From NCBI GenBank assembly GCA_019359695.1, contig JAHHGV010000037.1, forward strand, positions 1-64,000: a stretch of 64,000 bases of DNA. The letters are read 5' to 3'. Position 1 is the stretch's first letter; each line of letters starts with the position of its first letter. Source of the stretch: Brasilonema angustatum HA4187-MV1. GTDB lineage: Bacteria; Cyanobacteriota; Cyanobacteriia; Cyanobacteriales; Nostocaceae. Of the stretch, positions 1 to 64,000 are shown piece by piece. A program made the translations under genes and the position numbers. The notes beneath the pieces are model-generated. The model saw nothing but the letters and a program-made list of their open reading frames with translations, was not told where the DNA came from and ran no database searches.

Positions 1-122
1 GTCACGACTATATCCACATGAGCAAGGGGAAACCCTAGAACATCGGGAGCCGGATGCACCGAAAGGGGCATGTCCGGATCTAACAGAGAGGGACGGAGGA
101 TAATACCTCCTCTCGACTCTAC
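1..122 (+). ncRNA. 3' end of a group II intron (domains V and VI)
   Basis: Positions 47-81 fold as a group II intron domain V: an AGC triad at the base (48-50), a GAAA tetraloop (61-64) and a closing strand that re-pairs GCCGGA with TCCGGA. Positions 82-122 form a domain VI-like hairpin (GGAGG at 95-99 pairs with CCTCC around 106-110). An unpaired A at 116 lies 7 nt from a 3' end of the form AC at 121-122, as expected for the branch point. Downstream, the sequence runs directly into an open tnpB frame at codon phase 0, which fixes the 3' splice site near 122/123. Domains I-IV and any reverse transcriptase lie before the window. The domain assignment is from pattern recognition; the exact boundary is an inference. 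Confidence 0.8.
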
Positions 123-524
123 CTAGTCGCCTATGAAAACTTGAATGTCAAAGGCATGGTTAAAAATCACCGTCTTGCCAAGTCCATTAATGATGTGGCT
201 TGGACACTGTTTCGTCGTTGGTTAGAATATTTTGCGCTTAAGTTTAACACAACAGTCATTGCAGTCAATCCTAGAATGACATCTCAAAAATGTTCTGATT
301 GTGGCGCAATCGTGAAAAAGTCCCTTTCAACTCGGACACATAGCTGTGGTTGTGGCTGTAAGTTCCAAAGGGACGTGAACGCAGCAATAAATATTCTGAA
401 TCTTGCAAAAGGTAGGGATGGGCAATCCCGAACAAACGCTACAGGAGTTGGAACCACTACGTTACTTGGTGCAAACCTGGTAGAGCAAGTTCTGACGGTG
501 AATGTAGAATCCCCTAGCCTTTAG
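123..524 (+). CDS. tnpB: TnpB (IS200/IS605 OrfB) C-terminal exon, interrupted by a group II intron
   Basis: RNA-guided nuclease/transposon protein TnpB, C-terminal third only. Reading from 123 gives LVAYENLNVKGMVKN: the Glu of RuvC motif II is in AYEN (codon 135-137). A zinc finger follows (CSDCG, then CGCGC), then RuvC motif III Asp in RDVNAAINIL. There is no bacterial start codon context here. The TTG at 141 is internal, and the N-terminal part with RuvC motif I must lie upstream of the intron, outside the window. Before splicing the gene is split. If the intron splices, a full TnpB could be restored. Family assignment is firm; activity is unknown. Confidence 0.85.
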   Translation, partial: LVAYENLNVKGMVKNHRLAKSINDVAWTLFRRWLEYFALKFNTTVIAVNPRMTSQKCSDCGAIVKKSLSTRTHSCGCGCKFQRDVNAAINILNLAKGRDGQSRTNATGVGTTTLLGANLVEQVLTVNVESPSL

Positions 525-540
525 GCAGGGGAGTGTCAAC
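505..540 (+). other. Right end of the IS200/IS605-type element (hairpin; probable omega-RNA 3' end)
   Basis: The end of tnpB overlaps an imperfect hairpin at 511-531: CCCC with GGGG, then T-A, then GCC with GGC, with one bulged A. It is followed by GAGTGTCAAC. Subterminal hairpins of this form mark the right ends of IS200/IS605 elements. In this family the tnpB 3' end and right end are transcribed as the guide (omega) RNA, so sequence just after about 538 would be the guide. The hairpin is visible; the guide role is inferred from the family. Confidence 0.55.
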
Positions 541-655
541 AACAGTCTGAATAATGATTTGATGGTGATCGAACGAGCGATCGCTTCGCTGCTACACTGA
601 GCGCAGATCGCTCCATAGAAGTGCCTTTTCTGGACAATCCCTTGTTTTGGTTAAG

Positions 656-3600
656 TTAATCGCTGCGTCCAACTAAGTTGGAAATGACCTCAACTAATAT
701 TGCTGGATCTACTGGCTTAGAAATATGTTGTTGAAAACCTGCTGAAATTGCCTGCTGAGAATCAATTTCCCCTGCATATGCCGTGAGGGCGATCGCCGGA
801 ATTTGCCCGCCTTGCTCTGGTAGGAGAGTTCTCACCTGCCGCATCAGTGTGTAGCCATCCATGTCTGGCATGCCAATGTCGCTGAGCAGCAGATCTGGCT
901 TGGATTGGGTTAAACTAGTCAGAGCATCGAAGGGTGAGGCGACGGCTGTTACATTTGCTCCATACATCTCCAGCAGGTAGGCAACAAAGTCTCGCGTATC
1001 ACCATCATCATCCACGACTAAAATTTTAATGCCATGCAAATCTAAGGATTGCTCAGACAATTTACTGTCCTGGTTCGTCTTGGGTGGAGTTGGCATGAGT
1101 GGGAGTCTCACGGTAAAAGTTGCCCCCTGAGCTTCGCCTGGGCTTTGTGCCAAAACTGTTCCGCCGTGCAGTTCGACTAGGTGACGGACGATCGCCAGCC
1201 CTAACCCCAGTCCACCGAACTTTCTGGTTGTAGCAGCATCTGCTTGGCGGAAGTATTCAAACACATGGGGGAGAAAGTCGGGGTGAATGCCTTTACCCGT
1301 ATCGCTGACGGTGATTTGGGCACAAGATCCAACGCGCTGCAATCGGATGTCTACTCGTCCGCCTACATCGGTGAACTTGACTGCGTTTGAAAGCAGATTC
1401 CAAATAACTTGCTGTAATCGGCTTGAGTCTCCTAAAACTTGTCCTACATTCGGTTCCAGCATTGTCTGAATTTGAATTAATTTGGTTTGGGCCGCCAGCC
1501 GCACCGTTTCCATTGCGGCTTGAATCGTCGTTACCAAATCGACCGGCGAAACATTCAAGCTGAGTTTTCCTTGTAAGATTCGCGAGACATCCAGCAAATC
1601 TGAAATCAGTTCGGACTGCAACCTGGCATTGCGTTCGATGACACTCAGGGCTTGACTCGTCTGGGCTTGATCGAGCTTACGAGTTTGAAGTATTTTTGAC
1701 CAACCGAGGATGGGGTTGAGGGGAGAACGTAGTTCATGGGAGAGGACTGCTAAAAACTCATCTTTGATCCGATTTGCTGTCTCTGCTTCGGCGCGTGCGG
1801 CTCGTTCACGCTGGAGGAGTTGTTCTCGCTCTGCTTCTGCCTGTTTGCGATCGCTGATATCGGTCACCATTGCTAAAGCACCGAGGAATTCACCGTTTTC
1901 ATTCATCATCGGGCTGGTGCTAAAAAGAATCCATACAGGAGTGCCATCTTTACGACGCAGACAAAATTCAAATTGTCCACCAATCCCCTGCCGCCGTTGC
2001 TCCAGCAGTTGTTCTGCTTCCACCCGATCTGTTTGGTAAATAAACTCAAACAAAGAACGACTAATTATTTCCTCAGAGGTGTAACCGAGTATTTCAGCCA
2101 TTTGTGGGTTGACGTAAGTTGTTCGACTGTATGCGTCAATGATGCAAATGCCTTCGCTGGCGGTTTCCACAATGCGACGGTACTTCTGTTCACTCTGCTG
2201 TAGCGCTGACTCTGCTCGTTTACGCTCGATAAACTGACCAAGCTGAATGCCGATCGCCGCTACTATCTGGAGCAAGTCTGCATCTGGTGCTTGGATTTGA
2301 GTACTAAAACACTCAATAATCCCTAATACTTGGTTATTCAACACAATCGGGAAGCCAAATACACCACGTAGTCCTTCTGTTGCGGCAAATTCTGCGTTGG
2401 GAAAGTTGTCATCTACGGCGAGATTTGAAATCCAAAGGGGTTGACCACTTGCCCAAACACGACCCGGTAGCCCTACACCAGGCGTAAAGGTCGTGTGTTG
2501 GTTTGCTTGTATAAACGTTTCAACGTTAACGGTGGGTACATGCCAATGATTCACTTGGTGCAGGCTATTGGACTGACGATCCACACTCCAAAATATACTC
2601 AGTTGCCATCCTAGATTTTCACACAGAGATTGCAGAATCAAACGAACAGCATCAGACCGGGTGGTCACCTCAGCGACCACCCTGGCGACGGCATACTGTG
2701 CAGCAACACGCCGCGCCGCTTCCTGACGCAACCGAGACATCTTCAGGTTTGATTCAACACGAGCTAACAGTTCACGGGCAGAAAACGGTTTGATCAGGTA
2801 GTCATCAGCTCCTGCTTCCAATCCTTCAATACGAGATTCTTCCCCTGCGCGAGCGGAAAGCAAAATTATGGGTAACTCACGTGTTTGCGGATCTGCCCGC
2901 AGCGATCGCAACAACTCAAATCCATCCATTTCTGGCATCATAACATCCGTAAGTACCAGATCAGGAATCTGCTGACGAATGGCAGCCAAAGCAGCTACTC
3001 CATCTCCCACTGTTTGAACTTCATAACATTGGCTCAACAAGCGCTTCACGTAGTCGCGCATATCAGCGTTGTCGTCAGCCAGAAGAATACGGCCAGAGAT
3101 GGCAGGGCAGACAAGAGATTTGGGGGACGCAGAGGAGGTAGAGTAGAAAAACTCTTTTCCTGTTCCTTCTGCTTCTGTATTTTCTACGTTTGGTAGGAAC
3201 CGCAACGCTTCTTCTACATAAGTTGCGGTTGTCACTGCTGTTGATGCGAGGGTACGGCTTGCATCTAGGCGGTCGCTTGGTAAGTGAGCATATCCTGTGG
3301 GAATTGACACGGTGAATCTCGTCCCCTGATTCACAACGCTGCTCACCTCAACTCTACCGCCATGCAGCCGCACCAGTTCCTGAACTAACGACAAACCAAT
3401 GCCTGACCCTTCGTAACTTCGTCCCTTTGCGCCATGCACCCGATGGAATCGTTCAAAGATATGGGGTAGCTCGTTCGCTGGAATCCCCGTGCCCGTGTCC
3501 CGCACTTCTAACTCAATGTGGTCATTGCGAGCGTGCAAAATAACAGCGATTTCTCCTTCAAACGTGAATTTGAAGGCATTGGAGAGCAAGTTCAGCACAA

Positions 3601-5005
3601 TCTTCTCCCACATTTCCCGGTCTACATACACCAATTCCGGCAGGGGGGGACAGTCTACCAATAGGCGCATCCCTGCGCGTTCGATCGCTGAGCGAAATAC
3701 TCCTGCCAAATCTGCTGTTAGCAACGCCAGGTCAGTTGGTTGATAAACTACCTGAATGCGATCTGCCTCAATTCGGGAGAAGTCCAGTAAGGTATTCACC
3801 AGCTTGAGTAAACGCAGGGAATTGCGATGCACCGTCTCCAGTTGTTCGCGTTCCCTCGTCTGCAGTCCTGCCGGATTTGCGAGTACATCTTCCAAGGGAC
3901 CCAGCATCAGCGTTAGGGGAGTGCGAAACTCATGACTTACATTACTAAAGAAGGTCGTCTTAGCACGGTCTAACTCAGCCAGCGCCTCTGCGCGTTTGCG
4001 TTCTTCTTCATAAGCACGGGCGTTGGCGATCGCACTTGCGATGTGTCCTGTTGTCATCTCAAAGAAGTTGCGGTAGTCTTCATCCAGCACCCGACTTGGA
4101 TTAACTCCCATCACCAGCATTCCTACCACTGTGTCCTGCCCTGAAGCGCGAATGGGCAAAACCAATGCTTGTTGGAGGGGTAGCTGCAATGGTCCTGCGG
4201 GCACTTTCCCAAACTGTTGTACTAAGTTTTCGATTAGCACAGCTTGTCCACTTTCTACCACCGAAACCAGCGACCAGGGGGAGTCACTGCTATTTTGAGT
4301 CAAATCTACACAGTCAGGAGCAGCTATTAAGTTGATGTTTGAAACAGTTCGTCCTTGCAGGACTGCCTGAGATCGCTGAGGATTGAGCAGATAAAGCTGG
4401 GCAAAGGGAATATCTGCCGGATTTTCGCTAAGTGTTTGCATCGCCATTCTACAGGCTTGCTCAGGGGTCTTTGCCTGGACTGCTTGACCTGCGAGATCCC
4501 GCAGTGTCTTTGTGCGTCGTTCACCTAAGACGCCCTCTGTCGTATCAGCAACGGCTGTGAACACCCCACCCACTTCTCCTGTTTCTAAGAAGATGGGGCT
4601 ATAAGAGTAGGTATAGTATGCTTCTTCGAGATATCCGTGTCGATTTGTTGGCAATAGCAAGTCCTCAGCCCAGGTTGCCTTTCCAGTCGCCATAACGCTA
4701 TTGAGCTGCGTGCCAATGATGTCCCAATTCTCTTGCCAGAATTCTTGTCCGCGTCTACCTAACGCTGTAGGGTGCTTACTTCCCAAAATTGGTCGCCAAG
4801 CATCATTATACAGCAGTACCAGTTCTTTTCCCCACCAGATCACCATCGGAAAGCGAGAGTTCAGGCAGATGTTTACGGCGGTGCGGAGGCTCCCCGGCCA
4901 CTGATTAATTGGACCGAGTGGGGAAGCTGACCACGAGTGCGTCCGCATCAGCATTGCCATCTCGCTGTCACCAATAAATATGTCTTCCGGAACAGTTGCC
5001 TTCAC
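656..5005 (-). CDS. Hybrid sensor histidine kinase with two kinase cores and two receivers
   Basis: A 1449-residue phosphorelay sensor. Order: PAS-like domain (about 30-165), GAF (165-335), short coiled coil, HisKA with His358 (VSHEFRT), HATPase (N box LNLLSNAFKF, G boxes DTGTGIP and GSGIGLSL), receiver 1 with Asp687 (LVLTDVMMPEMDG), GAF (770-925), PAS (941-1055), second HisKA with His1090 (LSHELRS), HATPase (DTGKGI, GLGLGLAI) and receiver 2 with Asp1376 (LLLSDIGMPDMDG). No membrane segment is obvious, so it is probably cytoplasmic and senses through GAF/PAS ligands. All phospho-sites are intact. It is monocistronic; no response regulator lies next to it, so the output partner is unknown. The duplicated kinase-receiver layout is common in filamentous cyanobacteria. 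Confidence 0.95.
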   Translation of the reverse strand: MKATVPEDIFIGDSEMAMLMRTHSWSASPLGPINQWPGSLRTAVNICLNSRFPMVIWWGKELVLLYNDAWRPILGSKHPTALGRRGQEFWQENWDIIGTQLNSVMATGKATWAEDLLLPTNRHGYLEEAYYTYSYSPIFLETGEVGGVFTAVADTTEGVLGERRTKTLRDLAGQAVQAKTPEQACRMAMQTLSENPADIPFAQLYLLNPQRSQAVLQGRTVSNINLIAAPDCVDLTQNSSDSPWSLVSVVESGQAVLIENLVQQFGKVPAGPLQLPLQQALVLPIRASGQDTVVGMLVMGVNPSRVLDEDYRNFFEMTTGHIASAIANARAYEEERKRAEALAELDRAKTTFFSNVSHEFRTPLTLMLGPLEDVLANPAGLQTREREQLETVHRNSLRLLKLVNTLLDFSRIEADRIQVVYQPTDLALLTADLAGVFRSAIERAGMRLLVDCPPLPELVYVDREMWEKIVLNLLSNAFKFTFEGEIAVILHARNDHIELEVRDTGTGIPANELPHIFERFHRVHGAKGRSYEGSGIGLSLVQELVRLHGGRVEVSSVVNQGTRFTVSIPTGYAHLPSDRLDASRTLASTAVTTATYVEEALRFLPNVENTEAEGTGKEFFYSTSSASPKSLVCPAISGRILLADDNADMRDYVKRLLSQCYEVQTVGDGVAALAAIRQQIPDLVLTDVMMPEMDGFELLRSLRADPQTRELPIILLSARAGEESRIEGLEAGADDYLIKPFSARELLARVESNLKMSRLRQEAARRVAAQYAVARVVAEVTTRSDAVRLILQSLCENLGWQLSIFWSVDRQSNSLHQVNHWHVPTVNVETFIQANQHTTFTPGVGLPGRVWASGQPLWISNLAVDDNFPNAEFAATEGLRGVFGFPIVLNNQVLGIIECFSTQIQAPDADLLQIVAAIGIQLGQFIERKRAESALQQSEQKYRRIVETASEGICIIDAYSRTTYVNPQMAEILGYTSEEIISRSLFEFIYQTDRVEAEQLLEQRRQGIGGQFEFCLRRKDGTPVWILFSTSPMMNENGEFLGALAMVTDISDRKQAEAEREQLLQRERAARAEAETANRIKDEFLAVLSHELRSPLNPILGWSKILQTRKLDQAQTSQALSVIERNARLQSELISDLLDVSRILQGKLSLNVSPVDLVTTIQAAMETVRLAAQTKLIQIQTMLEPNVGQVLGDSSRLQQVIWNLLSNAVKFTDVGGRVDIRLQRVGSCAQITVSDTGKGIHPDFLPHVFEYFRQADAATTRKFGGLGLGLAIVRHLVELHGGTVLAQSPGEAQGATFTVRLPLMPTPPKTNQDSKLSEQSLDLHGIKILVVDDDGDTRDFVAYLLEMYGANVTAVASPFDALTSLTQSKPDLLLSDIGMPDMDGYTLMRQVRTLLPEQGGQIPAIALTAYAGEIDSQQAISAGFQQHISKPVDPAILVEVISNLVGRSD

Positions 5006-5183
5006 GTCAGGGGGTGCAGATACTTTTGATTTTGAATAGCGCTCGTAACGATACTACGTGGGATAGTAGCGCTTAAATGTAGCATATGTAAGAGTCCTTC
5101 TTACATCTACCCAAAGGCACAGAAGTTTAAGGCATTGCGCCAGATTTCCACTAATGCAGTGGACGAGATTGTTGAGTGAGTTC

Positions 5184-5894
5184 TCACTCACACGAACTAT
5201 AGTTGTAAGAAGCAAACGCTTCCCAACTGATAACATCTTCCAACAGAGTTTGATACCCAAGTGTATTTGGATGAAGACCGTCTTTGCTCAAACGTTTGAG
5301 TCTCCAAGCTTCAGTGCGCTCCATCCATTTTTGGAAAATGTCGAGATAGGGAATTTTCCTTGCGGTACAAGCAACTCGGATAGCTTCTTTGTAACGGTGC
5401 TGGTCGGCATGATTATAGTAAAAGCAATTCATGAATGGCATTTTGGCTTGATCAACTGGTACCATGCCTACAAATAAAACCGGACATAATTGCTGTGCCT
5501 GGTCAAGTAAAAATGTAATGTGTGATTCAAAAACCGCAAAATCTGTATAGTTTCGTCCGTTGAGACGACCTAGCCGTGCGGAATCATTGACTCCTACTGA
5601 AAGAATAATCAAGTCGGGAACTTGGTTTCGCAGTTCACCCCGGTGGCGAAATTCAACTCCTAACCTTTGTGATACTTGCTGAATGCGATCGCCCCGCACT
5701 CCCAAATTGTAAAGAACATGACCTGGGCTATCTGCTAACATCCAACATCGTCGTAGTCGTTCGACCCAGCCGCCTCCTTCTGGATCGCCAAATCCATATA
5801 CTAAACTATCTCCTAACGCCACAATTTTTAGAGGCTGGCAACGTTTTGGTACAACTGACAGATGCATTAGGGAACTTGCTTCAAATGTCTGCAT
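5184..5894 (-). CDS. SGNH/GDSL-family hydrolase
   Basis: A 236-residue esterase/lipase-type protein. The block I motif ALGDSLVYGFGD (near residue 30) carries the nucleophile Ser. GVNDSAR is block III with the oxyanion Asn, and DGLHPNTLGY near the C-terminus is block V with the catalytic Asp and His. There is no clear signal peptide, so it probably acts in the cytoplasm. The substrate cannot be told from sequence; SGNH enzymes hydrolyse lipid, acyl or acetyl esters. It lies between the sensor kinase and the CPBP protease on the same strand, with separate promoters likely. Catalytic residues are complete. Confidence 0.88.
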   Translation of the reverse strand: MQTFEASSLMHLSVVPKRCQPLKIVALGDSLVYGFGDPEGGGWVERLRRCWMLADSPGHVLYNLGVRGDRIQQVSQRLGVEFRHRGELRNQVPDLIILSVGVNDSARLGRLNGRNYTDFAVFESHITFLLDQAQQLCPVLFVGMVPVDQAKMPFMNCFYYNHADQHRYKEAIRVACTARKIPYLDIFQKWMERTEAWRLKRLSKDGLHPNTLGYQTLLEDVISWEAFASYNYSSCE

Positions 5895-5960
5895 CTTTAA
5901 AATGTGTTTTTTATATTTTTATAAGATTCTATACATTTCTATATCTATTGTGTAATTTTT

Positions 5961-6848
5961 TCATGACTCTTTTTGAGAAGAGTTGATGAAGTAGGGGATG
6001 GCTGCATCTTTGCGTGGCCAGTTTTGCGAAACAAAGCGTACTAAAAGAGGTAGTGAGAGAACTATAAACACGATACCGAACCACAAGCTATGACGTAACT
6101 GTTCTAGGCTGTTGATGGCTGGGGTAGGTTTTGAAACAGTGTTTAACAGACTCATGACCACTACAAAAGAATTATTCATCGCATGGCAGGCAATGGGTAC
6201 CATGAGCGAGCGTGTCCGGAGGTATAACAGCCCTAAAACCATTCCTACCATAGACAATCCCAGAAAATTCGCGTGCCCGATGCCGAATAAAAGCGAGGAA
6301 CCCAACAATCCTGCTTGAATGCCCCACTTACTTGCCCAGCGTTGCAAAATAATCCCTCTAAAGAGGAATTCTTCCGTAATTGGGGCGACAATCACTAATA
6401 CGATCGCTTGCAGCAAATTGAACAACACTGGTGCAGTCGTTTGAGGTATTGGCGTTTTGGCAACGTCATGTAGGATTCTATCTACAAGTGATGGAGTGAC
6501 TAATGACAGTAGGTACAACAAGACCAGGTAGGAACCAATAGAAAATAGTATCAACAGAAGAACTAAGCCGACCTTTGGCAACCACTTATGGTTATTTGGC
6601 AATCGACCAACAACGTACTTAAGGTGAATTCCTAAGCGCTTGAAGTCTGCCAGTGTCCAAAGCGAAAGTAACCCGAACACGAAAATGTAAAGGACGAGAT
6701 TCAAGACTTGAGGGTTGAAATTCAACGGTCTGGCAACTTGAATTAGCCCCAGCCCCAAACCAAGGACGAAAGATATCAGGAAAAGCCGCAGCAGCAAAGA
6801 GCGAACTTTGAGGCGGAGAAATGGATTATTGATTGTTTCAGGAGTCAT
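5961..6848 (-). CDS. CPBP-family intramembrane metalloprotease (CAAX protease/Abi type)
   Basis: A 295-residue polytopic membrane protein with about eight hydrophobic segments. The family motifs are present in order: EEFLFRGI (paired Glu, motif 1), FGIGHAN (His, motif 2) and CHAMNNSF (His/Asn, motif 3). These form the glutamate/histidine active site of the CPBP (Rce1-like) family. In bacteria such proteins process membrane proteins or give bacteriocin self-immunity; in cyanobacteria several uncharacterised paralogues occur. No bacteriocin gene is adjacent, so an immunity role is not supported here. The start ATG (MTPETINNPF) is followed by a first membrane helix at about residue 18. Confidence 0.9.
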   Translation of the reverse strand: MTPETINNPFLRLKVRSLLLRLFLISFVLGLGLGLIQVARPLNFNPQVLNLVLYIFVFGLLSLWTLADFKRLGIHLKYVVGRLPNNHKWLPKVGLVLLLILFSIGSYLVLLYLLSLVTPSLVDRILHDVAKTPIPQTTAPVLFNLLQAIVLVIVAPITEEFLFRGIILQRWASKWGIQAGLLGSSLLFGIGHANFLGLSMVGMVLGLLYLRTRSLMVPIACHAMNNSFVVVMSLLNTVSKPTPAINSLEQLRHSLWFGIVFIVLSLPLLVRFVSQNWPRKDAAIPYFINSSQKES

Positions 6849-7013
6849 AAATTATTAGGATGCTTTCCGTAAGGGTATCCAGCACCTGCAAGTTCTTTCG
6901 TCTGACTTATGAACGTGATAGATTGAACACCCACTTCAACCATTGTGACACCTAGCTTCAGGTTACCATTCTCCATAGCGCTGATTCACTGTTCGCAATC
7001 TTGGTTATTGTGA

Positions 7014-7679
7014 TTATTTTCCAGACGCCAGTTTATCGGCTATGCGTGTTGTTTCTGGCAGCCGATATTTTGTCGTACAACGCAATACATAATCAATTGC
7101 TGTAGGTAAAGTAATTCTATGACCGCTAGATATATAGAGTGGTTTTACATTTGTACGCGTCCGTAAAACAACTCCAATTGTTTCTCCTTTATCTATGAGT
7201 GGTTGCCAACTACCGCGTGTTTCTGGCAAATCTTCATGCTTACCAATAAGCAACGATTTAGCTACACCGATTGTAGGTATATCCACAATTAAACCCAAAT
7301 GGCAAGCTATACCAAATCTTCGAGGATGAGCAATTCCCTGTCCATCACACAAAATAAGGTGTGGTATTGTTTGAATCTTTTCCAGTGCATCTAGTACAGC
7401 GGGTATTTCACGAAATGAGAGGAACCCAGGGATGTAAGGAAATGTTGTCGGACGGCATGCTAGGCTTGTTTCTTGTAGCTGTAAATCAGGAAAACTTAGG
7501 ACTGCGACAGCTGCACGGCTAATTGTCCCATCCGCTTCAAAACCCATATCTACCCCAGCTACATATTGTATGGGTTCTTTGAGTTTATCTTCGGTAATGA
7601 CCTCATATCTTAGGTTTTCTTGAATTTTTCTAGCTTCATCCACTGTCAAAGACCAAGCATGACGTTGCGAAATCTTCAT
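7014..7679 (-). CDS. nfi: Endonuclease V (deoxyinosine 3' endonuclease)
   Basis: A 221-residue DNA repair nuclease that cleaves at the second phosphodiester bond 3' of deoxyinosine, formed when adenine is deaminated. Family motifs: VAGVDMGF near residue 42 (metal-binding Asp), PYIPGFLSFRE (strand-separating wedge region), LCDGQGIAHPRRFGIACHLG (second metal-binding Asp) and TIGVAKSLL. The length matches the family (about 220-230). It stands alone on the minus strand with a 300-bp AT-rich region upstream. Confidence 0.95.
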   Translation of the reverse strand: MKISQRHAWSLTVDEARKIQENLRYEVITEDKLKEPIQYVAGVDMGFEADGTISRAAVAVLSFPDLQLQETSLACRPTTFPYIPGFLSFREIPAVLDALEKIQTIPHLILCDGQGIAHPRRFGIACHLGLIVDIPTIGVAKSLLIGKHEDLPETRGSWQPLIDKGETIGVVLRTRTNVKPLYISSGHRITLPTAIDYVLRCTTKYRLPETTRIADKLASGK

Positions 7680-7991
7680 ATTTTTAGCTTGAGTTGAAAT
7701 TTTGGAGTTTGCGAAATCGTTCCGAATATGGAAGTGTATAACTTTACTCTTTTTTCTTCATGCAAATTAATTCATACTTTAGATAGATGCAATAAAATAT
7801 CATTTTAATATGAGATTTCATAGGTTACTCTTTAGCACACCAGTATTGTTTAATGCAACAAAAAGTTTCCTGTTGAGATGTTACAGTCTAATGTTGCAAT
7901 TATCAGGTTTAATAACAAGCAGCTACGCAACTACCCTGTCTTTTGGAAATGTAGACATCTGTCCACTTAAGTCAAGCAAAGTAGGTGTGAG
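7680..7991. other. AT-rich divergent intergenic region
   Basis: This 312-bp stretch separates the minus-strand endonuclease V gene from the plus-strand membrane protein and must hold both promoters. A 61-codon frame at 7810-7995 starts with ATG but has no ribosome binding site, no recognisable motif and overlaps the next start. I do not count it as a gene. No repeat or hairpin stands out. Confidence 0.5.
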
Positions 7992-9077
7992 ATGAGAAAG
8001 CTTAAATTACCCAGATGGTTTCCTTACCCCAGTTCTTGGTTAAATGCCTTGATCTTATCAGTGTTTATGACTGGGTTGCTCGCTTTGATAAGGCGTAGCA
8101 ACGGTTTGGACTTTAATTTCGCTAAATGGTCAGATAACCCAGAACTACTTACCATATTGGTAATATTAGTCGCTATATTACCGATACCTGCGATCGCCTT
8201 TTTTCATCACTTTTTTATTAGTCGTTTCATCCCTGTTATTCCAGGAGAAGGGACAATCAATATCAAAGGATTTGTTCCTGGATTGATAAGTTGGTGGGAA
8301 AGTTTATATAGTTGGCTTGTGTTTGTCCTTTCAACTTTAATTGCAATCTTGTTTTCTACTCCTTTTTTACCTCTATTTAAACTCAACTACGAAACAATCA
8401 TTGACAGCCACACTCAACCTCACAAAAATATACAAGCAATCTTTGCTATTTTTTGGATCATCAGCGCTGCTATTTTTTACCAAATTGAGTATTCATTTAA
8501 GTCTTATTTGATTTTTGCTGATATTGTTAATGCTGAATCGGAAAGTGCAAAGACAATAAATGATGCACCAGCCGATGTTAAGACTGATGAAACTCAGCCA
8601 AAGAAAACTGATGCTACAGAAATCCAAAAAACTGCTCAAGTACCAACTAAAAAGCCAAAAATTGTTGATTTTTTAGTGAAAAATCGAAAGTTGTCCAAGA
8701 TATTTTTCACATTTAGTTTAATTTCCATAGTTGCTTTATGGGTATATCTGTTTGCTAACTTACCAGAAGTTCAACAAACTTTTTCATCTGCAAGTATCTC
8801 TTTAGAAAAACCACTAGAAATTACTCGTGAATCTGCTCCTAAAACTAAAGATAACACTTTTGATCGGGCTATTAGCAAAGGTAAAATCGCAGCACAGCTA
8901 ACAAAGTCAGCGCAAACTAAAGATGAGTGGCAAATAGTTCTTAATCGGTGGAAACAAGCAATTAGACTTTTAGAAAACGTGCCAACTTCTAGTCAGGATT
9001 ACCCAATGGCACAGCAAAAAATTATCCAGTATCAAATTCATCGAGAGTTTGCTAGGCAAAATGCCGTATTGAATTAG
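7992..9077 (+). CDS. Hypothetical five-helix membrane protein with C-terminal cyanobacterial helical repeat
   Basis: A 361-residue protein of unknown function. Hydrophobic segments lie near residues 16-34, 48-70, 107-130, 148-168 and 235-256. Between the fourth and fifth is a charged Lys/Glu/Thr-rich stretch (about 185-225). The last 70 residues are predicted helical and match a pattern I know from many cyanobacterial proteins: an A..AA..T..A segment, then W..VL..W..AI.LL..VP, then Y..AQ.KI..Y. This tail often sits at the end of membrane or TPR-like proteins. The ATG at 7992 gives the first helix directly after a short basic start (MRKLKLPRWF). Confidence 0.7.
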   Translation: MRKLKLPRWFPYPSSWLNALILSVFMTGLLALIRRSNGLDFNFAKWSDNPELLTILVILVAILPIPAIAFFHHFFISRFIPVIPGEGTINIKGFVPGLISWWESLYSWLVFVLSTLIAILFSTPFLPLFKLNYETIIDSHTQPHKNIQAIFAIFWIISAAIFYQIEYSFKSYLIFADIVNAESESAKTINDAPADVKTDETQPKKTDATEIQKTAQVPTKKPKIVDFLVKNRKLSKIFFTFSLISIVALWVYLFANLPEVQQTFSSASISLEKPLEITRESAPKTKDNTFDRAISKGKIAAQLTKSAQTKDEWQIVLNRWKQAIRLLENVPTSSQDYPMAQQKIIQYQIHREFARQNAVLN

Positions 9078-9154
9078 TTTTTACAATCCACTGCCCACAG
9101 TGACTCTGGGCTAACATACAGAAAGAAAAGCAGATTTATCCCAGTAAGCAAACT

Positions 9155-10120
9155 ATGTCAGGAAACACGACGCGGCGTAACTTCCTTATCACTGGTGTTG
9201 CTGTCACAGGCAGTATTGTAGGAGCATCTACCTTGCAACAACAAGTCGCTGACACTGCTAAACCACCAGCGACTATGCCAGAACGAGTGCTGGGACGCAC
9301 AAAAGTCAAAGTCCCCATTTTTGGCTTAGGAGGAGCAGGTCAAACGCCTTTGTCTTCGGAAGGAAAACAACGTGATGCTGTGGCTATTATTAAAAAAGCA
9401 CTTGACCTAGGCATTCGTTACTTTGATACTGCCGCTGACTACGGACCAAGTGAAGATTATTTAGGGAAAGTACTACCATCTTATCGGTCAAAAATTTTTC
9501 TGGCAAGCAAGACAGATAAAAGAGATCGTGATGGTGCATGGCGAGAGTTAGAAAGAAGTCTTAAACGTTTAAACACAGATCATCTTGACTTGTGGCAATT
9601 GCATCACGTCTCTTCGCGCGAAGAACTCAACACCATCTTTAGTTCATCTGGTGCAGTCAAAGCTTTAGAAGAGGCGATGCAGCAAAAACTCGTCCGCTTT
9701 GTTGGCATAACCGGGCACCACGATCCAGAAGTGATTGCTGAAGGATTGCGTCGCTATCCGTTCCACACAACGCTTATCCCCGTCAACGCTGCTGACAAAC
9801 ACCACCCCCGTCCATTTCTCCCAGTTGTTCTTCCGATCGCACAACAAAAGAATGTTGGCGTGATTGCGATGAAAGTACCAGCTTATGGTCGGTTGTTCAA
9901 ACCAGGCGGTTTAAGTGGGATGCAGCAAGCTATGGGATATAGTTTGTCCCAAGCGGGTGTTCAGTGTTGCGTCATTGCGGCTGAAACGGTCAAGCAATTA
10001 GAAGATAACGTCAATGTTGCTCAAGCTTTCCAACCTCTTGGAAACAAGGAATTAGCTGCAATTGAGCAGCGTAGTGCTGCAGTTTGGGAAGATAGCACGT
10101 TTTTCCGAGCTTGGGCATGA
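9155..10120 (+). CDS. Aldo/keto reductase with Tat signal
   Basis: A 321-residue NADPH-dependent oxidoreductase of the aldo/keto reductase superfamily. The N-terminus carries a twin-arginine motif (TTRRNFLITG) and a hydrophobic stretch, so it is probably exported folded by Tat. The catalytic tetrad is visible: Asp and Tyr in YFDTAADYGPSEDYLG, Lys in FLASKT and His in LWQLHH. Length is slightly short for the family. The C-terminal part ends in the helical region FQPLGNKELAAIE. It stands alone, and the substrate is unknown. An exported AKR is a little unusual because NADPH is cytoplasmic; the cofactor might be bound before export. Confidence 0.9.
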   Translation: MSGNTTRRNFLITGVAVTGSIVGASTLQQQVADTAKPPATMPERVLGRTKVKVPIFGLGGAGQTPLSSEGKQRDAVAIIKKALDLGIRYFDTAADYGPSEDYLGKVLPSYRSKIFLASKTDKRDRDGAWRELERSLKRLNTDHLDLWQLHHVSSREELNTIFSSSGAVKALEEAMQQKLVRFVGITGHHDPEVIAEGLRRYPFHTTLIPVNAADKHHPRPFLPVVLPIAQQKNVGVIAMKVPAYGRLFKPGGLSGMQQAMGYSLSQAGVQCCVIAAETVKQLEDNVNVAQAFQPLGNKELAAIEQRSAAVWEDSTFFRAWA

Positions 10121-10134
10121 TATTTCCCTATTTC

Positions 10135-10986
10135 TTAACACAACTCACTGCTGTTTGCGGGCTTACGACCAAATGTAAAAAAGATGGTGATATCATTCCA
10201 AACCCCTTGGTCTGTGTTTAATGCTTCTAGTTCTGCTTCAAACTCAGCCCTGACTTGTACTAACTGCTGTGATGAAAGTTGCGATAAAGGATTTGGAAAT
10301 TGTCCCGGTGCTGGATGGGAACCTCCTGTCCACATTTGTTTTGCTTGCTCTAAGCTGATGTAGCTACCATATTGCTCAGGCTTGATTTCAATTGCCTCAA
10401 ATCCTGCTTGCTGGAGCAAGTCATGGCACTTTTCAACCGTTCCTGTTGGTTTACTCAACGCTAATGAAATGCCATACTTTTCGACGACTTTCTGCACAAC
10501 GACGCCTCCAACAAAAGCAGTGTCTGCAAATGCATGAAAGCCAATAAGTCCACCTGGTTTAAGAAATCGCATCCATTGACGCAAGGCGGCTGGAATATCA
10601 GCCATCCAAATCAGCGCAGAGGAACACAAAATTGTGTCAAAACTATCGGCGGAAAAGTTCAGTGCTTCCGCATCCGCAAGCTGAAATTCAACATGCGCAA
10701 AACCTAATGTTTCAACTTTTTGCCTTGCTATCTCAAGCATTCCAGTTGAAATATCCACGCCGATGACGCGTCCTTGAGATCCTACAATTTGAGCCGCTTC
10801 AATCGCGACCATACCTGTGCCAGTTGCAATGTCTAAAACGTGTTGTCCAGGTTTTATTTGTGCGTACTCAATCAGGCTATGAGCAATCTGAATATGCCAA
10901 TTTGAATTATCGTAAGTTTGGCTTCTGCGGCTGTACAAATCCGCTATTTCTTTCTTATAGTTATTTAATTTAAGTGGGTTAGTCAT
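10135..10986 (-). CDS. Class I SAM-dependent methyltransferase (UbiE-like)
   Basis: A 283-residue methyltransferase. Motif I is VLDIATGTGMVAIEAA (near residue 50), the acidic loop VIGVDISTGMLEIAR follows, then motif II around LADAEALNF and post-motif LKPGGLIGFHAF. The layout fits the UbiE/arsenite-methyltransferase-like group of small-molecule methyltransferases. There is no membrane segment. It faces the aldo/keto reductase tail to tail with only 14 bp between stops. The substrate is not predictable. Confidence 0.88.
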   Translation of the reverse strand: MTNPLKLNNYKKEIADLYSRRSQTYDNSNWHIQIAHSLIEYAQIKPGQHVLDIATGTGMVAIEAAQIVGSQGRVIGVDISTGMLEIARQKVETLGFAHVEFQLADAEALNFSADSFDTILCSSALIWMADIPAALRQWMRFLKPGGLIGFHAFADTAFVGGVVVQKVVEKYGISLALSKPTGTVEKCHDLLQQAGFEAIEIKPEQYGSYISLEQAKQMWTGGSHPAPGQFPNPLSQLSSQQLVQVRAEFEAELEALNTDQGVWNDITIFFTFGRKPANSSELC

Positions 10987-11023
10987 CTTGGAATTTTAAA
11001 AATCACAATGTTATAAATATTTT

Positions 11024-12313
11024 TTATTTTCTTTTTCTTAATTCTATAATACGTGAATTAACACCGTAATGTTCAGCAGCTTTAGACATATCATACATCA
11101 GTAAATTTTCGTTTCCTAGTTCTTGTATAATTCTAGGTTTAGATGGGCAAAAACCAAGAAATTTAATAATTTCTGATGCTACAGCCTTAGCTAATAAAGG
11201 TGGAACTGAATTTCCTATTTGTCGAAATCCATGCCATTTTGTGACATGAAATCTGAACCAATCTGGATAAGAATGTAAACGTGCAGCTTCACGCACAGTA
11301 ATACATCTTGGGGTAGATGGGTGAATTGGTCTAGCAGAAGTAAAAGCTCCTCTATTACTTGGTGTTCCTGCTCTAAGTGTATTGCATATTCCTTCAGGAG
11401 CAAGTTTATAAAAGCGGCTAATAGGTTCTATTTTTCCGCCGGGAGTAGCTTTAAACCTTTTTATAGATTCTAAATTATGCTTTGTTCTTAAACTTGAGGT
11501 GAGCATTCTAGAGTCATATTTACGATCATATGAATAGTCCTTATCTGTATAGCAAAAACCACGAAGTTGTCTACTGTAATCACTTGGTTTACCAAATTCT
11601 GCTATCACCGAATCTTTTTCAAAAAGCTCTATATAATCTTCTACTTCAGGTAAATCGCCAATTGCATCAAACACTGTTGGACTTAATGGTAGTTGGTTTT
11701 GAAAACCTGCTTTATTTAATTTTGCAGGTCTAGTCAGGGCTGCAGGATAATTTGGTAATTCTAAATCCTGACGACAACCTAGTAAAAATAGTCTTTCGCG
11801 ATTCTGTGGCACTCCGTATTCAGAAGCATTTAAGACTTTGTAATCTTTGCGAACTTTGTAACCACTTTGCTCAAATTCATTAATGATGACTGAAAGAAAG
11901 TCTCTGTGCTTTCCTAGAGTTATTCCTTTAACATTTTCTAAAACAAAAAACTTTGGCTGCAATTCGAGAACTAAATGTATAAAGTTTTTAACTAGGGAAT
12001 TACGAGGATCATCAGAAAGACGCTTACCTATCAAGGAAAAACCTTGACAAGGTGATCCGCCAAAGACTACATCTATTTCTCGATCACCAATAGAAGAGTT
12101 GCTTCTAATTTCTACTCCTGTAATATCAACAACACTTTTACAAAAAATAGTCCAAAAAGGAAAATTAAATTCATGTGTTGCACAATGAATTGGATCAATT
12201 TCAACAGAAGCAAGCACGTCAAATCCTGCTTGCTCAAAACCAAGAGTCATGCCACCAGCACCAGCAAATAAATCAACAGCTATAGGTCTTTCTTTCTTAT
12301 TACTGTCAATCAT
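11024..12313 (-). CDS. Cytosine-5 DNA methyltransferase (orphan, likely acquired)
   Basis: A 429-residue C5 methylase. Motif I is DLFAGAGGMTLGF (residues 14-26). Motif IV is GGSPCQGFS with catalytic Cys89. Motif VI is LENVKG (Glu126-Asn127-Val128). Motif VIII is YGVPQNRERLFLLG. Motif IX/X is REAARLHSYPDWF followed by RQIGNSVPPLLAKAVA. The variable target recognition region lies between VIII and IX (about 200-320). No restriction endonuclease or Vsr gene is adjacent, so it is an orphan regulatory or self-protecting methylase. Its codons and flanks are clearly more AT-rich than the lpx genes next door, which suggests horizontal acquisition. The target sequence cannot be read from the protein by eye. 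Confidence 0.94.
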   Translation of the reverse strand: MIDSNKKERPIAVDLFAGAGGMTLGFEQAGFDVLASVEIDPIHCATHEFNFPFWTIFCKSVVDITGVEIRSNSSIGDREIDVVFGGSPCQGFSLIGKRLSDDPRNSLVKNFIHLVLELQPKFFVLENVKGITLGKHRDFLSVIINEFEQSGYKVRKDYKVLNASEYGVPQNRERLFLLGCRQDLELPNYPAALTRPAKLNKAGFQNQLPLSPTVFDAIGDLPEVEDYIELFEKDSVIAEFGKPSDYSRQLRGFCYTDKDYSYDRKYDSRMLTSSLRTKHNLESIKRFKATPGGKIEPISRFYKLAPEGICNTLRAGTPSNRGAFTSARPIHPSTPRCITVREAARLHSYPDWFRFHVTKWHGFRQIGNSVPPLLAKAVASEIIKFLGFCPSKPRIIQELGNENLLMYDMSKAAEHYGVNSRIIELRKRK

Positions 12314-12420
12314 GTTGGATGTTTAAGCCACTCACATGTGAATTTTAAATAAAAAACGAATAAGGGTGCTGTTAGCAACGCCTTTACCCTGAATAATTGA
12401 CTTTTAAACTAATTAAAAAT

Positions 12421-13590
12421 CTAATGCTCAAAATTTGGTAGCATTTGCAAAATTTCTTTGGCGGCGCGATCGCACACTCCCAATTCTCCCAAACACTGCC
12501 GCATTTCTTCATAATCTGTCAATATTTGGTTTTTACGTTCTGCATTAACCAGTATTTCTAACGCTGCTTCGGTGATGTTCTCTGGAGTCGCTTTTTCTTG
12601 TAAAAACTCTGGCACAATTGGCTTCATCACAACTAAATTGGGTGGCGATGCAAAAGGTATAGAACCTTTGAGCACACTCCGCGCAATCCAAGCCGTAATC
12701 GGATGAAGTCGGTACAGGACAACCTGAGGCACTTTCAACAGTGCCAATTCCAAGTTAACTGTACCAGATTTAGTGATTGCTAAATCAGCGGCGGCGATCA
12801 CTTCCTGAGTTTTTTCAGACACCACAGAAGCTCGCAAACCGTACCGCTGTATTGCTTTTTCTATAGGTTTTCGATAGATTTCAAGAGACAGAGGTATCCA
12901 AAAGTGCACATTAGGTAATTTTGCTTGAATCACCTGAGCCGCCTGAAACATCACAGGCAGAAGATGTTTTAGTTCTTGGCGACGAGAAGCGGGGAGAAGA
13001 GCAACACTGATCACATCTTCCGCAATTCCTAACTTGGCACGAGCATCTTCTCGACTGGGAAAGTTTTGGACTCTATCTACTAAAGGATGCCCTACCCAGG
13101 TCACTTTTGCTCCTCTTTCTTGGAAGTAACGCGCTTCCTCTGGAAAGATTGCTAGCAGCTTGTCTGTGATACCAACAACCATATTGGTATTACGTGAATT
13201 AAGCGACCAAACCCATTCCTGTGGTGCAATATAATACACTACACGAAGATGTGACAAGTTCCGGCGAATATAATTACCAATTGCCAAATTTGGTCCCATG
13301 TAGTCAATCAGTATCACCAAGTCAGGTGAATTTTGCTTGAGATAGGCGATCGCCCGTTGCTGCATTTGGAGTGTTGGTAATACATAAGGCAGTGATTCCA
13401 AAATACCCACCGAGCCAATCTCGCTGGTATTACCTATAAGGGTGGCTCCAACACTAGCCATTTTTTCGCCACCCAGCGCCACAATTTCTAAATCCAAGCC
13501 AGCCGCCGCAGCTTGGCGCTTGAGTGCAGTAATCAGTAGCGACCCTTGCAGGTCACCAGATACTTCGCCAGTACTGATAAATATACGCAT
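12421..13590 (-). CDS. lpxB: Lipid-A-disaccharide synthase
   Basis: A 389-residue GT19 glycosyltransferase that joins UDP-2,3-diacylglucosamine and lipid X to make the lipid A disaccharide at the inner membrane. The start MRIFISTGEVSGDLQG is typical of LpxB. The conserved segments LVILIDYMGPN, YYIAPQEWVWS, GHPLVD and AITKSGTVNLELAL are all present. It is the last gene of a minus-strand series lpxC-fabZ-lpxA-lpxB. A purine-rich tract separates it from lpxA. The length matches the family. Confidence 0.97.
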   Translation of the reverse strand: MRIFISTGEVSGDLQGSLLITALKRQAAAAGLDLEIVALGGEKMASVGATLIGNTSEIGSVGILESLPYVLPTLQMQQRAIAYLKQNSPDLVILIDYMGPNLAIGNYIRRNLSHLRVVYYIAPQEWVWSLNSRNTNMVVGITDKLLAIFPEEARYFQERGAKVTWVGHPLVDRVQNFPSREDARAKLGIAEDVISVALLPASRRQELKHLLPVMFQAAQVIQAKLPNVHFWIPLSLEIYRKPIEKAIQRYGLRASVVSEKTQEVIAAADLAITKSGTVNLELALLKVPQVVLYRLHPITAWIARSVLKGSIPFASPPNLVVMKPIVPEFLQEKATPENITEAALEILVNAERKNQILTDYEEMRQCLGELGVCDRAAKEILQMLPNFEH

Positions 13591-13600
13591 TTATAAATTT

Positions 13601-13648
13601 AGGAATAGGGAGAGAGGGAGGGAGGGAGAGAGGAAGGGAGAGAGGGAT
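13601..13648. repeat. Purine-rich GGGAGAGA microsatellite-like tract between lpxA and lpxB
   Basis: An almost pure A/G stretch (GGGAGAGAGGGAGGGAGGGA type) lies directly before lpxB on the minus strand. It is low-complexity and likely variable in length between strains. No regulatory role is shown. Confidence 0.7.
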
Positions 13649-13722
13649 AATTTCCTTTTCTCATTTCGTCTGCTTTTCCCTCATCTCCCCTTATATATTT
13701 TCTTATCCCCTTGTTTTCTGAC

Positions 13723-14541
13723 TTAAGATTCGTCACTTGCGGCGACTTTTCCCTTACCAGGAATTAAGCCACGTCTTCCTGGCATTTGAGAAAGTAGCAA
13801 AAAGCGACGCAGATGCTGTAACTGTTGAGTATCCCCTAGGATTTCTAGCTGTTCTAAGGAGTCTTTAAAAAGCAACTCAGAACGATAAAGAATGCGGAAG
13901 GCTTTTTTAAGGATTTGAAACTCCTCAGTGGTAAAACCACCGCGTTTGAGTCCCACAAGGTTTAGTGAACGAATTCGCGATGGATTCCCTTCTACGAGCA
14001 TATATGGAGGGACATCTCGCTCAATGCGGCTCATGCCTCCCACCATTGCGAAGCTACCAATATGGACAAATTGATGAATTCCAAGAACTCCACTAATAAC
14101 TGATCGTGATTCTATGTGGACGTGACCGGCGATCGCTACAGAATTAGAAATCGTCACATTGTCTTCTATCACAGAATTATGACCGACATGGACATAAGCC
14201 ATCAATAAGTTACCGTTTCCGATGCTAGTTTCTTTACCCGCACCAGTTGCGCGGTTAATCGTGACGTATTCGCGAATGCGATTATCATCTCCGATTTTTA
14301 CCCAGCTCAATTCGCCATCATATTTCCGGTCTTGGGGTTCCATGCCAATAACCGCGCCCGGAAAAATTTGATTTCGTGCCCCAATTTCCAAAGGTCCTTC
14401 TAGTACAGCATGAGCGCCGATGGTGGTTTCAGGACCTACTTTAACATGCCCTCCAATAACAGCATAAGGACCAACTTCCACTGTCGGATGCAATTGGGCA
14501 CTAGGATGAATAACAGCAGTAGAATGAATGAGGGTTTTCAA
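13723..14541 (-). CDS. lpxA: Acyl-[ACP]-UDP-N-acetylglucosamine O-acyltransferase
   Basis: A 272-residue enzyme that catalyses the first step of lipid A synthesis, transferring a 3-hydroxyacyl chain from ACP to UDP-GlcNAc. The N-terminal two thirds are hexapeptide repeats forming a left-handed beta helix (IHSTAVIHPSAQLHPTVEVG and onward). AYVHVGHNSVIEDNV carries the catalytic His. The C-terminal region from RIRSLNLVGLKR is the usual helical trimer domain. It lies downstream of fabZ on the same strand, with a 280-bp gap holding heptamer repeats. Confidence 0.97.
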   Translation of the reverse strand: MKTLIHSTAVIHPSAQLHPTVEVGPYAVIGGHVKVGPETTIGAHAVLEGPLEIGARNQIFPGAVIGMEPQDRKYDGELSWVKIGDDNRIREYVTINRATGAGKETSIGNGNLLMAYVHVGHNSVIEDNVTISNSVAIAGHVHIESRSVISGVLGIHQFVHIGSFAMVGGMSRIERDVPPYMLVEGNPSRIRSLNLVGLKRGGFTTEEFQILKKAFRILYRSELLFKDSLEQLEILGDTQQLQHLRRFLLLSQMPGRRGLIPGKGKVAASDES

Positions 14542-14689
14542 GGGTGCATCTCCAGAACAGACTTGAGCGCTGAGAGTTTAGTTAGCTAGTAGCCGAAAGT
14601 GTGAGGTAAGCTACTCAAGTGTGAGGGTGTCGAAAAATATAGAACTCAAATAATAATGCTATTGTGGCTTGTGTCTTTTACTGATATCC

Positions 14690-14750
14690 TTACCAGTTAC
14701 CAGTTATCAGTTACCAGTTATCAGTTTTCACTGTTTACTGTTCACTGTTT
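14690..14750. repeat. Heptanucleotide tandem repeats (STRR type)
   Basis: Five heptamers of the form TTACCAG/TTATCAG occupy 14690-14724. Three heptamers of the form ACTGTTT/ACTGTTC follow at 14730-14750. Such short tandemly repeated sequences are characteristic of filamentous cyanobacterial intergenic DNA. This array sits between lpxA and fabZ. Confidence 0.85.
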
Positions 14751-14818
14751 GAATCAGGATTTGATAAAGGCACGTCACGGTCATGCCTTTACCACGCCTT
14801 TACCACAAAAGCAAATTT

Positions 14819-15358
14819 TTAGGATACGAGGGAAAACATTAGTTCGCCTTCAGTAGCGAGTTGACCATCAACTTCGGCGCGAGCTTGCATCTTACCGAAA
14901 CGACGTTGTTTTACCCACAACAGTTCCACAGTCATCACCAGTTGATCTCCTGGTACAACTTGACGGCGGAAGCGAGTTTTATCGATACCAGCAAAGACAA
15001 ACAGCCCACCTTCCAATTCTGGAAGTTGAGTTAAAACAATACCGCCGACTTGTGCCATTGCTTCTACAATCAGCACTCCTGGCATAATTGGACGTCCCGG
15101 AAAATGACCTTGAAAATGGGGTTCATTGATCGTGACGTTTTTAATACCAACAGCTCGTTTTCCAGGCACATATTCAATAATCCGGTCTACGAGTGCAAAG
15201 GGGTAGCGGTGGGGTAGCAGCTTTTGAATGTCTTCGATAGAGTAAGTGATTTGATTGTCCGACTTGTTTGTGGTCGTATCATCCGCTTGGTCATTGGTAG
15301 ATGCTGGTGTGGGAACATCAGTGGTATTGGCTTGTTCGGTGACGGTTGACATGGACAC
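14819..15358 (-). CDS. fabZ: 3-hydroxyacyl-[ACP] dehydratase
   Basis: A 179-residue hot-dog-fold dehydratase of fatty acid elongation. [14 protein letters not shown] holds the catalytic His and [13 protein letters not shown] the catalytic Glu. [11 protein letters not shown] is also typical. The first 40 residues are a polar, Thr/Asp-rich extension not needed for catalysis; such extensions are common in cyanobacterial FabZ. It is clustered with lpxC and lpxA, which use or compete for the same 3-hydroxyacyl-ACP, as in many bacteria. Confidence 0.96.
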
Positions 15359-15450
15359 TGTTATTTATTTTCTATGTTTGTTTTTCCGTAGGTGCTTGTT
15401 TGAACCTCCCCCTTTTGATTTTGGATTTGGGATTTTGGATTTGAGAACCA

Positions 15451-15479
15451 ATCTAAAATCTAAAATCTAAAATCTAAGA
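15451..15479. repeat. Heptamer repeat (ATCTAAA) running into the lpxC 3' end
   Basis: Four head-to-tail copies of a CTAAAAT-type heptamer span 15451-15479. The lpxC stop codon at 15460 lies inside the array, so the last residues of LpxC (ILDFRF) are encoded by the repeat. Confidence 0.85.
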
Positions 15480-16311
15480 TCCTTTGTGCCAGTTGAACGT
15501 GTAAATTGTGGCTGGCTTTGTACGCCAAGAAATGAGCGCAGGGGAAAATTCCAAGTAAACTTAAATCTCCTACTAAATCCAAGATTTTATGACGTACTGG
15601 CTCATTTGGAAATCTTAATGGTGGATTTAGCCAACCTTCTGGTCCACAAACAAGTGCATTATCTAAGCTTCCACCTTTAATTAACCCTGTCTGCTGTAAA
15701 TGTTCGATTTGATGCAATAAACCAAAGGTACGGGCAGGAGCAATTTCTGTCAAAAAGTTATCATAAGGATTTTCTTTTTTTGTGTCTAGTGATAAACTGT
15801 GCCATTGATTACCTATTGCTGCCAAATCGAAATCAATGCCGTAGGTAAAGCGAGTTTCTGGGGCTGGAAGCGCACAGGCAAAAGCATCGCCCTGACGCAC
15901 CCAAATTGGCTGGTCAATGACAAGAGGAGCTTTGTCCTCAGTTAAGTTTTGTGACTTTAAGCCAACTTGAGCGATCGCATCTGTCCACACCTTTGCCGAA
16001 CCATCTAAAAGCGGCACTTCTGGACCGTCAATTTCAATTCGGGCGTTATCCACTCCCATTGCAGCAAGGGACGCCAGCAAATGCTCAACCGTGCGGACGT
16101 ATGCCTCACCTTTACCCAACTGAGTCGAAAGCATCGTTTGATTAACTGCTGCGACTTGGGCTGGAATGATTGGAGTATTAGGCAAATCCACACGTACAAA
16201 GAAGCGTCCACTTCCGGGTGCGTCTGGTCGTATCCGAACTTGGGTAGTAACTCCGCTATGCAGTCCTACCCCTGTTTGGATGATTTCATCTGCTAATGTG
16301 TGTTGTTGCAT
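15460..16311 (-). CDS. lpxC: UDP-3-O-acyl-N-acetylglucosamine deacetylase
   Basis: The zinc amidase that commits the cell to lipid A synthesis. I chose the ATG at 16309-16311 ([20 protein letters not shown]), which gives 283 residues, the family length. The upstream in-frame TTG at 16341 would add ten atypical residues. The first metal His is in [10 protein letters not shown]. The second His and Asp are in [10 protein letters not shown], and the late His in [11 protein letters not shown] fits the general-acid position. The C-terminal ILDFRF is encoded by a heptamer repeat. It follows bamA by 77 bp on the same strand. Confidence 0.96.
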
Positions 16312-16350
16312 ATTGTATTTTTGTCTTTCGTCTTTAATCAATTGTCAAAG

Positions 16351-16385
16351 AATGACCAATGACCAATGACTAATGACTAATGACC
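16351..16385. repeat. Heptamer tandem repeat AATGACC/AATGACT x5
   Basis: Five consecutive heptamers lie in the short gap between bamA and lpxC, ending two bases before the bamA stop. This is typical cyanobacterial STRR sequence with no assigned function. Confidence 0.85.
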
Positions 16386-16387
16386 AC

Positions 16388-19252
16388 TTAGAACCTTTCA
16401 CCAATACCAAAGTTGATACGGCTATCTCCATCATCGCTGATACCGTAGTCAATACGAATTGGTCCTAAAGGAGACTGTACGCGTACTCCAAGACCATAGC
16501 CGTAGCCAGTCCCGTTTTTGTTCAGCACCTCAGCTGGTCTGGTTCCGCTTCCCAAATCGGTACCAAAATCAAAAAAGACTGCGCCACTCACTACTGAGAA
16601 TACGGGGAAGCGATACTCAAGCGAAGCTTGTACGAAACTGCGTCCACTGCCTAAACCTCCTTCGTCATATCCTCGGACGGAGTTACTACCACCAAGAGAG
16701 AAGGCTTCGTAAGGAGGTAAGTCACCCAGGACTGTTCCCGCTTGAAGATTGAAAGCTATGGTTTGCGGTCCTTTACTAAAGTTAATAAAGCTGACAGGGA
16801 AGTATTGACTGTAGCTACCCCGCAACCTAGTTAGTAAAATACTCCCCAGTCCTATGGGTACCGACTGATCAAGACCAACGCGGAAGTAGGAACCCTTAGT
16901 AGGTTGCAAGGGATTATTTCTCAGGTCACGTGCAATACCCAGTTGTAATAACAGTAAATCGTCTTCACCTTGTCCAGATTGGGTTAACTCAATAAGCTTA
17001 TCGGTGGTTGTATCGCCTTCAAGACGTCCCTGCTTTCTAATATCGCCATCAGCATCTTTGATAGCAACTCGTTGATACTGCAAACCAGCTGAAGCTGTCC
17101 ATTGCGACCTCTCAAAGGGATTTTTGGACAAGGGACGAGTAAAGTTAACACCGCCTCCTAAACGCGTGACGCGGGGGCGATCGCCACCGTCGCCGGGTTT
17201 GCTAGGATTATAAGTCTCAATGTTTTTATCCTGACCTTCAAAAATCAAGGAAATCGACCGACGACGGAAGAGATTTGCCGTATAAGAAGTTCGGTATGGA
17301 TCACCTCCGATCCAGGGGTCTGTATAACGGAGGTCAAACAAAAATTCATCTCGTGTTCCGATTTGTACCTCTGCTCCTAATTTTTGATTTCTGCCATTGA
17401 GGTTTTGCTGCTGATAGCTGACAGAACCAAATAAACCACTAGCAGAACTAATACCAGCACCAGCTCCAATCGAACCGCTGTTGCGCTCAACCACGTTGAC
17501 AACCACATCCACTCTACTGGGATCTGCTGCGCCTGTAGTGGGGTCTTTACTGGGGTCAAGGGAAACATTTACATCTTCAAACAGCCCTAGTCCAAACACC
17601 CTTTGTAAATCTTTTTGCACTGTGTTTTTGTTAAAGATTTTTCCTGGCTTCAATTCCAGTTCTCTTGTCACGATATAAGGTTGCGTGCGTCCCCGGATTG
17701 GTTGTCCCTTATCGTTTGTTACCTGACCTTCTTTATTGCGGAATTGAACTCGGATATTTCCTACAACTCCTTCTGCTACTTGCAAGGTGACAATACCGTT
17801 GTCAGAGACTTGCGGTGCTCCGATCACGTTTGCGAGTGCATAACCTTGGTCTTGATAGCGCTTGGTTAATTGCTTGATGCCTTCTTGTAAGTCACGCAAG
17901 TTGAGTATCTTGCCGTACTGCTCTTTGAATATTTCATCCGTAGTATTAGCTGGTAGTACGGAGGAAACGTTCGTGCCAGGATTTGCCTGTACCTGCACTT
18001 TAGTCAGGACGGGGTTGGGTCGTACAATAAAGCTCACCCGCACTCCCAAGGGGCTATCTTCGGGTACTGCTTGGACGTTGGAGAAGAAACCAGTGGCGAA
18101 GATGGAATTGATATCCTCTTGTAATTGGGAACGCGTTGTTGTTCGTCCTGGCTGGGTACGAATGACTCGATAAACTTGATCTTCTAATTGCTGGGGTAGT
18201 TGTTGCCCAGTTTCAGATTTAATGAAGACTTCAGAAACTAGTACGCGGGGTTCAGATGCTTCTGGGGATTGTTCTAGTTGGGGACTTCCTGGAGTTTGTG
18301 GGGATGTGGGTTGAGTCCCTGGTTGATTGGTTCCATCTGGCGTGGTGGGAGTACCGGGAGTTTGGGGAAATGTCTGCTGCTGTTGATTGTTAGGAGCAGG
18401 TGTTTGTGGAGAATTTTGTCCAGGTTGAGTTCCTGGTTGATTAATTCGGTTTGGCGTGGTGGGAGTACTAGGAGTTAAAAGAGGTGTCTGCTGCTGTTGA
18501 TTGTTAGGAGCAGGTGTTTGTTGTTGAATGCTTGGAAGCTGATTATTATTTTGTGGTGCGGGAGTGGTAGTAGGAGTTTGGGGGGATATTTGATCTTGTT
18601 GAGTGTTGGGAGTAGGCGTTTGCTCAAGACTTTGTGCAGTTTTTGAGGCAGTGCGTTGGGGAGGCAGTACTGCAAGAGGCTTTCCCCCCGGTTGCAAGAG
18701 CGTCTGTGCAGGAGTTAGCACCTGCTGTGATGATGTGGAACTTCTTTTTGCCACTATCAGCTTTTTTATTAGAGCCGCTGAAGTTGGAAGTTTCTCAGAA
18801 ACTTTGTACTGTTGAGTGTTTAAAGGTTTTAAAGCTTCTGCTGTCTGCGAAAAATTTTTGACAGCTTGTGTCGTTTGACTAGTTAAAGGTTTTAAAGCTT
18901 CTGCTGTCTGCGAAAAATTTTTGACAGCTTGTGTCGTTTGGCTAGTTAAAGGTTTTAAAGCCTCTGCTGTCTGGTGAAAACTGTTGAGGGGTTGTGTCGT
19001 TGTTAACTTTTCTGTGGAACTTGGCACTACGACTTCCGATTTCGCCACAGCGGCTGTTGCTGGCAAAACCCCGACAACTTTATGCTCGGGATCAGCTGTC
19101 GGTTTGACAACCTCTGCTGTCTGGTTTGAATTTGAACTATTGAGGGTTTGTGCATTTGCACTCAGTAAACTACCAAAAGGCGATGAAATCGCCACAACTG
19201 TGACTATAACGGGAGATAAGCGCATTTTATTTAGATTCCTCTTCACATCCAC
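16388..19252 (-). CDS. bamA: Outer membrane assembly factor BamA/Omp85
   Basis: A 954-residue Omp85 protein that inserts beta-barrel proteins into the outer membrane. It has a signal peptide (first about 35 residues, ending in SANAQT). Residues of about 85-145 hold three copies of a 21-residue SQTAEALKPLTSQ-type unit. A Pro/Gln/Thr/Asn-rich disordered linker runs to about residue 330. POTRA domains follow (VLVSEVFIKSETG, VSFIVRPNPVLTKV and KPGKIFNKNTV), then a 16-strand surface-antigen barrel ending in aromatic Phe (NFGIGERF). Cyanobacterial Omp85 usually has three POTRAs and a Pro-rich N-terminal region, as here. At 954 residues it is longer than typical, owing to the repeats and linker. It sits upstream of lpxC, so outer-membrane lipid and protein assembly are linked. 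Confidence 0.96.
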   Translation of the reverse strand: MDVKRNLNKMRLSPVIVTVVAISSPFGSLLSANAQTLNSSNSNQTAEVVKPTADPEHKVVGVLPATAAVAKSEVVVPSSTEKLTTTQPLNSFHQTAEALKPLTSQTTQAVKNFSQTAEALKPLTSQTTQAVKNFSQTAEALKPLNTQQYKVSEKLPTSAALIKKLIVAKRSSTSSQQVLTPAQTLLQPGGKPLAVLPPQRTASKTAQSLEQTPTPNTQQDQISPQTPTTTPAPQNNNQLPSIQQQTPAPNNQQQQTPLLTPSTPTTPNRINQPGTQPGQNSPQTPAPNNQQQQTFPQTPGTPTTPDGTNQPGTQPTSPQTPGSPQLEQSPEASEPRVLVSEVFIKSETGQQLPQQLEDQVYRVIRTQPGRTTTRSQLQEDINSIFATGFFSNVQAVPEDSPLGVRVSFIVRPNPVLTKVQVQANPGTNVSSVLPANTTDEIFKEQYGKILNLRDLQEGIKQLTKRYQDQGYALANVIGAPQVSDNGIVTLQVAEGVVGNIRVQFRNKEGQVTNDKGQPIRGRTQPYIVTRELELKPGKIFNKNTVQKDLQRVFGLGLFEDVNVSLDPSKDPTTGAADPSRVDVVVNVVERNSGSIGAGAGISSASGLFGSVSYQQQNLNGRNQKLGAEVQIGTRDEFLFDLRYTDPWIGGDPYRTSYTANLFRRRSISLIFEGQDKNIETYNPSKPGDGGDRPRVTRLGGGVNFTRPLSKNPFERSQWTASAGLQYQRVAIKDADGDIRKQGRLEGDTTTDKLIELTQSGQGEDDLLLLQLGIARDLRNNPLQPTKGSYFRVGLDQSVPIGLGSILLTRLRGSYSQYFPVSFINFSKGPQTIAFNLQAGTVLGDLPPYEAFSLGGSNSVRGYDEGGLGSGRSFVQASLEYRFPVFSVVSGAVFFDFGTDLGSGTRPAEVLNKNGTGYGYGLGVRVQSPLGPIRIDYGISDDGDSRINFGIGERF
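18825..18965. repeat. 63-bp in-frame tandem repeat within bamA
   Basis: Two nearly identical 63-bp units plus a partial third encode the repeated SQTAEALKPLTSQTTQAVKN-type segment of BamA. The unit is a multiple of three, so copy number can change without breaking the frame. Confidence 0.85.
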
Positions 19253-19473
19253 ACACCATCACGGGAGCAATCATCCTTTCGAGCAAAGGTTATGTAAAAT
19301 TACATTTCTACTTTTGCAATGTACCCTCATAAGGCAAATTGCAAAAGACATAAAATCGATAAAACTCATTTACTTGTCCTTTTTACCAGAAGTATGAGGA
19401 ATTGGGGATCACCGATGAAGGGTTGGGGATAACCTAGTTTCCAGTAATAGAGTCTCCAATATCCTCTGTTGCT

Positions 19474-20214
19474 TCACTTGCTGCTTTCTATAGCTTTGAG
19501 TACTCGTTGTAAAACCTCCTGGTAGGCATTTTCTACATTCCCCAAATCTCGACGGAAACGGTCTTTGTCCAGTACCCGGAGATTTGGGTCCGTTTCTTTG
19601 GAGTTGTCCCACAATCGACTTGTATCTGGACTAATTTCATCGGCTAATAGTAACTGCTGTTGTGCGTCTAAGCCAAACTCCAGTTTGAAGTCTACTAAGG
19701 TAATATCGCACCGCCCGAAAAACTCACAAAGAGACTTGTTGATTTGTAATGCTAGATGGGCAATAGTATCCACTTGTTCCGGAGTTGCTAGTTCCAACAG
19801 GAATAGGCGATCGCTTGTCAATAATGGATCTCCAAGTTGGTCGTTTTTATAATAAAACTCGACCAATGGCTTTTTTAGCACAGTCCCAAGCGCTAATCCT
19901 GTTTGTTGGCACAGACTTCCAGCAGCTATATTCCTAACAACGACTTCTAGGGGCAAAATCTTCAATGCCTTGACCCGCATTTGATCAGGAGCTGGGGTGT
20001 CTATATAGTGAGTCCTGATACCATGTGTTTCCAGTTGCTGAAAAAGTTTACTGGAAATGCTACAATTTATAATTCCTTTTTTTTCTATGCTACCCCGCTT
20101 TTGGGCATTAAAGGCAGTTGCATCGTCTTTAAACTCAGCTAATAAGATTTGAGGATCATCCGTCGTGTAGAGGATTTTAGCTTTGCCTTCGTATACTCTT
20201 GTTTTAACAGACAT
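19474..20214 (-). CDS. purC: Phosphoribosylaminoimidazole-succinocarboxamide synthase
   Basis: A 246-residue SAICAR synthetase, which joins CAIR with aspartate using ATP in purine synthesis. It starts MSVKTRVYEGKAKILYTTDD. Signature segments LPLEVVVRNIAAGS and LVDFKLEFGLD are present, and the C-terminal DKDRFRRDLGNVENAYQEVL closes the family fold. Position upstream of bamA on the same strand is a conserved cyanobacterial arrangement; 220 bp separates them. Confidence 0.97.
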   Translation of the reverse strand: MSVKTRVYEGKAKILYTTDDPQILLAEFKDDATAFNAQKRGSIEKKGIINCSISSKLFQQLETHGIRTHYIDTPAPDQMRVKALKILPLEVVVRNIAAGSLCQQTGLALGTVLKKPLVEFYYKNDQLGDPLLTSDRLFLLELATPEQVDTIAHLALQINKSLCEFFGRCDITLVDFKLEFGLDAQQQLLLADEISPDTSRLWDNSKETDPNLRVLDKDRFRRDLGNVENAYQEVLQRVLKAIESSK

Positions 20215-20612
20215 GGCTAAAGGTAAAGTTTAGGAGCTATGGGCAGCTTTTATGCTTTTAGGCTTAATCATTTTATCTTTAGTCATTAGTTATTAATCAT
20301 AAATAACAAATAAATGATGTACGCACCCGGATCAATGCTTGCTTTGGGTTAAGACCGTAGTGTCTAGCTAACAAAGAAACTTTTAAATAAGAGTATAGCT
20401 GTTTACATCAACTTGTCAGAAATTTTAACTGGATGAATTGTTAATGATAAATCCTTAAAAAGTAAAAAATGTTACCTTCTTTCGTGACAAGTTTAGGTTC
20501 AGTTGAATACAATTATTACTTGAAGGCAAAAGAAGTTAATCAGTAACCAAAGGAAACTTAACCGAAGTTACTAGTTATTCACTTGAGAGAAAACAGGGAG
20601 CCGATTTCGTAA
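20215..20612. other. Divergent intergenic region, purC / small conserved gene
   Basis: This 398-bp AT-rich region lies between divergent genes and must hold two promoters. I see no coding frame, strong hairpin or repeat beyond simple AT-rich runs near 20280-20320. Confidence 0.5.
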
Positions 20613-20885
20613 ATGGAGAGAAAAATGGTAGATAAAGATGATTTTCTCTATCCTCGTGGTCGCTACTATGGTCAAGTCAAGCCAGAAAACCTGGTTTTCA
20701 ACGCTAACTTGCAGGAATTCGCGCAAAAAGTGAGTTACATTTGTAACTTAGAAACAGCAGGAAAAGTACCACCAGAGCAAGCGTACGATCAAATCAAGGA
20801 ACTTTGGACAAATTTAAGAAACTCCAAAAAACAACTGGGAATTGGCGAACATCCTTTTGATGAAGACCAAGGAAACAGTGAATAA
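20613..20885 (+). CDS. Small conserved cyanobacterial protein, unknown function
   Basis: A 90-residue acidic, soluble protein. The in-frame ATG at 20625 (MVDKDDFLYPRGRYYGQ) may be the true start; both are ATG. Visible features are the N-terminal FLYPRGRYYGQVKPENLVFNA and a helical middle part (LQEFAQKVSYICNLETAGK). The C-terminus is acidic. I recognise this as a protein widely found in cyanobacteria and usually annotated as hypothetical; no function is known to me. It stands alone between purC and a decayed IS630 element. Confidence 0.8.
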   Translation: MERKMVDKDDFLYPRGRYYGQVKPENLVFNANLQEFAQKVSYICNLETAGKVPPEQAYDQIKELWTNLRNSKKQLGIGEHPFDEDQGNSE

Positions 20886-21036
20886 GTTGTCACTGACCTC
20901 TTTACAAAAATGACTAAAAATTAGCACGAGCAACCATTTCTGGGTTTAACCGAGAGATTTTCATAGGAAGCAGTCGCAGCTGCCTCTTGTAGTAGTTCTT
21001 TTTAAAAATAAAAATAGCTGGAAGGGGGTTCCTGAT

Positions 21037-22024
21037 ATAGCAACCGCCAAGGCGGTTAGGACGCAAAACGCAAGACGTCCTCAATGGCATCTCGTAAACA
21101 ATCGAACTGATTCAATTTTTTGCGGATTCGACTCTTTAAGCAAAACCAAATATTGCTCAATTTTGTTGAAGTCTGGTTAATAGGGGGGTAAGTATAACAG
21201 TGTACAGCCCGCATCCTGAATCAATTGCGAAATCCGTCCACCTTTATGAAACGTCGCATTATCCATCACTACAACCTGTCCTGCTTGGAGTACAGGAAGC
21301 AAACAAGTTTCCAGCCAAGTTTCAAATATTGTTCGATTACATGCCCCCTCAACAGTAAAAGGAGCTATGAGGTTTTGGTTACACAGCGCGGCAATCATGT
21401 TAACCCGCCCAGAGCGTCGGCCTGACTTAAGTGCATGGAAGCGCTCCCCTTTTTCATTCCAACCATAATCATACTCGTCTCGACTATCCATACCAGACTC
21501 ATCTAAGTACACGATCTGATCCGGGGGTAATGTAGACAACTGATCTATAAACGCCTGTCGCTTGGCTTCATCCCGCTCACGGTAGCCATAGGTCTTTTTT
21601 TTCGAGTAAAGCCAATTTTCTTCAAAGCCCGTGAGATTGTGCGTTAAGCGCAGCTCTGCCGTAGGCAATCGCTGATGTCACTCTCCCACAGTTGCGCCAT
21701 CTCCACCTGGGTTTTATCTCCATGAGTCTTGGCAAACGCCCGAAACTGCTCCCAGTCTGTGATTTTGTGGTTATTACCGGGGGGCGGTTGGGCAATGCTT
21801 GAACATCTCCTGTTTCAGCTTTGCGCTGCAACCACAGGTTGATAGTGTTGCGGCTGATATTGAACAGTTCACTCGCTTCGCGTTTCTTCAGTCCATCTAA
21901 CTCGATGGCTTGGATCACTTTCTGACGGAAGTCGTAACTATAGGGTTTAGCCATGGCACAGCAGACGATAGCAGGTCACGATAACACCTTTAGTTTATGT
22001 CCTAACCGCCAAGGCGGTTGCTAT
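21037..22024. mobile_element. IS630-family element, decayed copy (A)
   Basis: A 988-bp element bounded by a perfect 26-bp terminal inverted repeat at 21037-21062 and 21999-22024. The outer bases are ATAGC and the inner bases GTTAGGAC. The repeat itself contains the palindrome AACCGCCAAGGCGGTT. TA dinucleotides flank both ends, as expected for IS630 insertion. It encloses a broken transposase on the minus strand. The perfect ends contrast with the heavily damaged gene, so the copy may still be moved in trans. Confidence 0.9.
21056..21954 (-). pseudogene. IS630 transposase, broken by several lesions
   Basis: The start (MAKPYSYDFRQKVIQAIELD) is nearly identical to the intact copy at 30865-31743. 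Five defects are visible. A frameshift lies at a C6 run near 21780. A 24-bp insertion with an in-frame stop spans about 21643-21666. The oligo-A run has 8 A instead of the 9 in the intact gene (near 21596-21603). A TCA-to-TAA nonsense codon is at 21177-21179, after YLPPY. A one-base insertion lies near 21160. The correct frame then resumes (KSRIRKKLNQFDCLRDAIED) to a stop inside the inverted repeat. Two catalytic motifs survive: LDESGMD and MDNATFHKGG. It cannot encode a working enzyme unless rescued by unusual recoding. Confidence 0.88.
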
Positions 22025-22135
22025 AACTCGTCAATTTTGGGCAAGATTAACCCAACCTCTAAGCATTGTTGGGAGTTGTTTGTGTCCTTTTGCACACGCT
22101 TACGGCGAACAGAAGAAACGGCTACAATTGGTTGA

Positions 22136-24709
22136 TTACTTCGTCAGCATACAGTAGACACCATCCCAAGAATCACTGGGTGGTAAGTTAAGATAATTAC
22201 AAGTTCTTTCTAGATGAATATCAACCGCTTGGTCTTTGGGTCGGATTTTTTTGGCGGCTTTAAAGCAGTCAATAGCGTATTGGAAATTGCGTGACAAATA
22301 AGCATCACGTCCATTTTGATAATGAAATAAAAACTCCTGAGTGTTGGTATCTAAGGGGGTATGGCGATCGCCTATCAACTCGTAGATATTGACTGCTTGA
22401 TGTTTTCCTTTTACCCTTATTTTGTCCAACTCACGCACCCAAATCAGTTTGCTGCATAATTGGTAGGTAAATTCGCTTAAGATAATATCACAGCCATATT
22501 CCTTGGTAACGCCTTCTAGGCGCGAACTCAAATTGACACCATCTCCGATGACGGTATAGTCCATCCGTCTTCGAGAACCAATATTGCCAGAAACAACTTC
22601 TCCAGAACTAATTCCAATACCAACATGGATTTGTGGCTTTTTTAGGATAACTCGCCGCTGATTAAACTCTGTCAGTCGTTGGCGCATTTCCAAAGCCGAC
22701 TGGATTGCTCTCCAAGCATGATTCTCCGTTAACGGTAGTGGTGCACCAAACACTGCCATCAAGGCATCACCAATAAACTTATCTAGGGTGCCTTCATGGT
22801 TAAAAACTGCTTCGACCATCGTTTCAAAATACTGATTCAGCAAAGATACTACTTCGGCAGCACCGAGATTTTCTGTTAATGTGGTGTAACCTCTAATATC
22901 AGAAAACAAAATTGTCACGTCTTTGCGTTCGCCCACCATCAAAGCATCTTCCCCTAATGCCATAACTTGTTCTGCGACTCGGGGAGTCAGGTAACGGTAC
23001 ATGGTCGTTTTCATGCGTTTTTCCTGACTGATGTCTTCCAAAACCACCAAACCACCTCTTACTCCGCCTTCTGGATTCGTCAAGGGGTTGACGGTGAGAT
23101 TGATGCTACGTTCAATTTTCTGAACCTTGTCTGCATCAAGCAAGGTCAACTGAGGTGTTACAGGTTGATTCCAAGGAATGAAAATATTTGGGTTGATGCG
23201 ATCGCGTACTGCCAAAATGTAGACAGGTGCGTCCTGCACAGACTTTACATAAAATGTCTCTACATACAGTCCTACCGTTAAACTTTGCTCTGGCACATAA
23301 TGTCTTGCCCCAGTTTTTAAACTATCTTGTAGCCGCAATTGTAGATTATCAATAGGCACAACCTCCCAGACCAAGCGACCAATCAAGTTTTGTTCCCAAA
23401 GGTACTGGTTGTTTTTTGCGTTTGCTTCTCTAATGGGACAACCTAATAACTGCAATGCAGCACCATTTATTGTAACAATTCTTCCTTCCATATCCGTAGA
23501 TATGACTGCATCCGAAAGACTTTGTAGAATATCTTTTTGATGCTGTTTTTCTAATAAAACACTCTCAAATAAGCGGGCATTTTCTAAAGCAATCCCTGCT
23601 TGAATGTTGAAAGCCCGCATAAATTCTTCATCTGATGCGGTAAAAAAACTACCTTGATGCTTATTAATTAACTGCGTCACGCCAATTAATTCATTTGCTG
23701 AGTTAAAAACAGGCAAACACAGAATATTGCGAGTGGCATACCCTGTCTTTTGATCTGTCGTGGGGTCAAAACGTGGATCTTTATAAGCATCGGGAATATT
23801 CAGTGCTTCACCTGTGGATGCTACGTAGCCTGCAATACCCTTGTTATCAGGCATACGAATTTCCATTGTGGTTGTACCATCTGCAGATGCTACCTTAGTC
23901 CAAAGTTCAGCCATTTCTTTACGGTATAAAAATAAAGTGCTGCGATCTGCTTGCATGAGAATCCGGGCTTGCTCCATGACTATTTGCAAAGTTGCTTCGA
24001 GATCCAAACTTTGTCCTAAAGTCTGAGTTGCGCGTAAAAGAGCAGTTGCACCTCGTTGATTGCGAGCTGCAACATAGAAAGATTGGCAACTTTCCAAGAT
24101 AATACCGATAGAAGAAGCAAAGTCCCGAAAGTGTACTTCATCTTCATAATCAAATGGAGTACCCACAGTTTTATTTGCAAGTTGCACCACAGCTACAACT
24201 TGGTTTTTGCTGCTCAAAACGGGCATACATAATATATTCCGGAACTTGTAGCCCATTTGTTTTTCTAATTCTGGGCTAAAAAGGGGATGAGTAGAGGTAT
24301 CAGATATGTTTAAACATTCACCTGTATTCGCAACATGACCAGGAATACCAACAGTCATAGAAGTCCGAATTTCTATAGCCTTTTGGGTGTTCTCTTGAGG
24401 AACTTTTGACCATAACTGACCTTTGTCGTAGTCAACTAAAAAAATTGTCGTGTGTTCTGCTTGCAAAATTTGACCGATTTTAAGTGTAATCGCCTCCAGC
24501 ACTTTCTCCAGCATTGTTTCTAGAGCTTCGTTATTGATTAATTCGATTGCTCTAAGAAACTGCTGAAACTCGGCTGTGATAAAGTCAAGTAAGCAAACAA
24601 ATTCGTTAACAGAAAGATTTTTGACGCGAGACAGTAAGGAGTGAGTGCGATTCACTTGAGTCAGTTCAGTTAATGTAGCCAAGACGCTACCAGCATTTAG
24701 GAGTGTCAT
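22136..24709 (-). CDS. cyaB1: Adenylate cyclase, GAF-GAF-PAS-CHD type (CyaB1-like)
   Basis: An 857-residue class III cyclase making cAMP. Domain order: N-terminal helical part, GAF-A (about 60-210), GAF-B (about 225-385), PAS (about 390-520), catalytic domain (about 590-780) and a C-terminal TPR-like unit (FHYQNGRDAYLSRNFQYAID). The length and order match Anabaena CyaB1 (859 residues), where GAF domains bind cAMP for positive feedback. Catalytic residues are complete: metal Asp in ILFSDIRGYT and IGDALMAVFG, adenine-specifying Lys in LDKFIGD with Thr in MDYTVIGDG, and the Asn/Arg pair in NLSSRLEG. It is monocistronic, next to a decayed IS element. Confidence 0.95.
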   Translation of the reverse strand: MTLLNAGSVLATLTELTQVNRTHSLLSRVKNLSVNEFVCLLDFITAEFQQFLRAIELINNEALETMLEKVLEAITLKIGQILQAEHTTIFLVDYDKGQLWSKVPQENTQKAIEIRTSMTVGIPGHVANTGECLNISDTSTHPLFSPELEKQMGYKFRNILCMPVLSSKNQVVAVVQLANKTVGTPFDYEDEVHFRDFASSIGIILESCQSFYVAARNQRGATALLRATQTLGQSLDLEATLQIVMEQARILMQADRSTLFLYRKEMAELWTKVASADGTTTMEIRMPDNKGIAGYVASTGEALNIPDAYKDPRFDPTTDQKTGYATRNILCLPVFNSANELIGVTQLINKHQGSFFTASDEEFMRAFNIQAGIALENARLFESVLLEKQHQKDILQSLSDAVISTDMEGRIVTINGAALQLLGCPIREANAKNNQYLWEQNLIGRLVWEVVPIDNLQLRLQDSLKTGARHYVPEQSLTVGLYVETFYVKSVQDAPVYILAVRDRINPNIFIPWNQPVTPQLTLLDADKVQKIERSINLTVNPLTNPEGGVRGGLVVLEDISQEKRMKTTMYRYLTPRVAEQVMALGEDALMVGERKDVTILFSDIRGYTTLTENLGAAEVVSLLNQYFETMVEAVFNHEGTLDKFIGDALMAVFGAPLPLTENHAWRAIQSALEMRQRLTEFNQRRVILKKPQIHVGIGISSGEVVSGNIGSRRRMDYTVIGDGVNLSSRLEGVTKEYGCDIILSEFTYQLCSKLIWVRELDKIRVKGKHQAVNIYELIGDRHTPLDTNTQEFLFHYQNGRDAYLSRNFQYAIDCFKAAKKIRPKDQAVDIHLERTCNYLNLPPSDSWDGVYCMLTK

Positions 24710-24910
24710 GGGGATTTTAGATTATATGGTAAATCGTAGATAGTAAGTTGTAAGTAGTGGTTAGTCGGTCGTGGGTACTAATTAGTCAGTCAAAAAATAA
24801 CCAACACTTAGCTACTAATAACCGGTAACTAACAACTAAGTAGTCGTCATTAACTGTGTACATTAAAACACATGAAAATATTTCTCCCAGCCCACGGCGA
24901 CCTCCGATCT

Positions 24911-24965
24911 ACTAGCCCCTAAAAGGGGCGCTGCGCAAACGTTAACGCTGCGCTAACACTCCCTC
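24911..24965. repeat. Interspersed 55-bp repeat, copy A
   Basis: Identical over 55 bp to 35332-35386. It contains GCCCCTAAAAGGGGC, a stem with an AAAA-type loop, and a GCTGCGC / GCGCAGC arrangement around AACGTTAACG. A related, diverged unit occurs around 38735-38830. This is dispersed palindromic repeat DNA in intergenic space. Confidence 0.8.
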
Positions 24966-24999
24966 CCTCTGTTCTTACTTTCAAGCCAGGTTTGCACAA

Positions 25000-25218
25000 T
25001 CAAACTAAAATATGTAACTTTTTGTAAAGGAAAAAGCCTTTGATCAAAAGTATGTAAAGCTGGGCAACTTTCGCGCAAAGTTCTGCGGGAGAAGTTTCCC
25101 CTGCAAGACTTTGCAAGCATAGGCTGATTAATTTGTCAATAAGACTAGTTACTGAGACTAAACTGCTTTTTTTGCAGCCACCACAGGCAACTAGATACGC
25201 ACGACGATGACTCCTCAT
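25000..25218 (-). CDS. Doubtful small ORF
   Basis: A 72-residue frame starting with ATG in the 668-bp gap between the cyclase and sqdX genes. The middle (LIDKLISLCLQSLAGETSPA) could form helices and there is a CGGCKK motif. No ribosome binding site stands out and I do not recognise a family. It may be a genuine short gene or chance. Confidence 0.25.
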   Translation of the reverse strand: MRSHRRAYLVACGGCKKSSLVSVTSLIDKLISLCLQSLAGETSPAELCAKVAQLYILLIKGFFLYKKLHILV

Positions 25219-25304
25219 GGTAATTTCACAGTTTTACACACATTTAATCCAAGGCAAAGGGTAAAAGTCAAAGTAAAAAATCTTTTTGTGTTTGACGCTT
25301 CCTC

Positions 25305-25342
25305 TTTTACCGTTGGTAACATATTTTACCGTTGGTAACATA
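25305..25342. repeat. Perfect 19-bp tandem repeat (x2) downstream of sqdX
   Basis: TTTTACCGTTGGTAACATA is repeated twice without interruption. Each unit contains the short palindrome TTACC-GTT-GGTAA. It lies about 35 bp after the sqdX stop codon on the minus strand. Confidence 0.85.
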
Positions 25343-25377
25343 GTTCTGTTTATTTGTACTCACCTACTGAATAATCC

Positions 25378-26511
25378 CTATGCCACTTTTGGTAGTTCAG
25401 AATAAATCACCTTTTGATAGTAGCTTTCTAGCTGGCGTGTAGCAGCACCCCATCCCCAACGTTCTGCCTCCTGACGCGCACTTTGACGGATAGTTTCTCG
25501 TTCTTGTTGCTGTTGCAAAAGACGCTGAGTTGCATCAATGGCACTTTGAACATCTTGTTCTGGCTCAAAAAGATATCCATTAACTCCATCTGTGACAATA
25601 TCAGGAATGCCACCAGAACGTGCTGCAACGACTGGACATCCACCTGCCATTGCTTCTAGGAGAACTAATCCCAGTGTCTCCGTTCGAGAAGGAAAAATAA
25701 ACGCATCAGCACTAGCAAAGGCAGAAGCTAATTCTGTACCCACCAAATACCCAACAAAATAAGTATTTGTTCCAGCGAAGTATTTTTCCAGTGTTTGACG
25801 ATGGGGACCATCTCCAACTAATGCTAGCCGTGCCTTGGGAATAGCTTCTAAGATTGGTTTGATACGTTCAATTTCTTTTTCAGCGGAAAGACGCCCTACG
25901 TAAAGTAACAATGGGCTTTCTGGGTGATTTTGCGACAGGCGCGATCGCATTTGCTCACTGGCAAAGTCAGGATGAAATGATTCGGTATCCACTCCTCTTT
26001 GCCACAGATCTACCCTTTCAATACCGTGTACTATCAGTTCTTGCATCATTGCTGTGGAGGTACAAAGATTTAAAGCTGCCTGATTGTGAGCTGCTTTTAA
26101 TAGTTCCCACAATAATCCTTCCAGCATTGCTAAACCGTAATGCTGAAGGTATTGAGGCAGATGAGTATGGTAAGATGCGACCAAGGGAACGTTTATATAC
26201 TTACTATAAAATATACCAGCTAATCCCAGAATTGCTGGGTTAACTACATGAATGATATCTGGCTTAAATCCCTCCAATGCTTCACCGATTGCTGGACGAG
26301 GTAATGCCATTTTTAACTCTGGATACAGTGGCAGGGGAAAACCCGATACACCATATACTTTAGCTCCTTTATACTCAAAAATGCCACCATCAGGGGCAAT
26401 GACTAAGACTTGGTTACCATTACGCTGAAGATGGTCAATGGTATGACGCAGGCGTGTTACAATTCCATCAACCTTAGGTAGAAAGGTTTCGGTAAACAGG
26501 GCGATTCGCAT
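25378..26511 (-). CDS. sqdX: Sulfoquinovosyl-diacylglycerol synthase
   Basis: A 377-residue GT4 glycosyltransferase that transfers sulfoquinovose from UDP-sulfoquinovose to diacylglycerol, making the thylakoid sulfolipid SQDG. I chose the ATG at 26509-26511 (MRIALFTETFLPKVDGIVTR), the usual SqdX start, over a TTG six bases upstream. The GT4 motifs are visible: the N-terminal Gly/Thr loop, LLYVGRLSAEKEIE, and the E-x7-E region FIFPSRTETLGLVLLEAMAGG. It follows sqdB on the same strand, which fixes the role. The 350-bp gap between them contains a strong inverted repeat. Confidence 0.93.
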   Translation of the reverse strand: MRIALFTETFLPKVDGIVTRLRHTIDHLQRNGNQVLVIAPDGGIFEYKGAKVYGVSGFPLPLYPELKMALPRPAIGEALEGFKPDIIHVVNPAILGLAGIFYSKYINVPLVASYHTHLPQYLQHYGLAMLEGLLWELLKAAHNQAALNLCTSTAMMQELIVHGIERVDLWQRGVDTESFHPDFASEQMRSRLSQNHPESPLLLYVGRLSAEKEIERIKPILEAIPKARLALVGDGPHRQTLEKYFAGTNTYFVGYLVGTELASAFASADAFIFPSRTETLGLVLLEAMAGGCPVVAARSGGIPDIVTDGVNGYLFEPEQDVQSAIDATQRLLQQQQERETIRQSARQEAERWGWGAATRQLESYYQKVIYSELPKVA

Positions 26512-26517
26512 AAACAA

Positions 26518-26862
26518 CTATTCAGTACAAGCCTTGTATGAACTATGAAATGAAGGCAAAGGTTTGAAGTCTAAAGCATGTAGTCAAAAATGTTTATTTC
26601 ATTCTTGATCTTTCTAAAATGACTAGTCGTCATACTGAATAACAATATGACGACTATATTGTAGACAGTCAACGTTCCTTCAAAAATAACTCAGAATAAC
26701 GTTACAGCATCTACTGGAGTATTTAGCATTGAGGAAACTGTTGTGAGATTTTTAGGGACTTGCAACCTCAACTCCTCATTGGGTGGTAAGCGACTAATAT
26801 TAAATTCTGAGTTGGTGAGTTATGACTCGAGTTGTTTGTCACCGGCGGTCTTCAAGATTTAG
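26518..26862. other. sqdB-sqdX intergenic region
   Basis: This 345-bp non-coding gap separates sqdB and sqdX, which are usually close together. Its main structure is the inverted repeat at 26624-26656. The rest is AT-rich with no coding frame I trust. Confidence 0.5.
26624..26656. promoter_or_regulatory. 11-bp perfect inverted repeat between sqdB and sqdX
   Basis: TAGTCGTCATA (26624-26634) and TATGACGACTA (26646-26656) are exact inverse complements around an 11-nt loop. There is no U-run on the minus strand directly after it, so it is a weak candidate for an intrinsic terminator. It could be an operator or an RNA stem that sets the sqdX:sqdB ratio. Confidence 0.5.
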
Positions 26863-28029
<1,167 letters not shown>

Positions 28030-28293
28030 TTACTCGCTGATAGCTAAATCTACCAGGTTTGTGTCCCCTCTAATCATGAAAGATGGAGCGGGGAGTGAAG
28101 CAGTGAAGGCTAAGTCGCGGAGCGCTTACGTACTTCTGCCTTTGTTCTAACGAGTTGTTGAATTTATCATCAATGATCCTGTTTGATTAAGATATGTAAC
28201 AAAAAAAGCGTCAAAACGCTTTGACGTCTTGACAAGGAATTGGGGTTCCGATATGGTTATATACATACCCGGGTAAGACCGTTAAAAAGTAAT

Positions 28294-28641
28294 ATGCAAG
28301 CTAAGCAAAAGGTAACATTGTATCTGTCGCCAGAACTGCACAGGAAGTTGAAGATTCGCTCGGCAATTGACTCGGAACCGATGTCAGAACTAGCGGAACG
28401 TGCCTTAGACTTCTACCTGGCAAATTCTGAGTTAGTAGACGAAACGGAAGCATCATATGGAAGGACGCACAGAGTTTATTCCTGTCCAACTTGCGATAGT
28501 TCACTAGTACTGCGAGATGGAGAATTGCTCAGTCTGGGTCAGGAACCCGGAATGATTGGTCAGCAGGAGGAGCGTCTTCCGATGGATGAAATGAATCGGA
28601 ATCAAAATCAAAAGGGTAAGGAAGAATTAGTTCCTTGCTAG
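28294..28641 (+). CDS. Ribbon-helix-helix domain protein
   Basis: A 115-residue protein. I chose the ATG at 28294 (MQAKQKVTLYLSPELHRKLK), as the upstream TTG at 28240 adds an unlikely segment. Residues 3-48 form a ribbon-helix-helix DNA-binding fold: strand KVTLYLS, helix PELHRKLKIRSAID, then helix MSELAERALDFYLAN. A CPTC pair follows near residue 65, a possible half zinc ribbon. The C-terminal part is acidic and disordered. It precedes the Ycf46-like AAA gene by 95 bp on the same strand, so it may regulate or partner it. Confidence 0.8.
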   Translation: MQAKQKVTLYLSPELHRKLKIRSAIDSEPMSELAERALDFYLANSELVDETEASYGRTHRVYSCPTCDSSLVLRDGELLSLGQEPGMIGQQEERLPMDEMNRNQNQKGKEELVPC

Positions 28642-28736
28642 ATAGGGATCATGAATCTCAAGTTCATAGTTGCCTTATCTGTTACGTAGCAAAGCGAAGT
28701 CTGTACTGTCTGTAAAGGTCTCAAGTAGGTCGATGT

Positions 28737-30248
28737 ATGAAAGAAGAGCTCAATATCCTCATTCAAGCTCAATACCCTCTAATCTACCTTGTGACCTCCG
28801 AGGAAGAGCGGGCTGAGCAGGCAATCTCCACAATCGCTCAATCGTCAAAGCCACAGCGAAGAGTGTATGTGTGGACAGTAACTCATGGCATCGTGGAGTA
28901 TGGTCAACCCCGGAATGTCACTCAACATAACACCGTTTCTCCGGAAGCGGCTGTTGAATGGATTATCCGGCAGAAAGAACCAGGTATATTTATTCTTAAA
29001 GATTTACATCCATTTATAGATGCGCCAGCGACAACAAGGTCATTACGTGATGCGATCGCTAGCTTTAAGGGGTTGCACAAGAATGTTATCTTGATGTCAC
29101 CGATGCAGCAAGTCCCAATTGAACTGGAAAAAGAAGTTGTTGTTCTTGATTTTCCACTTCCAGACATGGGAGATTTAAATAAAGTTTTATCAAGTCATTT
29201 AGAGCAAAACCGTGGGCGACGGCTAGCAACAGAGGCGCGTGAAAAGCTATTGAGGGCTGCTTTAGGATTAACTAAAGATGAAGCTGAAAAAGTCTACCGT
29301 AAGGCACAGGTCACAACAGGGCGTCTGACGGAAGATGAAGTAGACATAGTTTTATCTGAGAAAAAGCAGCTAATTCGGCGCAATGGTATATTAGAATACA
29401 TAGAAGAAGACGCAACTATTGATGCTGTTGGTGGCTTAGAAGAGTTGAAGAGGTGGTTGAAGCAGCGCTCTAACGCTTTTACAGAGAGGGCGCGTGAATA
29501 CGGTTTACCTCAACCAAAAGGTATGTTAATCTTAGGAGTCCCAGGTTGTGGTAAATCATTGATTGCCAAAACAACTTCTCGACTTTGGGGTTTACCACTG
29601 CTGCGATTAGATATGGGGCGAGTCTACGATGGCTCAATGGTAGGACGTTCAGAGGCAAATTTACGTAACGCCCTAAAAACAGCAGAATCTATTTCACCAG
29701 CAATTCTGTTTATTGATGAGTTGGATAAATCATTTGCTGGAAGTGGAGGTTCTGGAGATTCTGATGGTGGTACCTCCAGCCGGATATTCGGCTCTTTCCT
29801 CACCTGGATGCAAGAAAAGAAATCACCAGTATTTGTCATGGCAACAGCCAACCGAGTTGAACGTCTACCTGGTGAATTTTTGAGGAAAGGTCGCTTTGAT
29901 GAGATTTTCTTTGTAGATCTGCCCACCCCGGAAGAGCGCCAAGACATATTCACGATACACTTGTCTAAGCGCCGGGAAGACATCTCGCGATTTGATCTAG
30001 AACAACTTTCTAAGATGTCTGACGGATTTTCTGGAGCAGAAATTGAACAAGCGATTGTTGCGGCAATGTACGAAGCTTTTGCCCAAGATCGGGAGTTCAC
30101 ACAATTAGATATTATTGCGGCTATTAAAGCAACACTGCCGTTGTCTCGTACGATGCAAGAACAAGTGACAGCCCTCAGAGATTGGGCTAGACAACGAGCA
30201 AGACCAGCCGCATCCTCCGTTGCTGAGTATCAGCGAATGGAGTTCTAA
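28737..30248 (+). CDS. AAA ATPase, Ycf46/slr0374-like
   Basis: A 503-residue ATPase. The N-terminal 190 residues are a regulatory alpha/beta region found in Ycf46-type proteins (starts MKEELNILIQAQYPLIYLVT). The AAA module runs from about residue 225. Walker A is GVPGCGKSL, Walker B is AILFIDELDKS, sensor 1 is VMATANR, and the arginine finger region is EFLRKGRFDE. Homologues are plastid-encoded Ycf46 and cyanobacterial slr0374, which sits in a stress-responsive operon in Synechocystis. A role in CO2-related regulation has been suggested for this family. It is followed 140 bp later by the Ycf35-like gene. Confidence 0.92.
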   Translation: MKEELNILIQAQYPLIYLVTSEEERAEQAISTIAQSSKPQRRVYVWTVTHGIVEYGQPRNVTQHNTVSPEAAVEWIIRQKEPGIFILKDLHPFIDAPATTRSLRDAIASFKGLHKNVILMSPMQQVPIELEKEVVVLDFPLPDMGDLNKVLSSHLEQNRGRRLATEAREKLLRAALGLTKDEAEKVYRKAQVTTGRLTEDEVDIVLSEKKQLIRRNGILEYIEEDATIDAVGGLEELKRWLKQRSNAFTERAREYGLPQPKGMLILGVPGCGKSLIAKTTSRLWGLPLLRLDMGRVYDGSMVGRSEANLRNALKTAESISPAILFIDELDKSFAGSGGSGDSDGGTSSRIFGSFLTWMQEKKSPVFVMATANRVERLPGEFLRKGRFDEIFFVDLPTPEERQDIFTIHLSKRREDISRFDLEQLSKMSDGFSGAEIEQAIVAAMYEAFAQDREFTQLDIIAAIKATLPLSRTMQEQVTALRDWARQRARPAASSVAEYQRMEF

Positions 30249-30388
30249 AAGCTTTCTCCTGCTACCACAGGGGGAAAGGCTAGCGTCAAAAAGCTAGCAG
30301 TTATGAAAAAACCGCGTCTTGGTAAACGCGGCTTCGCTTAAAACAAACTGTTGTCTTTTTCTCTACTTTCTCATTGGAGGAAACCCAA

Positions 30389-30739
30389 ATGTCTCACTTT
30401 AGCACTCTGCGTACCAAAATCACCGATGCAGAAATTCTTAAGTCTTCCCTGCGCGATCTAGGCATCTCTGTTAAGACCGAAGCTGATGTTCGTGGTTACA
30501 ACGGTCAGCGTGTTCGTTCCGACATCGTTGCAGTTTTGGAAGGCGAGTATGACCTCGGTTGGTCTCGCAACAGCGATGGTTCCTTCGATCTGATCGCAGA
30601 CCTGTGGGGTGTTGCTAAGAAGCACAACCAGACCGAGCTGATCAACTCCATCAACCAAAAGTATGCCGTTAACAAAACCCTGGCAGAAGTGAAGCAACGC
30701 GGTCTGCAAAACGCCAACGTTAAGTTGGTATTGCAATAG
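30389..30739 (+). CDS. ycf35: DUF1257 protein, Ycf35-like
   Basis: A 116-residue conserved protein of cyanobacteria and red-algal plastids. Start chosen at the ATG at 30389 (MSHFSTLRTKITDAEILKSS), which has GGAGG at 30377-30381. The in-frame TTG at 30374 falls on that site. The conserved features are DLGISVKTEADVRGYNGQ and the C-terminal GLQNANVKLVLQ. The function is unknown. It is soluble and small. The strong ribosome site, common codons and two terminators downstream suggest high expression. It stands with the AAA gene on the same strand. Confidence 0.9.
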   Translation: MSHFSTLRTKITDAEILKSSLRDLGISVKTEADVRGYNGQRVRSDIVAVLEGEYDLGWSRNSDGSFDLIADLWGVAKKHNQTELINSINQKYAVNKTLAEVKQRGLQNANVKLVLQ

Positions 30740-30768
30740 TCATATCTCTGCGCGTTCCCAAAGCTGCA

Positions 30769-30807
30769 CGGGTTAACCAGGTTAATAGCGGTTAGCCCGC
30801 TTTTTTT
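30769..30807 (+). terminator. Intrinsic terminator after the Ycf35-like gene
   Basis: CGGGTTAACC (30769-30778) pairs with GGTTAGCCCG (30790-30799), with one G-U pair, and is followed by C and seven T (30801-30807). This is a textbook rho-independent terminator 30 bp after the stop codon. Confidence 0.9.
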
Positions 30808-30843
30808 ACGGACTAGGATAATTCCTAGTCCGTAAATTTTTTT
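30808..30843 (+). terminator. Second terminator hairpin, directly following the first
   Basis: ACGGACTAGGA (30808-30818) and TCCTAGTCCGT (30822-30832 region) form an 11-bp perfect stem with a TAAT-type loop, followed by AAA and a T-run into 30843. The IS630 copy B begins within the next three bases, so its insertion may have used the TA at the end of the T-run. Confidence 0.8.
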
Positions 30844-30845
30844 AT

Positions 30846-31808
30846 ATAGCTGTTGCCACTGAGGTTAGGACGCAGCTTGTTTAAGCACGGAGTCGATGGC
30901 ATCATGTAAATTATCAAATTGTCGTAAGTGTTTGCGAATGCGAGCTTTCAACCACGCCCAACACTTTTCAATCCGATTGAAGTCCGGGGAATAAGGTGGC
31001 AAATACACCACCTGAGCGCCGGCAGCTTCAATTAATTGAGCAATCCGACCGCCATGATGAAAGGTTGCATTATCGATAATTACCCACTCACCAGGGCACA
31101 GAACTGGAATTAAGCAGGTTTCCAACCACGTTTCAAACACCGTACGATTACAAGCTCCTTCCACGGTAAACGGTGCAATCAATTGACCATTCCGATAGCC
31201 CGCTATCATGTTGATGCGTCCCTGCCGACGACCAGACTTGAGTCCGTAGAGCCGTTTCCCTACTTCGGCGTATCCAAAGCCATAGTCATCCCGCTCATCC
31301 ATGCCCGACTCATCGACATAGATTAAGTGAGGGGCTTTGGGATCTCCGAGTTGCGCGCTTATTTGCGGCTCGTTTGACTTCATCACGTTGGCAATACCCA
31401 TAAGTTTTTTTTTACGGGTAAACCCAATCTGCTGCAAGGCTCGTGAAATCGTACGTTCACTAATATTTGTTTCCCACAGTAGAGCCATCTCGGCTTGAGT
31501 CTTATCCTCATTTTCCTTCACAAATGCCCGAAACAACTCCATGTCGGTGATCTTCCGAGTCGGGTTAGAGCTTGGTTTTGGCTTTGCTTGGACATCGCCC
31601 GTCTCAGCTTTGCGCTGACACCACAGGTTGATCGTATTGCGACTAATGTTGAACAGTTCACTCGCCTCACTTTTCTTGAGTCCATCCAATTCGATCGCTT
31701 GCATCACCTTTTGCCGGAAGTCATAGCTATAAGCTTTAGCCATCGTAGTTGAGCAGAAACGGTAGGGACACTCTCAGTCTATGTCCTAACAAGACTGGCG
31801 ACGGCTAT
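30846..31808. mobile_element. IS630-family element, intact copy (B)
   Basis: A 963-bp element with imperfect 26-bp terminal inverted repeats at 30846-30871 and 31783-31808 (20 of 26 match). Ends read ATAGC outside and GTTAGGAC inside, as in copy A. A TATA sequence flanks the left and right ends, fitting TA target duplication. It holds one intact transposase gene. It lies directly after a terminator pair, a typical harmless landing site. Confidence 0.92.
30865..31743 (-). CDS. IS630-family transposase (intact)
   Basis: A 292-residue DDE transposase. The N-terminus (1-60) is a helix-turn-helix binding region (SYDFRQKVMQAIELDGLKKS, then ISRNTINLW). The catalytic triad is visible: first Asp in YVDESGMDERD, second Asp in IIDNATFHHGG, and Glu in FNRIEKCWAWLK. 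An oligo-A9 run encodes KKK near residue 110; copy A has lost one A at this site. The stop codon lies in the left terminal inverted repeat. With an undamaged frame, it may be active and able to move copy A. Confidence 0.95.
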   Translation of the reverse strand: MAKAYSYDFRQKVMQAIELDGLKKSEASELFNISRNTINLWCQRKAETGDVQAKPKPSSNPTRKITDMELFRAFVKENEDKTQAEMALLWETNISERTISRALQQIGFTRKKKLMGIANVMKSNEPQISAQLGDPKAPHLIYVDESGMDERDDYGFGYAEVGKRLYGLKSGRRQGRINMIAGYRNGQLIAPFTVEGACNRTVFETWLETCLIPVLCPGEWVIIDNATFHHGGRIAQLIEAAGAQVVYLPPYSPDFNRIEKCWAWLKARIRKHLRQFDNLHDAIDSVLKQAAS

Positions 31809-31981
31809 ATTTTAAGTTGGTCAACAGAAAAAAACGTAAAATCTAGAAATCGGGTTTCTGACACCACGAATATTATGTTTAATTTGGCGGTTCTATTTAC
31901 GGCTACCAAAATAATGAACCACAAAAGAAAGAGATACCTGCATTTTAACTGAGTGGTTATTGTTGGCGATCGCCCGAATAT

Positions 31982-32134
31982 ATGAAACTTCCTAATCCCG
32001 AACAGGCAGTGATTGACAGACAAAAACTTTCCGGTTATTGTTTGAATCCAGAACATCCAGAAGGGCGACACAAAGCGCGATTGTTTAAGTCTGTTTTAGG
32101 AATTGGTTTAGATAAAGTATTGAGCGAGGAATAA
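31982..32134 (+). pseudogene. Truncated DUF6883-like gene (50 residues)
   Basis: Starting at ATG 31982 the frame reads MKLPNPEQAVIDRQKLSGYC, then LNPEHPEGRHKARLFKSVLGIG, and stops at 32132. This is the conserved opening of the DUF6883 family, whose members I recall as about 110 residues; the second half is missing. It lies between the IS630 copy B and gcvP. I treat it as a gene remnant, possibly cut by the neighbouring insertions, though a short functional form cannot be excluded. The family call is from memory of the motif. Confidence 0.6.
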
Positions 32135-32157
32135 AAACTCCTCACTCCTGACTCTAT

Positions 32158-35073
32158 TTAATAAGCATCCATTGGCAGACAAGAACAAACAAAATTCCTA
32201 TCCCCATATGCAGCGTCAATACGACCGACACTGGGCCAGAATTTATGTTCGCGAGTCCAAGGCGCAGGGTAAGCAGCTTGTTCCCGTGAATAAGGATGAT
32301 TCCATTCTCCGACAATCAGACTTTCTGCGGTGTGGGGTGCATTTTTCAAGACATTATCTTGGGCATCCATCTTACCTGATTCAATTTGCGCAATTTCTTG
32401 GCGAATAGCAATCATGGCATCGCAGAAACGGTCTAACTCTTCTTTGGATTCACTTTCTGTGGGTTCCACCATGATTGTACCTGCCACAGGCCAGGAAACA
32501 GTTGGTGCATGGAAGCCATAATCTATTAGGCGCTTGGCAACATCATCGATTTCGATATTTGCTGATTTTTTGAGCGATGGCGAAGCGCCTCGCAAGCTAC
32601 GCAAATCCAAAATACACTCATGAGCAACTAAACCATTTTTTCCTTTGTACAAAACAGGATAATAAGGTTCAAGTCTCTTGGCGATATAGTTTGCATTCAG
32701 AATTGCGACTTTGGTTGCTTGCGTCAAACCATCTGCACCCATCATGGCAATATACATCCAAGAAATCACGAGGATACTGGCGCTTCCCCAAGGTGCAGCA
32801 GAAACAGCACCCATTTTTTGTTCACCGCCCATTTCAACAACAGCGTGTCCAGGAAGAAATGGTACCAGATGAGAAGCGACACCAATCGGTCCCATACCAG
32901 GACCACCGCCACCGTGAGGAATACAGAAGGTCTTATGCAAGTTCAAGTGACAAACATCAGCACCGATATCTCTTGGACGACAAAGCCCCACTTGAGCATT
33001 CATATTCGCCCCATCCATGTAAACTTGTCCACCGTGAGTGTGAACAACAGCACAGATTTCTTGAATTTGCTCCTCAAACACACCATGAGTTGAGGGATAT
33101 GTTACCATTAATGCCGCAAGTTCTTTGCTATGCTTTTGAGCCTTAGCCTTAAGGTCATCTAAATCAACATTACCTTCAGTGTCACAAGCAACAGCAACTA
33201 CCTTCATCCCGCACATCACAGCACTTGCAGGGTTTGTTCCGTGTGCTGACTGGGGAATCAAACAAACATTGCGGTGTCCTTCCCCTCGACTTTCGTGATA
33301 CTTCCTAATGACGAGTAACCCTGTATATTCACCTTGAGAACCAGCATTTGGTTGCAGGGAAACTCTCGCAAATCCGGTGATTTCTCCCAACCATTCCTCT
33401 AGCTGCTGGAACAGGATTTGATAACCCCGTGTTTGTGACAGTGGTGCAAAAGGATGTATCTTGCCAAACTCAGCCCATGTGACTGGTATCATCTCAGATG
33501 TGGCATTAAGCTTCATCGTACATGATCCCAAGGGAATCATCGATGTAGTTAGCGACAAATCCTTAGCTTCCAGCTTGTGCAGGTAGCGCAACAACTCAGT
33601 TTCTGAGTGATAGCGGTTGAAGACCGGGTGGGTGAGGTAACTAGTGGTACGGGGAAGGAAAAGAGCACTGGAAGCACCACAAGCAGGGGGGAACAATAGA
33701 TCGTCGCCAAAAGCGAAAATTTCCAACAGGTCGATTAAGTCTTTTTCTGTGGTGGTTTCGTCTAGAGATATACTTACAGTAGTTGTGTTTAAAATGCGGA
33801 TGTTTATTTTACGATCTTCACAAGCTTGTAAAATCTCATCTAAACTGCGTTCTCCTAAATCGACTCGCAGGGTATCAAAGAAATATTCAGAATGGATGCT
33901 GTAACCCAAACGCTTTAATCCTTTTGCCAGCATCACAGTCATCTGGTGGATATTCTCAGCAATTTTTTTGAGTCCAGCAGGACCGTGGTATACACCATAC
34001 ATACTCGCCATTACTGCCAGCAACACCTGGGCTGTACAGATATTACTAGTTGCTTTTTCGCGGCGAATGTGTTGTTCACGGGTTTGTAAGGCAAGACGCA
34101 GCGCAGGTTTGCCCTGAGCATCTTTTGATACACCAACAATTCGCCCTGGAACTTGGCGCTTATACTCTTGTTTGGTGGCAAAGTAAGCTGCATGAGGCCC
34201 ACCGTACCCCAAGGGAATACCAAAACGCTGAGTGCTTCCTACAGCAATATCAGCACCAAATTCACCAGGCGGTGTCAGCAAAGTCAGACTTAAGGGATCT
34301 GCTGCTACCGTGACCAATGCTCCCATAGCATGGGCTTTTTCTATAAAAGCGCGGTAGTCATAGATTGTGCCATCGCTGGCGGGGTACTGGAGAATTGCCC
34401 CAAAAATAGGTTCAGAAAAATCAAAAGTTTGATGGTCGCCAACAATAATATCAATTCCCAGAGGTTGAGCACGTGTTTGCAACACATCTATAGTTTGGGG
34501 ATGACACTCACCAGAGACAAAATAAGCATTTGCTTTATTTTTGCAAAAACCATAGCTCATGCTCATCGCTTCTGCTGCTGCTGTGGCTTCATCTAGCAAT
34601 GAAGCATTGGCAATTTCTAAACCTGTTAAGTCAATAATCATGGTTTGGAAATTGAGCAGCGCTTCGAGTCGTCCTTGGGCAATTTCTGGCTGATAGGGAG
34701 TGTAGGCGGTATACCAACCAGGGTTCTCTAGAATATTGCGTCCAATCACAAGTGGGGTAATACAGTCGTAGTACCCCATACCAATAAACGAGCGGAAAAC
34801 TTGATTTTTGGAAGCGATTTCCTTGAGCTTAGCAAGTGCTGCGTACTCATTTTCTGCTTCTGGTAACTCTAATGAATCAGACAACCGAATTGCCTGCGGC
34901 ACTGCTTGGTCAATAAGTTGATCAAGAGTACTATCACCCAGCACCTCAAGCATTTGCTGAATATCACTGGACGATGGTCCAATGTGCCGTTTTTGAAAAG
35001 AACTTAACTTTTGGCTACTTTCCCCTGACATCTGCCAATGGTTTGATTTAGGACGAGGAACATTAGTTACCAC
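32158..35073 (-). CDS. gcvP: Glycine dehydrogenase (decarboxylating), P-protein
   Basis: A 971-residue PLP enzyme. It decarboxylates glycine and passes the aminomethyl group to lipoyl-GcvH, a key step of photorespiration in cyanobacteria. It is the single-chain form, with two aspartate-aminotransferase-like halves. The PLP Lys is in [17 protein letters not shown] in the second half. The N-terminal mark FQKRHIGPS is typical. The length matches the family. It lies downstream of gcvT and gcvH on the same strand, giving gcvT-gcvH-gcvP, with a 320-bp gap before it. Confidence 0.98.
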
Positions 35074-35394
35074 AAACTGCTCTCCGACGCGACTACTTCA
35101 TATTTTGCAACAATTCTGTTTGACGCGTTGGGTATAATTTGTCAATTTATCAAAATTAATGAAGTTTTTTTATCAAAATTAATAAAACTTTTCCAGAAAG
35201 CGTGAAGCAGACAAAGGGAAACAGCAGCAATAGACACCACAGACAGAAGGAGGGACGGAGGGAGGCAATAGTGAATGCTCAATAAATCTTTTTCCTCCCT
35301 CCCAGGCTACGGCGGCGACCTACTACGGTCCACTAGCCCCTAAAAGGGGCGCTGCGCAAACGTTAACGCTGCGCTAACACTCCCTCACTGCTTT
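35074..35394. other. gcvH-gcvP intergenic region
   Basis: A 321-bp gap. Near 35150-35190 a TTTATCAAAATTAAT motif occurs twice, close to the gcvP start. The 55-bp interspersed repeat copy B fills 35332-35386. I see no glycine riboswitch core. Confidence 0.5.
35332..35386. repeat. Interspersed 55-bp repeat, copy B
   Basis: Identical over 55 bp to 24911-24965, in the same orientation. It begins ACTAGCCCCTAAAAGGGGCG and ends in ACACTCCCTC. It lies immediately downstream of the gcvH stop codon and could fold into terminator-like stems. Confidence 0.8.
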
Positions 35395-35781
35395 CTATCC
35401 TTCAACCTGCCTGCTGTATTCATTCGCAGTCAAGGCATCATCAATTTCATCAGACTTGTTGACGCGTACTTTGAGCAACCACCCTTCCCCATAAGGATCT
35501 TCTGCCAATTGTTCTGGTGATTCTATCAAAATTTCATTGCGTTCTATAACTGTACCAGTGACTGGGGAATTAAGGTCTTCCACAGCTTTGACGGATTCAA
35601 TTGTGCCAAAGGTTTCTTCCTTGGAGACAGCGTCACCAATTTCTGGGAGCTCTAAAAACACAATGTCACCTAATTGATCTACGGCAAAGTCGGTGATGCC
35701 AATGGTGGCAATTTCGCCTTCAAGACGGACGTATTCATGAGTATCTAAGTATCTCAAATCTTCAGGATATTCAAAAGGCAT
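35395..35781 (-). CDS. gcvH: Glycine cleavage system H protein
   Basis: A 128-residue lipoyl carrier that shuttles the aminomethyl group between GcvP, GcvT and the dihydrolipoyl dehydrogenase. The lipoylation site is Lys65 in [15 protein letters not shown]. Neighbouring conserved segments [19 protein letters not shown] and [13 protein letters not shown] are typical. It lies 73 bp after gcvT on the same strand, so co-transcription is likely. Confidence 0.98.
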
Positions 35782-35854
35782 ACCACTTCCTCATCCACAT
35801 AAAAAAATTACTACTACGATAGGGATTTACGCTATAGTACCCATTACTCAGCAC

Positions 35855-36991
35855 TTAGTGACTGACACGGTTTTTGGATCGATAAAACGGACGTTTTACC
35901 ACAACCGCTGGGTAAGCTTTGCCACGAATTTCCACTTCTAGCTGCTGATTCACAGTCGCTAGTTCAGTTGGAACATAGGCTAAAGCTATGGGATAACCAA
36001 GTGTAGGTGATAGTGTACCACTAGTTACTTCTCCAACGATGACACCAGTTGATAGCACTTGATAGCCATGACGGGCGATGTTGCGCCCTTGCATTTGCAA
36101 ACCTACCAGTCGGCGTTGAACTCCAACAGCTTTTTGCTGTTCTAAAACTGAGCGACCGATAAAGTCTCCTTTGGTATCAAGATGAACTAGCCAGCCTAAA
36201 CCGGCTTCCAAAGGTGTAGTCGTGTCGTCAATATCCTGCCCGTAAAGTGCCATTGCTGCTTCTAGCCTGAGGGTGTCTCTCGCACCTAGTCCGCAGGGAA
36301 TGACACCAGCATTGAGTAGACTTCTCCATAATTCTACCCCCACATCTAAATCTAACATCACCTCAAAGCCATCTTCCCCGGTGTAACCTGTGCGGGCAAG
36401 AAATGCTGGTTTACCTAGTACTGTTCCCTGCAAGTGCCCAAATGCTTTAATAGATGTTAAATCTTCTTGCACCAAGGTCTGAAGAATGGTTACGGCTTTT
36501 GGTCCTTGCACGGCAATTAAGACTTTTTCTCGTGAAAGATCTTGGAATTTCACCTCATTTTGGTCAAGATGTTGCAAGAGCCATGCTTTATCCTTGTCAG
36601 AAGTAGCCGCATTGACAATTATGACTCCTCGTTGTTCACCAGTGGCGTCTTCGCCTTGGTAGTAAAAAATGATGTCGTCAATGATACCAGCTTGAGGATT
36701 TAATAAGACGGTGTATTGAGCTTGACCGGCTTGCAAGCGGTTTAAGTCTGAAGGAACTAAAAACTGGAGTTGAGAAATCAGGTTTTTGCCTTGTAGAGTA
36801 AATTTACCCATGTGGGAAATATCGAACATCCCTGCTGCATTTCTCACAGCCTCGTGTTCTTTGGTTATGCCAACAAATTGTACGGGCATTTCCCAACCAC
36901 CAAAACTGGTGAGTCGTGCTTTGAGTTCTTGTGCAAGTTGAAATAAAGGCGATCGCGCTAAGGATAGGATAATTTCTTCTTGATTAGCCAC
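35855..36991 (-). CDS. gcvT: Glycine cleavage system T protein (aminomethyltransferase)
   Basis: A 378-residue enzyme that releases ammonia from the aminomethyl-lipoyl arm and makes methylene-tetrahydrofolate. The conserved features are [11 protein letters not shown] near residue 55, [10 protein letters not shown] (about residue 190), and [15 protein letters not shown], a folate-site region. It is the first gene of the gcvT-gcvH-gcvP series. Confidence 0.98.
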
Positions 36992-37180
36992 AGGTCTATT
37001 TGTTTAGATACGTTTGTCTGTAGTATTTCACTTCTAGTATCTACAGTGTACTTAAACCTGATTCGATTTATCTTGCAACCAAGTCGTTAAATCTGCTTTT
37101 TCTGCTGCAATTCCTTGTTTTCAGTTACCTTGCATGATTGAATAATGTACTGCTATGCAGTATCTTAAAAAAGGTAGCAT

Positions 37181-37465
37181 ATGGAATTTGAGTGGGACTC
37201 AATCAAGGCTGAAACTAATTTACATAAGCATGGCATCAGCTTTCAGGACGCAATAAAGGTCTTTTTGGATGAGTGTCGGCTTGAAGAAGATTCCACCCGT
37301 CCAGAGCACGGTGAGAAACGACTGAAAGTGATAGGAATGATTGATGAGGCTTTGATTGTAGCGGTTGTTTACACACAAAGGAATGGGAGAACCCACATCA
37401 TATCAGCACCCAGAGCGAGAAAAGATGAGCCAGAAAGATATAGTCAGAGCCAAACTACTTCCTGA
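37181..37465 (+). CDS. brnT: BrnT-family toxin
   Basis: A 94-residue type II toxin, an RelE-fold ribonuclease. It starts MEFEWDSIKAETNLHKHGIS, the signature of BrnT (FEWD.K...N..KHGI.F). The KRLKVIGM and VVYTQRNGRTHIISAPRARK parts complete the fold and carry the Arg residues of the active site. It overlaps the next gene by 41 bp in another frame, a tight toxin-antitoxin layout. A GGTAGC stretch lies a few bases upstream of ATG 37181. Confidence 0.9.
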   Translation: MEFEWDSIKAETNLHKHGISFQDAIKVFLDECRLEEDSTRPEHGEKRLKVIGMIDEALIVAVVYTQRNGRTHIISAPRARKDEPERYSQSQTTS

Positions 37466-37823
37466 TGGTACGGTTGTTCAAATTTTTCCAGATCACTCAA
37501 CGCAGCCTTTGCAGGGACAGACTCATTGGGAACGTATCAAGACGATGACGGAGGAAGAAATAGAATCTGCCGCCCTGTCCGATTCTGATAATCCCCCCTT
37601 GAGCAAAGAAGAGCTAGAGCGGTTCAAGCCCGTACCGAATCTCAAACAGATTCGTCAGCAGCTGCATATGACTCAAGCAGAGTTTGCCGAGAGCTTTTCC
37701 TTACCTCTAGGAACAATTAGGGATTGGGAACAAGGAGCGAAGCAGCCTGATAGCGCTGCGAAGGTTTTGTTACGGGTAATTGCTAAAAACCCCCAGGCTG
37801 TGTTACAAGCGTTACGAGGGTAG
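37425..37823 (+). CDS. Antitoxin-like helix-turn-helix protein paired with BrnT
   Basis: A 132-residue protein; the ATG at 37425 (MSQKDIVRAKLLPDGTVVQ) lies inside brnT. The N-terminal half has a short beta strand pair followed by WERIKTMTEEEIESAALSDSDNP, which resembles the BrnA linker that binds BrnT. The C-terminal half is an XRE-type helix-turn-helix (IRQQLHMTQAEFAESFSLPL, then GTIRDWEQGAKQPDSAA). Typical BrnA ends in a ribbon-helix-helix; here an XRE domain replaces it. It should neutralise BrnT and repress the operon. Confidence 0.85.
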   Translation: MSQKDIVRAKLLPDGTVVQIFPDHSTQPLQGQTHWERIKTMTEEEIESAALSDSDNPPLSKEELERFKPVPNLKQIRQQLHMTQAEFAESFSLPLGTIRDWEQGAKQPDSAAKVLLRVIAKNPQAVLQALRG

Positions 37824-38004
37824 GCTCTCCTCTAGACTTTTCATATAAAACCTGCTTAAGGATGGATTTTTAATGAGAAAGGCGAGGTGCTTCTGGTAGA
37901 CTATAATCCTACCAAAACTGGTATACAACGCTCCCAGCCAAAGTTTCCTACTCGCCCAGCTTTTTGAATCCGTGAGCAATTATCTGAAATCTTGATAACT
38001 TTTT

Positions 38005-38032
38005 ACTGTTCACTGTTCACTGTTCACTGTTT
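38005..38032. repeat. Heptamer repeat ACTGTTC x4
   Basis: Four head-to-tail heptamers (three ACTGTTC, one ACTGTTT) lie about 40 bp upstream of the pentapeptide-repeat gene. The same heptamer family occurs at 14730-14750. Confidence 0.85.
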
Positions 38033-38073
38033 TAATAAATTGTGGCAGTGTTGAGATTTATTAAGTTGGCATT

Positions 38074-38568
38074 ATGAAGTATCAGCAAGTAGTCGTTGGT
38101 TTGGTTCTAGCTATAGCTCTTTTCTTGTTTCCCTTGTCAGCAGAGGGAGTCGGTTCTTCGAGTATCAGGCGTTCCACGGACGACGCATTCAACGGTAAGG
38201 ATTTTTCTGGTCAAAGCTTGATTGGATCTGAATATATTAATGTCAAGCTTAAGAACGTTAATTTTAGCAATGCTGATTTGCGCGGTGGCGTTTTCAATAG
38301 TTCGATGTTAGAGGGAGTCAATCTGCATGGTGTAGATTTTACTGAAGGTATAGCCTATTTGGCAGCTTTTCAGGGCAGTGATTTGAGCGATGCGATCTTT
38401 ACAAACGCAATGATGCTGCGTTCTACTTTTGATGATGTAGACATTACTGGTGCTGATTTCACCGATGCAGTTCTAGATCGTCTGGAAGTGAAAAAACTTT
38501 GTGGTAAAGCAAGTGGGGTGAATTCTAAAACTGGTGTTTCTACGCGTGAGTCTTTGGAATGTCCGTAA
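38074..38568 (+). CDS. Pentapeptide-repeat protein, probably lumenal or periplasmic
   Basis: A 164-residue protein with a signal peptide (first 24 residues, VVGLVLAIALFLFPLSAEG). Residues of about 45-145 form pentapeptide repeats (FSNADLRGGVFNSSMLEG, VNLHGVDFTE, SDLSDAIFTNAMM and ITGADFTDAVL), which fold as a right-handed beta helix. The C-terminus has a Cys pair (KLCGKAS and LECP). It resembles small thylakoid-lumen pentapeptide proteins of cyanobacteria and plants. The function of these is not established. Confidence 0.88.
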   Translation: MKYQQVVVGLVLAIALFLFPLSAEGVGSSSIRRSTDDAFNGKDFSGQSLIGSEYINVKLKNVNFSNADLRGGVFNSSMLEGVNLHGVDFTEGIAYLAAFQGSDLSDAIFTNAMMLRSTFDDVDITGADFTDAVLDRLEVKKLCGKASGVNSKTGVSTRESLECP

Positions 38569-38892
38569 AGATACTGGATATTAGCTTAGCCGTCACGATG
38601 TTTTTGTAAGTAGAAGTTTTTGGCGATCGCTTCCGAGTGAGCGATCGCTTTGTTTATAGTGCAATGCCGTTCAGTTAAGGATTGTTTTTAGAAATTGCAC
38701 ACGCGTAGAGATGTTGCATGTGAGTCCAGCGCTGCGGGAGGGTTTCCCGACAGCCAGGCGACTGGCGGAGCGCGTTTGCGCTGCACCCCCTTAGGGGCTA
38801 GCGGAACCGAAGGTTCTCCCCGGAGGGCAACGTCTCTACAAACTCTATTCTTTTTAACCTAACTTACAATTCTAATGGCTAATGACTATTCT
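38569..38892. other. Intergenic region with dispersed GC-rich repeat
   Basis: This 324-bp gap lies between the pentapeptide gene and devC. Two HIP1-type sites occur around 38625-38650. A GC-rich, palindrome-rich unit at about 38725-38830 holds CCCCTTAGGGGCTAGCGG and the AGGTTCTCCCCGGAGGG segment; it is related to the repeats at 24911 and 35332 and to the one at 49650-49885. No gene is visible. Confidence 0.55.
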
Positions 38893-40068
38893 TTAAAACA
38901 TATCCGCAGGATCAGCAGCTTGGAGTTTGCGGGTGGCGATCGCTCCAGAAATCACACACATAATGATTGTCAATATGAGCACCACCAAAGCTCGTGTTAA
39001 AGTCATGTATATGGGCAAATTTGTCGCCGTTCTTGTTAAATAATAAAGTGCCAAAGGAACTACTGTTCCTGGAATAAAACCGAGAAATGCGAGGATAAGA
39101 GCTTCTTCAAAAATAATTCCTAAAAAGTATAAATTATGATATCCCATTGCTTTTAAGGTTGCGTATTCCTTCAGGTGTGCATTAACATCAGTAGAAAGAA
39201 CTTGATAAACAATAATGATGCCGACTATAAACCCCATTGATACACCGAGACCAAAGATAAAGCCAATAGGGCTTTCTGTCTGCCAGTAGTTTTCTTCAAA
39301 CTGGATAAATTCTTCATGAGTCAAAACTCTGACATCATTGGGTAAGTAAGCTCTTAATGCTGTTGCAACTTGCTGTGGATCGTAGCCCGGTTCAAGATAA
39401 ACTAAACCCAGATTAATACTAGCTGCTTGTCGTCCGGGAAACAGGCGTAGAAAATTCTGATCACTGGTAATCAGGTTACCCTCAGCCCCAAAGGAAGTCC
39501 CCAATTTGAATAAGCCATTAATAGTAATGGTATGATTTTCTGCTTCGGTAGTAACAGTTTTACCTTGTTCAATATCAGCAATTACTTGTTGATATTCCCC
39601 TCTAGAACCTTTGTCAAATAAGAAATTATCTGCTAACTTAATCTTATCCAACTGTTGGTTTATTTCTGGTAGCCCAAAAGCTGGTTGCTCAGGATTAACC
39701 CCTAGCAGTTGAATGGAAGCTTCACGACGGGTTTGGGGATTTTTCCAGGTGATGAAACTCACATACAATGCTTCTGCCGACTTTACTCCTGATATCGAGG
39801 AAGCTTGGTACAGTCGCCGCCGGGAAAATGTAGACAGATTTTGCATATTACGAGCTTTGGGACTGAGTAAAACAATGTCTGTTTGCAAAACTCGGTTGAG
39901 GCGAGTATTACTGTCATAAAGTGCAGTCTGAAAGCCAAGCTGCATGAACATGAGCACATCAGCAAAAGCAATACCTGATAATGCGACAAGCAGACGGCTT
40001 TTTTCATGACTCAGTTGCAACCATCCCAGAGGTATTCGCTGGTGTAACTGTTGTATGAATCCAATCAA
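38893..40068 (-). CDS. devC: DevC-like ABC exporter permease (first copy)
   Basis: A 391-residue FtsX/MacB-type permease with four membrane helices (about 27-47, 268-290, 320-340 and 358-378) and one large periplasmic domain. The cytoplasmic loop LKEYATLKAMGYHN is the coupling helix of this family. In Anabaena the DevBCA exporter sends glycolipids to the heterocyst envelope, and paralogues serve other envelope exports. The start overlaps the devB stop by 4 bp. No devA ATPase follows; the gap after it is repeat DNA. Confidence 0.92.
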   Translation of the reverse strand: MIGFIQQLHQRIPLGWLQLSHEKSRLLVALSGIAFADVLMFMQLGFQTALYDSNTRLNRVLQTDIVLLSPKARNMQNLSTFSRRRLYQASSISGVKSAEALYVSFITWKNPQTRREASIQLLGVNPEQPAFGLPEINQQLDKIKLADNFLFDKGSRGEYQQVIADIEQGKTVTTEAENHTITINGLFKLGTSFGAEGNLITSDQNFLRLFPGRQAASINLGLVYLEPGYDPQQVATALRAYLPNDVRVLTHEEFIQFEENYWQTESPIGFIFGLGVSMGFIVGIIIVYQVLSTDVNAHLKEYATLKAMGYHNLYFLGIIFEEALILAFLGFIPGTVVPLALYYLTRTATNLPIYMTLTRALVVLILTIIMCVISGAIATRKLQAADPADMF

Positions 40069-41372
40069 AGTGAAATCACCACCTTAACTTGTAAATTGGT
40101 AAACTGAGCAGCTTTCTGGCTTGATGTCTGATCGAGTCGGATATGCACTTCCACAATTCTGGAGTCAATATTGGTACTAGGATCGGTATTGACGACACTC
40201 TGCCGACGCACCTGTAAGCCTATCCGCTCGACTTTTCCTTGTAATTCACCAGGTAGAGAATCGCTGATGACCCGCACATCCTGCCCTATACGGATTTTGC
40301 TGATATCACTTTGATAAACTTCTGCAACAGCATACATTTGGCTGGTTTGTCCAATCTCAACAATACCATTACTCGACACCACTTCCCCTGCACGTGTGTG
40401 TATATCCAACACCTGACCATTTTGGGGTGTTCGCACGTAAGCCTGTTGCAAATCTTTCTGAGCTTGATTCACCTGTGCGATCGCATCATCAACTTCTGCT
40501 TTTGCAGCTTCCACATCTACTGGACGTACTTCAGCTATTTTCTGGAGTGTGGCTTGAGCTTCGCTGATTTGTTTACTAAGCGTTGTGTTAATGCGGGTGA
40601 GAACAACTTGAGCCTCGCTGATTTGGCTGCTACTCGTACCATCAATACGGGTGAGTATTGCTCTGGCTTCTTTGAGTTGCTGTGTTGCAGTGTCTACATT
40701 CAGGCGCTTACTATCAAATGAAGATTTAGAAATTGCACCATTCGAGTAGAGTTGCTGATTACGGCTATATTCGGCTTGAGCGTTGTTGAATTGGGCTTGC
40801 AATTTCTCAACAGTTGCTTGTTGCGCTATTTTATCGCCTTTGGACTGTGCTTTGAGTCGGGCGATCGCCTCCTGTTGTGCTGTCTTATCACCTTGCCACT
40901 GCGCCTTTAATTCGTCAACCCTAGCTCTTTGTGCTTCAATTTCACCGCGTTTTACACCTGCTTGCACCATAGCAAGGTTTGCCTGTTTCACTTTCACTTG
41001 TTGCTGTGCTTTGATAACAGCAGCTTGAAGACGATCTTTGCTGTCAAGAATAGCAATCACCTGACTTGCTTTAACTTCCTGCCCCTCTTTGACTAACAAT
41101 TGTCCAACTCGATTCTGTTGACTAGATGTTGGTGCAGAAACTTTAATCACCTCTCCCTGTGGTTCTAGCCTTCCTAAAGCAACGACTTTTATGATTTTAG
41201 GAATGCTGGGGCGAGACTTTTGGATCTCATTAGACTTGTGTGAGTGTAACTGCCAGAATCTGTATGTTGTCACCCCTGCAACAACAAATGTTATGACAAC
41301 TGCCAGTATTGTCAGTGGGCGACGGCTATGCTTAAAAAATGAGGAACCGCTAGCGGTTGCATCACGCAGCAT
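40065..41372 (-). CDS. devB: DevB-like membrane fusion protein
   Basis: A 435-residue HlyD-type periplasmic adaptor. One N-terminal membrane helix (LTILAVVITFVVAGVTTYRF) is followed by the biotinyl-like hairpin (VGQLLVKEGQEVKASQVIAI), long coiled-coil helices (about 120-290), and beta-barrel regions (YVRTPQNGQVLDIHTRAGE). I chose the ATG at 41370-41372 (MLRDATASGS), preceded by AGGAAG. The upstream TTG would include that site. The adaptor links the permease to TolC. It is divergent from a tetR gene with a palindrome between them. Confidence 0.93.
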   Translation of the reverse strand: MLRDATASGSSFFKHSRRPLTILAVVITFVVAGVTTYRFWQLHSHKSNEIQKSRPSIPKIIKVVALGRLEPQGEVIKVSAPTSSQQNRVGQLLVKEGQEVKASQVIAILDSKDRLQAAVIKAQQQVKVKQANLAMVQAGVKRGEIEAQRARVDELKAQWQGDKTAQQEAIARLKAQSKGDKIAQQATVEKLQAQFNNAQAEYSRNQQLYSNGAISKSSFDSKRLNVDTATQQLKEARAILTRIDGTSSSQISEAQVVLTRINTTLSKQISEAQATLQKIAEVRPVDVEAAKAEVDDAIAQVNQAQKDLQQAYVRTPQNGQVLDIHTRAGEVVSSNGIVEIGQTSQMYAVAEVYQSDISKIRIGQDVRVISDSLPGELQGKVERIGLQVRRQSVVNTDPSTNIDSRIVEVHIRLDQTSSQKAAQFTNLQVKVVISL

Positions 41373-41404
41373 AAGGTACTTCCTGTGGGACAAAATAAAC
41401 TAAA

Positions 41405-41429
41405 TAGTTTAATTTCTTTTTTTAAACTA
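41405..41429. promoter_or_regulatory. Candidate TetR operator between devB and tetR
   Basis: TAGTTTAA (41405-41412) and TTAAACTA (41422-41429) are exact inverse complements around 9 nt. The site is 33 bp upstream of the devB start and within the divergent region of the tetR gene. The position and dyad symmetry fit an operator for the adjacent regulator; binding is not shown. Confidence 0.5.
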
Positions 41430-41573
41430 AACTGTATAGTACAAACTTTCAATAAAATTTTCGCCCCTCAGCTGCATACATTCCGCATAAGGGAGGATTG
41501 TTATATTCCCACAGGAAACCTTGATTGCAGGGTTGCAAACACCTATAACCCGCTAAAAGCAAGAGATGAAAAA

Positions 41574-42419
41574 ATGAGAAAGACAGAAGCTAATAATTTG
41601 GATCGTAAGCTGTCAGACGAAAAAGTGGATGCTATTCTGGCAGGTGCAATGCAAGAGTTTTTGGCACATGGCTATGCTGCGACAACAATGGATCGAGTGA
41701 CAGCAGCAGCAGGTGTATCTAAAACAACTATCTACAGCCACTTTCAAGACAAGGAAAGACTGTTTACTGCTCTTATACAGCAACTGATACTGGAAAAATA
41801 TTATGCATCATTTAACCCGCAAAAAGCTCAATTGATGGAAGGTGAGGCATCTGTTATCCTGCGTCACTTGGCATTGAGTATGCTAAACAACATTATGGGT
41901 GACCAACAGGTGTTAGGATTAATCCGCTTAGTAATTGGTGAGTCTGGACGCTTTCCAGAGTTAGCGCGTGCCTTTGTTCTTAACCTTGAAAAACCATTCT
42001 TAGAGGATTTGTCTCAATTCCTCAGATCTCGTACTGAACTCAATTTACCTGATCCAGAAGTTGCTGCGCGAGTCTTTGTCGGGGCGTTAGTACATTTTAT
42101 CTTGATTGAGGAAATACTTCATGCCAATGATATTTTACCAATGGAGTGGGAGCGCCTGATTAACAACCTGATTAATTTATTGACTGCAAATCAGACTCAG
42201 AAGTATTTAAGCGCAGATCAATATTCAGGTACAAGGCAGAAATCTTCTAGACGTAACCGTAAGAATTCCGGTAAGTTTGAGCGAGATTATGATTCTGAGC
42301 CGAAACGTTTAAGATCTATCAGACTCACAGATACAGCTTGGGAAAAACTGGCTCAAGTCGCTGGGAAACATGAATTGACTCGCAGTGAGATGATTGAAAT
42401 CATTGCTCGTAATGGTTAA
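41574..42419 (+). CDS. TetR-family regulator with a C-terminal ribbon-helix-helix-like tail
   Basis: A 281-residue regulator; ATG at 41574 (MRKTEANNLDRKLSDEKVDA) is chosen as the upstream frame has no homology. The DNA-binding domain (residues 20-65) is AILAGAMQEFLAHGYAATTM, then DRVTAAAGVSKTTIYSHFQD. The ligand-binding domain runs to about 205 (VFVGALVHFILIEEILH). After a basic linker (about 215-245) comes LRSIRLTDTAWEKLAQVAGK, then HELTRSEMIEIIARNG, a strand-helix-helix pattern like CopG/Arc proteins. Such tails are unusual in TetR proteins. It probably controls the divergent devBC genes. Confidence 0.88.
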   Translation: MRKTEANNLDRKLSDEKVDAILAGAMQEFLAHGYAATTMDRVTAAAGVSKTTIYSHFQDKERLFTALIQQLILEKYYASFNPQKAQLMEGEASVILRHLALSMLNNIMGDQQVLGLIRLVIGESGRFPELARAFVLNLEKPFLEDLSQFLRSRTELNLPDPEVAARVFVGALVHFILIEEILHANDILPMEWERLINNLINLLTANQTQKYLSADQYSGTRQKSSRRNRKNSGKFERDYDSEPKRLRSIRLTDTAWEKLAQVAGKHELTRSEMIEIIARNG

Positions 42420-42865
42420 CTCACGCTTAGGATTCATAACGAGTTCTCAAATTTAGCATGACTTGCAGAATTGTGTATATACATGGAAAAATCATCAGTA
42501 ATACTAAGTTGCGTTCTAACCGAGTACTGAATGTGGTTGAGATTCCTAAGTCCTTCCCTTGTCCGCTACTTTGTATACCTGCGACACGCTTGCTTACACA
42601 ATTGACTTATGGTGCCTGAAAATTGCAACTTATTAATGTTAAGTGTTCACTGTCAGAACGTTCATCAGTATATCTAAAATATCGTAAGCGAAATTATTAC
42701 GTAGTTATACCACTCCTAAGAAGAGGGCTATAGCACTCCTAAATCATTTGTGAACAAGAAGATTCCCGACTTCTTTTAGAAGTCGGGAATTTGAGCAAGC
42801 GCGACTTATGCACAAAGCGCAAGCACTTTTTCACGCACATCAAATAGAATTGCTATAATTGCCCT
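42420..42865. other. Intergenic region between convergent tetR and pyrG
   Basis: A 446-bp AT-rich stretch. The clear element is the hairpin at 42762-42790. Nothing codes convincingly on either strand. Confidence 0.5.
42762..42790. terminator. Perfect 13-bp hairpin, likely bidirectional terminator
   Basis: ATTCCCGACTTCT (42762-42774) and AGAAGTCGGGAAT (42778-42790) pair perfectly with a TTT loop. It is located between converging genes and is a common hairpin type in filamentous cyanobacteria. There is no long T-run after it, so termination efficiency is uncertain. Confidence 0.6.
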
Positions 42866-44527
<1,662 letters not shown>

Positions 44528-44690
44528 CTAGAAATACACCCCGCCATTGTGCCACAGTCACCCCGTTCGGGAATTCAAAATTCAAAATTATAAATTTAAA
44601 ATTATAAATTTATTTTTGAATTCAACCCCCATACATTTAGGGGAAGGTGCTTAACTCCGCTCTTGTTATCAATTATTCTTTTATTTTGAC

Positions 44691-46592
44691 GTGAGATCAC
44701 TTTTAGGATTAATCTTATTAAGTTCTATAGTCACCCCCTCTATCGCTTTGGCTCAAGAACAATCACTGAAGGTTGTTTTTCCAAAAACAAACTACCAGAC
44801 TTCTGCACAGAAAATTTTCTTTCTTGGGACAGCACCATCAAGTGGAGAGGTTCTGATCAATGATCAGCCAGTAACTCGTAGTAAGTCTGGTAATTTTGCC
44901 CCAAGTTTCCCCTTACAGTTGGGAGAAAATCTTTTTACTGTCCGCTATCAAAATCAACAAATCCAGATTCGGGTGACAAGAGTTTCCACTCAACCGGAAG
45001 TCCCACAGGGATTAGCCTTTGCAAAAGATTCTCTCACACCAGCTGTGGATATTGCCAAACTACCAGGAGAACAAATCTGTTTTAGTGCGATCGCCCCTTG
45101 GGCGACTCCCTCTGGGAGTCTCGCCGCACCGAATGCGACGACTGTTTCTGTAAAATTGGCAAATCAAACTATTTCCCTTTTACCGCAACCTCAACAAGCA
45201 CAACTACCAGCAAATTCTGCCGCCTTAACAGGGCAAAATCAACCCTCAACCCAGTCTAACGCGGGCAAGTATCAGGGTTGTACGACAGTTCCTCAGTTTA
45301 ATCCTCAACTGTATACCAACAACACTGTCTCTGCTGCTATTGGCGAGAACCAGACCAAAAATATAGATTTGGGTAAACCAGAATTCCAACTCACCCTGAA
45401 TGGTAAAACAATAACTCAACAAGGAACTGGAAAAATCAGCATCCTCTCACCTGCACAGTTGGAAGTCGTGGAAATTATAGCAGACTCTGGAGTTGCGCGC
45501 ACTGGTCCGAGTACAGATTATTCTAGACTAACACCTCTACCCAAAGGCACACGAGCAGCAGTTACAGGACACGAAGGTGAGTGGTTGCGTTTGGACTATG
45601 GTGCTTGGATCAATAGTAAGGAAACTCGTCTTTTACAAGGAGCAATTCCTCCACACAGTATCATCCGCAGTGTTGGCTATCGTAGACTTCCTAGTGTGAC
45701 AGAAATGGTTTTCCCACTGCAAGTTCCTGTCCCTGTGAGTGTGCAGCAAGATGACCAGACTTTTACTCTCACTCTTCATAACACCACTGCTCAGACAGAT
45801 ATAATCCGCCTAGATGATGATCCTCTGATCTCTCGCTTAGATTGGCAACAATTACCACCCACTGTCCCAGGGGGACAGCCAGGAGTACAGTACATATTTA
45901 ACCTCAAAAAAGCTCAACAGTGGGGGTATAAGCTGAGATACGACAACACAAGTCTGGTGCTATCTTTACGTCACTCTCCTTTCATCTCCTCTGCTAATAC
46001 TAGGGAAAGAAGGGGGATGTTCGCCATACAAAAGCCGTTATCTGGAATCAAGATTTTACTCGACCCAGGACATGGAGGTAAAGAATCTGGTGCATCGGGA
46101 CCAACAGGTTATTTGGAAAAAGATGTCAATCTGGTGGTATCCAAGTTGGTGCGCGATGAGTTGGTGAAGCAAGGGGCGAAAGTGGTGATGACACGGCAAG
46201 ATGATAAGGAAGTGTCGCTACCTGATCGTGTGGCAATTATTGATAAAGAAGAACCAGCGATCGCCATTTCCATACATTACAACTCCCTACCCGATGAAGG
46301 TGATGCTGAAAAAATCAAGGGAATGGCAGCCTTTTGGTATCATCCCCAAGCTCACAGCTTTGCAGTCTTTATGCAAAAGTATGTTGTTAGCAAGTTAGGA
46401 CGACCATCCTATGGGGTCTTTTGGGATAATTTAGCACTGACACGTCCAGCAAGTGCACCTTCAGTTTTGCTGGAATTAGGTTTTATGAGCAACCCTAATG
46501 AATTTGAGTGGGTGACGAATGCTCAGGAACAAAAGAAGTTGGCAAAAGTCATAAGTGATGGAATTACTGAGTGGTTCCGTAGTGTCCGCTGA
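44691..46592 (+). CDS. amiC: N-acetylmuramoyl-L-alanine amidase (AmiC-type)
   Basis: A 633-residue periplasmic murein hydrolase. The start is GTG, followed by a signal peptide (LLGLILLSSIVTPSIALAQE). The middle carries an SH3-like segment (VEIIADSGVARTGPSTDYSR, about 255-310) and beta-rich AMIN-like regions. The C-terminal amidase_3 domain starts near 450: KILLDPGHGGKESG holds the zinc His, YLEKDVNLVVSK the zinc Glu, and AISIHYNSLP the third zinc ligand; LLELGFMSN holds the catalytic Glu. In filamentous cyanobacteria, AmiC proteins drill septal nanopores for cell-cell communication. Whether this one does is an inference. Confidence 0.93.
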   Translation: MRSLLGLILLSSIVTPSIALAQEQSLKVVFPKTNYQTSAQKIFFLGTAPSSGEVLINDQPVTRSKSGNFAPSFPLQLGENLFTVRYQNQQIQIRVTRVSTQPEVPQGLAFAKDSLTPAVDIAKLPGEQICFSAIAPWATPSGSLAAPNATTVSVKLANQTISLLPQPQQAQLPANSAALTGQNQPSTQSNAGKYQGCTTVPQFNPQLYTNNTVSAAIGENQTKNIDLGKPEFQLTLNGKTITQQGTGKISILSPAQLEVVEIIADSGVARTGPSTDYSRLTPLPKGTRAAVTGHEGEWLRLDYGAWINSKETRLLQGAIPPHSIIRSVGYRRLPSVTEMVFPLQVPVPVSVQQDDQTFTLTLHNTTAQTDIIRLDDDPLISRLDWQQLPPTVPGGQPGVQYIFNLKKAQQWGYKLRYDNTSLVLSLRHSPFISSANTRERRGMFAIQKPLSGIKILLDPGHGGKESGASGPTGYLEKDVNLVVSKLVRDELVKQGAKVVMTRQDDKEVSLPDRVAIIDKEEPAIAISIHYNSLPDEGDAEKIKGMAAFWYHPQAHSFAVFMQKYVVSKLGRPSYGVFWDNLALTRPASAPSVLLELGFMSNPNEFEWVTNAQEQKKLAKVISDGITEWFRSVR

Positions 46593-47082
46593 TGCTTAGG
46601 CTAAATATGTACAGCGTTCGACAACAGGGTGGTTGTTATTGGTCATTTTGATAGCTGTATTCAATTAGATAGAACACACAGCAATGCTGTGTCGCTATCT
46701 TGTGAATTGTAATTTATACAATTCACACGTGATGTCAGAAAAATGTGCGACACAAAAGTGCACGTTCTCATTTTTAAAGTTTTCTTATACCAAAGTTTCA
46801 GTTATTATCTAAGCCATTTTTTGGAATAAAGAAGCTACAATGCAGGTAGAATAATCATTTGTGACACTATACTTGATATTATCTTCTATTTTTTTTATGT
46901 AATTGATCATACGTCATTTAATTTTATAATAAAGTGAGTTGACTATATTTCGTATTAGTTTATACAATATTTTAGCAAGCTAATTTGCTTTGTCAGTAGC
47001 ATCTACAACATAGGTATTTTGCATTACTATGTAGTCAACCCAAATCTTTTCCAAAATACTTTTTCTTAACAAAGGATGAGCC
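46593..47082. other. 490-bp AT-rich intergenic region with two hairpins
   Basis: Two perfect hairpins lie close together at about 46675-46692 (ACACAGC/GCTGTGT) and 46702-46726 (GTGAATTGTA/TACAATTCAC with a 5-nt loop). They may end the amidase transcript. The rest is AT-rich and leads to the lectin gene, which has AAGGA about 8 bp before its ATG. Confidence 0.6.
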
Positions 47083-48942
47083 ATGGTACAGACTTTAAAC
47101 GTTTCTGGAACAACCAACTATACGGCTGCCGCTACTCCCCAAATTGTTGCCGCCAATTTAACTATTTCTGACGCCGATAATGGCAATTTAAATGGTGTAT
47201 CGGTCATTATCAACTCTAATTTCAACAAAGATCAAGACCAGCTTGGGATTAACGGACAGAACGGTACCACTGGCACTATCAATGGTCTGAACTGGAACTA
47301 CAACACAACAACAGGGATTTTAAGCATAACTGGCGCAGCTTCCAGCAGTGCTTACCAGGATGCACTGCGCCAAGTTACTTACAGTAATACCAGTAACACC
47401 CCCACTACAGCAGCGCGTGGTATTGAATTTACTCTGGGAACAACCTTAGGAAGTGCAGATAACAACCACTTCTACGAGTTTGTCTCGGCTCCCAATATTA
47501 CCTGGACGGATGCTCAGTCTGCAGCTGCTAGTCGTAACTACTTGGGACTCAAAGGTTACCTAGGAACTATCACCTCTGACAAAGAAGAAAACTTCATCCA
47601 AGGCAAACTTCAAGGAAACGGCTGGATAGGGGGTAGTGATGCTGCCACTGAGGGAGACTGGCGTTGGGTGACAGGACCAGAGGCTGGAACCGCGTTTTGG
47701 AGTGGAGGTGCAGATGGTAGTGCAGTTAATGGTCAATACAGCGACTGGGCATTTGGTGAACCGAACAACCTTAATGGCATCGAAAAATACGCCCACGTTA
47801 TTGGTAACTCCGCCATTGGTTCAGATAAACAAGGTAAATGGAATGACCTTTCCGACGTTGTCGAAAGTGGAGAGTATATACCTCAGGGTTATATCGTAGA
47901 GTATGGTGGCTCACAAGGCGATCCAACTTTACAACTGACTGGTAGCGTCACTGTTAATGTGAGTGGGAATGCTTCAGCTAATGCGAAAAATCCCGCTAAA
48001 CTTGATTTCACTGGGGACGGCAAACCAGATATTCTGTGGCGCAACTACAAAACTGATGAGACTGCTATTTGGCAGCTTGATGGTACTACATTCAAACAAG
48101 CGACTGCATTTGAGCCAACCAAAAATACTGCCTGGAGAATCCAAGGTCAAGCAGATTTCACAGGCGATGGCAAAACAGACATTCTGTGGCGCAACTATGC
48201 TACTGGCGAGAACGGTATCTGGGGGTTGAATGGTACTACTATACAAAAGCTAACTTTTCTTGACCCAGAGGCTCAGCTGAGTTGGGAAGTCAAAGGTCTG
48301 TCAGATTTCACAGGTGATGGCAAAACAGACATTCTGTGGCGCAACAAGACCACAGGTGAAAATGCAATTTGGGGGTTGAACGCTGATGCTAGCGGTAATA
48401 CTGTTGTAGGAGCTAAGGTGGTGCTGGAAGCACTTCCCGATACAAATTGGGAAATCAAAGGTCTAGCAGATTTTACAGGTGATGGCAAAGACGAAATTCT
48501 CTGGCGCAATAAGAGTACTGGTGAAAATCAAATCTGGCAGTTGAATGGTACTACTGTACAACAGAAGACCCCACTGCCTACACTTACAGATACTGGTTGG
48601 GATGTTGCGGGTGAGGCAGACTTTACAGGTGATGGCAAAACAGACATCTTGTGGCGTAACTACAAAACAGGTGAGAATGCTGTTTGGGAGATGGATGGTA
48701 CTACTCAGAAACAGGCGATCGCGCTCAACAAACTAGATATTGGTTGGCAAGTCGCAGGACTGGCAGACTTTACAAACGATGGTAAGGTTGACATTCTCTG
48801 GCGCAACTCTGGTACTGATGAGACTGCTATTTGGCAGATGAATGGTACTAACTTAGCACAGGCGAGCGCACTCCCCAAAACTGGTAGTCCTGCCTGGGAA
48901 ATCAGCTTCCCAACTTCCTTCCCCGCTGGAACGGTTGGATAA
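47083..48942 (+). CDS. Secreted C-type lectin-like protein with six FG-GAP/VCBS repeats
   Basis: A 619-residue protein without a classical signal peptide. Residues 1-120 are a beta-sandwich (NGLNWNYNTTTGILSITGAA). Residues 122-280 form a C-type lectin-like domain: ITWTDAQSAAASRNYLGLKG, WIGGSDAATEGDWRWVTG and YSDWAFGEPNN are the signature. Residues of about 305-612 hold six near-identical units starting DFTGDGKTDILWRN and each containing a Ca-binding DGDGK-like loop and an IWQLDG-type strand. This should form a beta-propeller. A secreted calcium-dependent adhesin or matrix protein, perhaps exported by type I secretion, is the likely role. Confidence 0.85.
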   Translation: MVQTLNVSGTTNYTAAATPQIVAANLTISDADNGNLNGVSVIINSNFNKDQDQLGINGQNGTTGTINGLNWNYNTTTGILSITGAASSSAYQDALRQVTYSNTSNTPTTAARGIEFTLGTTLGSADNNHFYEFVSAPNITWTDAQSAAASRNYLGLKGYLGTITSDKEENFIQGKLQGNGWIGGSDAATEGDWRWVTGPEAGTAFWSGGADGSAVNGQYSDWAFGEPNNLNGIEKYAHVIGNSAIGSDKQGKWNDLSDVVESGEYIPQGYIVEYGGSQGDPTLQLTGSVTVNVSGNASANAKNPAKLDFTGDGKPDILWRNYKTDETAIWQLDGTTFKQATAFEPTKNTAWRIQGQADFTGDGKTDILWRNYATGENGIWGLNGTTIQKLTFLDPEAQLSWEVKGLSDFTGDGKTDILWRNKTTGENAIWGLNADASGNTVVGAKVVLEALPDTNWEIKGLADFTGDGKDEILWRNKSTGENQIWQLNGTTVQQKTPLPTLTDTGWDVAGEADFTGDGKTDILWRNYKTGENAVWEMDGTTQKQAIALNKLDIGWQVAGLADFTNDGKVDILWRNSGTDETAIWQMNGTNLAQASALPKTGSPAWEISFPTSFPAGTVG

Positions 48943-48975
48943 GAGTAAATTGACTGTGTGATTCAATTCGTTTGC

Positions 48976-49010
48976 AGGCGTGGTAAATGTGGTGAGCGTT
49001 TACCACGCCT
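48976..49010. terminator. Bidirectional terminator between lectin and DUF2085 genes
   Basis: AGGCGTGGTAAA (48976-48987) and TTTACCACGCCT (48999-49010) form a perfect 12-bp stem with an 11-nt loop. ACGAGTTTTTATTTTTG follows on the plus strand. The position between convergent genes fits. Confidence 0.8.
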
Positions 49011-49044
49011 ACGAGTTTTTATTTTTGAACAAATTCGCTTATTG

Positions 49045-49590
49045 TCACGCCCCAAACTCCTGATGAATACGTGTTCGCCGCCACTCGTGTAATATTGGCA
49101 TAGTAAATAAACCCCACGCCAAACCAGTGATTAACCCAAAAGGTGTAACAACGTAATTATCAAAACTCCACCAACCCAAAACCTCTGCTGCCAATTCCAG
49201 TGGATAAGCCATCATTAATACACTAGCAAGCGCCGCACCACTCCAACCATACTGACTTAACCAGTAAAAACCTTTCCCACCTGTAACTCCATATAACAGA
49301 CGCGTTATCAACAACCCTATTACAGTACCGTAACAACGCATACAGACAGCCATAATATACGGTGGTGACAATGCTACGCCCATATCCGGCTGCGGACATA
49401 CATGAATGCCCATGAAATAAATAATATTCGCAATTACGGGTAACATCGGCAACCCAGACGCGGCAAGAAATGGAGCTACAAGTGGTCCTACCACCATCCC
49501 TGCTAATAAAAAATCAGCAATGGCACTCACCCAACGAATTTGAAAGTGCTGAGTAGAAGAACTTCTTTTGAAAACTAATCCTGGCAACAT
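49045..49590 (-). CDS. DUF2085 membrane protein
   Basis: A 181-residue membrane protein with about four helices. I chose the ATG at 49588-49590 (MLPGLVFKRS); a TTG at 49650 lies within repeat DNA. The conserved HVCPQPD and CMRCYGTVIG motifs define the DUF2085 family and could bind a metal through the Cys/His residues. GKGFYWLSQYGWSGA and WWSFDNYVVTPFGLITG follow. Function unknown; often found in cyanobacteria. Confidence 0.85.
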   Translation of the reverse strand: MLPGLVFKRSSSTQHFQIRWVSAIADFLLAGMVVGPLVAPFLAASGLPMLPVIANIIYFMGIHVCPQPDMGVALSPPYIMAVCMRCYGTVIGLLITRLLYGVTGGKGFYWLSQYGWSGAALASVLMMAYPLELAAEVLGWWSFDNYVVTPFGLITGLAWGLFTMPILHEWRRTRIHQEFGA

Positions 49591-49649
49591 TTCTTTCTTC
49601 TTTCGTTTTTCCTTGGCGTCCTTTGCACGCCAGTTGCTACAAGTCGGCA

Positions 49650-49885
49650 AAGCCGGATGCCAGATACCTACGGAGGGTTTCCCTCCTGCAGTACTGGCTC
49701 AACGGACAAGTGCCTCAAGTCGGGAAACCCTTTCGGCAGTCGCTCATGGGGAGCCAGTGCGTTGCGGGGGTTCCCCCCGTTGTAGCACCTGGCGTGGAAA
49801 CCCCCAAGACCGCGCTGCCTCACCCCGGCACTGTCCTCCCCAACGCACTAGCTCGTCTATGTTCTGCGGACACGCTTTGCTAAGG
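49650..49885. repeat. GC-rich, palindrome-rich intergenic repeat region
   Basis: About 235 bp upstream of the DUF2085 gene is much more GC-rich than its surroundings and full of small palindromes, such as GGGGGTTCCCCCC near 49770 and GAGGGTTTCCCTC near 49672. A related unit lies at 38725-38830 and another at 55920-55990. Long open frames occur in it, but they are low-complexity translations of the repeat. Confidence 0.7.
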
Positions 49886-49906
49886 CGGTTCATTTTTTAA
49901 ACACAA

Positions 49907-49926
49907 GGTGGGCAATGCCGCCCACC
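49907..49926 (-). terminator. Terminator-like hairpin after agrE
   Basis: GGTGGGC (49907-49913) and GCCCACC (49920-49926) pair around a 6-nt loop, 15 bp beyond the agrE stop. On the minus strand it is followed by TTGTGTTT. The same GTGGGC...GCCCAC motif forms the inverted repeat at the end of this window (63940-63999). Confidence 0.6.
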
Positions 49927-49941
49927 CTACTTTCTACTTTC

Positions 49942-52053
49942 TTAACTCACTTTAGCAGTATAGGGACTAGTTAACTTCTGCAATTGCTGTAGCAACAAAC
50001 TCAGGAACAACCCAACATCTGTCACCACACCAACTGATTCTATAGAACCTCTGTCACTCAACTTTGTCACCACAGCTGGATTAATATCCACACAAACCAT
50101 CTTCACGCCAGCCGGAGTCATATTCCCCACACCTATTGAGTGCAGCATACTCGACAGCATCAAAATCATATCTGCACCTTTGAGCAGTCGGGCGTATTCG
50201 GTTTGGGCTTTGATCAAATTCATCTCGGTATCGGGCAAAGGACCATCATCGCGAATCGAGCCAGCCAGACAGAATGGAACTCCATTACGGACGCATTCAT
50301 ACATGACACCACTCTGAATGATCCCAGCCTCAACAGCTTTGGCAATACTACCATAACGGCGAATGGTATTAATGACTTTTAAGTGATGGCGGTGTCCACC
50401 GCGTACAGCCACACCCCGTTTCATATCCACACCGAGAGAAGTTCCCATCATCGCTTGCTCAATGTCGTGGATGGCGATCGCATTTCCACCCAGTAGCGCC
50501 TGCACATATCCTTCTCTAATCAGTTGTGCCAGATGTTCACCGCCTCCAGTGTGAATCACCACAGGTCCGGCTGTGACAACTACTTTACCACCACCATCCC
50601 TGATTTTACGTAATTCCCATGCCACTTGTTCAACGACGAGTTCCACGCGTCGCTCGCTGGAAACTCCCGAGGACATAAAGCTGAATTCTTCAGCATTACG
50701 TTTTTCCCGTGATTCGGGTTTCCGGATGGTGCGAATACCTAGCACATCCACAACGACTTCTTCGCCGACTTCAACGTCGCGTAGTAGTTTACACTGTGCT
50801 ACTACACCTTTGGGTGTCCGAGTGATGGCGATCGCCCCATCCATTCGCTGATTCTCTACCTTCACCCATTCACCGTTAATCCGCACTTCGGTGGGATAAA
50901 TCGTGCTTACGTAAAAATCATCAGGAGCTACCCCTGCTTGAGTTACCGGCTCCAACTTAACATCGCGCTCATCTTGAGGCAAGTCTACCGCACCCAAATC
51001 AATCAGATGGGATATGATGCTTTCCATCACCTCATGGGAAGGCGCTGATACCTTTACCTTAGCTGCTGATGTACTTTGCCGCTGTTCTCCCAATGAGAAA
51101 TTCAGCACTTGGAAACTACCGCCGTTATCGACAATTAAATCCAAAGCGCGGTTAATCAACCCAGAGTCAAGCAAGTGTCCTTCTAGGGTAAAAACGCGAC
51201 TCTCCACCCACACACTGGCGTGAAGTTCTTCCCGTACTGGTTCAGTTACTCGTAGCGTCAAGCATTTAGCCGCACCACCAGCTTTGAGAAATTCCGTCAG
51301 TGGTGTTTCAATAACTCGAAAACCAACTTCTGCAAGGCGTGCTTTCAGTGGTTCGCTCGCCTTATTCATCACAACAATGCTCTCAATATTCACCGCATTG
51401 CAGGCAAAGTTTACCGCATCAGCTTCTGTAATCGCTATCCGCTTTTCTTGTGATACCCGCATTTCAATTAAGCGGTTGGAGTAGGAATCAAACGCAGGTG
51501 GATAGTATAGCAGATAACCATTAGCCAGCGGACAGAAGCAAGTATCTAGGTGATAGAAACGATCATCAATCAGTCGCAACGACAACACCTCAATATCCAG
51601 CCATTTTGCCAGGTAAGGGTGAGAATCTAATTCTGTCCGGAAACCGTATCCAGCCCAAAGCCAGCGTCCTTCCCGATCCAGCAGTGCGTCTCCTGCACCT
51701 TCAAAAGGTAAATCTTTTGGCAATTCGTGGACAGTGTAACCGTTATCTTCAAACCACTGGTTGAAATAAGGTTCTTCACCCTGACGCTCTTTGTGTAAAA
51801 AACGACTCAGTACAACTGTTTTCCCTAGTACCAAACCAGCATTTGCCGTAAACACCATATCGGGCCAGCCTTTCTGGGGTGGTACTATGTCAACAATTGC
51901 GTGTTCTTTGAGGATGTGATGCAGTTTGTCCCACTGTTCTACGGCACGCTCTTGCGATGACTTGTGAATATTCCCTTCCATCCAAGGGTTAATCACATAG
52001 TCTACATCGTAGTAATGAGGAGGACAGATTAAAAAGCGAATCTGGGAAGTCAT
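49942..52053 (-). CDS. agrE: Bifunctional arginine dihydrolase / ornithine cyclodeaminase (AgrE/ArgZ)
   Basis: A 703-residue enzyme, exactly the length of Anabaena AgrE. The N-terminal domain (1-270) is a guanidine-modifying fold that turns arginine into ornithine, CO2 and two ammonia; the catalytic residues sit at Asn71 (TANAG), His168 (RFYHLD) and Cys264 (AAKCLTLRV). A middle LOR/SDH-like linker follows. The C-terminal domain (about 460-690) converts ornithine to proline: VTAGPVVIHTGGGEHLAQLI and LCLAGSIRDDGPLPD are typical. It releases nitrogen stored as cyanophycin. It is monocistronic, with a 590-bp upstream region. Confidence 0.95.
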   Translation of the reverse strand: MTSQIRFLICPPHYYDVDYVINPWMEGNIHKSSQERAVEQWDKLHHILKEHAIVDIVPPQKGWPDMVFTANAGLVLGKTVVLSRFLHKERQGEEPYFNQWFEDNGYTVHELPKDLPFEGAGDALLDREGRWLWAGYGFRTELDSHPYLAKWLDIEVLSLRLIDDRFYHLDTCFCPLANGYLLYYPPAFDSYSNRLIEMRVSQEKRIAITEADAVNFACNAVNIESIVVMNKASEPLKARLAEVGFRVIETPLTEFLKAGGAAKCLTLRVTEPVREELHASVWVESRVFTLEGHLLDSGLINRALDLIVDNGGSFQVLNFSLGEQRQSTSAAKVKVSAPSHEVMESIISHLIDLGAVDLPQDERDVKLEPVTQAGVAPDDFYVSTIYPTEVRINGEWVKVENQRMDGAIAITRTPKGVVAQCKLLRDVEVGEEVVVDVLGIRTIRKPESREKRNAEEFSFMSSGVSSERRVELVVEQVAWELRKIRDGGGKVVVTAGPVVIHTGGGEHLAQLIREGYVQALLGGNAIAIHDIEQAMMGTSLGVDMKRGVAVRGGHRHHLKVINTIRRYGSIAKAVEAGIIQSGVMYECVRNGVPFCLAGSIRDDGPLPDTEMNLIKAQTEYARLLKGADMILMLSSMLHSIGVGNMTPAGVKMVCVDINPAVVTKLSDRGSIESVGVVTDVGLFLSLLLQQLQKLTSPYTAKVS

Positions 52054-52641
52054 ATGGTTAGATGCAGTTAGCCTTTATTTAATACAATTTTTTACGTTAT
52101 GTCGTGTATATTTTAATGCTCTGTTGTTTTATTTTAGATTAAGTTTCTGTATTTTTCTAAAAGCTGACAGGAAGACTAATCTCTATTCTATATCGCACAG
52201 GCAAAGAGGCATCGAGAAACTATGATTTTCTCATAGATTAGAAGATTTCCACGTTGACAGAATTTCACTTATGTAGTTTCTATGACTGAATTGGAGAACT
52301 TTACTTCTATTGCCTCACCACGTAATATGTTTTTGCTTTTGTTTCTTGACAGATTCAGAGGATGTCTGAGAAGTCTAAAATGTCATGCTGAACGGAGCGA
52401 TAGCGTAGTGTAGACACGTTTGCGCTTGCTTGACTGCCCTGCGGGCACGCTACGCTAACAGAATGACAAAATATATCTTGCTTAATCTTTTCAGACATCC
52501 TCTCAGCGCTTACCCATCAAAGTGCACATTTATTTGTGAAAGGAGTGAACACACAACACTTAAAAGTCTAGAAGGACTCTTGAGTTTTAACTCTTGACAG
52601 CCTTAATCCAAACAAGTGCAATATATACGCGTATCAGCTTG
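52054..52641. other. 588-bp intergenic region upstream of agrE
   Basis: This AT-rich gap holds the agrE promoter and a MITE-like element at 52353-52505. I did not find a convincing GTA-N8-TAC NtcA site by eye. No gene is visible. Confidence 0.5.
52353..52505. mobile_element. MITE-like element with GAGGATGTCTGA terminal repeats
   Basis: About 150 bp bounded by inverted copies of AGAGGATGTCTGARAAG (near 52354-52371 and 52487-52503). Inside lie ATGTCAT and ATGACA facing each other and GC-rich small palindromes such as GCCCTGCGGGC. It has no coding capacity. This fits a small nonautonomous element moved by an unseen transposase. Confidence 0.65.
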
Positions 52642-53658
52642 CTATTCCTTTTGAACTAAAAAGGTATTTGACATTTCTTTGTATCGCAACCCAGTACACC
52701 CATCTTCTATAACTTCAAGGAGTTTACCACCTTCTTGTCTAATTGCTTTGAACACTTGATTTTGTGGGAGTACATGCATTTCAACCTCACCTCTTTTGGC
52801 TTTTCCTGAGAGATACTCTTGTAGGGAGAATTCGTAACCCAGTTTGTATGTCGGCACCTGAAACAGTGCAACTCCGTTTGGGTTGAGTGCCTTAATCAAT
52901 TGTCGAATGATAAATTGAATAATCGGAGGAGGATTATGTTGTAAGACGATAACAGAGTATATAAAATCCACTTTCGGGAGGCATTCTACATCATTTAATT
53001 TCTCTATTTGATGCAAGAATATGTTTTGAATGTTTTTGCTATCAACATGTTGTTTGGCGATTTGCAGGTGTTCTTGCGATATGTCATATCCATATACAAT
53101 ATCAAAGACTTTAGCTAACCATTGAGTGATACGACCAACACCGCACCCATATTCTAAGCAAGACTTGAGAAGCGTAAAATCTATCTGATTTCTTTCGAGT
53201 GTCTCAAGGATTCGACTTACGTCATGTTCTCCACTTTCATAGAAATCCGCTATGGTGTTTGTGTTTTGAATATTCGCTTGTAAAAATTTATCTGATGTTA
53301 GCACAGACCAATAAGGTTCTGTTTTACCAAGGTGTTGCCAAGAGTCTTGGATGTGTTTGAAGAGAATTTGTAGTTCAGCTTCAGATGAGATTTCTTCAAT
53401 CTTCATTTCTGGTTCATTGCCTGATAATGCTGTTGACAAATAGGATGGATTCTTCATCTTGAACTCATCAGATTGTATAAAGTCTTGTCTAAGATCTTTC
53501 CTATTTTTCAACCTAGCCATTTTTTCCAAAATGATTTTTTCATCTTCTGGATCTCTATCGAGAAAAAGACGATAACCCCAAAGAACTGCTTCTCGGCTAA
53601 TAACTGGTACTTCTTGCTTATTTGTAAATTTCTTTAAGGCTTGGAATAGGTTGTGCAT
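52642..53658 (-). CDS. SAM-dependent methyltransferase with DUF4214-like N-terminal domain
   Basis: A 338-residue protein. Residues 22-68 match the DUF4214 pattern (YRLFLDRDPEDEKII, then RQDFIQSDEFK) found in surface-polysaccharide and glycoprotein-related proteins. Residues 160-285 form a class I methyltransferase: SCLEYGCGVGRITQWLA is motif I, VYGYDISQEHLQIAK the acidic loop, and FIYSVIVLQHNPP motif IV. It lies just downstream of the Dev-like permease and ATPase on the same strand, so a role in making or decorating the exported product is possible. Confidence 0.85.
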   Translation of the reverse strand: MHNLFQALKKFTNKQEVPVISREAVLWGYRLFLDRDPEDEKIILEKMARLKNRKDLRQDFIQSDEFKMKNPSYLSTALSGNEPEMKIEEISSEAELQILFKHIQDSWQHLGKTEPYWSVLTSDKFLQANIQNTNTIADFYESGEHDVSRILETLERNQIDFTLLKSCLEYGCGVGRITQWLAKVFDIVYGYDISQEHLQIAKQHVDSKNIQNIFLHQIEKLNDVECLPKVDFIYSVIVLQHNPPPIIQFIIRQLIKALNPNGVALFQVPTYKLGYEFSLQEYLSGKAKRGEVEMHVLPQNQVFKAIRQEGGKLLEVIEDGCTGLRYKEMSNTFLVQKE

Positions 53659-53770
53659 AAATCACCCTGGAAGATGTGTATCGGCAACCTAAATATAATA
53701 TTCAACGGTACCATCTTATTAGTATTTTTGTACCAATATTCCTGGTAGGATAAGAGGGATTTTTTGTTTA

Positions 53771-54526
53771 TTACTTTAGTACTCCATCTTCCATATGCGC
53801 TACTCGGTCAGCTAAATCTAAAATCCGGGGATCATGAGTCACAATGAGTACTGTGCAACCTTGTTCTTTTGCTAGTCCACGCAGTAACTCCATAACCAAA
53901 TGTCCGCTGTGGGAGTCTAAAGCAGCCGTTGGTTCATCCGCCATAATGATCTGTGGAGAACCAGTTAAGGCACGGGCGATCGCCACTCTTTGTTTTTGTC
54001 CTCCTGACAAATCACGCGGAAGCAGCTTTGCTTTATCAGCCAGTCCAACTTGTTCCAACAAAGCTTGGGCTTCCTTGCGTGCTGATCTTCCACGAATCCC
54101 TTTAACGTTCAAGGCTGCTTCTACATTCTCAATCGCCGTTAGTGCTGGAAACAAGTTAAAATCTTGAAAAATAAAACCAATGTTCTGTCTTCGGAACTTA
54201 GCTAGTTGAGTTCGAGACATTCTCGTAATTTCTTGCCCAAGTAAATAAACATTCCCCGCCGTTGGAGTCAACAGTCCCGCTAAAATAGATAGCAAGGTTG
54301 TTTTCCCTGAACCAGAAGGCCCCATCAAAATTTCTATATCACCTTTTTGGATCTCCCAGTAAACTTTTTTCAAGATTTGAAGGCGCTGTTGTTTGGAATT
54401 AATAACCATTCCCACATTTTTGGCAATTATTGCCCCTCTTGTGGTGAAATTCATTTGATATTTGCTCTGAGCAAACTTATCAAATTTCTTTTTATAATCA
54501 GCCATCTCCTCAAATTCTTTGGTCAT
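53771..54526 (-). CDS. devA: DevA-like ABC exporter ATPase
   Basis: A 251-residue ATPase. Walker A is MGPSGSGKTTLLS, the Q-loop is FIFQDFNLFPALT, signature LSGGQKQRVAIARAL, Walker B IIMADEPTAALD, and H-loop IVTHDPR. It belongs to the MacB/LolD/DevA group. The start could also be the ATG 21 bp in (MADYKKKFDK). It lies 120 bp after the permease gene (54648-55835) on the same strand. No membrane fusion gene is next to it. Confidence 0.93.
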   Translation of the reverse strand: MTKEFEEMADYKKKFDKFAQSKYQMNFTTRGAIIAKNVGMVINSKQQRLQILKKVYWEIQKGDIEILMGPSGSGKTTLLSILAGLLTPTAGNVYLLGQEITRMSRTQLAKFRRQNIGFIFQDFNLFPALTAIENVEAALNVKGIRGRSARKEAQALLEQVGLADKAKLLPRDLSGGQKQRVAIARALTGSPQIIMADEPTAALDSHSGHLVMELLRGLAKEQGCTVLIVTHDPRILDLADRVAHMEDGVLK

Positions 54527-54647
54527 ATATAGTTTTTAATTATTAGTTGATATTTGTTGAGTGCTTTTGAGTAGACTTTAAACTTACTATTATGATTTTG
54601 TCATAATTAACACTAAGTTTTGGTAAAGTTAATAAGTACCAATAAAA

Positions 54648-55835
54648 CTATCCTTTAAAGACAATTGCTGGATCAACGCGTGTAACTTTTTGAATGGCAA
54701 AAACAGCGGAACCAACGCACATCAAGACTGTAATTCCGAAAACAATGACTGCTGATACTGGTGTTATTAAAATGACAATTCCTTGTGTTGTTGATGTCCA
54801 AGCCGCTACTCCTACGCAAAGAGCAATTCCTGGTAAATAGCCTAAAATTGCCATCCAGATTGCTTGCTCAATAATCACATTATAAATAAACCAATCAGAT
54901 GCCCCCATTGCTTTGAGGGTGCCAAATTCTTTTATGTGATCTGTGACAGAAGCGTAAAGAATCTGACTTACCACAACTGCCCCAACAACAACACCAACCA
55001 CCGCACCAAGACCGAGAATAAATCCAATTCCAGAGCGAACCTGCCAATATTCCTGTGTGATTTTAGATATTTCTTGGCGAGTGTAAGCACGGGTATCTGG
55101 CAAAGCCTGTTCTAAATCTCGCTTGAGTTTGGCGATGTTTTGACCTCGTTTTGCCTTAACCAAAACAAAGCTTATTTGGTCTGTTGATACTGGTTTCTTT
55201 GCAGAGGAACCCACGTTATTTGGAGAAGCCGTTGTCTGAGTTCCATAATTTCTATAAGTATTGGCAGTCTCTAAAGAGGTGAATATTAAAGTACCAAAGA
55301 CAATTGATTGAGTCCCTTGAGTGAAACCCACTAACTTTGCTGGAATATTGTTAATTTCTCCTACTTCGCCCAACCTTTTGAGATCAATAGAATCCAGGTT
55401 AGTTTTGTCAATCATGAAACGAAACGATTGCTTCAAGTCATTCAAACGACCTTCAACAATATTTGCTCGGTCAAATAACATCCCCTGTGGATCTGCACCA
55501 ACCAGCGTAATAGAACTAATCTTGTCTGTTGCAAGTTCATGCCAAAGTCCACCATCAATAATCACAGCTTCAGCTTTGTCTACACCTTTGACTTTGCGCG
55601 CCTTAGTGACTCGTTCGTAGGGAATTGGTAGAGTTAGCCCCAAATGCTGCATATTTTTTGAAGACACCCAAATATCAGCACGGGATTGATCGATTAACTG
55701 AGTAGAAGAACGAGCAAATCCATATTGAAGACCTGTTTGAATGGTGACTAGGCTAACAGCAAATAAAATTCCCGCCTGCGCCACCAAAAAGCGAGGAATA
55801 TCTTCGAGTAAATTCTTACGAGCAATTGAAGCCAT
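54648..55835 (-). CDS. devC: DevC-like ABC exporter permease (second copy)
   Basis: A 395-residue FtsX/MacB-type permease, with four membrane helices (about 14-33, 265-290, 315-337 and 354-376). The coupling helix is IKEFGTLKAMGASDW. The periplasmic domain is distinct from the copy at 38893-40068; overall similarity is moderate. It is followed by an ATPase gene but not preceded by a devB gene. Product exported unknown. Confidence 0.92.
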   Translation of the reverse strand: MASIARKNLLEDIPRFLVAQAGILFAVSLVTIQTGLQYGFARSSTQLIDQSRADIWVSSKNMQHLGLTLPIPYERVTKARKVKGVDKAEAVIIDGGLWHELATDKISSITLVGADPQGMLFDRANIVEGRLNDLKQSFRFMIDKTNLDSIDLKRLGEVGEINNIPAKLVGFTQGTQSIVFGTLIFTSLETANTYRNYGTQTTASPNNVGSSAKKPVSTDQISFVLVKAKRGQNIAKLKRDLEQALPDTRAYTRQEISKITQEYWQVRSGIGFILGLGAVVGVVVGAVVVSQILYASVTDHIKEFGTLKAMGASDWFIYNVIIEQAIWMAILGYLPGIALCVGVAAWTSTTQGIVILITPVSAVIVFGITVLMCVGSAVFAIQKVTRVDPAIVFKG

Positions 55836-55919
55836 AAAACTTAATAGGGAATTGTTAAGTAGGTCAGTACAAATAAAGTTAACAAAGTAGTGGTCGTTAT
55901 TAGTTATGAGTGAGACAAG

Positions 55920-55992
55920 CTGCGGCTTTGAGGATTTCCCTCTTGCCGGATCTGGCTCTCCCGATAGCCGTGAGGCGTAGCGTCAGCCATAG
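55920..55992. repeat. GC-rich dispersed repeat fragment
   Basis: A short GC-rich, palindromic stretch (TGAGGATTTCCCTC, then GGCTCTCCCGATAGCC) between the permease and hpnB genes. It shares words with the repeat region at 49650-49885. Confidence 0.55.
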
Positions 55993-56025
55993 GATCATTA
56001 GTTGTTCTACTAATGACTAATTGGG

Positions 56026-57270
56026 CTAACTACCACTATTCGTTTTAGAATATACTCTTCCTTTCCAAGTTCCTCCTCGCTTTTGCCAATGACGCACAGC
56101 TGAATCTATAGTCATAAGCGTATATAGGAGCGCAATTCCTGGAAGACAGAGTGCGAACCAGGGTGAACACCCATAAAATCGGATCGTAGGCAAGTAAGCG
56201 CAACTCATAAGTAGCCAGCTTAATAAGCCAACACACGCGACAAGCCAAGTTCCGGTGAGCAAACCGAAGATTGCACTAACAGGTGGAACTATGTAGACAA
56301 GTATCATCCCGATGACTGCTAAAATTAACAGCCCTAAAGAATAATGTAACTGTGTAAAAGCCGTTCGGGCTACCATGTCCCAAACTGTTGACAGCGACGG
56401 ATAAGATCGCAAGCTGTGAGTTGAGTCGTCCAGTCCTAGCCATATTTTGTGAGATGAAGCAGATGAGGAGGAAACGGGGCTTTTAGCAGGGAGCAGGGGA
56501 AGTTGAGTAAAACGGCTAGACTTGACTGCTTGCCCTAAGGCACAATCATCAATGAGTGCATTGCGGACGACTTGAATACCACCAATCCGAGTTAAAGCTT
56601 TACTAGCAATTAAAATACAACCACCAGCGGCGGCAGCTGTTGACTTTGTAGAATCATTCACCCAGGGGAAGGGGTAAAGTTTTTGAAAGAAAAAGACAAA
56701 TGCTGGAATGAGGAATTTTTCCCAAAAACTTTCACACCTCAGCAGCACCATCAGAGAAACAAGCTCTAAATTCTCTTGTTGCGCTTTTGTTACCAAAAAG
56801 CGGAGATTTTGAGCATCATGTTCAATATCGGCATCTGTCAGAAGAACATAGTCTGGTGGCTGTGTCAGGGTTTGTACATATTCGATACCTTGGTGTAGCG
56901 CCCATAATTTGCCCGTCCAGTCAGGAGGCAAAGGTTGTCCAGAAAGAACGTGTAATTGCTGAGTTTTGTTTAATTCCTGGGCAACTCCAGAGGCAATATT
57001 TGCTGTTCCATCAGTACTGTTATCGTCTACCAAAACGACAGTGAAAGAACCAGGATAGTTTTGGGTAAGAAGCGATCGCAAAGTCACAGGAAGTAATTCC
57101 GCCTCATTTCTAGCAGGAACTACGGCACAAATGGCAGGGAACTTTTGTAAATCTGTTTCCTGTCTTGATAATCGTTGGTTACAGCGCCAAAATTGACCCC
57201 AAAAGCCTAGTAATATCACCCAAATTACCAAGGATACAATAGAAAGCCATAGTCCAATTTCGCCGATCAT
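56026..57270 (-). CDS. hpnB: Hopanoid-associated glycosyltransferase HpnB
   Basis: A 414-residue GT2-family enzyme. One N-terminal membrane helix is followed by a GT-A domain: ICAVVPARNEAELLPVT, VVLVDDNSTDGT and LLTDADIEH (DxD). More membrane helices lie at the C-terminus (about 310-385). HpnB proteins are found with squalene-hopene cyclase genes; here shc is divergent 115 bp away, supporting hopanoid function. Its exact acceptor is unknown. Confidence 0.93.
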   Translation of the reverse strand: MIGEIGLWLSIVSLVIWVILLGFWGQFWRCNQRLSRQETDLQKFPAICAVVPARNEAELLPVTLRSLLTQNYPGSFTVVLVDDNSTDGTANIASGVAQELNKTQQLHVLSGQPLPPDWTGKLWALHQGIEYVQTLTQPPDYVLLTDADIEHDAQNLRFLVTKAQQENLELVSLMVLLRCESFWEKFLIPAFVFFFQKLYPFPWVNDSTKSTAAAAGGCILIASKALTRIGGIQVVRNALIDDCALGQAVKSSRFTQLPLLPAKSPVSSSSASSHKIWLGLDDSTHSLRSYPSLSTVWDMVARTAFTQLHYSLGLLILAVIGMILVYIVPPVSAIFGLLTGTWLVACVGLLSWLLMSCAYLPTIRFYGCSPWFALCLPGIALLYTLMTIDSAVRHWQKRGGTWKGRVYSKTNSGS

Positions 57271-57385
57271 TGTGTTTTGTTTTCTTCACATAGAAAACAC
57301 ATTACAATGTCACGATTAGAGAAGCAAAGATTTTTCTTGTTACAGCTAACAAGAAGCAGATGTGGTTGAGGAGTAACGGAAACGG

Positions 57386-59302
57386 ATGCAAATTCAAGAT
57401 AAACAGACAGTTTCCCGTGTCAAGGATGCGATCGCCAAAAATCAGAACTATCTTCTTTCCATTCAATATCCTGATGGATACTGGTGGGCGGAGTTAGAAT
57501 CTAATGTTACCATCACTGCTGAGGTTGTCCTCCTTCATAAAATTTGGGGAACAGACCAAGAAAGACCATTACACAAAGTTGAAACATACCTACGTTCTCA
57601 ACAACGGGATCACGGAGGATGGGAACTTTTCTACGGTGATGGAGGAGAACTGAGCACTTCGGTTGAAGCATACATGGCGCTGAAGTTGCTTGGTGTACCA
57701 CAAACAGATGCCGCAATGGTAAAGGCGCGGAAGTTTATTTTAGAACGCGGTGGTATCAGTAAAACTCGCATTTTCACTAAGTTACACCTAGCCCTGATTG
57801 GATGCTACAGCTGGCAAGGCATTCCTTCTTTGCCACCTTGGGTGATGTTGTTGCCCGATAATTTTGTGTTTAACATTTACGAAATGTCAAGCTGGGCAAG
57901 GTCAAGTACTGTTCCTTTACTGATTGTTATTGACCGTAAACCTGTTTTTGTGACTGATCCCGCTATCACCTTGGACGAACTGTATGCCGAAGGTATCGAG
58001 CAAGCCCGGTATGAGTTGCCCAGCAATGGTGATTGGACAGATTTATTTATTACTCTCGATAAGACTTTTAAGTTAGCAGAAACTCTGAATCTTGTTCCTT
58101 TTCGCGAAGAAGGTATTCAAGCTGCAGAGCGTTGGATTTTAGAACGGCAAGAAGCAACGGGCGATTGGGGTGGTATTATTCCCGCCATGCTGAATTCACT
58201 GCTAGCTTTGCGCGCTCTGGATTATAACCCAGCCGACCCCATTGTAGAGCGAGGACTACGAGCAGTTGACAACTTTGCCATAGAAACTGCTGATACCTAC
58301 ACAGTGCAGCCTTGTATTTCCCCTGTATGGGATACTGGGTGGGCAATGCGAGCTTTGGTAGAGTCAGGTTTGGCACCAGATCATCCAGCTGTGGTTCGGG
58401 CTGGAGAATGGTTGTTGAGCAAGCAGATTCTGGACTACGGTGATTGGGCGATGAAAAATAAAAAAGGAAAACCGGGGGCTTGGGCGTTTGAGTTTGACAA
58501 CCGCTTTTATCCGGATGTAGACGACACTGCTGTTGTTGTCATGGCTCTCAATGAGGTGAAACTGCCGAATGAAAAATTAAAGCAAGCGGCGATCGCCCGT
58601 GCTGTCAACTGGACTGCATCTATGCAGTGTCAGCCCGGAGGTTGGGCAGCATTTGATTTGGACAATAATCAGGAGTGGCTCAACCTGCTTCCCTATGCTG
58701 ACCTCAAAGCCATGATTGACCCAAACACCGCTGATGTCACCGCTAGAGTTTTAGAAATGTTAGGCAGTGGCAATTTGTCAATAGATACACGTAACCAAGA
58801 ACGGGCAATTAGCTATCTCATACGCGAGCAAGAAACTGAAGGTTGCTGGTTTGGTCGCTGGGGAGTAAATTACATCTATGGAACCAGTGGAGTACTTTCA
58901 GCTTTGTCGTTAATTGCGCCAGAAAAGACGCAAGTCAGTATAGAACGGGGTGCTGCTTGGTTAGTTGGGTGTCAAAACTCAGATGGTGGCTGGGGCGAAA
59001 CTTGTCGCAGCTACAATGATCCAGCCCTTAAAGGACAAGGTCCTAGTACTGCTTCTCAAACAGCTTGGGCAATATTAGGTTTAATAGCAGCAGGTCAAGC
59101 AACTAGCAAGTTTGCTAAGCTTGCCATTGAGCGAGGAATTAGCTACCTGTTGGAAACTCAGCAATCTGATGGGACTTGGTACGAGGCAGATTTCACAGGG
59201 ACGGGGTTTCCTTGTCATTTTTATCTGAAGTATCACCTCTATCAACAATATTTTCCTTTATTAGCTCTGGGTCGTTATCAAGCGATATCAGAGTTGTGGT
59301 GA
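57386..59302 (+). CDS. shc: Squalene-hopene cyclase
   Basis: A 638-residue monotopic membrane enzyme that cyclises squalene to hopene and hopanol, which stiffen membranes. The catalytic DXDD motif is DVDDTAV near residue 377. Several QW repeats are visible (QYPDGYWWAE, QRDHGGWELFYG, QCQPGGWAAFDL, QNSDGGWGE and QQSDGTWYEA). The C-terminus GFPCHFYLKYHLYQQYFPL is typical. The length matches the family. It is divergent from hpnB. Confidence 0.97.
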   Translation: MQIQDKQTVSRVKDAIAKNQNYLLSIQYPDGYWWAELESNVTITAEVVLLHKIWGTDQERPLHKVETYLRSQQRDHGGWELFYGDGGELSTSVEAYMALKLLGVPQTDAAMVKARKFILERGGISKTRIFTKLHLALIGCYSWQGIPSLPPWVMLLPDNFVFNIYEMSSWARSSTVPLLIVIDRKPVFVTDPAITLDELYAEGIEQARYELPSNGDWTDLFITLDKTFKLAETLNLVPFREEGIQAAERWILERQEATGDWGGIIPAMLNSLLALRALDYNPADPIVERGLRAVDNFAIETADTYTVQPCISPVWDTGWAMRALVESGLAPDHPAVVRAGEWLLSKQILDYGDWAMKNKKGKPGAWAFEFDNRFYPDVDDTAVVVMALNEVKLPNEKLKQAAIARAVNWTASMQCQPGGWAAFDLDNNQEWLNLLPYADLKAMIDPNTADVTARVLEMLGSGNLSIDTRNQERAISYLIREQETEGCWFGRWGVNYIYGTSGVLSALSLIAPEKTQVSIERGAAWLVGCQNSDGGWGETCRSYNDPALKGQGPSTASQTAWAILGLIAAGQATSKFAKLAIERGISYLLETQQSDGTWYEADFTGTGFPCHFYLKYHLYQQYFPLLALGRYQAISELW

Positions 59303-59440
59303 GAAGCTGGGTTACGAAACATCAAAATTAAGTATTGGGGATGCGATGGGGCAAAGCACCCATTCACCCCCTTTTTTAGGAGGTCAACTCAGACGTTCTG
59401 ATTTTATCAGCACCGCATCTGTTTTCTTTATGGCAAAATA

Positions 59441-59470
59441 AAAAAACCCCCTTAGCTCGCGGGCTGGGGG
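59441..59470 (-). terminator. Intrinsic terminator oriented on the minus strand
   Basis: CCCCC at 59447-59451 and GGGGG at 59466-59470 enclose a stem with AGC/GCT inside. On the minus strand the stem is followed by six U (complement of A 59441-59446) and more T-rich sequence. No minus-strand gene lies upstream of it for 1.7 kb, so it may end an antisense or non-coding transcript, or serve shc poorly from the other side. Confidence 0.55.
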
Positions 59471-59817
59471 AAAGGGCTGTAGTGAATCTAGGCACTAAAC
59501 TGCCTAATGATTATATAAATACCAGTGAGATTAACTTATGCAGTTGGAAATGTTCCCAAAACCTTATCCAGATGTAATTATTGATCGAGATTTTAGACTA
59601 ATTTTGAGCATAAAACGTTAAAATCTTTACATATAAGGAGTTTTTGGAGAATTACCTCATTTGATAATTAAGTGAAGGTCGCGAAGCTCAAAAGCCTTAT
59701 AGAGACTAGAATTGGGAGAATATTATCAATTTTTTGTCTAATTTTTAGTTGATCCATAAAGTTTATTCATCAAGACTCGATTGCAAGTCATCACCAACGA
59801 AACGCCGCATTTCTTCT

Positions 59818-59865
59818 ACACCCCTACACCCCTATACCCCTACACCCCTATACCCTTACACCCCT
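59818..59865. repeat. 8-bp tandem array ACACCCCT x6
   Basis: Six head-to-tail octamers, with the second base varying C/T and one unit ending CCCTT, lie 68 bp before the next gene's ATG. Length variation between strains is likely. Confidence 0.85.
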
Positions 59866-59933
59866 TTTTCCTGACTTTTCCTTTGTTTGCGTCAGTCGTG
59901 TATTATTGACCAGTGGCATTAATTCTCGAATTT

Positions 59934-61220
59934 ATGAGTATTCCATTTCATCAAAAACTCGGACTCACAGTCACTTTTGCTACCTCATTATTTATCGGTT
60001 TAGCCAATAGTAATCTGTCTGCTCAGTCAAAAACTAAACAACCGGAAAATTCTGTCCCACTTCAACAGCAGAATTCCTTAGCCTCAAGTCAAAAAAAGAC
60101 TCTTTTGGTTCAACAAACCTCATATGAGAATTTAGACAAACAAAACACTCGTCCCTCTGAGCAAAAGTCAGCAGCAACATCAACATATTATCAAGTTATA
60201 GACGAGTTAAAAAAATATAAATTTAGTGTTCACGGAAATCAGGTTTTCACTTCTGGAAAGTTGCCGACGACGAAAGTTAATTTCAATCAATCAGACTTAC
60301 TAACAGTTCTCGTTAACACTAGAAAGTATTATCAAGATTACGCTTCCGAAGACCAAAATGTTTTACGCACAGGAGCGCTTGCCACTCAAGGAGTGACTGT
60401 AGAAGACATTCTCAAAACCTTAGACTTCATGATTAGTGTTTTACAAGAAGATATTGCTAATAATCGAGCAACTCGTTTACAAGATCCTAGTTTTATTAAC
60501 ACTAATTTTCGTGTTATTAAGTGGTCTGCTTATCACTCTCCAAATTCTAGTAAAAAACAATTGCGGATTACAAAATATGCTGTTTTTACTCATCCAGCTT
60601 CTCATAAAAAAACTTCTAAATATAACATACCAATTTATAGCTTAAAAGATAACTCAACGTCTGAAAAGTTCTATACAAAATATACAAAGCAGGATGTATT
60701 ATCAGGTATTTATGAACAAGGTGGTAAAGAATATGGAAAAGTGGAACCTCTTGCTTACTTAACCCGAGAAGGTTTTGAAGAAGCGCTGATGGAGGGAACA
60801 ATACTTCTTAATTTTACGGATGGTTCTAAAGCGCTTTTTAATGTCGATAGAAGTAATGAGATGCCTTATCTTCGAGGAGTCGCAGCTACATCACAAAAGC
60901 GCTATTGGTATTTTAGACAAGTGGATGACATCAAAGGTTATGGATATAAGATAGATGCAAAAATATCCATCAAACCAGGAGTGACTTTTGCTGGAGATGT
61001 CTTAAATATTGGTTTAGGTAGAGTGATTGTTCTTGAGTATCCTAAAGGTGGACGTAAACAACTACAACTAGGAGTCCTTGCAGATACAGGTGGAGCATTT
61101 TTACCTAATCTCCATCAACTCGATTTTTTGGCAGGTATTTTTCAAGGTAGACAAGATTTTGGGCAGCATACTAGGCAACTGCCTGAATATGCTACAGCGT
61201 ATATTTTAGTGAAAAAGTAA
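59934..61220 (+). CDS. Secreted protein with a C-terminal 3D/MltA-like barrel
   Basis: A 428-residue protein; ATG at 59934 (MSIPFHQKLGLTVTFATSLF) starts a signal peptide ending near SAQS. A Ser/Gln-rich linker runs to about residue 70. The middle resembles the MltA substrate domain in layout, though weakly (TGALATQGVTVEDILKTLDF, then YEQGGKEYGKVEPLAYLTRE). The C-terminal part VLNIGLGRVIVLEY and LGVLADTGGAFLPN looks like the 3D double-psi barrel of MltA with the DTGGA active Asp. It may be a lytic transglycosylase acting on peptidoglycan. The assignment rests on motif shape, not overall identity. Confidence 0.6.
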   Translation: MSIPFHQKLGLTVTFATSLFIGLANSNLSAQSKTKQPENSVPLQQQNSLASSQKKTLLVQQTSYENLDKQNTRPSEQKSAATSTYYQVIDELKKYKFSVHGNQVFTSGKLPTTKVNFNQSDLLTVLVNTRKYYQDYASEDQNVLRTGALATQGVTVEDILKTLDFMISVLQEDIANNRATRLQDPSFINTNFRVIKWSAYHSPNSSKKQLRITKYAVFTHPASHKKTSKYNIPIYSLKDNSTSEKFYTKYTKQDVLSGIYEQGGKEYGKVEPLAYLTREGFEEALMEGTILLNFTDGSKALFNVDRSNEMPYLRGVAATSQKRYWYFRQVDDIKGYGYKIDAKISIKPGVTFAGDVLNIGLGRVIVLEYPKGGRKQLQLGVLADTGGAFLPNLHQLDFLAGIFQGRQDFGQHTRQLPEYATAYILVKK

Positions 61221-61244
61221 AAAAAGGGTGTTTTCAACCACAAC

Positions 61245-61961
61245 CTAATACTCCTGTATGAGTGGATGAAGCATCAATTCATCAACGACTACATGTGACG
61301 GTGCATTGAGCACATAGCAAATGGCATCTGCAACATCATATGCACTCAGCCATCCTTGATGTGCCGGATCTCCCTGAGGTTGCGCATGGAATGATGTGTC
61401 AACCAAACCTGGAAAAATAGTGCTTACTTTAATGCCAAATCGTCGAACCTCCTTGCGTAAAGCCATTGAGAAAGCATCTTGAGCGAATTTTGTCGCACAG
61501 TAAGCAGTTCCTCCGTCAAAAACCCGTTTTGATACATCGGATGCAACTATGACAATATGCCCGTGTCCTTGTCGTTTCATATGCGGTACAACCTCACGGG
61601 AAAATAGAAAAGTACCCGTGACGTTAGTATCAAAAAGTTGCTGCCATTCACCAAGAGAATACTGTTCAACTTCCCCAAATTTTCCTATGCCTGCATTGTT
61701 CACCAGAATATCGATTGAACCGAAACGTTCAACGCAATGTTGAACCGTGGAGAGAACAAAAGGTTCTGCCGCAACGTCCCCGGCAAATACTTCACATTCA
61801 TGTCCCTGGTTTTGTAGGTGCGCTTTGAGTTCACCTAAAAGTTCACTAGAGCGAGCAACTAAAGCAAAGCGAACTGTCTTTTGTGTTTCAAGCCTCGACA
61901 CCAGCGCTTTGCCAATGCCTTTTGTGGCTCCTGTGATGAGGATTGTTTTATTTTCTAGCAT
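61245..61961 (-). CDS. Short-chain dehydrogenase/reductase
   Basis: A 238-residue NAD(P)-dependent oxidoreductase of the classical SDR type. The cofactor motif is TGATKGIGKALV (residues 11-22), NNAGIGKFG stabilises the core, and the catalytic Ser-Tyr-Lys is in VIVASDVSKRV and AYCATKFAQ. It is similar in form to the 3-ketoacyl reductase group. Substrate unknown. It is tail to tail with the MltA-like gene. Confidence 0.92.
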   Translation of the reverse strand: MLENKTILITGATKGIGKALVSRLETQKTVRFALVARSSELLGELKAHLQNQGHECEVFAGDVAAEPFVLSTVQHCVERFGSIDILVNNAGIGKFGEVEQYSLGEWQQLFDTNVTGTFLFSREVVPHMKRQGHGHIVIVASDVSKRVFDGGTAYCATKFAQDAFSMALRKEVRRFGIKVSTIFPGLVDTSFHAQPQGDPAHQGWLSAYDVADAICYVLNAPSHVVVDELMLHPLIQEY

Positions 61962-62099
61962 GAATACATTACTGCGATCGCAAGCAAGTGCAAACCATTT
62001 TTTGGTCTGGCATTGTTATCTTTCTTTTTTACAAAAAACATCTTGATATGCAATATTTCTACATTTAACGACACAATTTAACCACGAATAAACAGTAAT

Positions 62100-62675
62100 A
62101 TGAAACAGTTTCTTTCAATCTTGAAGCGAAACCTCCTCGTTGTCCTGCTGATATCTCTTTTGATACTCACAAACCCCGGAATTGTGCAAAGTGCTGCATC
62201 ATCCAGTCATTCCTTTCCTCAGAACTGGCAAGGCACATGGAGCGGCACAATGTCTAATCGCCCTGTACAAGGGCGGTCTCAAAGTGTACCAATGACACTC
62301 CGAATTCAGCCAATCTCTAATAACCCCACACGCTACAGTTGGCAAATCACTTATGGAACGGGAGCGAAAAAGCTAGTACGTAATTATGAGTTGGTTGTTA
62401 AGGATCAAGGCGCTGGTCACTTTGTGATTGATGAGAAAGATGGAACTCTCATTGATGCGTGGTGGTTTGGGGACAGACTCTACAGTCAATTCAGAGTCAA
62501 AAATAGATTGCTCAATACACAATATGAGCGACAAAGTAATCGGCTTCACTATGAACTGGTTACCTATCAGTCGGTGAGTTCAGCTCAAGCGGAGAATGAC
62601 CAGCAAAAAGTTCCTTTTGAGAGCTACCAATTACAGGTTGTTCAGTCTGCTGAACTATCGCCCGTAAAAGAGTAA
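62100..62675 (+). CDS. Hypothetical secreted protein
   Basis: A 191-residue protein with a signal peptide or membrane anchor (NLLVVLLISLLILTNPGIVQ). The rest is beta-rich, starting WQGTWSGTMSNRP, with a likely lipocalin-like or small beta-barrel layout (GHFVIDEKDGTLIDAWWFGD). I do not recognise a named family. It lies alone upstream of the microviridin precursors, 345 bp away, so a link is not supported. Confidence 0.75.
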   Translation: MKQFLSILKRNLLVVLLISLLILTNPGIVQSAASSSHSFPQNWQGTWSGTMSNRPVQGRSQSVPMTLRIQPISNNPTRYSWQITYGTGAKKLVRNYELVVKDQGAGHFVIDEKDGTLIDAWWFGDRLYSQFRVKNRLLNTQYERQSNRLHYELVTYQSVSSAQAENDQQKVPFESYQLQVVQSAELSPVKE

Positions 62676-63019
62676 TTGTCTCTCGCCTTTTTTGCATGAA
62701 TTGGGATGCTTCCAAATCAAGCTTTTTTAGCCAACATTTTTTCATCTTTCTAATACATGATTACTTTTTTGTCAACCGTCTTAAGTGTCTTAACTGTCTT
62801 AACTGTCCTAATTATCTTATGTTCAATTTCTTATAGCCATCCCATTTGATGTGTAAAAGTTTTCAATTCCACCAAACTCTCTTTATAAAAGGAACCTGGT
62901 TCATGTGTGTTCAAAAATCATTGAGGATTGCTATATAGTTATTTCTTAACTGTTGTTGCATTGATATTGGTAACTAGTATAAGATAATTTAGGTAAAAAA
63001 ATTCTCACGAGGAAATACC
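62676..63019. other. Upstream region of the microviridin precursors
   Basis: A 344-bp gap. Four 9-bp repeats (GTCTTAAGT, GTCTTAACT twice, GTCCTAATT) lie at 62779-62814. The precursor's ribosome site GAGGAA is at 63008-63013. Promoter elements are not obvious by eye. Confidence 0.6.
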
Positions 63020-63163
63020 ATGTCTACAAACACAGTAAAAACATCGGATGTAAAAGCAGTACCATTCTTCGCCCGCTTCTTGGAAGAGCAAGTTGCTGAA
63101 CAACCAAATACTGCTCCATATCCCAGTACTCTCAAGTTTCCTTCCGATGTGGAAGACCGCTAA
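63020..63163 (+). CDS. mdnA: Microviridin-type graspetide precursor peptide 1
   Basis: A 47-residue precursor read directly from the bases. The leader contains PFFARFLEEQ (15-24), the helix recognised by microviridin ATP-grasp ligases. The C-terminal core is TLKFPSDVEDR: Thr37, Lys39, Ser42, Asp43, Glu45 and Asp46 line up with the six residues cross-linked by two esters and one amide in microviridins. Tyr-to-Phe40 and Trp-to-Val44 differ from the usual TxKYPSDWE, and the last residue is Arg, not Tyr or Trp. GAGGAA precedes the ATG. The product would be a protease inhibitor. No ligase, transporter or acetyltransferase gene is in the window. Confidence 0.93.
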   Translation: MSTNTVKTSDVKAVPFFARFLEEQVAEQPNTAPYPSTLKFPSDVEDR

Positions 63164-63257
63164 ATTAGTGTGAGCTTGATCTAAAATTAAGCGAGTAGCA
63201 GTTATCAAATAACTGAAAAGTACTGATTACTATCAACCAATATCCAGAAATAATTCC

Positions 63258-63425
63258 ATGTCTACAAACGCAGTTAAAGCATCAGATGTGAAAGAGGTGC
63301 CATTCTTCGCTCGCTTTTTGGAAGAGCAAGTATCTCAACAGTCAGATAAGGATAAGTCAGATACTCCTCCTCCTCCTCCTCCCCCCTTCACTTTGAAGTA
63401 TCCTTCCGATTGGGAAGATCGCTAA
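63258..63425 (+). CDS. mdnA: Microviridin-type graspetide precursor peptide 2
   Basis: A 55-residue precursor. The leader is nearly identical to precursor 1 (MSTNAVKASDVKEVPFFARF). Between leader and core are a charged spacer (SDKDKSDT) and seven prolines (residues 37-43). The core FTLKYPSDWEDR has the canonical TxKYPSDWE form: Thr45, Lys47, Ser50, Asp51, Glu53 and Asp54 are the cross-link residues. The peptide ends in Arg, as in precursor 1. The two genes and their 3' flanks are similar, so the pair arose by tandem duplication, 94 bp apart. The core residue under the P1 position (Leu46) would affect which protease it inhibits. Confidence 0.95.
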   Translation: MSTNAVKASDVKEVPFFARFLEEQVSQQSDKDKSDTPPPPPPPFTLKYPSDWEDR

Positions 63426-63490
63426 ATAAGCGTGTTCTTCTACTCAAATCAAGGCAGTTGCAGTTATTCAATAACTAAAAACTACTTCTT

Positions 63491-63545
63491 AAAGCGTGAT
63501 CGTTACCATTTTAAGGGTACTATTAAATGGTAACGGTCATGCTTT
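63491..63545. repeat. Long imperfect hairpin after the microviridin precursors
   Basis: Two 21-nt arms (63491-63511 and 63525-63545) match at 19 positions when one is inverted, with a 13-nt loop. The inner CGTTACCATTT / AAATGGTAACG is perfect. It is about 65 bp after the second precursor stop. It could be a transcription attenuator between the precursors and downstream genes, or a short mobile unit. Confidence 0.75.
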
Positions 63546-63594
63546 AGTAATAAAGTACAGCTTTGGCAAGAAGTATTTTCCAAGGAGCGGTGAA

Positions 63595-63684
63595 ATGTCA
63601 CGGTGCGTTAAGTCTCTGACTAAATCAGATCTTGCACTGTTTTCAACAACCGCCTCAGAATTCATTCTGAGGCTAATAGCTTAA
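63595..63684 (+). pseudogene. 29-residue frame with strong ribosome site, probable gene relic
   Basis: AAGGAG at 63582-63587 lies 7 nt before an ATG, and the frame MSRCVKSLTKSDLALFSTTA reads on to a stop at 63684, crossing a hairpin. The opening VKSLTKSDLALF looks like the start of a larger protein that has been cut. No family is assigned with confidence. Confidence 0.3.
63652..63673 (+). terminator. Short perfect hairpin GCCTCAGAA/TTCTGAGGC
   Basis: A 9-bp perfect stem with a TTCA loop. It is followed by TAATAGCTT, not a T-run, so termination is only possible. Confidence 0.4.
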
Positions 63685-63939
63685 CTGAGATCTTGCACCT
63701 GCTTTTGGATCCGCCAATAAATAAATTTCTTGGCTCAAAGGTCAAGTAAGCTAAAGCTTACTGAATATAAATTCCAGTCCGTTTTAACTCCTAACTTGCA
63801 CATTTTATAAGCCTTATATAGCAAAGCTTTTAGCCCTCCTTTGAAAAATGTACAAGTTTTATTTGTTGCTAGCGGCGAAAAAACGCGGCTAGTCGGGCGC
63901 TCACATCTTGCACCAGTTGCGTTATTGCAATTTTTGTAA

Positions 63940-63999
63940 GGTGGGCACTGCCTAGAGTTCGCTCAAAACCTTATTTTTACGTTGTGGACAGTGCCCACC
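63940..63999. repeat. 11-bp inverted repeat at window end
   Basis: GGTGGGCACTG (63940-63950) and CAGTGCCCACC (63989-63999) face each other across 38 bp at the right edge of the window. The same motif family appears in the hairpin at 49907-49926. The element may continue past the window. The 63685-63939 stretch before it shows no gene. Confidence 0.6.
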
Positions 64000-64000
64000 C

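Follow-up and report, generated by a model that had tools for sequence, protein, structure and literature searches.

The microviridin system is well known, and the cluster described here adds one new core variant to it. Nostoc sp. TH1S01 encodes three tandem precursors in one cluster, from which three microviridins have been isolated (PMC8386392; this and the other reports cited are drawn on in part). Target choice depends on the residue at position 5, which lies between Thr and Lys and fits into the S1 pocket; Leu here is linked to inhibition of elastase and subtilisin, and a role of the indole in the recognition of thrombin is suggested (PMC7823629). In Nostoc punctiforme the leader is removed by NosP, an M1 peptidase whose gene lies outside the cluster. 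The enzyme cuts after LEEQ and at two further sites, after which trimming is slow; the ABC protein of a class I cluster is expected to be without a C39 domain (PMC13039773). When 40 Brazilian strains, Brasilonema included, were surveyed by LC-MS in a 2015 study, the 38 peptides reported were aeruginosins, anabaenopeptins and cyanopeptolins, with no microviridin in the parts of the report covered (PMC4483662), which is counted against the interpretation favored here. No description of the present cluster was found in the portions covered of the literature on microviridin precursors and leaders, tandem precursors and Brasilonema (PMC4483662 and PMC12593024 included); subscription journals lay mostly outside that scope, so it does not follow that the cluster is unpublished.

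The class I cluster of contig C86

The window analyzed is a stretch of 64,000 nucleotides from Brasilonema angustatum HA4187-MV1, positions 1-64000 of contig C86 (79,910 bases) in a genome of 8.5 Mb. The sequence-only reading had reported two frames of 47 and 55 residues with a PFFARFLEEQ leader and taken them for microviridin precursors. Both are present in the sequence where it placed them, and the identification is borne out: each exceeds the curated cut-offs of two precursor profiles (Pfam PF12559, Inhibitor_I10, 21 bits; NCBIfam NF033738, microvirid_RiPP, 26 bits), and the ligases are adjacent. The features of the cluster are as follows.

63020..63163 including stop, + strand: mdnA1, class I microviridin precursor 1, 47 aa (Inhibitor_I10 41.4 bits, microvirid_RiPP 34.9 bits)
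63062..63082, + strand: PFFARFL leader helix of precursor 1, for ligase recognition, with LEEQ at 63080-63091 (from the sequence; helix role from PMC7823629, LEEQ from PMC13039773)
63128..63160, + strand: core of precursor 1, TLKFPSDVEDR, with Val after PSD (from the sequence)
63258..63425 including stop, + strand: mdnA2, class I microviridin precursor 2, 55 aa (Inhibitor_I10 44.3 bits, microvirid_RiPP 46.2 bits)
63300..63320, + strand: PFFARFL leader helix of precursor 2, with LEEQ at 63318-63329 (from the sequence)
63366..63386, + strand: seven-proline linker of precursor 2, five CCT and two CCC codons
63390..63422, + strand: core of precursor 2, TLKYPSDWEDR (from the sequence)
about 63490-63546, + strand: predicted stem-loop with a 21-pair main stem, between precursor 2 and mdnB
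contig C86 64079-65071: MvdC/MdnB lactam ligase (TIGR04185 equivalog, 537.9 bits, cut-off 425)
contig C86 65184-66164: MvdD/MdnC lactone ligase (TIGR04184 equivalog, 562.5 bits, cut-off 475)
contig C86 66902-68923: ABC transporter, mdnE (ABC_membrane_2 and ABC_tran above cut-off)
contig C86 69128-69658: GNAT acetyltransferase, mdnD (Acetyltransf_3 and Acetyltransf_1 above cut-off)

PFFARFLEEQ is followed by a C-terminal TLKFPSDVEDR in precursor 1 and by a C-terminal PPPPPPPFTLKYPSDWEDR in precursor 2. Both precursors have the class I traits, namely the PFFARFL leader helix and one C-terminal TxKxPSDx(E/D)(E/D) core each, with the double glycine absent. Genome-wide, the Inhibitor_I10 cut-off is exceeded by these two precursors and by just one further match, on contig C56.

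The gene order on contig C86 is mdnA1, mdnA2, stem-loop, mdnB, mdnC, mdnE and mdnD. The four genes for which a search past position 64000 had been advised (mdnB, mdnC, GNAT and ABC) all lie on the same contig. A genome devoid of ATP-grasp ligases had been named as fatal to the proposal, and both MdnB and MdnC are encoded downstream. A C39 peptidase domain was sought in the ABC protein of the cluster at an E value of 0.001 and none was found. A scan with MdnB provided 81 related loci for comparison, the best 80 of 118 confirmed loci and this cluster. When 81 related stretches, many of them short, were searched with the proteins of this genome, the ABC protein was matched in 45 and the GNAT protein in 13; the stretch of the genus sister G021 contains an ABC match and none to this GNAT query. 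The low number of GNAT matches among related loci and the lack of one in the G021 stretch are counted against the favored interpretation, as is the gap of about 650 bases between precursor 2 and mdnB. Even so, this is a complete class I microviridin cluster of the ordinary kind, with the two genes encoding its precursors, and it is highly probable that the cluster as a whole yields two separate tricyclic serine-protease inhibitors.

The predicted stem-loop folds at -29.8 kcal/mol (z -8.67), and none of 200 dinucleotide shuffles was as stable. Nothing similar lies 3' of precursor 1 (z -0.91), and a search of Rfam across the cluster returned no family at the gathering score. Across five related loci, 98.1% of cells in the main stem are paired, compared with 28.7-53.3% when the partner is slid by 1-3 columns; two pairs are changed on both sides, both in G021, and none in the slid controls. 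The covariation score was reached by 5 of 500 column shuffles, which with five related sequences is modest evidence. A survey of related loci revealed hairpins of -15 kcal/mol or below 3' of 42 of 45 last precursors and 19 of 26 inner ones, and hairpins beating all ten base shuffles after 37 of 45 and 23 of 26, respectively. A hairpin is thus no speciality of the last precursor, as most inner precursors have one too. Stem-loops behind precursor genes are a general feature, and the idea that this one sets the precursor-to-enzyme ratio is a guess.

Several other elements were observed on the contig. A stretch of about 40 bases beginning GACTAGTTCCCGGTGCGAAACTCAGAAGGC is present twice between mdnC and the ABC gene (L001 6400-6570) and resembles a small repeat element. 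Near the contig end are tandem 123-aa frames with identical protein (L001 18705-19076 and 19200-19571), consistent with a recent duplication or an assembly effect. In the window itself, positions 57386-59302 hold a 638-aa frame that, judged by its repeats, we take to resemble a squalene-hopene cyclase.

Leaders, linker and cores of the two precursors

Recognized precursors are present in 75 of the 81 loci (the best 80 of 118 and this cluster) and number 102. Short precursors, of 65 aa or less, occur in 49 loci and number 74, of which 71 have the single-core pattern; the other three (L047, L048 and L054) depart from it, and the 28 precursors near mdnB that exceed 65 aa were not counted as class I. 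The counts that follow are of these 71 cores, which include the pair from the window and represent sequences rather than independent events. At least two short precursors are encoded in 14 of the 49 loci; tandem precursors are therefore common.

The seven-proline linker had been described as unusual, and it is the longest proline run among the 71 precursors, with six in one and five in two. The corresponding codons are four CCT and one CCC in Brasilonema sp. CT11 (five prolines) and two CCT and one CCC in G021 (three prolines); slippage in a trinucleotide repeat would explain the difference in length. Precursor 1 has LEEQ only, whereas precursor 2 has LEEQ and the seven prolines. This arrangement is relevant to a 2026 report that sets LEEQ/LAEQ leaders apart from proline-rich leaders, the latter thought to need another peptidase (PMC13039773). 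Read in this light, precursor 1 would be released at LEEQ by a NosP-like peptidase and precursor 2 by a peptidase for proline-rich leaders, a single cluster spanning both groups. Three related loci (L012, L041 and L044) do combine LEEQ precursors with a proline-rich precursor lacking LEEQ. However, LEEQ is intact in precursor 2 and one peptidase may suffice, so that two release routes appear rather unlikely. In either case, plain LEEQ and LEEQ-plus-polyproline leaders in one cluster make the two-group proposal testable within one organism.

A single peptidase serving both leaders is the preferred reading, and the genome contains a single M1 match, on contig C80. No exact GAMEN was found in the motif search of this genome; GGMEN appeared once the second residue was freed, together with HELAH-X18-E. 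M1 peptidases turned up in 8 of 14 control genomes as well, which makes the presence of one here weak evidence. By its motifs, the C80 protein is a candidate for the NosP counterpart. Contig C86 also encodes an 811-aa S9-type peptidase (L001 14270-16705), whose C-terminal part resembles a lasso-peptide isopeptidase and scores below the cut-off of that model. It was not favored as the leader peptidase, as it lies about 4.6 kb beyond the GNAT gene with long frames intervening and the known peptidase is M1-type.

The core of precursor 1 had been singled out for Val in place of a near-universal Trp. Among the 71 cores (best 80 of 118 loci and this cluster), PSD is followed by Trp in 41, Leu in 20, Phe in three, Cys in two, and Val, Ala, Gln, Asp and Ser in one each. 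Val is rare, as claimed, but Trp is far from universal. The C-terminal Arg, also thought unusual, is not: Arg closes 13 of the 71 cores, next to Tyr in 24 and Lys in 15. The DNA pattern for K-x-P-S-D-V-E-(D/E) occurs in one of 217 genomes of the family, namely this one, and its Trp version in 37, these matches not each being confirmed as precursors; both patterns permit between K and P only Phe, Tyr, Trp, Cys and one Leu codon, so that other forms are missed. A sample of the order contained the Val pattern in 3 of 388 genomes, this one included. The other two matches were rejected as cores, one being a long unrelated frame (L118) and the other a 31-aa frame without a leader (L119). The syntenic first core of G021 is TLKYPSDWEDY, with Trp and Tyr, and on this comparison the Val and the final Arg of precursor 1 were probably derived in this lineage. 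In both cores from the window the amide position, usually Glu, is Asp, and this is counted against the favored interpretation. Still, microviridin E, which has been isolated, has Phe replacing Trp and Asp second from the C-terminus as the amide position (PMC7823629, section 3), so there is precedent for both features.

The changes in precursor 1 could also mean that only precursor 2 is still productive and that precursor 1, in which Val replaces Trp and the ends are altered, is on its way to loss, as in Brasilonema sp. CT11, whose stretches (L008 and L126) contain the proline-rich precursor only. Its core differs from that of G021 at several residues, and the Val pattern is found in no other of the 217 family genomes. 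Decay is improbable, however, given that the leader and the ring-forming residues T, K, S, D, E and D are all intact and that cores without Trp are common (30 of 71), microviridin E also lacking it. Moreover, the leader compared with its G021 counterpart has a dN of 0.026, a dS of 1.30 and a dN/dS of 0.02, a rough estimate from a short stretch of 17 codons. For precursor 2 compared with G024, whose precursor is the same as that of CT11, dN/dS is 0.32 over the first 24 codons and 0.54 over all 55, likewise rough values from short stretches. Finally, the notion that both frames are chance reading frames with look-alike motifs can be discarded as having next to no probability: the frames are short, and a weak match to the Inhibitor_I10 family found elsewhere in the genome, on contig C30, is indeed false (it falls below the cut-off, and the frames there have no leader or core), but the scores here are well above curated cut-offs, the ligases adjoin and syntenic counterparts exist. 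With this cluster, a well-studied family of inhibitors gains two predicted products, and the DNA pattern of its Val core is present in none of the 216 other family genomes.

A multi-core locus with a truncated lactam ligase

The third profile match in the genome belongs to a second locus.

L006 8117-10215 (contig C56): three-core class II microviridin locus

Its precursor, of 92 aa, has three cores; MdnC is present as a full frame and MdnB as a fragment covering profile positions 1-118 of 318. The locus is thus unlike class II with both ligases, as MdnB is cut to about its first third. A multi-core precursor is present in six of seven genomes of the genus, and intact MdnB is missing from five of these six loci, scoring above the cut-off only in G025. 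The fragment beside the precursor has the same junction in G000, the present genome, and in G024, and in G024 it has ATC (L121 3286-3288) where the start codon of relatives is ATG, which suggests that the sequence is a decaying relic. In G021, MdnB by the multi-core precursor is a 91-position remnant with four stops. In G022 and G023, MdnB was not found beside the multi-core precursor, and none scored above the cut-off genome-wide. Of the best 29 loci of a family search, most of them multi-core, 26 belong to other genera; MdnB is present end to end beside the precursor in 23 of these, the contig ends in one, and none lies within about 1.5 kb in two.

G000, G024 and G021 have kept an intact MdnB in their class I clusters, and this enzyme could act in trans on the multi-core precursors. 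(A dN/dS value for class I MdnB of G000 and G024, calculated ungapped, is an artifact of an unaligned gap and was left out.) A split system is a tentative possibility, in which the class I MdnB would also form the amide in the C56 three-core precursor, and the products of G022 and G023 would be lactone-only and marinostatin-like. The review states in section 3 that the amide is conserved across all microviridin groups, yet elsewhere allows bicyclic forms if the ligase is missing (PMC7823629), and lactam-forming core segments have been lost among chryseoviridins (PMC8939145). The loss of intact lactam ligase from five of six multi-core loci in the genus constitutes a natural test of the amide requirement.

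Predicted products and the closest described systems

We infer the chemistry of the class I cluster, its peptidase, mature ends and targets as follows, with enzyme roles taken from the review (PMC7823629). The PFFARFL helix of each precursor would recruit both ATP-grasp ligases. MdnC (MvdD) would first form two esters, Thr-Asp and Ser-Glu, and MdnB (MvdC) would next form the Lys-Asp amide. The leader would then be cut after LEEQ and trimmed by a peptidase encoded elsewhere, plausibly the single M1 protein of the genome. The GNAT enzyme would acetylate the newly exposed N-terminus, and the ABC protein may serve as scaffold or exporter. Two separate tricyclic serine-protease inhibitors would result, each having Leu at its specificity position.

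The most direct precedent for separate products from tandem precursors is TH1S01, whose reported masses were reproduced here. Locus L033 was taken as its microviridin cluster a (same accession series), and masses were calculated for all C-terminal pieces of at least nine residues from its three precursors, allowing for 0-3 lost waters and optional acetylation. Each of the reported ions (844.8917, 874.8821 and 870.3707) corresponds to one sole piece within 0.02 m/z, with errors of -3.4, 1.2 and -0.3 ppm, respectively. All three pieces are acetylated, have lost three waters and start two residues ahead of the first ring residue. TH1S01 precursors are cut after TSP or TAP; by analogy, precursor 1, which contains TAPYPS, probably matures to a product like Ac-YPS-TLKFPSDVEDR. 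The product of precursor 2 would retain a shorter or longer proline-rich end. The calculated [M+H]+ values are 1641.791 for acetylated tricyclic YPS-TLKFPSDVEDR and 1641.770 for acetylated tricyclic PF-TLKYPSDWEDR, a difference of only 13 ppm. Since both cores have Leu at position 5, the sequence gives no prediction of different main targets; both products are probably of the elastase or subtilisin type. The earlier proposal of two different tricyclic inhibitors from one leader type thus holds in that separate products have precedent and the molecules likely differ, but does not extend to different main targets.

Cluster a of TH1S01 is, like the present one, of class I with tandem LEEQ precursors upstream of mdnB and mdnC. 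It differs in having three precursors, all ending in PSDWEEY, none proline-rich, and with Glu at the amide position (PMC8386392). The cluster of G021 (L127) has two precursors in the same order, an ABC gene, and MdnB and MdnC that are 90.6% and 95.1% identical to those described here. Unlike here, its first core ends in PSDWEDY, its second precursor has three prolines and Phe at position 5, and its stretch contains no GNAT match. The published mass of a Nostoc punctiforme precursor found no tricyclic match among the sequences in hand. Microviridins N3-N9 of Nostoc punctiforme, with NosP, share the LEEQ leader and the possibility of a long, variable N-terminal overhang, a likeness by description; that system has no N-acetyltransferase, whereas a GNAT gene is present here (PMC13039773). 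Fischerella sp. PCC 9339 resembles this cluster in gene content, with two precursors and genes for MvdC, MvdD, ABC and GNAT proteins, and differs in also encoding a GUN4-type protein (PMC4558948).
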